A DNA stretch of 29,168 bases from a virus. Location of the stretch: positions 1 to 29,168 of the IMG/VR virus record IMGVR_UViG_3300050821_024086; one strand, given 5' to 3'. Positions 1 to 29,168 of this stretch are shown here, piece by piece. Each line of letters opens with the position of its first letter. Position 1 is the stretch's first letter. The position numbers and the translations under genes are program-made. The notes beneath the pieces were generated by a model. That model was not told where the DNA came from. It saw only the letters and a program-made list of their open reading frames with translations, and searched no databases.

Positions 1-339
1 TCAACGTTTCGCGTTGGCAATGAACGATTTGACTTCGTCGGAAACGTCGAGCGGTGCGTAATGGCCGAACTTCTCAACCCGGCAATCAGATTTGCGAACA
101 CAAATGAACCATGCACCCGTGTCCGGAAGCATGCCCGGTTCCTGGTACGAGCCCATCACGAGCCAAGATTCTCCTTGATTCGTGACGCGCAGCGGTTGTT
201 GTTTGGCAAGCTCGTCGCTCCCATAGAGGCGCTGCAGGATCAGCGTGGCAAATGTCCGCGCAATCTCCTCATTGTTCAGCAATGGGCCCAAAACCGCCGT
301 CGCGGCAGCGGTGAGTAACGCCTCTTCGCTATCGGCCAT
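1..339 (-). CDS. Probable NTF2-fold immunity protein
   Basis: This 112-residue soluble protein is complete, with its stop at the window edge. Seen: an N-terminal helical stretch, then a strand-rich core containing GESWLVMGSY, a PDTGAWFICVRKSDCRVEKF segment and a short polar tail. This order (helices, a W-x-V-x-G strand, then G-x-W/A-x-V-x-I-x-K followed by a small residue and 'I/VxxF') is what I know from NTF2-like immunity proteins of polymorphic toxin systems. The start has a clear ribosome binding site (AGGTGG, 4 bases before the ATG). It lies 39 bp downstream of the nuclease-type toxin gene in the same direction, the usual toxin-then-immunity order. Inference: it neutralises that toxin in the lysogen. 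The family call is from pattern memory only; a generic NTF2-like protein is the alternative. Confidence 0.6.
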   Translation of the reverse strand: MADSEEALLTAAATAVLGPLLNNEEIARTFATLILQRLYGSDELAKQQPLRVTNQGESWLVMGSYQEPGMLPDTGAWFICVRKSDCRVEKFGHYAPLDVSDEVKSFIANAKR

Positions 340-378
340 ATTTCCACCTATGTGAGCTATTTCACGGAGAAACCATCT

Positions 379-1203
379 TCAGTGAAACAACCATTCAAGG
401 TCTGATTTCTCGCCTGATTTGTATATTGTGACAAAATCCATCGGCGGCAGCCATTGACCTGGTAAAAATCCAAGGGTCACGATCTTGGGGCTTGGCGTAA
501 ACACGTGATCGCCGATCTGCGCCATGGGATAAACGTCGCCTTGTCTAGGGGTGTACCTCGGCGCGTTTCCCGTTTTTACCTCAATAAGGAGCAACCGCCC
601 GCCCACAGTTTTGACGGCAATGATATCGGCACGAGCCCTGGCACCGTTTCTCGCGATAAGGTCAACTTCGGTAACCACTTTGAGCCCCTTAGCGCGCATG
701 TACGCCGCGACCTGCGCAACCACTTGATCATGATAAAATCCTTGATAAGCGACATCTGTGAGTAGATTGCCGGGGTCAGTGTTCGCATTGCTTCCTCCGC
801 CGCCGGTCCATTCGCCGCCGCCGTGGTCGCCTTTCGGGATGCGAGGTTCGTCCGGGTTGAAGCCGGCTTTGGCGAAATGGACACGAGCAACCCGCCGCAC
901 CTGTCGGTCATCGAGGTCGCCGATGGGGATGTGCAGGCCGTATATTTGCGCCAGCGCGAGTTCGCCTTTGTCGAGCAAATCGGCGATATGCTGGCAGCGA
1001 TCGAACAGCCAATCACGATCGTCGTGCGCGGCGACGAGGCACTTCTGTATGCTCGCGGCCGCATCGCGTTCAACCGCACGAAAGCTGCCCGAACTGCGAC
1101 TGACGAGCACACAATCTGGACCGAGAATCGCGCCATTCGCGTCAATGCAAAGCCCTCGACTGGCCGCACCGCGCGGGTGCAGCCGCCGCATGTTGTCATA
1201 CAT
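379..1203 (-). CDS. Polymorphic-toxin-like protein with C-terminal PD-(D/E)XK nuclease domain
   Basis: The 274-residue protein has three parts. Residues 1-112 are a helical domain with RGLCIDANGAILG near the start and LALAQIYGLHIPIGDLDDRQ near residue 90, a module I associate with alphaproteobacterial phage or toxin proteins. Residues 115-137 are the linker FNPDEPRIPKGDHGGGEWT plus a Gly-rich stretch, nearly identical to the linker in the portal protein of this window. Residues 145-274 look like a restriction-endonuclease fold: D193, then E208-V-K210 on the next strand, then TPRQGDVYPMAQIGDHVF with Q221, as in Tox-REase domains. Inference: a DNA- or RNA-cleaving toxin neutralised by the next gene. 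It lies at the distal end of the late operon, after the lysis genes. No signal peptide is visible. The start ATG lacks a good Shine-Dalgarno sequence; a second ATG four codons on is possible. Confidence 0.7.
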   Translation of the reverse strand: MYDNMRRLHPRGAASRGLCIDANGAILGPDCVLVSRSSGSFRAVERDAAASIQKCLVAAHDDRDWLFDRCQHIADLLDKGELALAQIYGLHIPIGDLDDRQVRRVARVHFAKAGFNPDEPRIPKGDHGGGEWTGGGGSNANTDPGNLLTDVAYQGFYHDQVVAQVAAYMRAKGLKVVTEVDLIARNGARARADIIAVKTVGGRLLLIEVKTGNAPRYTPRQGDVYPMAQIGDHVFTPSPKIVTLGFLPGQWLPPMDFVTIYKSGEKSDLEWLFH

Positions 1204-1224
1204 GGAATCGACCGATTTCTAGGG

Positions 1225-1244
1225 GGCGCGAAACCAACCGCGCC
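1225..1244 (-). terminator. Hairpin between lysis lipoprotein and toxin gene
   Basis: GGCGCG pairs with CGCGCC around an 8-base loop in the 104-bp gap between the lipoprotein stop and the toxin start. There is no U-tract after it on the minus strand, so it could pause or protect RNA rather than terminate. Confidence 0.3.
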
Positions 1245-1307
1245 GGGGGGTTACTTCAACTGCTCAGACCCGCTGAGCGAACTGGATTTTGCCGAAGGCG
1301 CCGAGCG

Positions 1308-1601
1308 CTACTGGCACATCCTGAGATTGTCGCGCTCGGTCTCGTAGTCGCTCATCGCCGTGCGCAGGATGCTGTCGGGCGGCAGCGCCTGGACGGCATC
1401 GCCGATCTTCTTCAGGGTCGCGGCATCGTAATCGGCCGGCACCGGGCAGCGGGCGACCAGACCGGGACCGATCGGCTTGGTGACCAATTCGCCGTTGTCG
1501 AGCGACGGGGCCGGCTTTTCCTTTGGCCCGAACCAGCCACCGCCGCCGCAACCCGACAGCAGCGCCGCGACGGCGAGCGCCATTACCACCTTGAATCGCA
1601 T
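1308..1601 (-). CDS. Small lipoprotein of the lysis module, possible o-spanin-like
   Basis: The 97-residue protein starts at the ATG that begins a lipoprotein signal peptide: MRFKVVMALAVAALLSGC, lipobox LLSGC, then Gly-rich and Pro/Lys spacer residues. The upstream in-frame extension is Arg/Pro-rich and is probably not translated. The mature part has a CPVPADYDAATL segment and ends with a helix ETERDNLRMCQ. Small lipoproteins at the end of phage lysis cassettes are often Rz1-type outer-membrane spanins, and the Cys/Pro pattern is compatible. The sequence itself is not diagnostic. It follows the holin-like/lipoprotein gene by about 95 bp on the same strand. Confidence 0.5.
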   Translation of the reverse strand: MRFKVVMALAVAALLSGCGGGGWFGPKEKPAPSLDNGELVTKPIGPGLVARCPVPADYDAATLKKIGDAVQALPPDSILRTAMSDYETERDNLRMCQ

Positions 1602-1695
1602 CGAGACTCTGTCCCCGTTTGGCCCCGGCCGCACGATGCCGAGCGGGGCGGCGCGGATCAAGCGGCTTCGACGCGGTGCGGCTTCGGGTAGCAAC

Positions 1696-2157
1696 TCACG
1701 GCGCCGAAGGCAGTGTCGGTGCGACCGGGTTGACCCAAAGGCAGCCCGCGCCGGCCGCGGCCGAAGCCCGCGACGCCTCGCTCGCCGCCGAGGGGTCGCC
1801 GGCGCCGGCGGCCACGGCGCTCGCCGGGTTGGCGGCGGCCTGCGCCTCGCACATCGCCTGCTGCGTCACGGTGAGAACGATTTGCGCGTCGGTCTGGATC
1901 GTCGCCGGGCTCGGCGCGTTGGGGCCGGTACAGGCGCCGAGCGTGCTCGCCGCCAGCACCATCAGCGCCAGGACCTGGATCATCCCGCGCTCCTTGAGCA
2001 GGAACGCGGCGAGCGCGCAACCGGCGCCGATAAATTGTGTCAGCGGGCCGATATCGGTGTCGGAGAGATGGATGCCGGCGAGCGCCAACAGGGCACCCAT
2101 CCCGGCATAGCTCGACGGTTCGCTCAGGCGGGCGAGGAGGTAGGAAAGCATCGACAT
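1696..2157 (-). CDS. Holin-like membrane protein continuous with a lipoprotein reading frame
   Basis: The 153-residue frame contains two units. Residues 1-58 have two hydrophobic segments (about 17-30 and 41-54) separated by a short polar turn and end with KERG, like small alphaproteobacterial holins. Residue 59 is a methionine starting a typical lipoprotein signal, MIQVLALMVLAASTLGAC, followed by an Ala/Ser-rich tail. The gene starts 8 bases after AAAGGA. A second strong Shine-Dalgarno sequence lies exactly in front of Met59, so the lipoprotein (95 residues, from 1983) is probably also made alone. Inference: the full-length product spans the inner membrane as a holin or antiholin and the short product is exported as a lipoprotein. 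Its position next to endolysin supports a lysis role. Confidence 0.55.
   Translation of the reverse strand: MSMLSYLLARLSEPSSYAGMGALLALAGIHLSDTDIGPLTQFIGAGCALAAFLLKERGMIQVLALMVLAASTLGACTGPNAPSPATIQTDAQIVLTVTQQAMCEAQAAANPASAVAAGAGDPSAASEASRASAAAGAGCLWVNPVAPTLPSAP
1990..1995 (-). promoter_or_regulatory. Internal ribosome binding site for nested lipoprotein start
   Basis: AAGGAG lies six bases before the in-frame ATG at 1983-1981. The ATG begins a complete lipoprotein signal peptide in the middle of the holin-like frame. Sequence and spacing are optimal, arguing for a second translation start. Confidence 0.55.
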
Positions 2158-2178
2158 GCTGTTGTCCTTTCATGCAAA

Positions 2179-2197
2179 GGGCCGCGCGAGGCGGCCC
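2179..2197 (-). terminator. GC-rich hairpin before the holin-like gene
   Basis: GGGCCGC and GCGGCCC form a 7-bp stem with a 5-base loop in the 65-bp gap upstream of the holin-like gene. It is followed by TTT only on the minus strand. It is a weak terminator candidate or an RNA-stability element just ahead of the ribosome binding site. Confidence 0.35.
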
Positions 2198-2222
2198 GGG
2201 GTCGATCGGAATTTGGGAGGGT

Positions 2223-2435
2223 TCAGGCGAGGTCGGCGACGTAACCCGGCCGGCGATGGAGGGATGGTGGCGGATCGGCCAAGACCTCGCCGGAGCCGCC
2301 GCAGCGGTCGCAGATTTCCATGTGCTGGCCGAGAATGTCCGACGGATCGGGGCTACCGTCGTCGCGCCGGCGACGAGTACGCGGGATGCGACCTACGCCG
2401 CCGCAGCGCTCGCACGGTTTTGTGGCCGGGCTCAT
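2223..2435 (-). CDS. Small protein with two CxxCxGxG zinc motifs
   Basis: The 70-residue protein has two DnaJ-type knuckles, CERCGGVGRI near residue 8 and CDRCGGSGEV near residue 42, separated by an Arg/Asp-rich stretch. The two CxxCxGxG units could together bind one or two zinc ions. The ATG overlaps the endolysin TGA by four bases, so translation is probably coupled. Similar small proteins occur in many alphaproteobacterial phages beside lysis genes; function is unknown. The Arg-rich middle could contact nucleic acid, but nothing proves it. Confidence 0.6.
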   Translation of the reverse strand: MSPATKPCERCGGVGRIPRTRRRRDDGSPDPSDILGQHMEICDRCGGSGEVLADPPPSLHRRPGYVADLA

Positions 2436-3028
2436 GGGTTTGCGACGGCGCGACGCTGGTAGGCGGCGGCGAGCTTCGCGTCGTAGCCGTTCTCGGCCTC
2501 GCCCGGCCCGTTATAGGCGAGCGCGAACCCGGTCCAGTCATGGGCGCGCAGATAACGGTCGAGGCGATTGTACCGACAGAACGCGACGAACGCGGCCAGC
2601 TGACCGCCTTCGCTCGCGCACATCACCGCGACATAGTGATCGACATCGGGAAAATCGCAGGCGGCGTAGTTGAGCCCGAGGATCTGGAACATCCCCCAGC
2701 TGGCGCTTTGCAACGCCGCGGCCTGATCGAGCGCGATCGCCTCGGCGAGCCGGTCGTATTGGTGCGCCCCAGCGGCGCCATAGAGCATTCGGTCCCAACT
2801 CGCCGAGGAGATGTTGGGGTGGGCGGCGTCCCAGCGATGCTGCGTCAGCCGGCCGAAGACTTGCGCCTCGAAGAGGATTTTCGGGCGTTTGTCGGGGAGA
2901 AACCCGCCGCCGGCGCTCTCGATATCGCAGACCGCCTGGATCGCGGCCGGCTCGCACTGCATCCCGGCCGCCGCGGCGGCAATATCGTCCGGCCCGAGCG
3001 GCGTCGCCGCGCCCGTGAAGTCCATCAT
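2432..3028 (-). CDS. Endolysin, N-acetylmuramidase family
   Basis: The 198-residue enzyme should hydrolyse the glycan strand of peptidoglycan at lysis. Family signs (N-acetylmuramidase, PF11860-like) are IESAGGGFLPDKRPKILFE with E37 as likely catalytic acid, then FEAQVFGRLT, SASWGMFQILGLNY, and CRYNRLDRYLRAHDW ahead of FALAYNGPG. These follow the family order and nearly fill it, so there is no extra cell-wall-binding domain. No signal peptide is visible, so release should depend on a holin. Two adjacent ATG codons compete; AGGAG lies five bases before the first (3028). The gene is 22 bp after the coiled-coil membrane protein and overlaps the following small gene by ATGA. Confidence 0.88.
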   Translation of the reverse strand: MMDFTGAATPLGPDDIAAAAAGMQCEPAAIQAVCDIESAGGGFLPDKRPKILFEAQVFGRLTQHRWDAAHPNISSASWDRMLYGAAGAHQYDRLAEAIALDQAAALQSASWGMFQILGLNYAACDFPDVDHYVAVMCASEGGQLAAFVAFCRYNRLDRYLRAHDWTGFALAYNGPGEAENGYDAKLAAAYQRRAVANP

Positions 3029-3050
3029 TCGATCTCCTGTTGAGACGGCG

Positions 3051-3386
3051 CTAGCGCCGGTTCTGCTTCTGCACCAGCTCGGCGCGGATCCCGGCCAACG
3101 TGTCCATGACCCGTTCGAGAGCGGCGCGCATCTCGGCCTGAAACTCGCGGTCCTCGCGGGCGCGCTCGTCGAGCTCGCGCTCGACCACGGCGAGCCGCGC
3201 CTCGTGCCCGGCGAGCGCGACGCGATACTCGGCCCGCTGGGTGTCGACATCGCCGCGCAGACTGAGATAGCCGCCGAGAATGCCGCCGCCACCGGCGACG
3301 ATGACGACCCCGGCCTGCAACAGATGACCCAGCGTAATGTCGGGAGTGAAATGCGGATGCAGCATCGCCAGCAAATCGGTTCTCAT
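3051..3386 (-). CDS. Single-span membrane protein with coiled coil, holin- or spanin-like
   Basis: The 111-residue product (start at 3386, MRTDLLAMLHPHF) has one hydrophobic Gly-rich segment at about 18-38 (LLQAGVVIVAGGGGILGGYL). A long charged helix from about 40 to 105 follows, with many Arg and Glu residues and a heptad-like pattern. One membrane anchor plus coiled coil directly before the endolysin is the layout of an inner-membrane spanin or a class III-like holin; the sequence cannot separate the two. An upstream in-frame ATG at 3425 would overlap the fibre gene and add basic residues; I prefer 3386. A second holin candidate lies downstream, so this one may be the i-spanin. Confidence 0.5.
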   Translation of the reverse strand: MRTDLLAMLHPHFTPDITLGHLLQAGVVIVAGGGGILGGYLSLRGDVDTQRAEYRVALAGHEARLAVVERELDERAREDREFQAEMRAALERVMDTLAGIRAELVQKQNRR

Positions 3387-3400
3387 GGATTTGTCCTGGA

Positions 3401-4636
3401 TTAGAGCCGCGCGTCGGCGGTCCAATGGATGCGCAGCCCATTGCCGATCGCCGATGGCGTGAACGAGCTGGTGGCGGCGGCCTGAAAGCCGTTGAAGCCG
3501 ATCTGCGCGGCAATCGCGGCGACGTCCGCGCTCGCACCATTATCGACATTGCCCGACGCGCCTGTCGTCGGGCTGTAGAGGGTCACGGTCGAAGCGGCGC
3601 GCTTGGGCACCTTGAAGCGAACGCCGAAAGAATAAGCGGCGGCGCTGGTGCCCCAATAGCCGAAGAATTCCTGGCCGGTGCGGGCCAACGCCGTCCCCGG
3701 GACGATGCCGGGATCGTAGCTCTTTTCGTAGTAGCGCTGGCACAGCGCCAGCTCTTGCTGGACCGGCCGGCGCCGAAAAGGCGACGCCGCCGCGGCGATC
3801 TCGAGTTTTACATTGGTGATCTGGAAGGTGGCGTTGACCGTGGTCAGGATCGAATTGGTGAGCGCCGAGGTGCCGTAGAAATTGCTGCCCGCCCAGGTCG
3901 CGCCGGTGCCCTGATAGGTCGAGCCCGCGGCGATCGTGATGTAGAGATAGGCGCCGCCGGCATTGCCGCTGGTCACCCATGTGCCCCCGGTGTCGCCGGT
4001 GAAGCACGAACTCTCCGGCGTCCATGCGCCAGACGACGCGACCGTCTCGGCGTTCGGGAAGCTGCGCGTCTGCGCGAAGTTCTGCAGGCCCCAGCCATAG
4101 GTGTAGGAGGCGATCGACGACTTAACCTGCCACTGGCGGCAGAGTGTCGCCGCGCTTGCCGTGCTCAAGAGCGCGTCCTGGATATTGCCGGCCTCGATCG
4201 GGATGGCGATGACGAGATAGTCGCCCGCGTTGACCGCCGACGCCGCGGTCGTGGTCGTGCATTTGAGGCTATAGGCGTAGCCGGCCGGCGCGTCGGTGAC
4301 ACGCTGGCAGGAGACGACCGCCTTGGTCGTCGCGGTCGAGTTCAAGAGAACCTTGACGCCATCGACAACGTAGGCACTGAGCGACCCGGCCGAAGACGCG
4401 ACCGCCGAGCCTTCGTTCGCCTGGTCGATCTCCATCGTCGGGTTGATCAGCCGGTTGTCGAACACCGTCCCCAGCGACGCGCAGACGATGCCGGTCTGCG
4501 GGGTATCGCCGGTCACCGCCTGGCCGGCCGGGCAGGTCACGCCCGGCACATAGGCTTGCGCCAAGGCGGCTGGGCTTCCGGCGAATAGGGCGACAACGAA
4601 GAGGGCGGCGGCGCCGACAAGGCGCGGCGCGATCAT
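3401..4636 (-). CDS. Tail fibre or adhesin-like protein with Sec signal peptide
   Basis: The 411-residue frame starts at the ATG that overlaps the previous stop (ATGA). It begins with a signal peptide, MIAPRLVGAAALFVVALF then AGSPAALA, with a likely cut before QA. The body is Ser/Thr/Ala-rich beta sequence. A region near residue 300 reads PVQQELALCQRYYEKSYDPG, followed by aromatic strand segments; that ELxxCQRYYEK motif recurs in phage tail-fibre receptor-binding regions. Inference: distal fibre or receptor-binding protein, placed after the baseplate genes. An exported tail protein is unexpected, because virions assemble in the cytoplasm. It could be a host-surface adhesin carried by the phage. 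The longer open frame upstream to 5599 is antisense-type shadow and is not used. Confidence 0.6.
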   Translation of the reverse strand: MIAPRLVGAAALFVVALFAGSPAALAQAYVPGVTCPAGQAVTGDTPQTGIVCASLGTVFDNRLINPTMEIDQANEGSAVASSAGSLSAYVVDGVKVLLNSTATTKAVVSCQRVTDAPAGYAYSLKCTTTTAASAVNAGDYLVIAIPIEAGNIQDALLSTASAATLCRQWQVKSSIASYTYGWGLQNFAQTRSFPNAETVASSGAWTPESSCFTGDTGGTWVTSGNAGGAYLYITIAAGSTYQGTGATWAGSNFYGTSALTNSILTTVNATFQITNVKLEIAAAASPFRRRPVQQELALCQRYYEKSYDPGIVPGTALARTGQEFFGYWGTSAAAYSFGVRFKVPKRAASTVTLYSPTTGASGNVDNGASADVAAIAAQIGFNGFQAAATSSFTPSAIGNGLRIHWTADARL

Positions 4637-5076
4637 GCGGCGATCCACTGATTGCTCCCGATATAGATGACGCGCAGCGCCGCGTAGAGGATGCCGAGCC
4701 CGACCGAGGCCTGGCCGTCGATGGTCTGGCCGCTGGGCGCGGCGATGGTCAGCGTGAAGCTGCCGGTGGTGGCGAGGTACTTGAAGGCGTGGGCCTCGCC
4801 GGTACGCGGGCTTGACGGCAGGGTGAAGGTGGTCGCGGCCGGGGTGGTCGGCGCCCAAGCAATGAGGTCGTCGGTGAGATTCACCGCCTGCGCGCCGGTA
4901 CCGGTGACGACCCGGACATTCTGCCGCGGCCGGATCACCCAGCCGCCGACGGCGACGCCGTCCTGGGCCTGGAGGCTCCAATCGTCGGTGTTGAGCACCA
5001 ATTCGCCTTGCGGCCCGGTATAGGAAGCCACCTGGGCGGTGGTGCCACGCGCCCATTGCACCTGAGTGTGGGACAA
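4633..5076 (-). CDS. Tail fibre subunit with Mtd-N-like domain
   Basis: The 147-residue protein opens with QWARGTTAQVASYTGPQGEL followed by VLNTDDWSLQAQDG. This matches the short beta module known from the N-terminus of the Bordetella phage major tropism determinant and many tail fibres (RRGTTA...GELxxDTDxxxLxVHDG). The rest is a compact beta domain ending in IYIGSNQWIAA, typical of fibre-tip or trimer segments. It is coupled by ATGA to the signal-peptide fibre gene and follows the split g15-like gene after a hairpin-containing gap. Inference: it links the baseplate hub to distal fibres. Length is short for a complete fibre. Confidence 0.6.
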   Translation of the reverse strand: MSHTQVQWARGTTAQVASYTGPQGELVLNTDDWSLQAQDGVAVGGWVIRPRQNVRVVTGTGAQAVNLTDDLIAWAPTTPAATTFTLPSSPRTGEAHAFKYLATTGSFTLTIAAPSGQTIDGQASVGLGILYAALRVIYIGSNQWIAA

Positions 5077-5107
5077 AGAAATCTCCGTGAGAGCGTTTTA
5101 GCGCTTG

Positions 5108-5137
5108 TCCCTCTCCACCCTCGGGGGCGGAGAGGGA
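5108..5137. terminator. Nine-base-pair hairpin between tail protein and fibre genes
   Basis: TCCCTCTCC and GGAGAGGGA form a perfect 9-bp stem with a 12-base loop. TTTATT follows on the plus strand and CAAGCGC on the minus strand, so it is a better terminator for rightward transcription, or one of the common intergenic palindromes. Confidence 0.4.
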
Positions 5138-5154
5138 TTTATTGAGCGCCTCGA

Positions 5155-6000
5155 TCAGAGAGAGCTGCCGAGGTTGATGTCGTATCCGCTGACGGCGGTA
5201 ATCGACGCGAGATCGGCCTGCGCGGCGATGCTGGTGCCGACGATGCCCCAATCCTGGGCGATGCCGGCGGCGAGCGCGGCGATGACGTTGACCGTCATCC
5301 CGCCGGTGCCGAGCAGCGTGTAGCTGTAGGGCGAAACACCGGCGAGACCTTGCAGCGCCTGACCAAAGATGTTGAACGCGGGCAGCTTCACGAAGATCGA
5401 GTGGCCGATAAAGCTCGCCGGGTAGGCATAGCGGAACAGCGACGGGTCGTTGGGCCCGAAACGCGCGAACGCGGCGCCGCTGGCATGGCTCCCGATCGCG
5501 GTGCCGTAAGCGCCGCGCCGCAGATAGGTGAGGCTGTATTTGTTGGCGGCGGCGAGCGTCGCCGTCGCGAAGGACAAAAGCTCCCCGTCGCAAAAGCACA
5601 GCGTGACATAGGCATCGGCGTCGGCGGTCGTGCCGGAGAGCAATTGCCCGGCGGACTCAGTCAAGTCGACCGCCAGCGTATGGGTCGTGTCGGGGTCGGT
5701 GGCCGCCGGAAGGCTCGCGGTCAGCACGCCCTGACGACCGCCCTGGTAGATGGTTCCGGCCAGCGCGTAGGTGTTGCCGTCGGTCGAGACCCAGACCTGG
5801 CAGCCGCCCCAATCGGCGCCGCCGCTGGCGATGATCCACACCTCGACCGAGCCGCCGGTCAACCCCGCGGTCGGCTCGAAGATGATCGGCGCGTTGGTGT
5901 TGCCGGGATCGACAAACGGGTTAAGCGCCGCGCCAGCCGTCGCTTGCTTCGCGTGCGCCACCGCGGTACCGACACCGATCGGGATTATCGTGCCGGTCAC
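5155..6000 (-). CDS. C-terminal half of split GTA g15-like tail protein
   Basis: The 281-residue protein starts at GTG (6000), whose GTGA overlaps the previous stop. It has beta-sandwich character with VEVWIIASGGADWGGCQVWV, then YGTAIGSHASGAAFARFG and FIGHSIFVKLPAFNIFGQAL. Such segments form the last third of the single large baseplate protein (g15, roughly 1300 residues in RcGTA). Here the corresponding function seems divided between two coupled genes. Inference: it forms the distal baseplate and docks the fibres encoded next. There is no frameshift debris at the junction; both ends are clean, so the split looks natural. Confidence 0.65.
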   Translation of the reverse strand: MTGTIIPIGVGTAVAHAKQATAGAALNPFVDPGNTNAPIIFEPTAGLTGGSVEVWIIASGGADWGGCQVWVSTDGNTYALAGTIYQGGRQGVLTASLPAATDPDTTHTLAVDLTESAGQLLSGTTADADAYVTLCFCDGELLSFATATLAAANKYSLTYLRRGAYGTAIGSHASGAAFARFGPNDPSLFRYAYPASFIGHSIFVKLPAFNIFGQALQGLAGVSPYSYTLLGTGGMTVNVIAALAAGIAQDWGIVGTSIAAQADLASITAVSGYDINLGSSL

Positions 6001-7364
6001 GGCGTCACCCCAGGGATTTCCTCGGCGGTGATGGTCAGCTCGCCGTTGCCGTCTTCCTCGACCTGGAGGATCCGCACCGCGGCGTTGGCGAGGCCGAGCG
6101 TCGCGTCGCTGATCAGGACGATGTCCATCGGCTCCAACAGCGCGTAGCGGATTCCAAGTTTGAACTTATAGGTGTTGCGCACGTATTGCCGGCGCTGCAG
6201 CAGCAGCTGCGCAGCGACCGAGGCGCTGGTGGCGTTGGTGAAGCCGTGCGCCTGGATCGAGGCCTCGCTGCGCAACCCATAGAGGTCGATCGCGCCCTGG
6301 TCGAAGACCGCGATGACCTGTGGGTTGTAGCTGTTGCCGGCATCCATGTACTCGACCGAGAGCCAGTTGGTCGCCTGCGCCGGGTCGGCGCGGGTCAGCA
6401 GCACCGGATCGCTGCCCCCTGCCCCGCCTTGCGACCACGGCAGGAAATCGCCGTCGCCGAGGCTGTACTGCCAAATGAGGTTGGGCGCCCAGCTCGCGCC
6501 GTTAGCCGACAGGGCCTGGTCGCCATAGGGGATGAATTTGAGCACGGCGCCCGACCACACCACCGCCGAAGCAGTTAGTTGCGCCAGCTCCTCGAGCCAG
6601 CGCGCGGCCGGCTGCTGCTTGTCGAGCAGCAGCGATATCGCCAACTGCGCCGCCTGGCAGTAATTGCCCCAATCGGCGAGCGCGCCCGCTGTGTCGAGAT
6701 TGGCGGCGGGAAACCCGGCGCCGTAGCGCGGATCGGTCAAGAGCGCGGCGACGATCAGGTCGGGACGGGCATCGTTGGGAAAGCTCGGTCCCGCGGTGCC
6801 GGCGGCGAAGCCGGTAATCTCGAACGAGATGTCGGGCAACGCCGAGGACGAGCCGAGATTGAGCGGCGTGCCGGTGACGTAGCAGGTGCCGGAATAACCG
6901 ATCACCGGCTGGTTGACGTCGGAGCTGGCGAAGACCGGGTCGGGCGCCTGTCCGTCGGCGCCGGAATAGCCGTTGAGCCCGACCGCGGCGAGGCCGGCGG
7001 AGATCCCGCCATTGGCCCAGATGCGGTTGTGACCGCCGATGCCGAGAGACGAGCCGGTGAACGACACCGGACCCTGGCAGACGCCGAAGGCGACATCGAC
7101 CGAATTTTGCTGGTTCGCACCTTTCTTCCCGCCGCTGCTACCACCAAGGCCCTTGCCGCCGGCATGGCCGCCATTGCCGGTGCGGCTGACGAAATTCCAG
7201 AACTCGAGCAGATTGACCGCGATCCGATGCGTGCCAAAGCAGATGAAGATCGGGCTGCCGGCCTGGCTGGTGTTGTAGCGCAGCGAGCCGAGGGTCGGAT
7301 TGCTGAAGGCGTTGACGAACGGGGTCGGTCCGCCGCCCTTGCCGGTCGGTGCCGTGTCAGTCAT
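5997..7364 (-). CDS. Baseplate tail protein, Phage-tail_3 family (g15-like N-terminal part)
   Basis: I start this at ATG 7364 (MTDTAPTGKGG), which overlaps the NlpC/P60 stop by 8 bases; a longer start at 7418 would add 18 residues with no family signal. Product length is 455. Residues about 1-115 are a Gly/Ser-rich opening with SPIFICFGTHRIAVNLLEFW. The region after residue 250 (AARWLEELAQLTASAVVWSG...LKFIPYGD) and the later LGIRYALLEPMDIVLISD...ILQVEEDGNGELTITAEE match the Phage-tail_3/GTA TIM-region pattern. Role: central baseplate component that binds the hub and carries the fibres. It is markedly shorter than classical g15 and lacks the long TIM-barrel part. Confidence 0.72.
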   Translation of the reverse strand: MTDTAPTGKGGGPTPFVNAFSNPTLGSLRYNTSQAGSPIFICFGTHRIAVNLLEFWNFVSRTGNGGHAGGKGLGGSSGGKKGANQQNSVDVAFGVCQGPVSFTGSSLGIGGHNRIWANGGISAGLAAVGLNGYSGADGQAPDPVFASSDVNQPVIGYSGTCYVTGTPLNLGSSSALPDISFEITGFAAGTAGPSFPNDARPDLIVAALLTDPRYGAGFPAANLDTAGALADWGNYCQAAQLAISLLLDKQQPAARWLEELAQLTASAVVWSGAVLKFIPYGDQALSANGASWAPNLIWQYSLGDGDFLPWSQGGAGGSDPVLLTRADPAQATNWLSVEYMDAGNSYNPQVIAVFDQGAIDLYGLRSEASIQAHGFTNATSASVAAQLLLQRRQYVRNTYKFKLGIRYALLEPMDIVLISDATLGLANAAVRILQVEEDGNGELTITAEEIPGVTP

Positions 7365-7779
7365 CGATGACCCCGAAAAACCGCACCGCGCGGCCGGCGA
7401 GCGGGTAAAGGCTCGCATCGCCCCAGACCACGCCGCGCCGCCAATAGGCGTGGATCAACCGCGGCCAGGCGATGACGATCGCCCCGTGCGAATAGGTCCG
7501 GCCATAACGGAACACCGCGACATCGCCCGGCGCTGGCGGCCCCGCAAGCTCATGCGCGTAGGGCATCAGCTTTTCGAGATAACGCTCGGCGTCGCGATGC
7601 AAATGCCAATCGGGCGGGTAGTAGCCGGGGTCGACATAGGGGACGAGGCCGCAGCGATGATAGATCTCGGCGAGCAGCATCGCGCAATCGACCCCCGCCC
7701 CTTTGACCCGGCCCTGGTGATGGAACGGCGTGCCGAGCCAGGTTTCGGCTTCGGCGACGACCGCCGCGCGCGTGTCCAT
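7357..7779 (-). CDS. NlpC/P60 tail-tip cell-wall peptidase
   Basis: The 140-residue cysteine peptidase should cleave peptide bonds in peptidoglycan while the tail penetrates the envelope. The catalytic residues are visible: C32 in GAGVDCAML, H98 in TYSHGAIV and a third polar residue H110 in LIHAYW. The opening TWLGTPFHHQGR is the family N-terminal signature, as in RcGTA g14, and the length is usual. It follows the DUF2163 gene but is separated from it by the inverted-repeat cassette. The only ribosome-binding-site-like sequence, GAGG, lies inside the cassette arm, 13 bases before the ATG. The insertion has probably broken an original ATGA coupling with DUF2163. Confidence 0.88.
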   Translation of the reverse strand: MDTRAAVVAEAETWLGTPFHHQGRVKGAGVDCAMLLAEIYHRCGLVPYVDPGYYPPDWHLHRDAERYLEKLMPYAHELAGPPAPGDVAVFRYGRTYSHGAIVIAWPRLIHAYWRRGVVWGDASLYPLAGRAVRFFGVIDD

Positions 7780-7788
7780 TGTCGTTAA

Positions 7789-8158
7789 TGCCTCAGTTTG
7801 AAATCCGCCGCCCCTTTGTAGGACGGCTATCGGCGCCTATGTTTCCACCGTACGCTTAGCCGGGAAGAAACCAACGGGATGAGTCCATTATTCAAATATT
7901 ACGGTATATTAGCCTCATCGTTAATTTTGATGTTGGGTCTTTTCTTTGTCTCTTCGACGCCACAGCTTAAAACTTATGGGATCATTATTTTTCTGATAGC
8001 TTTCTGTTTATTTTTATATGCAATGTTTTTCGTTCGATGCCCTAATTGTAGAAAGCTTCTTTCTCAAAATCGGACAACATTGTCAGTAGGCTTTCCTTAC
8101 CGGAAATGCTCCGTATGCAATTACGATCTAACTCAACGATGGATTTCAAACTGAGGCA
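7789..8158. mobile_element. 370-bp cassette bounded by exact 18-bp inverted repeats
   Basis: TGCCTCAGTTTGAAATCC at 7789-7806 is repeated as its exact reverse complement at 8141-8158. The outermost bases are TG...CA. Between the arms is an AT-rich stretch with one plus-strand gene, and the right arm contains that gene's last codons and TGA stop. No target duplication is visible (flanks GTTAA and CTACC), and no transposase is present. It looks like a MITE-like or passenger cassette inserted between two coupled tail genes. Alternatively, the arms could be one hairpin serving both strands, but the 370-bp spacing argues against a simple terminator. Confidence 0.6.
7879..8154 (+). CDS. Small membrane zinc-ribbon protein (moron)
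   Basis: The 91-residue protein has two transmembrane segments (about 6-24 and 32-52). A C-terminal zinc ribbon follows with C54-P-N-C57 and C77-S-V-C80. It runs against the surrounding late genes. Codon use is strikingly AT-rich (many Phe, Ile, Leu TTA/ATT codons), unlike its GC-rich neighbours, so it arrived from elsewhere. It is enclosed by the 18-bp inverted repeats, the second of which overlaps the stop. Function is unknown. Small membrane morons in prophages often alter the host envelope or block superinfection; that role is only an analogy here. The Shine-Dalgarno sequence is weak. Confidence 0.7.
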   Translation: MSPLFKYYGILASSLILMLGLFFVSSTPQLKTYGIIIFLIAFCLFLYAMFFVRCPNCRKLLSQNRTTLSVGFPYRKCSVCNYDLTQRWISN

Positions 8159-8169
8159 CTACCCCACTG

Positions 8170-9090
8170 TCATACCGCCAGCTCGGGCGGCGGGATGTAG
8201 GGGAAGCCGCCAAAGTGGCTGAGATTGTTGAAGCTGTTCTGGCAGGTCGCGGTGGTGTGGTCGCAACCGGGCAAAAGCTCGAACGTGTCGCCCGCAGTCA
8301 CCGGGTAGAGCCACGCCTTGAGCAGATAGACATTGCCGCCGGCGATTTGCGCGATCGTACGGGTCTGGCCGGCATTGGCGCCGGTGAGCCCGATAATCGT
8401 GCCCTGGTCGAAAAGCGTCGCCGGGCTTGGCGTGAGGCTGGTGGCGACGATCGCCTGGGTCGAGCCGGTCAGCGCGGTCGCCGTCACCGCCATGCTGGCG
8501 CGGTTGAAGGTGCACATCGCGTCGCCAAAGACATGGGTGCAGGCGGCCTGATAGAGCCGCCGCGGCATTTGCTGTTGAGCCAGCAGGTTGAGCAGCGATT
8601 TCACCTTGATCTCGATCCGGCTGCGGCCGACATCGCTGTCGGCAACGCGGCCATAGAACCAGACGATCGCCCCGAGGCTTAGCGACGGCGCGCCCGAACC
8701 GTCCGGCTGCGGCGGGGCGAAGAAGCGATCCAACTCGACCGTCGCGCCATCGAACTGACCGACCCGAACCGCGTCGGCGAAGCTCAGCGTGCCGACGAGA
8801 TCGCCGGCGCCGGCGAGGATCGAGACATCGAGCTCGGTCGGCTCGATGCCGATCTTGGTGGTGACCGAGGAGCGGTCGAAGCGCGGCCCCAGCGCGAAAC
8901 TGGTGTAGCCGGTGGCGTTGTAGTTGAGGCTGCCGCTGGGAAAGCAGGTGCCGGGGATGGTCAGCGGCGTGGTCCAACCCGAATAGCGCAGCACCTGCCC
9001 CGACGGCAGCGCGAAGGTATAGAGGTCGAAAACGACAAATGTGTCGTTCGCGGCGAGGTAGGCCTGCAGCGCCGCGCTGGCCGGTCTCAT
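8170..9090 (-). CDS. Tail hub protein, DUF2163/Phage_BR0599 family (GTA g13-like)
   Basis: The 306-residue protein has the family order: an N-terminal beta domain with FVVFDLYTFALPSGQVLRYS, a middle LDVSILAGAGDLVGTLSFADAVR region, KSLLNLLAQQQMPRRLYQ, and a C-terminal four-cysteine cluster. The four cysteines are in ACTHVFGDAMC and in GCDHTTATC before QNSFNNLSHFGG. These correspond to the iron-sulfur-type cysteines of lambda gpL-like hub proteins. Role: hub joining the distal tail ring to the central baseplate protein. It starts 11 bp after the DUF2460 stop. Its TGA overlaps an ATG (ATGACAGTGGGGTAG) that may be the remnant of the original peptidase start. Confidence 0.85.
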   Translation of the reverse strand: MRPASAALQAYLAANDTFVVFDLYTFALPSGQVLRYSGWTTPLTIPGTCFPSGSLNYNATGYTSFALGPRFDRSSVTTKIGIEPTELDVSILAGAGDLVGTLSFADAVRVGQFDGATVELDRFFAPPQPDGSGAPSLSLGAIVWFYGRVADSDVGRSRIEIKVKSLLNLLAQQQMPRRLYQAACTHVFGDAMCTFNRASMAVTATALTGSTQAIVATSLTPSPATLFDQGTIIGLTGANAGQTRTIAQIAGGNVYLLKAWLYPVTAGDTFELLPGCDHTTATCQNSFNNLSHFGGFPYIPPPELAV

Positions 9091-9100
9091 GGCTGATGCC

Positions 9101-9742
9101 TCAGACGAAAACGGATTGGAGCTTGACCTGCTTCAGCGCCCAGAGCTGGTAGAGGAAGTTCTCGAAATCGGCGCTGTCGTCGGCGAAGCGGACGCGGAAG
9201 TAATAGGTGAAGTCGGCGGTGACCAACTGGCTCGCCGGCGGTGGGCTGGTGAAGGTCACCAAGCCGGTTGACGAATCGAGGCTGTAAATCGCCGAACTCT
9301 GGCGCACCCCGTTGAAATAGATGGCGCTCAGCGTGTTGGGCGCGGTGATCGGCTCGGCGAAACCGCCGCCCGGCAGGCTCGCGCCCATGGTGCGAACGAG
9401 CTGAAAGACCGTGGCGCTGCCATTGCCGGTGCCGATCGCCTGGGCCGTCGCCTGGTCGTCGGTCGGGTCGTCGTAGAGAAATGGCGTAAAGGCGCCCTGC
9501 TGCTGCAGGAAGAAGCCCATCAAGCTGCGCAACTCGTCGTAGCCATTGCCGGGGCCGCTCGGCGCGCGCATGTCGTTCTTGTCGCGCAACAGCGCGTAGG
9601 TCAGCGTCCAGGTCCATAACGGGTTGGGCTGGTCGAGCACGCGCAATTCGCGGCCCGACACCGCGCGCTGAACGCGGGTGGCAAAGCGCGGCGTTTTGCT
9701 CACGCTCCAGCCGAGGCCCGGCAGCGCGGGAAAGATAGTCAT
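9101..9742 (-). CDS. Distal tail protein, DUF2460 family (GTA g12-like)
   Basis: The 213-residue protein begins FPALPGLGWSVSKTPRFATR, contains WTWTLTYALLRDK, then RSLMGFFLQQQGAFTPFLYDDPTDD, and ends with the strand run TFTSPPPASQLVTADFTYYF and DFENFLYQLWALKQVKLQ. These are the conserved landmarks of the TIGR02217/DUF2460 distal tail family at full length. Role: ring between tail tube and hub that opens the tail tip. It lies 11 bp after the tape measure stop and 11 bp before DUF2163 in one transcription unit. Nothing is missing. Confidence 0.88.
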   Translation of the reverse strand: MTIFPALPGLGWSVSKTPRFATRVQRAVSGRELRVLDQPNPLWTWTLTYALLRDKNDMRAPSGPGNGYDELRSLMGFFLQQQGAFTPFLYDDPTDDQATAQAIGTGNGSATVFQLVRTMGASLPGGGFAEPITAPNTLSAIYFNGVRQSSAIYSLDSSTGLVTFTSPPPASQLVTADFTYYFRVRFADDSADFENFLYQLWALKQVKLQSVFV

Positions 9743-9752
9743 TAGTGTCCGA

Positions 9753-11075
9753 TTACAGAGAACGCGGGGTCAGCGCGTTCTGGCGGAACAGGTCGCGCAC
9801 CGCGCCGGCATTGCTTTTGAGGTTGTCGCGGAACCAGCGGCTGATCGCCGGCGCATCGGCGGGGCCGTGGAAATGGGCGTGGAAATGCGCGCCGCCGCCT
9901 CCGCCACCGGCGATCATCCCTTGCAGCCCTTGGGAGATGTCGGCCGGCAACACCATCTCGCGCGCATGCAGCAGCGCCGGGGTCGCGCCGGCGAGATTGG
10001 GCACCGCCCAGCCGCCCGCGGCGGACGGCACGATGCCTCCCTCGGCAAATCCAAGCAGGCCGCCGAGCCAAGCGAGCAAACCCCCGCCACCCGCCACGGC
10101 CCCGGCGGCGGCCGCCCCACCCCCGGCCAGCGATGCACCGGCCGTGGTGGCCTCGGCGGCGGTGGCAGCGGTCAGCGCCGCGGTCAAGGTCGCCATCGCG
10201 GTGGTCGAGGCGGCGAGCGCGGTCGTATTGGCGGTGACCGCGGTGATCTGGGCGGCCCCGGTCCCCGACATCAGGCCGGTGCCGAACAACCCGCCCGGCT
10301 GACCGATGCCGACCAGCGCGGTGAGCCCCGCGCCCAGTCCGCTGGCGCCGGCCCCCTGGGCGGCGCCGACCGCGCCCGCCACCGCGCCGCCGGCGAGACT
10401 GGCGAGGCCCGACGCGGCCCATTTGGCCGCCATCTTCTCGACCTCGTCGAGAAAGAAGGTTTCGACCTCTTGGATCATGCGGGTCACGCCCTTGGCCCAG
10501 GTGGTTTGGCGCGTGAGGATTTCGTTGAAGGTGCGCTGGACCGAGCTCCCGACCCGGTCAAACGCTTCCTCGTAAGAGCGCGCCACTCGCTCCGCCTGGG
10601 CCCGCGCCTCGTCCGCCGCCCGGCGAAAATCGGCGCTCGATTGCGCCGCGTAGCGCGCGTCGAGCTCGGTCAGTTGGGTCAAGGCGCGCCGGCGTTCCTC
10701 TCCCGTGGCCTGGTCGCTGTCGAAGACCGCGGCGAGGCGCTGGGCCTCCTGGTCATGCAGCTGGGCGGTGTACTCGATGTCGAAGCCGAGCGCCTGCCGC
10801 AGCGTCAGCTGCTTCTGGTCCACCATGACCTGCATGCTGTTCTTGAAGGCGGCGAGATAATCGCTGTCGATCTGCCGCATCACCCGGGCAGCATCGAGCG
10901 CGTCGCGTGTCGTCTGCCCCAGCGCTTGCTGCTGCAGCCGCGCGGCATCGACCGACGCCGTGCCCATCGCCGCGAGGGCCGTCCCGACCCCAGCGACGCC
11001 GCTCCTGAGCAGAGTGATCCCATCCATCGCGCCAGACGCATCGACGCTGAAATTGATCTGGACCGTGTCGGCCAC
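9753..11075 (-). CDS. Tail tape measure protein
   Basis: The 440-residue protein starts at GTG (11075) with GAGGTGAG just upstream. An N-terminal helical part with coiled-coil-like Ala/Arg/Glu runs (about 20-215) is followed by a long Ala/Gly/Thr hydrophobic stretch (about 220-345). The family C-terminal signature FAEGGIVPSAAGGWAVPNLAG, ALLHAREMVLPADISQGLQ and an AHFHAHFHG tail completes it. Tape measure length sets tail length; by the usual ~0.15 nm per residue this implies a short siphovirus tail of roughly 65 nm. It is about twice the size of the RcGTA tape measure. An intrinsic terminator just upstream separates it from the secreted moron. Confidence 0.85.
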   Translation of the reverse strand: MADTVQINFSVDASGAMDGITLLRSGVAGVGTALAAMGTASVDAARLQQQALGQTTRDALDAARVMRQIDSDYLAAFKNSMQVMVDQKQLTLRQALGFDIEYTAQLHDQEAQRLAAVFDSDQATGEERRRALTQLTELDARYAAQSSADFRRAADEARAQAERVARSYEEAFDRVGSSVQRTFNEILTRQTTWAKGVTRMIQEVETFFLDEVEKMAAKWAASGLASLAGGAVAGAVGAAQGAGASGLGAGLTALVGIGQPGGLFGTGLMSGTGAAQITAVTANTTALAASTTAMATLTAALTAATAAEATTAGASLAGGGAAAAGAVAGGGGLLAWLGGLLGFAEGGIVPSAAGGWAVPNLAGATPALLHAREMVLPADISQGLQGMIAGGGGGGAHFHAHFHGPADAPAISRWFRDNLKSNAGAVRDLFRQNALTPRSL

Positions 11076-11108
11076 GTCTCACCTCTTCCACCGGCCCGCG
11101 CCGGCATG

Positions 11109-11135
11109 AAAAACCCCCGCCGAGAAGGCGGGGTT
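11109..11135 (-). terminator. Intrinsic terminator after the secreted moron
   Basis: On the minus strand AACCCCGCC-TTCTC-GGCGGGGGTT is followed by TTTTTC. It lies between the secreted moron stop (11178) and the tape measure start (11075). It would end transcription from the moron or require read-through for tape measure expression. Confidence 0.65.
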
Positions 11136-11177
11136 AAAACCGTGATTGGATCGTCTTGGCGCGCTGTCGCGGCCGGC

Positions 11178-11864
11178 TTATTCCAGCTGGATATAGTTGT
11201 CGAACTTCAACGAGCGCGACGCGGGGTTTTCGGGCGGCCCATCCCACTCGCCGCGCTTGTGCACGCTGAACATCACGCCGCAGAACGCCACCTTCTCGGT
11301 ATCGACGGTCTTGACCGTGTGGGTGAAGATGCCGCGCTTGAACAGCTCGGTCTTGACGATTTCTCGCGGCTTCAGACTGTTTTCGTAGAACCGGTAGAGC
11401 CCCAGCCGGTCGAGGCCGGGGCAGTTCTGCCCCAGCAGCGGCGCTACCACGTCGTAAAGATACGTCTTGTCGTAATCGGATTGCGTGTGCGCCGTATCCG
11501 GGTCGACCGGCAACCAAATTTCCGCCTTCACGACGGTATCGTTCGGCACCGGCGACGCCAGCGTCAGGATAATACCGATAGGCTCATGATGCCCCGGCGC
11601 GGAGGCATCGATCACGATCGTGCGATGCGCCGTCTTGCCGTTGACATCGAGCTCGTTGCGCAGGGCGATCTGTTTGGCGGCCAAGTTCATGTCAAAATAG
11701 AGCGCCGCGCCCAACGTGATCATGCACGGGCGCAAATCCTTATGGATGCAGCCCGCGTGCGCCTCCTCGGGCGAGACTCCGGGAGGCAAGGATTGCGCGA
11801 CCGCCGGCTCGGCGTAGAGCATCAGACCGAGGACGATCGCGGCACCCGACCCGCGCATTGACAC
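11178..11864 (-). CDS. Secreted protein of unknown function (moron)
   Basis: The 228-residue protein has a Sec signal peptide (MSMRGSGAAIVLGLMLYAEP then AVA, cut before QS) and four cysteines early in the mature region or in the C-terminal half (AGCIHKDLRPCMITLG, GQNCPGLD, VAFCGVMF). They could form disulfides in the periplasm. No family is recognised. It sits between the tail-assembly chaperone and the tape measure, where phages normally have no gene, with an ideal GGAGGT ribosome binding site and its own downstream intrinsic terminator. This self-contained layout is that of a moron. Inference: it acts in the periplasm of the lysogen rather than in the virion. Confidence 0.65.
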   Translation of the reverse strand: MSMRGSGAAIVLGLMLYAEPAVAQSLPPGVSPEEAHAGCIHKDLRPCMITLGAALYFDMNLAAKQIALRNELDVNGKTAHRTIVIDASAPGHHEPIGIILTLASPVPNDTVVKAEIWLPVDPDTAHTQSDYDKTYLYDVVAPLLGQNCPGLDRLGLYRFYENSLKPREIVKTELFKRGIFTHTVKTVDTEKVAFCGVMFSVHKRGEWDGPPENPASRSLKFDNYIQLE

Positions 11865-11884
11865 CTCCGCTATTCGCGCCGAGG

Positions 11885-12280
11885 TTAGCCGCTCGGGAGC
11901 CGGTTCGACAAACGCGCGCGATTGCGGGCGCGCAACGCCTCGACATCGAGCAGCGGGGCCGGCATGCCGAGCGAGCCGGCGGCGGCGATGGCTACCCCCG
12001 GCGGCGCCATCGCCGCGAGCGCATCGAGCGAAGTCGCGGCCGGTTCGGCCGGTTTCCAGCCGAGCATCCGGGCGATCGCCTGAGCCATCAGGTAGACCGG
12101 CGGATGCGCGGCCCAGTAGGCGAAGATCTGCTCGGTCTCGGCGAGGGTCATAGTGTCGATGACGGCGAACGGATAGGAGCAGCCGGTGGCGAGCGCGGCG
12201 TAGATCGCCGCTAGCCGTTCGCGGCAGCTTTCGCCGCCCGTCCCCGCCTCGCCACCGGCGCCGCTTCCCCCGATTTTGAT
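11885..12280 (-). CDS. Tail assembly chaperone frameshift extension (gpT-like)
   Basis: The reading frame is open from well before the upstream gene's stop and contains RERLAAIYAALATGCSYPFA, then ETEQIFAYWAAHPPVYLMAQ and a C-terminal basic tail. It has no good start of its own in the overlap. It is in the -1 frame relative to the preceding chaperone gene, the layout of lambda G/GT and most siphophage tail chaperones. Candidate slip sites are AAAA and GGGGG in TCAAAATCGGGGGAA at 12279-12265. A fused product would have about 225 residues. The extension should bring the tape measure to the tail tube protein during assembly and is not part of the virion. Independent initiation at an internal ATG (TMTLAE) is possible but has little support. 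Confidence 0.6.
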   Translation of the reverse strand: MKIGGSGAGGEAGTGGESCRERLAAIYAALATGCSYPFAVIDTMTLAETEQIFAYWAAHPPVYLMAQAIARMLGWKPAEPAATSLDALAAMAPPGVAIAAAGSLGMPAPLLDVEALRARNRARLSNRLPSG

Positions 12281-12561
12281 GCCTCTGGGCGTGAAAGCCC
12301 CGCGGTCTGGAGGATGGTGGCGACGGCGGCCGTCACCTCGTCCATCGTCGCCTCGAGCTCGAGCACGGCATCGACCGTGATTTCCGGCGCGGTACGCGCG
12401 AGACCCGCCTGGATCACCCGCGCGGCCGCATCGACGACAGCGCCGCCGGTCTTGCCCGACAGATCGTCGAGCGCGTCGAGCAGGCCGCACAACTGGCCGA
12501 GCTTGAGCGGCTCGACGCGGAACTCGCGGCCGCCAAGCTGGATGGTGGCTGCGGCGGTCAT
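12211..12561 (-). CDS. Tail assembly chaperone (gpG-like)
   Basis: The 116-residue protein begins MTAAATIQLGGREFRVEPLK, a strand-rich opening typical of tail chaperones that mimic the tail tube. Helices with LCGLLDALDDLSG and AARVIQAGLARTAPEITVD follow, ending in an Ala/Arg-rich tail. The ATG overlaps the major tail protein stop (ATGA). It sits at RcGTA g10 position, between major tail protein and tape measure. It probably makes a minor -1 frameshift product with the next frame. The earlier in-frame start to 12678 would run inside the tail tube gene and is not used. Confidence 0.78.
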   Translation of the reverse strand: MTAAATIQLGGREFRVEPLKLGQLCGLLDALDDLSGKTGGAVVDAAARVIQAGLARTAPEITVDAVLELEATMDEVTAAVATILQTAGLSRPEASKSGEAAPVARRGRAAKAAANG

Positions 12562-13325
12562 TCGAGGGTACTCAGCGTGCCGATCGTCCCGGTCGGGTCG
12601 GCGAAGGCGGAGAAGTCGAATTCCTGGATCTCGTAATCGTCGGTCTTGGTCGGCAGCGACAGCTTGGTCGCGGTGCAAGCGTTCAACACCAACGCCAACC
12701 CGGCCGGCACGCCGAGCGTCGATTTTTGGGTGTAGAAGGTCGCCTTGAAGGTCGGGGTAAAGCCCATCAGCTGGTTGGTGACGACGAGCTTCTTACCGCC
12801 GGTCGTCGGCGCGTAGAGGTACGAGACGAGGAGCGCGGCGCTCGCGTCGGCGGCGGCGAAGGTATAGACGCCGGTCGCCGGGTTGACCGAATACTGGCCG
12901 GCCGAGGCCGGAGTCGTCACCCGGGTGAAGCGTTGGCCGGCATTGGCGCCGCTGGCGTAGAAGACGCCGAGATCGTCGGAGAAGTTCGCGGCGTTGGCGA
13001 CCGTCACCGTATACGGCGTCGTCGCCGGGACGCTTGCGGCTTCGTTCTCCGCAACGGTCAGCTGGCCGCTCGCCGGCGTCTGGCCGAAAAAGAGGTCGCC
13101 GTAGATCGCGCCGAAAATACGGGCGAATTTGGCCTTGCCGGTGATCTTGCCCTGGCCGCGAGCGATATCGACTGGAAACTGGAACTGGCCCCACAGCTCC
13201 TTGGTCTGCCAGTCCCAGTCGATCCGCACGTCCTGCAGGATGCCGAACTGGTCGGGGCCGATCCCCGCACCGGTGACATCGGTGCGGTTGCCCCACAGCG
13301 CCCCGGCACCGAAAGCGAGCTGCAT
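12558..13325 (-). CDS. Major tail tube protein
   Basis: The 255-residue protein opens LAFGAGALWGNR and shows the TP901/GTA g9-type pattern: an N-terminal beta segment ILQDVRIDWDWQTKELWGQF and PVDIARGQGKITGKAKFARI. Later come TNQLMGFTPTFKATFYTQK and KTDDYEIQEFDFSAFAD. An insert at about 90-170 (TPYTVTVANAANFSDDLGVF through FAAADASAALLVSYLYAP) looks like an extra surface beta domain. It polymerises into the tail tube. It lies after the tail terminator and small gene and is coupled to the chaperone. Confidence 0.82.
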   Translation of the reverse strand: MQLAFGAGALWGNRTDVTGAGIGPDQFGILQDVRIDWDWQTKELWGQFQFPVDIARGQGKITGKAKFARIFGAIYGDLFFGQTPASGQLTVAENEAASVPATTPYTVTVANAANFSDDLGVFYASGANAGQRFTRVTTPASAGQYSVNPATGVYTFAAADASAALLVSYLYAPTTGGKKLVVTNQLMGFTPTFKATFYTQKSTLGVPAGLALVLNACTATKLSLPTKTDDYEIQEFDFSAFADPTGTIGTLSTLE

Positions 13326-13326
13326 G

Positions 13327-13536
13327 TCAGTTGTCCTCCTTGATGAGATCCTTGAGGCGCCGCTTCAGCTCTTCCTTGGCGGCGAAAGCGTGGTTCCAGG
13401 CGGCGGTGACCGCGGCCACCGGCGAGCCGGGGAAATGGTCTTCCCACCAGCGCTCGACGAGCGCGTCGTGGGTGGACGGCGGCGCGTCCGGCGCAAGCGC
13501 CGGCATCGCCGCCTTCTCAGAGGCGGTGTCGTTCAT
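13327..13536 (-). CDS. Small tail-region protein, unassigned
   Basis: The 69-residue protein has an Ala/Pro-rich start, a central helix with HDALVERWWEDHFPG and WNHAFAAKEELKRRLKDLI. The gene has a good ribosome binding site (GGAG, six bases before the ATG) and its stop is one base from the major tail protein start, so it is coupled to it. I recognise no family. Small helical proteins between tail terminator and tube genes occur in related prophages. The composite palindromic repeat lies directly upstream. Confidence 0.6.
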   Translation of the reverse strand: MNDTASEKAAMPALAPDAPPSTHDALVERWWEDHFPGSPVAAVTAAWNHAFAAKEELKRRLKDLIKEDN

Positions 13537-13559
13537 TGATTGCTCCGTTGAAAATCGCT

Positions 13560-13688
13560 GTCATTCCGGGGCAGCGCGAAGCGATGAACCCGGAACCCAT
13601 GAACTCCACGCTATGAGGTGCGGTACCGATGGCCGCAGTCGACCGGCTAAGGTTCGTGTTCATGGGTTCCCGCTTTCGCGGGAATGAC
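13560..13688 (+). repeat. Composite palindromic repeat, copy 1
   Basis: This 129-bp element begins GTCATTCCGGGGCAGCGCGA and ends CCCGCTTTCGCGGGAATGAC, with GGAACCCATG and its inverted partner CATGGGTTCC inside. It is inverted relative to the two copies around the GIY-YIG gene and fills the gap between the tail terminator and the 69-residue gene. The ends match the REP-like palindromes common in alphaproteobacterial chromosomes. Confidence 0.75.
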
Positions 13689-13718
13689 AGGAAGGAAAAG
13701 GGTGAATGCCGCTCTCGG

Positions 13719-14153
13719 TTAAACGCACAGAACCTCGACCGGCACGATCGCGACCGCCTGATCGCCGAGCACGCCCTCGTCGGTCTCGATCTTGCCGCTG
13801 ATATAGGCGTGCTGGACCTGCGCCGGCAGGCCGAGGTCTTGGATGCCGGTCGCCGCCAGCGGCGCGAGCGCCGCCTCGACCGCGTCCAGCAGCGGATTGA
13901 GCACGGTCGCCGGGGCGAGATACGGATCGCTCGAATGGGCGTAGACATAAAGATCGACCGAGAGCGTCCACACGGTCGGAGCGCCGAGCGTCTTGACGGT
14001 CGCGGTCTCGGTCTTCTGCGCCATGAACAGCGCCGGCTGCTCGGCCGGAGACACGTCGCTCCAGTGGCGCAGGCGGCGGTTCACGACAGCGAAATCGGCG
14101 GCAGCCTCGATCAGCCCGAACAGCGCGGCGTAGATCGGTTCGCGATTGATCAT
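13719..14153 (-). CDS. Tail terminator, DUF3168 family
   Basis: The 144-residue protein contains the family landmarks: EPIYAALFGLIEAAADFAVV, LRHWSDVSPAEQPALFMAQ, TLSVDLYVYAHSSD, NPLLDAVEAALAPL and a final ETDEGVLGDQAVAIVPVEV. It forms the hexameric ring that stops tail tube growth and joins the head (RcGTA g8 role). The ATG overlaps the preceding stop by ATGA. The composite palindromic repeat begins about 30 bp after its stop, so coupling to the next gene is lost here. Confidence 0.87.
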   Translation of the reverse strand: MINREPIYAALFGLIEAAADFAVVNRRLRHWSDVSPAEQPALFMAQKTETATVKTLGAPTVWTLSVDLYVYAHSSDPYLAPATVLNPLLDAVEAALAPLAATGIQDLGLPAQVQHAYISGKIETDEGVLGDQAVAIVPVEVLCV

Positions 14154-14626
14154 GAATTTAGCGCCTCGCTCGCCGCGGCTTCGATCGCGGCAGTGATTTC
14201 CGGCGCGGTCTCATCGAGCGCCGAGCGCATGAACGAGCGCTCCGGCATGGTGACCGCCGGAAGCTGAACCCGCTTGAGGAAGCGCTGCTTGCCGCGCCAC
14301 GGAAACGCCAATGCCCGCGCGCTTCGCGGCAGGATGGTGCGGGCCGGAATGACGCCGCCATATTCGTGGATCGCCGCGTAAGGCGCGTCGCTCGACACCG
14401 TCGCGGTCGCCGAGAGACCAGAGCGCTCGACAGCAACCCCGATGCTGCCGGCAAGCCGCCCGCTGCGTCGCTGCAACACACCGCCCGTGAGGTTACGCTC
14501 GACCCGGTCGCGCAAGACATCTCCGAGCCGGGCAACCTCCTGCGTGAGGCGCGCCGCCAGGGTTTGCGGCAGCGCGGCAAGGCGACCGAGCTCGGCGTCG
14601 AGGCCGTCGGTGGAAGCGGTGATCAT
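14150..14626 (-). CDS. HK97 gp10-like head-tail protein
   Basis: The 158-residue protein starts at ATG 14626, overlapping the connector stop (ATGA). It shows the gp10 pattern: an amphipathic helical opening LDAELGRLAALPQTL, VLRDRVERNLTGGVLQRRSG, then APYAAIHEYGGVIPARTILP, FPERSFMR-like PERSFMRSALDE and a helical end. The YAAIHEYGG and PxRSFMR motifs are characteristic. It acts between connector and tail terminator at the neck. The upstream extension to 15031 runs inside the connector gene in another frame and is rejected. Confidence 0.85.
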   Translation of the reverse strand: MITASTDGLDAELGRLAALPQTLAARLTQEVARLGDVLRDRVERNLTGGVLQRRSGRLAGSIGVAVERSGLSATATVSSDAPYAAIHEYGGVIPARTILPRSARALAFPWRGKQRFLKRVQLPAVTMPERSFMRSALDETAPEITAAIEAAASEALNS

Positions 14627-15261
14627 AGCGCGGCTACCAGAACAGCTGGGTCGGTCGCGGTCGGCGCCACGATGCGGGCAAAGGCGGAGACCGGCGACAC
14701 CGCGCGGTATTGCGACAATAGCGTCTTCACGTCGTCGCTCATGTCCTTTTGGGAGAAGCTGACCGTCTCGCCACCGATCAGCGATTTCGACACCTCGCCG
14801 ATGCGGCTGCGCTCGCGATAGCGCTGGCAGACCAGCTCGATGCAGGCCTGGGCGATGTCGGACGGGACGGTCGGGTACCCGGCGGTGTAGGTGACCGACA
14901 CATTCTGGGCGCGGCGGGTGAAGACATAGCCGCGCAGCGCCAGCTCGGTCGGGCTGAAGACATAGCCGGCGCCGAACCCGCCGCCGGGGGGCGCCGGCGG
15001 GATCGAGAGGCCGTCGATCGACAGCGACCACACCGCGCTGACCGGGACATTCGCAAAAGCGAGGCGCTGGCCGCCATTACCGTCACGAATCTCGATCCAG
15101 TCGCACAGCGCGATGCGGCGGTCGAGCCAGCTTTCGATAAACCGGCTCGCCGCAGTGATGAGCCGGGTCAAGAGCGCGTTGTCGCCCGCGGGAAACGGGT
15201 TCTGCCCGGTCTGCAGCCACGCGGTGACGTCGGCCAGAGCGCAAAGATCGCCGAAGGGCAT
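14623..15261 (-). CDS. Head-tail connector, gp6-like
   Basis: The 212-residue protein has the usual start LCALADVTAWLQTGQNPFP, then LITAASRFIESWLDRRI, a beta section with WIEIRDGNGGQRL and NVSVTYTAGYPTVPSDI, and a helix ACIELVCQRYRERSRIG with SLIGGETVSFSQKDMSDDV. This matches the HK97 gp6/GTA g6 adaptor that attaches under the portal. It is 9 bp from the capsid stop and coupled to the gp10-like gene by ATGA. It has normal length with no sign of damage. Confidence 0.85.
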   Translation of the reverse strand: MPFGDLCALADVTAWLQTGQNPFPAGDNALLTRLITAASRFIESWLDRRIALCDWIEIRDGNGGQRLAFANVPVSAVWSLSIDGLSIPPAPPGGGFGAGYVFSPTELALRGYVFTRRAQNVSVTYTAGYPTVPSDIAQACIELVCQRYRERSRIGEVSKSLIGGETVSFSQKDMSDDVKTLLSQYRAVSPVSAFARIVAPTATDPAVLVAAL

Positions 15262-15270
15262 GATCGCGCC

Positions 15271-16761
15271 TCAGCCATTGCCGATATTGGTGATGACGCC
15301 CATCGCGAAGGGGGCGTAGACCGCCAACACCTCCTCGGCATAGACGCCGACCTGGCGCTGCCGGGTCACCACCGGCCAGTCGATCTGGTAGTAATCCTGC
15401 CGGGTCTTGATTTCGGCGACGTTGGGCACCTCGTTCGACTGGTATTGCACCGGCAGGTTCTCGGCCCAGCCAACGATCGTCCCGGGCGGGACGCGGGGAT
15501 GGATGCGAATGGGGATGCGCAGGCCGCCGTTGAGCGCAAACGGGTTGAAGTAGAACGACACCGCGCCCGCCGCGGCGAGGTCATAGGGGTTGCCGTCGTC
15601 GCCGACGTTGTAGCGCAGCAGCGGCGCGGAGGCATTCGACAGCACCTTGGCGGTGATGTTCTTCAGCTCCTGAACATTGACGTAAAGCACGGTCGGCGAG
15701 AGCTGGAAATTGTTCCACATGGTCTGGAACATCGTGTCGATCTCGTTGACCGAGCCGCGTCCAGACGAGGTCAGCGGCGTGCCGGCGCCGGAAGTGCCGG
15801 TTGGCATGGTCGCGACATAGGCGTTCGATCCAGTCTTGAATGCCGTCGTCAAGAGGCCGTCATAGGCATAGCTGGGGTTGGCCGAGTTGTCGGCGGTGAT
15901 CGCCGATTGCGCCTGGCCGGTGCCGGCGAGCGGCGCGGAGAACGCGGCGCTGTTGATCGTGGTGATCGCCTCGAGCTTTTCGGTGCCGGTCGAGCTACTG
16001 ACGTACCAGGCATAGGCGACGGCGCCCTGCACCGGGGCGACGCTGGCGAAGAGGGTCTGGCCCAGGGTGACGGCCTGGCTCGCCTCGGCGCTGATATTCG
16101 ACGAGCCGCCGGCGAGCGTGTAGCTCTTGCCGTCGGCGCCGGTGATGTTCTTGGTGGTGGCAAGACCGCCCGCGAGGCTCGAGTTCTGATAGCCCTCGAG
16201 GGTAAGCGCGACGATTTTCACGAAGTACGTCGCGGCTGGCAAGGTCGCGCCGGTTCCCGAGGCCGACAACACCGGCGTCCCCGGCGTCCCAAGCGCGAGC
16301 GAGGCGTTGCCGCCAAGGATCGCCATCTCCTCTTTCAGCATCATCTTTTGCAGCAGGCGGAAGGTCATCCGCGACTGGATGTCCTCGAAATTTCGGCCGG
16401 CGTTGATCGCCTCGTAGGTCGCCGCGTCCTCCTCGCCGATGGTGACGAAGGTCGCCGACTTGGTGGCGGTCGTGTACGACATCTGCGCCGAGCGCTGGCC
16501 CTCCGGGACCCAGCCCATCGAGTCGAAGCCGGAGCCGACGAGCGCCGTCACCTGGCGCCAATTGGTCGCCGTACCGGTGCCGCCGCCGACACGCGGGATG
16601 ACGTTGCGGATCGGCGTGACGAACGGGTAGAGGTTCTTCGCCGGCGCCTGCAAATCGAACGCGACCAGGCCGGTGCCGGTGGTGATCGTCTTGGCGATCT
16701 GGTCCGAAGGCGAGCGCAGCGCGCCCTTGACCAGATCCAATGTGTCTTGTGTCGGGTTCAT
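15271..16761 (-). CDS. Major capsid protein with inserted Ig/FN3-like domain
   Basis: The 496-residue protein reads as an HK97-fold capsid subunit. An N-terminal arm precedes PFVTPIRNVIPRVGGGTGT, then SYTTATKSATFVTIGEED, RMTFRLLQKMMLKEEMAILG (spine helix region), and near the end NVAEIKTRQDYYQIDWPVVT and VLAVYAPFAMGVI. Residues about 156-290 break this pattern with GTPVLSASGTG, AATYFVKIVALTLEGYQ and VAYAWYVSSSTGTEKLEAIT, an Ig/FN3-like surface insert. No long scaffolding region is attached. An intrinsic-terminator-like hairpin and a strong GGAGGA ribosome binding site precede it, and a repeat separates it from the protease gene. Confidence 0.83.
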   Translation of the reverse strand: MNPTQDTLDLVKGALRSPSDQIAKTITTGTGLVAFDLQAPAKNLYPFVTPIRNVIPRVGGGTGTATNWRQVTALVGSGFDSMGWVPEGQRSAQMSYTTATKSATFVTIGEEDAATYEAINAGRNFEDIQSRMTFRLLQKMMLKEEMAILGGNASLALGTPGTPVLSASGTGATLPAATYFVKIVALTLEGYQNSSLAGGLATTKNITGADGKSYTLAGGSSNISAEASQAVTLGQTLFASVAPVQGAVAYAWYVSSSTGTEKLEAITTINSAAFSAPLAGTGQAQSAITADNSANPSYAYDGLLTTAFKTGSNAYVATMPTGTSGAGTPLTSSGRGSVNEIDTMFQTMWNNFQLSPTVLYVNVQELKNITAKVLSNASAPLLRYNVGDDGNPYDLAAAGAVSFYFNPFALNGGLRIPIRIHPRVPPGTIVGWAENLPVQYQSNEVPNVAEIKTRQDYYQIDWPVVTRQRQVGVYAEEVLAVYAPFAMGVITNIGNG

Positions 16762-16785
16762 CAGGTTATTTCCTCCACTCGGGCA

Positions 16786-16813
16786 ATAAAAAAACCCGCC
16801 GGAGTGGCGGGTT
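16786..16813 (-). terminator. Intrinsic terminator just before the capsid gene
   Basis: On the minus strand AACCCGCC-ACTCC-GGCGGGTT is followed by TTTTTATT. It sits between the protease stop and the capsid ribosome binding site, only about 25 bases before the capsid ATG. It may terminate, attenuate or protect the capsid message. Confidence 0.7.
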
Positions 16814-16827
16814 GGGATTCTCCGTTC

Positions 16828-16903
16828 GTCACCCCCGCGAAAGCGGGGGGCCAGGGCGACCGTTCCGTCGCTTGCCCTGGATTCCCGCTTTCGCGGGAAT
16901 GAC
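16828..16903. repeat. REP-like inverted palindrome pair
   Basis: GTCACCCCCGCGAAAGCGGG and the inverted CCCGCTTTCGCGGGAATGAC flank CCAGGGC...GCCCTGG. The 76-bp element is related to the composite repeats elsewhere in the window and fills most of the protease-capsid gap. Confidence 0.75.
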
Positions 16904-16914
16904 GAGCATCTACA

Positions 16915-18087
16915 TCATCGGCCTGAAAACGGCCGGATTGGATTGGCGTGCGCGGCCTTGATGAGGGCCAGAGTGCGCTCCTCATCGCTCATCCGGGCGA
17001 GCGCGGCGGCGACATCGTTTGGCGTGACGGCGGCATAGCCGGCATCGTCGCGCTTCGAGATGCTCGTGCCCGCCGAGCGGGCCACGGTCAGCGGCGGCAG
17101 CGGCACGGCGGCAATCTCCTCGACCCGTTTCGCCAGCGCGTCGAGGCGCGGCAGGATCTCACCGGCGAACGCCTTCATCAGATCGCCGGCGCGGGCGGAT
17201 TTATCGGTGTCGGTCTCGGCGTCATCTTCGTCGGGCACGAAACTATCGCAGCGCGCGCCGGCGCGGCAGATCGCGTCGTGCGCTTCCTTGAGGTGGCCGA
17301 GCATTGTCTTGGATGGCCGGCGCTCCGCCGCCTTGCAGCAAGCGCCGGCGGTCAGCTCCTTGAGGCAATCGTGGATGTGATCGAGCGCGGACTGGTCGGT
17401 GTCCGCGGTTGACGCCTTGGCGCTCATCCCCGGCGGGCCGGCGGGATCGATCTTCGCTTTCCAGGCGGCGACGATACGCGATCTGATCTGGTCGAGCTCG
17501 CCGGCGGTGTAGGGCTCGGCGTGGCTCGCCATATGGATGAAGGCCCAGGTGGCGCGGATATGACTCGCGCTGTCGAGCGGGTAGCGCTTCCTGCCGTCAG
17601 CCTGATAGCCGGGATCGGCGTAGTCCATATCACCGCCCATCTGCTCATCGGCCATTTCATGATCGCCTGCCGCCTTCCAGCAATCGAATACCGCCTCGGG
17701 GTTGGCCGGGCGATCGACCAGGCTGATCTCGGTGAGGCTGAGGCCGGTGATGACGTTGCGGTCAGCGGGGTCGCGTGACTTGACCCTGCCGCCGACCGAG
17801 AAGCCCTTGTAAACGCCGGTCGTCACCTTGTCCCAGGCGCGCGGATCGACGATGCGGGCGCCGACATAGAGGCCCTTGTCGTCGACCGAGGCCTCCTCGG
17901 CGATGCCGACCGCCGACATCTGGTGCATCTCGCGGATGTTGGCGAATTTCAGATAATCGGCGAGCGCCGCGGCGAGCGCGTCGCGGGTGATGATCTCGCC
18001 CTGGTCGTCCTCGGCGTCGGTTGAGGCATAGCCCCAGACCATCCGCTCTTGGGCATCGACCTTGGCGATCGGAGCGTAAAAGCGCAT
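16915..18087 (-). CDS. Prohead serine protease with C-terminal extension
   Basis: I choose ATG 18087 (MRFYAPIAKVDAQERM) because AAGGA lies 10 bases before it; the GTG at 18105 lacks one. Length is 390. Residues 1-140 are an HK97/XkdF-like protease: MVWGYASTDAEDDQGEII, H55 in REMHQMSAVG, LYVGARIVDPRAWDKV, S97 in YKGFSVGGRV and SLTEISLVDRPANPEA. A DUF6582-like helical segment follows (KRYPLDSASHIRATWAF...ELDQIRSRI). Then comes a Cys-containing stretch (CLKELTAGACC, CRAGARCD) and a helical C-terminus that may act as scaffold. It cleaves capsid precursors during maturation. It is preceded by the immunity island and followed by a repeat and the capsid gene. Confidence 0.8.
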   Translation of the reverse strand: MRFYAPIAKVDAQERMVWGYASTDAEDDQGEIITRDALAAALADYLKFANIREMHQMSAVGIAEEASVDDKGLYVGARIVDPRAWDKVTTGVYKGFSVGGRVKSRDPADRNVITGLSLTEISLVDRPANPEAVFDCWKAAGDHEMADEQMGGDMDYADPGYQADGRKRYPLDSASHIRATWAFIHMASHAEPYTAGELDQIRSRIVAAWKAKIDPAGPPGMSAKASTADTDQSALDHIHDCLKELTAGACCKAAERRPSKTMLGHLKEAHDAICRAGARCDSFVPDEDDAETDTDKSARAGDLMKAFAGEILPRLDALAKRVEEIAAVPLPPLTVARSAGTSISKRDDAGYAAVTPNDVAAALARMSDEERTLALIKAAHANPIRPFSGR

Positions 18088-18201
18088 GCGATTTGGTTCC
18101 TTCACAGGATTTGGTTGCTTTGCGGCCGGTCTCTTGAACGGGCCGGTGCCTCGTTCGCTGGCCCGTCTAGGAATAAAGGTCGGCAGGCGGCGAACGGGTA
18201 C

Positions 18202-18519
18202 TTACGGCACGATCTGCAGTTGCACGTCTATGTCACGGCCATGCTGAGCACGAAAATCCTCTCGTCCCAGATCAAGCCCCAGTTTCGCCACCTTGACCTC
18301 ATCGACGACCGTCCGCGGTGCGTCTTCGAGGCCGCGGACGAGGATCGTGAGAGGCGGATTTACGGCATTGATGCCACCCCAAATCACCGAGTCGTTTAGC
18401 GCATTGGCGTTATGGCCATGCCATTCAGGCGCACCAAGCTCGGGAAGCAGAGCGCAATAGAAGTCGTCGGCCGTCTTCCACCCGCTTGCATCGAGTTCGA
18501 TGATTTGCATCGCAACCAT
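18202..18519 (-). CDS. Barstar-family-like protein
   Basis: The 105-residue protein shows the barstar pattern: strand IIELDASGWKT, helix ADDFYCALLPELGAPEWHG with the HG-N-NALND segment (HGHNANALNDSVIWGGIN), then the strand PLTILVRGLED. A helix VDEVKVAKLG and a final strand VQLQIVP complete it. Barstar binds barnase-type ribonucleases and blocks the active site. Here the gene lies third in a run of small genes behind the portal-toxin fusion. It suggests protection from an RNase toxin, but no barnase-like toxin is visible in the window, so it may be an orphan immunity gene acquired against rival elements. Codon use is less GC-rich than the structural genes. Confidence 0.75.
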   Translation of the reverse strand: MVAMQIIELDASGWKTADDFYCALLPELGAPEWHGHNANALNDSVIWGGINAVNPPLTILVRGLEDAPRTVVDEVKVAKLGLDLGREDFRAQHGRDIDVQLQIVP

Positions 18520-18585
18520 TTCAGGACCGCTTTGACCACACTTTCACCGCGGGCGGCAGCGCGCGGCCACTGGGCTTGCCAATCG

Positions 18586-18972
18586 TTAGATTGGGTTCGC
18601 GGCCACGTGCGGATTGATAGATAGGTTTGCGCGCTTTTCGTCGGACGTCATTTTGGTTTGGTCAGGAGTGAGTTCGATACCGGCGCGCTCAGTCGCCATA
18701 TGGGCTTGGTACTTACGGTCGAGTCCCAAAAAAAAATTGTGAATGTCGGGCGGAAACGGGGTTGCGCAATCAATCTTTGTACGATCCTTTCCGCACTCCA
18801 ATCCTGTATTTCTATCGAAGCTGTGGTTGTCTTGGGTATGAATTCGTCGAGCCTGAATGGTGCCTTCATCTATAGCCGTGACGAGGCAGACCAAGCTCGC
18901 ACCATTGGTGCTTCTGGCATGAAAGATGTCACCCACAGCCAGTTGCCGTAGCGTGCGCTCGCGGTTAGTCAT
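18586..18972 (-). CDS. Small unassigned protein of the immunity island
   Basis: The 128-residue soluble protein begins TLRQLAVGDIFHARSTNG, continues ASLVCLVTAIDEGTIQARRI, a beta-rich opening. The middle DIHNFFLGLDRKYQ and a charged tail with LTPDQTKMTSDEKRANLSI follow. I know similar sequences as conserved hypotheticals scattered in alphaproteobacteria but know no function. It lies between the DUF7336-like and barstar-like genes, in the same direction, with lower GC than the head genes. Position makes an immunity or toxin-modulating role the first guess. No membrane segment or signal peptide is visible. Confidence 0.55.
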   Translation of the reverse strand: MTNRERTLRQLAVGDIFHARSTNGASLVCLVTAIDEGTIQARRIHTQDNHSFDRNTGLECGKDRTKIDCATPFPPDIHNFFLGLDRKYQAHMATERAGIELTPDQTKMTSDEKRANLSINPHVAANPI

Positions 18973-19001
18973 CGCTCGCCGTCCGAGTTATCGCGGACCA
19001 A

Positions 19002-19562
19002 TCAGCGCCGCAAAGCCGCATCCGTTATCGGCTCGTCATGCGTCCGGCCGTCGTCTCGAACGGTGACAAAGCCGTTAACCATGCTGGTTTGGTCGATCGT
19101 GCCTTCGGTAATCACGAAGCCGTCGGGGTGCTCGCGAAACCCAGGTTGGTCGCACACCAGCTCGATCCCCTTCTCGGCATTTCCGCGGCTTGTGTAGGTC
19201 CCGATCAGAATTTCTTGTGCGATTCCCCATTCGTTGACATAGCGATGCCATAGCACCCAATAGGTCTCAGGCATCGGCTCGGCGCTCGGGAAAAACACGC
19301 GTTTGCCGGAGCCGGGAACGAAGTTGGGGTCCGGTTCCTCATCGCCCCAAAGTGAGGCAAAGCCCTCAAGCCAAGACGTTTCGTCTATCGGACCATCGCA
19401 GATTTCGAAGCCTTCCGGATGGTCGCGAAAGCCCGGTTTGTCGCGCAACAGGTCGAGCGCTTCCTCCGCCTTCTCCTTGGTCGAGAAGATTCCGAGCAGC
19501 TTGTCGTGATCCTCGCGGCCGTCGTAGCGCAGATGCCACAGATCGTAGGTTACGGGGTTCAT
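19002..19562 (-). CDS. Tandem-duplicated DUF7336-like protein, candidate immunity protein
   Basis: The 186-residue protein is an internal duplication. Residues about 6-72 (YDLWHLRYDG...LLGIFSTKEKAEEALDLLRD) and about 100-168 (YWVLWHRYVN...LIGTYTSRGNAEKGIELVCD) align throughout. Both carry PGFRDHPEGF or PGFREHPDGF, then DETSWLEGF or DQTSMVNGF. This unit (strand with W-H, K-L-IG-x-Y, a helix, PGFxxxPxGF) is DUF7336-like, a small domain often next to toxin genes. It starts 18 bp after the portal-toxin stop with AGGA eight bases before the ATG, so it is the best candidate for specific immunity. A duplicated unit could neutralise two toxins or bind a dimer. Confidence 0.68.
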   Translation of the reverse strand: MNPVTYDLWHLRYDGREDHDKLLGIFSTKEKAEEALDLLRDKPGFRDHPEGFEICDGPIDETSWLEGFASLWGDEEPDPNFVPGSGKRVFFPSAEPMPETYWVLWHRYVNEWGIAQEILIGTYTSRGNAEKGIELVCDQPGFREHPDGFVITEGTIDQTSMVNGFVTVRDDGRTHDEPITDAALRR

Positions 19563-19580
19563 CGATCAATCCTAACCTAA

Positions 19581-21380
19581 TCAAATCCAATCGTCTTCCG
19601 GCAGCAAGATAGATCGGGGATCACGAAACGCGCGATCGCCCCATTTCTGTATCTGGCGATATTCGCGATCCGGAAGACGCCAATTGCCGCGCCCATATTT
19701 TTCGTCCATCAGACGCTTGGCAAAATCACGGCCATTCTCGCCGACATAGGGGCGGTTGCCGCGGGCCCATTTTGGAACATTTTTGGCGCCTTCTGCCCCG
19801 CTCACCCGCGGGATCGGCTCCTGGAATGGGCGTGTTACCTCGTTCGGCGGCTCTTCAAACACAAAAGGCGGCCGCGCGGCGAACGGCAAAAGTTCCTGCG
19901 CGAGCGTGGGACGCGGTTGAACCGTCGTGCCACTTCCGTCCGTCCACTGGCCGCCGCCGGGGTTGCCGGGCGGAACGCGCGGCTCGTCCGGGTTGAAATT
20001 GGCTCTGGCGAATGGCGCGGGAGCCGCCGATCGCTTCCCGACAGCCCCGGCGGCGCCGAGTGGCATTGCGCCGTGGGTCCCGAAGATCAGCGGCAGCTCG
20101 CCGCCGGGGACGGGGTCGAGGCCGAGGAGGTTGCGAGCCTCGTTGATCGCGTAGATGCCGCCGCGGACATAGGTGTCGAGGATCTTGGCCTGCTCGGCCG
20201 GGTCGGCCGGGCGCTCGACGGCCCAGGCGAATTCGAGGTCGGGTTCGCCGATGACATCTTGAATCACGTGGTCGATGAGCCGCTTGACCCAGCCCATCAG
20301 CGGCGCCTCGCCCTCGTCGAGCGCGGCCTCCTGCGAGGCCTGGGCGGTGGCGCGGTTGAGCTGGCGGGTAAAGGCGGTCGGCGGCAGCGAAAACGCGTAG
20401 CAGACGATGCGCGCCAGCCACTCGTCGAAATCGTCCTTGTAGGGCGCCTCCTTGAAGGCCTGGTACTTGGCGCCGCCCGGCCCCCAGATGAGCCGCGAGC
20501 GCGAGCCGGTGTTGCCGGCGAGGACGCTGTCGAACCATTCCTGGAACTGGGTGATCTGCTCGACATTCCAGCCGTCGGGCGCGTTGAGCAGGCCGGGCGG
20601 GACATTGCCCTCGGTGAAATGCTGCAGTTGCATCACCTGGCGGCGCAGCGCGATGTTGACGGTCATCACGATCTGCTCGACCGGGCCGAAGCCGTAGGCC
20701 TTGTGCGGGCGCGGGTTGCGCGGCAGATAGAGCAGCTCGTCGGCGGTCAGCAGCTTCCACGGCCGCCCGTGGATCACCTGCTCAAAGGCCGGGGCCGGCG
20801 GACGCGGACGGCGCCCGGTCTCGTCGACCAGCACCTTGATCGTGGCGCCATCGACGACATCGAGGCCGATGAGGGCGCCGCCGCGGTTGCGCCGCAGCTC
20901 CAGCGCCGGCGCGTCGAGCACCAGCAGGTCTTCGAGCAATTCGCGCAGCCAGGTGGCGAAGGGCCGTTCGCCGTCGGGCCGGCGCCAGAATTGAGCCATC
21001 CGTACGGCGCGTTGGGCCGCGGCGGGCCGTGACGCCGTGTCGGCGCGGGGCCGGATCGTCCAGTCGAGCTTTTCGAGTTGATCCTTGCGGGTCTCGATCG
21101 CCAGCCGGGTGATGTCGTGCCCGTCAGCGAGACGGCGCAACTCCTCGAACGAGATCGGCTCGTAAGAGCGCGGCGTGTAGATGGTGTTGACGCCGACCGG
21201 GAAGTCCCACACCCGAACTTGCTCGGGCTCGGCCGGCGCCAGCGGGTAGCCGGGCGAGAAGATGCCCTGGCCGGGCTGGTAGACATCGCGGAACTGCGCT
21301 TCGAGGCCCTGTTGGCCCCAGCTATAGGTGGCGGTTAGCCGGGTCTTGGCGCCGCCGAGCGAGACATCGGGTTCGGGCAT
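19581..21380 (-). CDS. Portal protein with C-terminal polymorphic-toxin-like extension
   Basis: I start at ATG 21380 (MPEPDVSLGGAKTRL); upstream in-frame codons lie in the intergenic palindrome. Length is 599. Residues 1-460 are a HK97-type portal: FEELRRLADGHDITRLAIET, KDQLEKLDWTIRPR, LVLDAPALELRR, LLTADELLYLPRNPRPHKAY, MQLQHFTEGNVPPGLL, FDEWLARIVCYAFSLPPTAF. From residue 461 comes the linker FNPDEPRVPPGNPGGGQWT, a Pro-rich spacer, and residues about 531-599 GAKNVPKWARGNRPYVGENG, DFAKRLMDEKYGRGNW, QIQKWGDRAF. That tail resembles C-terminal tips of RHS and other polymorphic toxins. Inference: a toxin domain carried on the portal, as MuF toxins are carried on head proteins. The next gene is a candidate immunity protein. 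The portal itself is intact. Confidence 0.78.
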   Translation of the reverse strand: MPEPDVSLGGAKTRLTATYSWGQQGLEAQFRDVYQPGQGIFSPGYPLAPAEPEQVRVWDFPVGVNTIYTPRSYEPISFEELRRLADGHDITRLAIETRKDQLEKLDWTIRPRADTASRPAAAQRAVRMAQFWRRPDGERPFATWLRELLEDLLVLDAPALELRRNRGGALIGLDVVDGATIKVLVDETGRRPRPPAPAFEQVIHGRPWKLLTADELLYLPRNPRPHKAYGFGPVEQIVMTVNIALRRQVMQLQHFTEGNVPPGLLNAPDGWNVEQITQFQEWFDSVLAGNTGSRSRLIWGPGGAKYQAFKEAPYKDDFDEWLARIVCYAFSLPPTAFTRQLNRATAQASQEAALDEGEAPLMGWVKRLIDHVIQDVIGEPDLEFAWAVERPADPAEQAKILDTYVRGGIYAINEARNLLGLDPVPGGELPLIFGTHGAMPLGAAGAVGKRSAAPAPFARANFNPDEPRVPPGNPGGGQWTDGSGTTVQPRPTLAQELLPFAARPPFVFEEPPNEVTRPFQEPIPRVSGAEGAKNVPKWARGNRPYVGENGRDFAKRLMDEKYGRGNWRLPDREYRQIQKWGDRAFRDPRSILLPEDDWI

Positions 21381-21444
21381 TAGATCAGCGTCCGTTCGGG
21401 TTGAACCGTTTGTGCCAGCCCCCACCCGAGCGCTGCGCGCTCTT

Positions 21445-21470
21445 CCCTCCCCCGTGGCCACGGGGGAGGG
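21445..21470. repeat. Perfect 26-bp intergenic palindrome
   Basis: CCCTCCCCCGTGG and its exact complement CCACGGGGGAGGG are adjacent without a loop, in the 140-bp gap between tailspike and portal. It is of the type common between alphaproteobacterial genes. The portal frame is open across it, but this is unlikely to be translated. Confidence 0.7.
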
Positions 21471-21520
21471 TTGGGAGGGGGCCGGCATCGACAGTTGAGT
21501 TCGACTTGACCAGCGCCGGA

Positions 21521-24082
21521 CTAGAACGCGCTCCAGGCTGAGCGTTTCCAGGTATTGGGGGCGGTGCAGAAATAGAGGTAGTTGCTGTCGGCCTCGACCT
21601 GGCCGGTCTGGCACGCGACGCCGCTCGATGACGGCGTCCCGGTCGCCGGGAACATGCCGGTGGCCGAGGCGGTCGCCGGGGTCACCGAGGCGACGCGGAA
21701 GTTCGAGCCGTCGAATTCCAGCTTCACGAACTCGTAGTTCTGGCCGTAAAGCGTCAGCGACGGCTCGGCGCCGAGGGTGCCGGGCATCAGGATCTGGCCG
21801 CCGCTGGTGCCGTTGACATGGATCGTCAGCGACTTGCCGTTATCGGTGGCGAAGCCCATCGACCAATTGGCCGGCAGCGCCGTGACCGACGGCAAGGTCA
21901 CCGTGAGGCTCGAAATCGGCGAGTTGTAGGCCGAGATCACCGTGCCGCAATCGGCGGTGGTGGCGGCGTAGCTGCTGACCGAAGGGAAATTCCACTTGGT
22001 GACGCAACCGCTGCCGGTCAGCGCGATCGAGGCCGCGCTCGCCGGAGTCACCTGCATGACCCGGAAGTTCGAGCCGTCGAACTGAAGTATTGCGAGTTCG
22101 TAATTGCCGGCGGCGAGCTGCAGCGAGGTGACCGCCGGACCGCCGCTGGGATAAAGGATGCGGGCGGTGTCGCCGGTGGCGGTCTGCGCCGCGGCGATCT
22201 TGCCGTTGTCGTTGGCGACGGCGATGGTCCAGCCCGGGTTGATCGCGGTCGACGCCGGCAGGGTCACCGTCAGGAAGCCGAGCGAGCTGTTATAGGCCGA
22301 GATCGCCACGCCATTGTCGCTGACCCCGGCGGTATAGGCGCTGACCGAAGGAAAACTCCACCGGCTGACCCCACCGATCCCGGCGAGGCCGAGGCGTTGC
22401 GCGGTCGCCGGGGTCAGCTGCTCGACCCGGAAATTGCCGGCGCCATCATATTGCAAGGTCAGGTACTCGTATTGGTTCCCGGCGAGGGTCAGCGAGGTCT
22501 GCGGCGCGGCATTGGCGAGCGGGTAGAGGATGTGGCCGCCGCTGGTGCCGTTGACGTTGACGGTCAGACCTTTGCCCTGGTCGGTGGCGAAACCCATCGA
22601 CCAGCCCGACGGTAGGTTGGTGGTCGGCGGCAGGGTCACGGTGAGGCCGCCGGTCGTGCTGTAGCTCGACACGACATTGCCGTTGTCGCCGAGCTGCGCG
22701 GCGTAACCCGAGGTCGAGGGGTACAGCCAATTTCCCGGCCAGTCGCGGCTTTGCAGCCCGTTGGTCGCCAGCGTGTTGCGGGTGCCGGCGACGACGCGGA
22801 AATTGCTGCCGTCGGATTCGAGTTCGAGGAATTCGTAATTCCCCGGCCCGAGCGTCACCGAGGACAGCGACTTGCCGCCCGAGAGGATCGCACCGGAGGG
22901 CGTCGTCACGGTGAGGCCCTTGCCATTGTCGGTGGCGAACCCCATCCGCCAGCCGGGGTTGACCGCGCTCGGCGCCGGCAAGGTCACGGCGAGCGAGGCG
23001 CCGGGTGCGTTGTATGACGACAGCACAATGCGGTCGTCGACCCCGCTCGCGGTGTAGCTGGCGGCGCCAGGGAATTGCCACGGAGCCCAATTGCCCGCGC
23101 CGATCACCGAAACCCCGGTCGATTGCGGACCGCGATTGACCACATTGCCGGCATAGGTCGGGTTGATCAGGGTGTTGTGCGTGCTCGCCGTCGCGTTGAC
23201 CGCGGTGGTGCACGAGAAATAGGGCGAGACGAAGGTGTTCTGCCCGTCATGTGCGAAACTGATCGAGAGACAGGTCGGCGCCACCTCGAAATCGAAGGCG
23301 AAGATCGTATTGGCGAAGTTGAAGCCGTTTTCCAGCAGCATCGCCGAGCCGCCGGTGGCGGCGGCGGAGCCGGCACCGGAGATGCGTGAGAACTGCACCT
23401 GCTCGAGCGCGATCCCGGCCGCCCCGCCGCTACTGTCGGCGACCGCGAAGATGTCGCTGTCGAGCACGTAATTGAGCTGCAGCGCGCCGGCGGCGGACGC
23501 GCTGCTGGCATTGCTGACGATCTGGTCGTCGAGTTTCATCGAATTGTGCGCGTCGGAGAAATCGGTCTTGCCGATCACCGCCGCGTAAGCCGGCGTGTTG
23601 GCGTTGACGAAGAGCGTGCCCTCTTCGCGGAAATAGAAGCAGCCCGTGGGGCTGCCGGTGGTGCCGCCCGAGCATTCGACCTGGAGCACCGGGCCCGCGG
23701 CGATCGTGCGGCCGTCGATGGTGGCGCCCTCGGAGATCAACCGGAAACCGCTCGTCGCCTCGCTGGCGTAGTCGATGGCGAGCGCGCTGGTCACTTTGTA
23801 GGTGCCGGCGGGGATGTGCACCGGCCAGTCATGCGCGATGGCGGCGGCGATCGTGGTCTGGATCGCGCTGGTGTCGTCGTGGCTGTCGTCGCCGACGGCG
23901 CCGTTACAGCGCACGTCGATCCATGGCCGGCCCGAGCAGATCAGCACGTCGCCGCCCAGGGTCGACGTGCCGGTGGTCAAGAGCGTCGAGAAATTACCCG
24001 GCGATTGCGCACGAGCGGGCGCCACACAAAAGGCGACAGGGATCAGGAATATTGCGAGGGCAAGCGTTGCTGTAAGCTTCAT
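21521..24082 (-). CDS. Tailspike, pectate-lyase-like, with signal peptide and four tandem repeats
   Basis: I use ATG 24082 (853 residues), the start of a signal peptide MKLTATLALAIFLIPVAF then CVAPARA, cut before QS; a GTG at 24091 is an alternative. Residues about 53-330 are a right-handed beta-helix of Pectate_lyase_3 type: IDVRCNGAVGDDSHDDTSAI and WPVHIPAGTYKVTSAL. From about 334, four ~120-residue units follow. Each has a WxFPS-SxY start, an xxVTLP strand, then GWxMGFATDNGK, a LTVxVNGTSG strand, NYEFLxLxxDGSNFRV and a TPAT ending. The last 40 residues (CQTGQVEADSNYLYFCTAPN, then TWKRSAW) are a fibre-tip motif. Inference: polysaccharide binding or degrading receptor protein. It lies between the GIY-YIG unit and the portal, an unusual place for a tail gene. 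Confidence 0.75.
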   Translation of the reverse strand: MKLTATLALAIFLIPVAFCVAPARAQSPGNFSTLLTTGTSTLGGDVLICSGRPWIDVRCNGAVGDDSHDDTSAIQTTIAAAIAHDWPVHIPAGTYKVTSALAIDYASEATSGFRLISEGATIDGRTIAAGPVLQVECSGGTTGSPTGCFYFREEGTLFVNANTPAYAAVIGKTDFSDAHNSMKLDDQIVSNASSASAAGALQLNYVLDSDIFAVADSSGGAAGIALEQVQFSRISGAGSAAATGGSAMLLENGFNFANTIFAFDFEVAPTCLSISFAHDGQNTFVSPYFSCTTAVNATASTHNTLINPTYAGNVVNRGPQSTGVSVIGAGNWAPWQFPGAASYTASGVDDRIVLSSYNAPGASLAVTLPAPSAVNPGWRMGFATDNGKGLTVTTPSGAILSGGKSLSSVTLGPGNYEFLELESDGSNFRVVAGTRNTLATNGLQSRDWPGNWLYPSTSGYAAQLGDNGNVVSSYSTTGGLTVTLPPTTNLPSGWSMGFATDQGKGLTVNVNGTSGGHILYPLANAAPQTSLTLAGNQYEYLTLQYDGAGNFRVEQLTPATAQRLGLAGIGGVSRWSFPSVSAYTAGVSDNGVAISAYNSSLGFLTVTLPASTAINPGWTIAVANDNGKIAAAQTATGDTARILYPSGGPAVTSLQLAAGNYELAILQFDGSNFRVMQVTPASAASIALTGSGCVTKWNFPSVSSYAATTADCGTVISAYNSPISSLTVTLPSVTALPANWSMGFATDNGKSLTIHVNGTSGGQILMPGTLGAEPSLTLYGQNYEFVKLEFDGSNFRVASVTPATASATGMFPATGTPSSSGVACQTGQVEADSNYLYFCTAPNTWKRSAWSAF

Positions 24083-24137
24083 GGTGATCACGCGTCCTCG
24101 GTTCCCGATCCCTGTTTTCCGATTCACCTTCATCTCC

Positions 24138-24269
24138 GTCATTCCCGCGGAAGCGGGAACCCATGCGCACGGAGTTCTGCCGATTGAGGTGCAAGCGTTG
24201 GTGCTAGGCTTCTCAGACGCCGGTGTTCATGGGTTCCGGGTTCATCGCTGTGCGATGCCCCGGAATGAC
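24138..24269 (-). repeat. Composite palindromic repeat, copy 2
   Basis: This 132-bp element begins GTCATTCCCGCGGAAGCGGG on the plus strand and ends with a CATGGGTTCCGGGTTCATCG block and GCGATGCCCCGGAATGAC. It is in the same orientation as copy 3. Its last bases (GGAATGAC) supply the ATG I assign to the GIY-YIG gene. Confidence 0.75.
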
Positions 24270-24573
24270 AGAAAGAGGAGAGCGATCGATCTACTACGTC
24301 TATCTCCTGGCCAGCCGGCGATATGGCACCCTGTACTGCGGCGTGACGAACGATCTCGTTCGGCGCGTTTGGGAACATAAGACCAAATTGCTGCCCGGCT
24401 TCACCGCCAAATACGGGGTCGACCGCTTAGTTTGGTTTGAACTTCACAGCGACGTCACCGTAGCGATCGCCCGCGAGAAACAGATCAAGAAATGGCGCCG
24501 TGACTGGAAAATCGCATTGATCGAGGGCGAAAACCCCGATTGGCGCGATCTATACGACACGATCGCGCAGTGA
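24265..24573 (+). CDS. GIY-YIG nuclease-domain protein
   Basis: The 102-residue protein is the minimal GIY-YIG nuclease of the UPF0213/YhbQ type. Seen: YYVYLLASRRYGTLYCGVTND with Y11-V12-Y13 for GIY and Y24-C25-G26 for YIG, the catalytic Arg in DLVRRVWEHK, KLLPGFTAKYGVDRLVWFEL and E71 in AREKQIKKWRRDWKIALIE. I take ATG 24265; an earlier in-frame ATG lies inside the repeat and adds no domain. It runs against the late operon and lies between two directly repeated composite palindromes. Such small nucleases occur in many copies in alphaproteobacterial genomes and are often repeat-linked. Inference: a mobile unit not needed by the phage; role in repeat spread is unproven. Confidence 0.8.
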   Translation: MTERGERSIYYVYLLASRRYGTLYCGVTNDLVRRVWEHKTKLLPGFTAKYGVDRLVWFELHSDVTVAIAREKQIKKWRRDWKIALIEGENPDWRDLYDTIAQ

Positions 24574-24585
24574 CCTTCCGATCGT

Positions 24586-24729
24586 TTCATTCCGGGATCG
24601 CCCGCAGGACGAGACCCGGAACCCATGCGCGCGGACCTCCGCCGGCTGGCCGCGGCTGCCGGTGCGAAACCTTCCGAGGGAAGTGTTCGGGGGTTCCGGG
24701 TTCATCGCTGAGCGATGCCCTGGAATGAC
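24586..24729 (-). repeat. Composite palindromic repeat, copy 3
   Basis: This 144-bp element starts TTCATTCCGGGATCGCCCGC and ends with GTTCCGGGTTCATCGCTGAG followed by CGATGCCCTGGAATGAC. The last 48 bases differ from copy 2 at only about five positions. It is in the same orientation as copy 2, so the GIY-YIG gene is bracketed by direct repeats. Confidence 0.75.
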
Positions 24730-24760
24730 AAAGAAGGAAGGCTTGAGGCTGAGCCTAGCG

Positions 24761-25153
24761 TTAGTCCCGCTTTCTCAAGCTTTTGAAAATATCGACGCTC
24801 GCAAAGAGAAAGATTCCCGCTAGTATGAACATGGGTACCATAAGCGCTATCGCAAAATACTTCAGCTGGCTGTAGTCAGGGTGCACAATCTTAGCGGTGA
24901 GCAAAATCGCTAAAGTCAAAATAACAAATAAGGCAACCGCGGCAATCAGCAATTTCTCGGGTTTGAACCGGCTCAAGATTAAGCCTTCGGTGCCTTTTGA
25001 TTGTTTCCTTTGCCGATAAACAAGAAAAATGGTGGATGCAATGGCAAGCGGCATAAGCACATAGCCGGGTATTACGTCCGCTTGAGGATATACGTTGAAA
25101 ATAACGACGAGAGCGGCGCCGATCGCGACCCAGATAAAGACATTTCGCTTCAT
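24761..25153 (-). CDS. Four-helix membrane protein, unassigned
   Basis: The 130-residue protein has four predicted membrane segments at about 5-22, 28-45, 69-89 and 97-118, with a basic loop RQRKQSKGTEG between the second and third. The C-terminus is KSLRKRD, probably cytoplasmic. Codon use is AT-richer than the structural genes. No family is recognised. It lies between terL-side structural genes and the GIY-YIG repeat unit and is probably a moron. Small multi-span phage membrane proteins include superinfection-exclusion proteins and holins, but the sequence gives no proof of either. Roughly 110 bp on its upstream side holds no gene. Confidence 0.6.
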   Translation of the reverse strand: MKRNVFIWVAIGAALVVIFNVYPQADVIPGYVLMPLAIASTIFLVYRQRKQSKGTEGLILSRFKPEKLLIAAVALFVILTLAILLTAKIVHPDYSQLKYFAIALMVPMFILAGIFLFASVDIFKSLRKRD

Positions 25154-25260
25154 CGTATGTCCCGGCCAAGGGCGAGACGGCGTGCTCGCGCAGTCTCGGT
25201 AGTTGGCTCAACCTAGCCTGATCTACTTAACATTGCATTTCGGCCAAAGGGATCACAACA

Positions 25261-25701
25261 TCACCACCGGCGCGCGGCGAAGACCTGGCCGGTGGTGCCG
25301 CCATAGAGGCTGACCGCGCCGGCCGGCTTGTAGCCCGGGGGCGTCGCCCAGAGGCCGCCATTGGCCGCGATCTGGACGCTCGCTCCGCCATTGGAGGCGA
25401 TGCCGGTGTCGCAGACCCACAAAGCGGCCGACGAATTGTTCTGCACCAGGAACCCGTTCGCCGGCACCGCGCCGCCGAACAGAGTCTGCGCGCTGCCGCC
25501 GGTCGCGACCGTGCCGCTGCCGTCGCTCGCCACCGCGCCGGCGGTGTTGATGACCGGCAACGGGTTTTGCGGCCCGACCGGGCTGGCGACCCCTTGGCTG
25601 ACCGAGGCCGGCGCATGCACCGGCACCAAATTGCCGCTGCTGTCAGGCTCGGTGGAGAGCGACTGAATTGTGGTGTTGGCGTCTTTGACGAGAAGCGTCA
25701 T
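25261..25701 (-). CDS. Small phage structural protein, unassigned
   Basis: The 146-residue protein overlaps the large terminase stop by ATGA. A flexible N-terminal part (TTIQSLSTEPDSSGNL and VPVHAPASVSQGVAS) leads to a compact beta domain with AVPANGFLVQNNSSAALWVC, SVQIAANGGLWATPPGY and AVSLYGGTTGQVFAARRW. This C-terminal beta domain is familiar from small phage proteins associated with capsid or fibre surfaces; I know no tested function. Coupling to terL suggests that it belongs to the original head module. It precedes the morons and tailspike that interrupt that module. Confidence 0.6.
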   Translation of the reverse strand: MTLLVKDANTTIQSLSTEPDSSGNLVPVHAPASVSQGVASPVGPQNPLPVINTAGAVASDGSGTVATGGSAQTLFGGAVPANGFLVQNNSSAALWVCDTGIASNGGASVQIAANGGLWATPPGYKPAGAVSLYGGTTGQVFAARRW

Positions 25702-27080
25702 GGCGCTTCATTCTCCTTTGCTGCGCGGCGGCGATACGCCTCGAAAATCCCTTCGCCGGCGACCGGCGTCACGAGCAATTCTGACAGGGCCCACACCAGG
25801 GCATCGACCCGGTCCGGCGAATAACCCGCCGCGGCTCGATCGAAATCGTGGACAAAGCCGCACATCTGGTCTTCGAGCGCCGGGAAGGCGCCGAGGTGGT
25901 GCACCCTGCCCTGCTCGTACAGCGCCGCGACCGGCTCGGCGCGGGCGACTTTCCCCCGCGCCGCGTGAACCGCAGTGTATGGGACACCGGGATCGACGAT
26001 GCGCAGGGTCGCCTCGACCATCTCGCCGCCATTGTTGATCTCGGCGACGATGCGGTCGGCGTTGTGCGTCCGGTAGGCGGCGACCGCCGCCTTGGCCCAT
26101 TCGGTCGGCGTATAGCGGCCGCTGAGATCGGCGAGCACATAGCCGTGCCCGTCGGCATCCTTGCCAGCGACGACGATGCCGGTCTCGTCGGCGTGCTCGT
26201 CCGAACTCACCGCCGGGTCGATGGCGACGACGATCCGGGTCAGCTCTGGCGCGGTCTCGGCACGGGCCGCGTCGATGACGCCGTGGTTCCACAGCGCGCT
26301 GGGCACGTCCTCGAGGATTTCGGCGTCGAGCTCCTGGCGGCCAAGCCGCGTCCCCTCATAGCGGCGGACGATCTGGTCGAGAAATGCGGGCGCCAGGTTC
26401 TTCTTGTTCTCGATCGTGCGGCCGTGGGTCACGGCGACCTTGGGGTCGACGAGCAGGTCGCGAATAAAGCGGGTCGGCCGCGGCGTGGTGGTGACGATGG
26501 CGCGCGGGTCGGCGCCGAGCCTGAGGCCGAGCATCAGCATGTCCCAGGCCAGCGGGTAGCGCCATGCCGCGAGCTCGTCGCACCAGGCGAGATCGTGTTG
26601 CGGGCCGCGCAGGCGGTCGGGTTCGTCCGCCGAGTAGGTCGTGGCGATCGCGCCGTTGGGCCAGGTCAACAAATGCTTTGACGGTTCGTAATCGGGGCGT
26701 TGCTCGGGCGGGCCGATCGACAAGAGACCGCTTTCGCCCTCGACCATCACCCCACGCACGTCGGAAGCGGTCGGCGCGACGAGCGCGATGCGACGGGCGA
26801 CGCCAAGCTCAGCCATCAGGCGGACGAACTCGGCGCCGGTGCGGGTCTTGCCAAAGCCGCGCCCGGCGAGCAGTAGCCAGACGCGCCAGTCACCTGCGGG
26901 CGGCATCTGTTCGGAGCGCGCCTGTTCCACGAGCCAGCGAAAATCGAGTTCCTCGTCGACGGCAGCCTTATTCGTGAGGTTCTTGACCAGTCGATCGCGC
27001 GCGCGCTTTGGCAGCGAGGCGATCCAGTCCATCGATAAGTCGCTGGCGTGCATATCCCGCTTCTTCCGGCGTCGGTTCAT
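25698..27080 (-). CDS. terL: Terminase large subunit (TerL)
   Basis: The 460-residue protein packages and cuts phage DNA. Walker A LLAGRGFGKTRT (K78), a MVEGESGLLSIGP-region coupling segment, Walker B DLAWCDELAAW (D168, E169), and the RNase H-like nuclease with VAIDPAVSS (D288), DRIVAEINNGG and PDRVDALVWAL (Asp) are all present. Both domains are intact and length fits RcGTA g2/HK97-like enzymes. The longest start (27080) overlaps the small terminase by 113 bp; ATG codons at 27053 and 27032 (MDWIASLPKRARDR) are more likely biologically. It is coupled downstream to the 146-residue structural gene. Confidence 0.93.
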   Translation of the reverse strand: MNRRRKKRDMHASDLSMDWIASLPKRARDRLVKNLTNKAAVDEELDFRWLVEQARSEQMPPAGDWRVWLLLAGRGFGKTRTGAEFVRLMAELGVARRIALVAPTASDVRGVMVEGESGLLSIGPPEQRPDYEPSKHLLTWPNGAIATTYSADEPDRLRGPQHDLAWCDELAAWRYPLAWDMLMLGLRLGADPRAIVTTTPRPTRFIRDLLVDPKVAVTHGRTIENKKNLAPAFLDQIVRRYEGTRLGRQELDAEILEDVPSALWNHGVIDAARAETAPELTRIVVAIDPAVSSDEHADETGIVVAGKDADGHGYVLADLSGRYTPTEWAKAAVAAYRTHNADRIVAEINNGGEMVEATLRIVDPGVPYTAVHAARGKVARAEPVAALYEQGRVHHLGAFPALEDQMCGFVHDFDRAAAGYSPDRVDALVWALSELLVTPVAGEGIFEAYRRRAAKENEAP

Positions 27081-27477
27081 CGTCGTCCGCAGACGATGTT
27101 TTCAGGGGCATCATGCCGAGATAGCGGGCGATGGCGTCGAGCGCGGCCCGCTTGTCGTAGAGTTTGACGCGGTAGGGATGGCCGGTGCCGGCAGACTGGA
27201 CGATCTCGGCGACCGCTCCCAAATTCTCCGGCTCCTTGACCTTCATGATCCCCTGCCCGTCCCACTCGACGATCTTGCCAAGATTGGCGAAGGCGATGCG
27301 GGCGTACTCCTCGAGCACCCGATCCGAGGTGATGCCAAGCTTGGCGGCGCGCTCACTGATTTCGTCCAGCCGTGTTTGCGCGGCCTTGCGCCGCCGGCTT
27401 TCGCGCCAGTGCGACCCAATCGACAATTGCGATACCTTGGTAGGGTTTGCGGCGCGGGTTCGAGGCCATCGCCTCAC
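26968..27477 (-). CDS. terS: Terminase small subunit, N-terminus uncertain
   Basis: From about residue 30 the sequence matches Terminase_2: LDEISERAAKLGITSDRVLEE, YARIAFANLGKIVEWDGQGI and YRVKLYDKRAALDAIARYLG, then a charged tail. The usual N-terminal LTPKQ helix-turn-helix is not present in this frame. The first possible start (TTG 27534) lies inside a strong promoter, so I use GTG 27477; TTG 27426 with AAGG eight bases upstream is equally possible. The upstream ATG at 27469 opens only a 38-residue frame in another phase. Role: recognises phage DNA for packaging by the next gene. An N-terminally reduced small terminase or a missed frameshift are the alternatives. Confidence 0.72.
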   Translation of the reverse strand: MRRWPRTRAANPTKVSQLSIGSHWRESRRRKAAQTRLDEISERAAKLGITSDRVLEEYARIAFANLGKIVEWDGQGIMKVKEPENLGAVAEIVQSAGTGHPYRVKLYDKRAALDAIARYLGMMPLKTSSADDDEPTPEEAGYARQRLIDGLDRLAAKARARSTGQEPHE

Positions 27478-27499
27478 CCAATTGCGCCAGTGTTCCTGT

Positions 27500-27534
27500 T
27501 TTGTACCAGAACAATCCGGATTTGTCAAGAACAA
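27500..27534 (-). promoter_or_regulatory. Sigma70-type promoter with 20-bp direct repeat before terS
   Basis: TTGACA (27528-27523) and TACAAA (27505-27500) are separated by 17 bases on the minus strand. TTGTTCTTG and TTGTTCTGG are repeated exactly 20 bases apart (27534-27526 and 27514-27506), and an imperfect 18-base dyad centred on ATCCGGAT lies in the spacer. Predicted start near 27493. It should drive packaging and head genes and could bind a phage regulator. Confidence 0.6.
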
Positions 27535-27556
27535 AATGCGACAGACACAATTTTTG

Positions 27557-28093
27557 TTAGCGAAAATGCATTTCCAATGCCCCCAACGCGGCGATCAAGA
27601 TACCGGACGCCGCCTCCGGGCTGACCCGGCGTCCCGCCCAGCCCTGCTCCTGCGCCCAGTCCTTGAGCGAGCGCTCCCAGCCGACCACATGCCACAGGCA
27701 CGAGCCGGCGGGCGAGGCGATGCCGCCGACCGCGCGGATGGCACGCCAGACAGCGGTGCGCGCCGCCTCGGCCCGCAGCCCCGGCGCGTGATCGCCGCGG
27801 CGCGACGGCTTGTCGCCGAGGCTCAGCCGCGACAGATCGAGCGCGCGCAGCGGGTCGAGCTGAGCCAGCGCGAAGCGACGGCGGAAATCCTCTCCGGCCT
27901 GCCGCATCCCCCCGGTGATCGAGCCACGCCGTTCCATGATCATCAGCGTGTCGAGCGCGCGGTATGGCCGCGACGGGCGGCCGGCACTGTCGGCGATTGT
28001 CGCCGGCGCCAGCTCAATCCGGCCCTGGCGCAGCCGCTCCGGCGTGATGACCGCCTCGATCGCCTCATTGGGTGTACGCCGCTTGCGGCTCAT
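27557..28093 (-). CDS. DUF6456-domain protein
   Basis: The 178-residue protein starts MSRKRRTPNEAIEAVITPER and contains RALDTLMIMERRGSITGGMR, QAGEDFRRRFALAQLDPLRAL, WRAIRAVGGIASPAGSCLWH and VVGWERSLKDWAQEQGW, ending GILIAALGALEMHFR. This matches the DUF6456 pattern found in alphaproteobacterial phage and host proteins, often beside helix-turn-helix factors. Its basic N-terminus suggests DNA contact. It is coupled by ATGA to the zinc-motif gene and lies just before the late promoter, so a late-gene activator is a fair guess, not shown by sequence. Confidence 0.75.
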   Translation of the reverse strand: MSRKRRTPNEAIEAVITPERLRQGRIELAPATIADSAGRPSRPYRALDTLMIMERRGSITGGMRQAGEDFRRRFALAQLDPLRALDLSRLSLGDKPSRRGDHAPGLRAEAARTAVWRAIRAVGGIASPAGSCLWHVVGWERSLKDWAQEQGWAGRRVSPEAASGILIAALGALEMHFR

Positions 28094-28425
28094 TGGTCAT
28101 CTCCATGAACAATACGTGAACGATGTGGGCGCGAAAAACCCCGCGCGATATTTTCCAGCCGTCTCAGGAACGGATCGGGAGGCAACCGATCCCGGCCCCC
28201 CTGCCGGCCGCCCACCGCAGTCGCCAGCGCCTCGGCTTCGCCCAACCGCCGACGCTCGCGCGCGCTCCCACCCGGCAGCCGGCAGAGCGCATGATGGGTC
28301 CGACAATATGACGAACCCGGCCGCGGCTCGGCGCCGCAAGTGCCGCCATTGTCGAGGATGAAGGCGCAGCCCTCCGCTGTGGTGTCACGTTGTCCCTCAA
28401 AAGCATGCAATGCTCCCCCATCCAC
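28090..28425 (-). CDS. Small zinc-motif protein, GcrA-like cysteine pattern
   Basis: The 111-residue protein starts at GTG 28425 with AGGGAG seven bases upstream. Residues about 19-47 (CAFILDNGGTCGAEPRPGSS, then YCRTHHALC) have C-x9-CG-x8-YC-x2-H spacing, like the C-terminal segment of the cell-cycle regulator GcrA, plus a fourth Cys. The rest is Arg/Ala-rich helix. It is the first gene of the leftward unit, next to the divergent-side repressor, as Cro-like or early regulators often are. Inference: zinc-bound regulator affecting transcription. The GcrA link is only this motif; the DNA-binding N-terminal domain of GcrA is absent. Confidence 0.55.
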   Translation of the reverse strand: MDGGALHAFEGQRDTTAEGCAFILDNGGTCGAEPRPGSSYCRTHHALCRLPGGSARERRRLGEAEALATAVGGRQGGRDRLPPDPFLRRLENIARGFSRPHRSRIVHGDDQ

Positions 28426-28444
28426 GATATCGCTCCCTTAGTTC

Positions 28445-28473
28445 TTGCAATTATCGCATGGCGCATATATTAT
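28445..28473 (+). promoter_or_regulatory. Candidate rightward repressor promoter
   Basis: TTGCAA (28445-28450) and TATTAT (28468-28473) are 17 bases apart. Predicted start is about 25 bases before the repressor ATG. The -10 overlaps that of the leftward candidate, so the two would exclude each other. TTATCG occurs at 28451 and 28470 as a possible operator half-site. Confidence 0.5.
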
Positions 28474-28491
28474 CGTTGTGCTCAATGTCAA
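28464..28491 (-). promoter_or_regulatory. Candidate leftward early promoter
   Basis: TTGACA (28491-28486) and TATATG (28469-28464) are separated by 16 bases on the minus strand. It fires toward the zinc-motif gene and shares -10 bases with the rightward repressor promoter. Confidence 0.5.
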
Positions 28492-28505
28492 TACGGTAAC
28501 GTGCG

Positions 28506-29168
28506 ATGGACACAATGTGGTTTCAAGGGGCGCTCGACAAGGCCGGCGCGAGCCAAGCCGATCTCGCCCGTCATCTCGGTCTCGCCCCCTCGGCGGTGTC
28601 GCGGATGCTCAAGGGCGAGCGCCAGATGAAGCTGCTCGAGGCGGTGCAGACCGCCGCCTTTCTCGGCGTGTCGCAGGAGGAAGTACTGCGCCACGCCGGC
28701 GACGAGTCGGCGACCCCGCCCTCGACTGAACCCGGCCGGCGCGGCCGTCCGCCACGCGCGGCGTCGGCCTTCCCCGCCATCCGCCAGGACGCGCTACCGA
28801 TCCGCAGCGCGGCACGCGGCGGCAACGACCAGGAGATGTTCCTCGGCGACGGTCCGATCGGCTATACGCCGCGCCCGTCGAACCTCTCCGGAGTGCGCGA
28901 CGCCTATGCGATCTACATGATCGGCGACTCGATGGAGCCGCGTTACATCCAAGGCTGGCTGCTGCACGTGAACCCGTTCAAGCCGCCGACCCGCGGGCGC
29001 GACGTGGTCGTCTACAAAAAGAACCAGGCGGTGCTGATCAAGCAGTTCGTCGGCTGGAACGACGATGTGCTGGTGCTGCACCAGCTCAATCCCGACGAGA
29101 CACTGCGCATCCCGCGCGACGAGGTCGCCGAATGCCATCTCGTGGTCGGGGTCGATCAGGAGGGGTGA
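28506..29168 (+). CDS. CI-like repressor, XRE helix-turn-helix plus S24 peptidase
   Basis: The 220-residue protein has an XRE domain at about 5-62 (QADLARHLGLAPSAVSRMLK as the helix-turn-helix). An Arg/Pro-rich linker (GRRGRPPRAAS) and an S24/LexA-like domain with the catalytic serine in MIGDSMEPRY and lysine in AVLIKQFVGW follow. Family members repress lytic genes and self-cleave when RecA is activated; both catalytic residues are present, though the usual Ala-Gly cleavage dipeptide is not obvious. It is the only rightward regulatory gene and faces the leftward early unit. The ribosome binding site is weak; a second ATG at 28515 is possible. The stop is at the window end. Confidence 0.88.
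   Translation: MDTMWFQGALDKAGASQADLARHLGLAPSAVSRMLKGERQMKLLEAVQTAAFLGVSQEEVLRHAGDESATPPSTEPGRRGRPPRAASAFPAIRQDALPIRSAARGGNDQEMFLGDGPIGYTPRPSNLSGVRDAYAIYMIGDSMEPRYIQGWLLHVNPFKPPTRGRDVVVYKKNQAVLIKQFVGWNDDVLVLHQLNPDETLRIPRDEVAECHLVVGVDQEG

Follow-up and report, generated by a model that had tools for sequence, protein, structure and literature searches.

The portal gene of the phage analysed here probably carries a polymorphic toxin-immunity system, in which a toxin-like tip shared with Rhs proteins is joined in frame to the portal core and is followed by a putative cognate immunity gene. From this arrangement we infer the toxicity of the tip, its location in the virion, and its release, delivery and target. 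An earlier note, made from the DNA letters without database searches, had proposed that the portal ends in a polymorphic-toxin-like tip, and this proposal came through every computational test that was run. The window, meaning the whole stretch of DNA analysed, is a single virus record of 29,168 bases, and its late genes form a block on the minus strand. The features discussed below are as follows.

27080-25698, minus strand: terminase large subunit
24142-21521, minus strand: pectate-lyase-like spike
21380-19581, minus strand: portal open reading frame (599 codons, open throughout)
20016-21380, minus strand: portal core, residues 1-455, HK97/RcGTA-type (PF04860, phrog_2662 and Rcc01684 profile match)
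19941-19997, minus strand: linker FNPDEPRVPPGNPGGGQWT, residues 462-480 (F462-T480), the cassette junction
19821-19940, minus strand: Pro-rich spacer, predicted to be disordered (AF2)
19581-19820, minus strand: toxin-like tip, residues about 521-599, of an Rhs C-terminal family without a named Pfam or NCBIfam model
19002-19562, minus strand: putative cognate immunity gene with two tandem DUF7336 units (PF24024, 1.4e-8)
18586-18972, minus strand: second immunity-type gene (orphan), which fits 'DCAVK' tips (homology to L006, L021 and L100)
18202-18519, minus strand: barstar-family immunity gene (orphan; PF01337, 2.5e-8)
16915-18105, minus strand: prohead protease, the downstream border of the cassette (PF14550 / PF04586)
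379-1203, minus strand: second carrier, comprising an N-terminus without assignment, linker FNPDEPRIPKGDHGGGEWT and a nuclease-like tip
1-339, minus strand: Imm-NTF2-2 immunity gene of the second carrier (PF15631, 8.1e-11)

A Pfam search places Phage_portal (PF04860) over residues 99-420 of the carrier (E 1e-24), and the score of 87.8 bits against a curated cut-off of 39.1 makes the protein a member of this family. The phrog_2662 match covers residues 68-458. A portal-family profile matches the RcGTA portal Rcc01684 (PDB 6tba) with E 1e-65 and reaches the last residue of Rcc01684, beyond which the window portal extends for about 145 residues in the same frame. The earlier estimate that the portal ends at about residue 460 was close, with the core end now placed slightly earlier, at about residues 442-455; this is where most of 80 relatives stop and where the aligned RcGTA chain in the PDB ends. 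Only one portal gene was found in the window. Its product carries a portal domain only and no RHS repeats, and searches for a MuF domain (PF04233 / PF06152) in the portal gave no match up to E 1. The portal gene is followed by three small genes, the prohead protease, a phrog_13692 protein in the major-capsid position, and then a block comprising a head-tail adaptor, neck and tail proteins and an endolysin. Separately, an opposite-strand ORF between the spike and terminase genes (24223-24573, plus strand) is GIY-YIG nuclease-like by eye and is flanked by SRESGNP/AFAGMT-type repeats, which also occur at about 16740-16985.

The linker FNPDEPRVPPGNPGGGQWT is 19 residues long and follows the portal core in frame. 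DNA alignments with the sister phage L005 and with orphan portal fragments stop at 19933-19941. The earlier note had called the linker toxin-type; an origin as an RHS-type feature was rejected because the linker is missing from the Rhs homologues and recurs on more than 100 phage ORFs. In the AF2 model, pLDDT values of 33-45 over portal residues 444-531 indicate a disordered tether, after which comes a separate folded domain; overall confidence in the full-length model is low (pTM 0.46), and we draw on it for these two features alone.

The tip is about 75 residues long, and structure prediction yields an independently folding domain of three helices, with moderate confidence for the tip alone (pLDDT 73). 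Its suspected resemblance to RHS-type proteins is borne out by two matches: the tip is 61.6% identical over 72 residues (E 6e-22) to the C-terminal end of an Rhs-family protein that occurs in two Pseudomonas phage records, and 50% identical (E 5e-11) to the last part of an RHS-repeat protein from Methylorubrum extorquens AM1. Other homologues come from genomes labelled Ca. Aerophobetes, Clostridia, Methylobacteriaceae, Planctomycetota and Propionispira, and from one further virus contig. An alignment of eight tips has as invariant residues E28, G30, DFAKRLMD, K41, Y42, G43 and E53, all of which are present in the window tip. Between the window and L093 the tip has a dN/dS of 0.10, with a dS of 2.3 that is high and near saturation. 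Searches of Pfam, NCBIfam and PHROG with the tip gave no match, and hence no portal-only domain, which the earlier note had named as the finding that would overturn its proposal. A PDB sequence search gave a chance match only and Foldseek gave none. Because no fold or family was matched, we claim no catalytic mechanism for the tip.

The nearest homologue of the tip (71-73%) ends a 246-residue non-portal protein in L093 (4688-5428) that has its own DUF7336 gene. By eye, this carrier directly precedes an NlpC/P60-like tail gene. In L088, a Methylobacteriaceae MAG contig, positions 1267-4871 hold a terminase, a portal whose tip is a CdiA-CT RNase A, and a small gene after it; further on lie an orphan linker with a window-type tip and two DUF7336 genes, and then a gene that again resembles the first small one. 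Samples drawn from the order of L088 (298 and 398 genomes) and from its phylum (399) yielded almost no additional cases.

The gene at 19002-19562 begins 18 bases past the portal stop, and its first unit has the Pfam match to DUF7336 while the second is seen as a matching half. DUF7336 homologues lie directly 3' of the tip in L083, L084, L085, L086, L088, L090, L091 and L093 (as a tandem pair in the case of L086 and L088). None was found downstream of the tip in L089 and L092, exceptions that count against the proposal. The tip and its DUF7336 neighbour occur together in Rhs, orphan and phage contexts in Pseudomonas, Methylorubrum, Propionispira and a Ca. Aerophobetes MAG. Judged from sequence, this is a toxin/immunity arrangement that has moved from Rhs proteins to the portal or in the reverse direction. 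The earlier identification of this neighbour as the immunity partner is strengthened by the presence of its family beside Rhs tips as well, while the view of it as a single gene gives way to a region of three genes (19562-18202).

The product of the gene at 18586-18972 shows 73%, 55% and 44% identity to the product of the gene directly after the DCAVK tips in L006, L021 and L100, respectively. The barstar at 18202-18519 is 49% identical to barstars that adjoin barnase-type tips in L105 and L106. A ribonuclease match was not found in the window, so the barnase-barstar pair is incomplete there; it is complete in L105, where a portal C-terminal fragment ends in a barnase-family ribonuclease that is followed by barstar. 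The window array is thus a putative cognate immunity gene together with two genes predicted to fit the tips of other phages. Polymorphic toxin loci are known to contain such groups of immunity genes (PMC3482391).

A comparison with 80 related viral loci reveals how the tail is distributed. The portals of most relatives end at residues 441-455, and about ten of the 80 run through a linker of the same kind into tips that are unrelated to the window tip. Relatives that are about 80% identical either lack a tail or bear another tip. Homologues of the window immunity-type genes occur in 7 of the 10 tailed relatives versus 1 of the 70 tail-less ones. The earlier note had held that relatives carrying the same tail without an immunity gene would count against it, and the opposite was seen, with relatives lacking both or carrying other tails. 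Between the window and the sister phages, DNA homology of about 80-85% extends as far as the linker, disappears there, and returns at the protease start (18087-18103). The GC content of the cassette is 0.52-0.59 versus 0.65-0.70 in the flanks.

Several relatives hold traces of exchange. A second portal C-terminus piece follows the main portal in L008, L010 and L014, and in L008 and L010 this piece continues via the linker into another tip. Over their common parts L010 and L031 are 99.7% and 99.3% identical, and L031 is without exactly the L010 stretch enclosed by the two portal repeats (449 bases, 91% identical), so that one tip is swapped for the other. The L031 portal is frameshifted and may be an assembly collapse of L010, and this case is used as supporting evidence only. 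The tails of L007 and L074 are broken, and only an immunity-type gene is kept.

Other observations concern the content of these loci. In L008, an orphan portal C-terminal fragment (5864-6637) has a DPBB_1 end (lytic transglycosylase, RlpA-like), and the gene at 6645-7085 has an apparent signal peptide, as would be expected for a periplasmic immunity protein against a cell-wall toxin. The L014 portal (1064-3073) carries a 207-residue tip that resembles a muramidase-type effector by eye and has no Pfam match; the next gene product has an apparent signal peptide, and the second portal fragment comes after it. The tail-less relatives L013, L016, L026 and L046 have a long gap between portal and protease (median 3.6 kb) with spike- or lyase-like genes inside, and in the window such genes are located before the portal.

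A scan for the linker returned 76 viral loci, and together with the earlier loci these hold 114 linker ORFs, 92 of them unique. The unique carriers comprise 27 full portals, 12 portal C-terminal fragments and 53 proteins with other N-termini, counts that are not frequencies given that the loci were picked by the linker. All ten long linker carriers that were scanned match Phage_portal and represent at least three divergent lineages; two of these ten end in RNAse_A_bac (CdiA-CT RNase A domain). Among portals the linker is joined to more than ten unrelated tips. Metagenomic contigs supply most of the tip-bearing portals, and cultured phage records yielded none; cultured relatives have portal-MuF and portal-Nudix fusions. 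Runs of small carriers occur in L100, L104, L106, L118, L154 and L162, with short helical N-termini (e.g. IRTLAGPDEDELLRQRRAEIAAIRRDLE...), the linker and differing tips, each with its own downstream gene.

Tips and downstream genes usually travel together. Among 92 non-redundant tips in 40 clusters, the downstream genes are homologous in 114 of 141 same-tip pairs versus 6 of 3600 different-tip pairs. When genes were shuffled over carriers in 2000 trials, the mean was 4.5 and the maximum 14 versus the 114 observed, a permutation value to be taken as descriptive, since pairs drawn from related contigs are partly dependent on one another. For same-tip pairs whose N-termini are not detectably related, 38 of 57 have homologous downstream genes. 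Domain homology, pairing with immunity families, modular exchange and conservation are all present in these data, as are the features by which polymorphic toxins are recognised, namely exchangeable unrelated tips, a tip-specific downstream immunity gene and a tip in common with Rhs proteins.

The window also contains a carrier that is not a portal. The linker match in the product of 379-1203 has a value of 5.5e-9, and its tip (ADIIAVKT..LLLIEVKTG) is PD-(D/E)xK-like by eye and homologous to the L148 tip. Together with the Imm-NTF2-2 gene at 1-339 this is a second putative toxin-immunity pair of the same phage. It sits after the endolysin, and its GC content is low too (0.52-0.56).

We propose that a cassette comprising the linker end, spacer, toxin domain and cognate immunity gene became fused in frame to the crown-side C-terminus of the portal. 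Portals of this fold are dodecamers with clip, stem, wing and crown (PMC7296036), and the C-terminal domains of the P22 portal reach into the capsid (PMC4992974). Because of this dodecameric fold and the P22 precedent, the tips are predicted to hang inside the head around the DNA channel. If the C-terminus of the window portal likewise faces the capsid interior, up to twelve tethered toxin domains would surround the DNA exit channel. A release mechanism for a portal-tethered toxin is not visible in the sequence, and the toxin must be freed or act in place; most likely the domains would be freed, perhaps by a prohead protease cut at the linker or at ejection, and would then travel with the DNA or spill at lysis. 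Cells without the immunity gene would be harmed, and the phage or lysogen would gain over its competitors. The DUF7336 protein would shield the producing cell, the two extra immunity-type genes would shield against the tips of related phages, and tips would be exchanged when the portal gene recombines with orphan portal-fragment cassettes.

Three other explanations were weighed against this proposal. The tip might be a host-takeover or anti-defence effector that is injected with the DNA, with neighbours that regulate or chaperone it and no role as a weapon against competitors. Portal fusions to PBECR, 2H, InPase and Nudix domains have already been read in this way (PMC5512222, PMC9503650), and the portal-MuF and portal-Nudix fusions of related cultured phages fit the same pattern. 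However, homologues of the window tip end Rhs proteins rather than phage effectors, the neighbouring genes belong to immunity families (barstar, Imm-NTF2-2), and the many tip types exchanged include CdiA-CT RNase A and barnase. We regard the injected effector as unlikely.

About equally improbable is a toxin that acts free in the producing cell or after lysis, as in bacteriocin-like killing or exclusion of co-infecting phages. The portal would then merely provide a highly expressed late ride, with the tip clipped off before or during assembly. The prohead protease gene directly after the immunity genes agrees with this, as do similar cassettes that phages of this kind bear on carriers other than portals. 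The immunity genes lie in the same late operon as the portal, with gaps of 18-100 bases, and a sigma-70 promoter scan for their separate (lysogen) expression, which is weak as a test, found none. Yet the portal has been chosen repeatedly, in three divergent lineages, which suggests that location matters, and non-portal carriers are also found among virion genes (L093, beside the tail gene noted above). A functionless tail, left by recombination and since decayed, is a more remote prospect still. Broken tails do exist in L007 and L074, but the window has an intact 599-codon frame, every invariant tip residue, a low dN/dS relative to L093 and an intact adjacent immunity gene. A portal-borne toxin-immunity system therefore remains our preferred reading. 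A wider class can be put forward more tentatively, at somewhat less than even odds: phages, including relatives of gene transfer agents, may carry up to twelve exchangeable portal toxin domains as a ring at the DNA exit channel, release these on ejection of the genome, and gather, in an array beside the portal, genes for immunity to one another's tips.

The classification of polymorphic toxins follows their carriers, and MuF proteins are the sole phage-head carrier that we found described in the open literature as a toxin-immunity system. If the portal is indeed a carrier, this would constitute a delivery route with defined copy number and position, and it would account for groups of mutually unrelated immunity genes beside soil-phage portal genes. 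New toxin-immunity pairs could then be found simply by reading past the linker in portal genes.

By its logic, the nearest known system is that of the MuF polymorphic toxins of temperate phages (Jamet 2017, PMC5576092; Bxa, PMC11699363; also Apk2), which like the window portal have a variable C-terminal toxin domain and a small immunity gene directly downstream. Both carriers are head proteins whose toxin domains are predicted to be in the capsid; the MuF protein is encoded beside the portal, and the window carrier is the portal itself, with a distinct linker. MuF toxins are defined by the MuF domain, which the window portal lacks, and membership in this family was rejected on this ground. The expected copy number also differs, at up to 12 for a portal versus 1-2 for the MuF protein gp7 in SPP1.

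Rhs/CDI toxins share with these phages the same tip with DUF7336, the RNAse_A_bac domain of CdiA-CT, orphan cassettes and immunity arrays, but their carrier is a secreted or surface filament rather than a virion portal. The closest solved relative of the core, the dodecameric RcGTA portal Rcc01684 (PDB 6tba), has no tail and ends at the core end. The reported portal fusions to PBECR, 2H, InPase and Nudix (Iyer 2017, PMC5512222; PMC9503650) share with the window an enzymatic domain on the portal that is predicted to be packaged and injected; in the accessible portions of these papers, polymorphic exchange with paired immunity genes is not described for portals. No earlier description of a portal-borne polymorphic toxin-immunity system was found in the open literature. 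Effector domains on portals are not new, whereas a portal that carries a polymorphic toxin-immunity system with Rhs/CDI-type tips appears to be, and this arrangement suggests that some phages may arm the DNA gate of their own particles.
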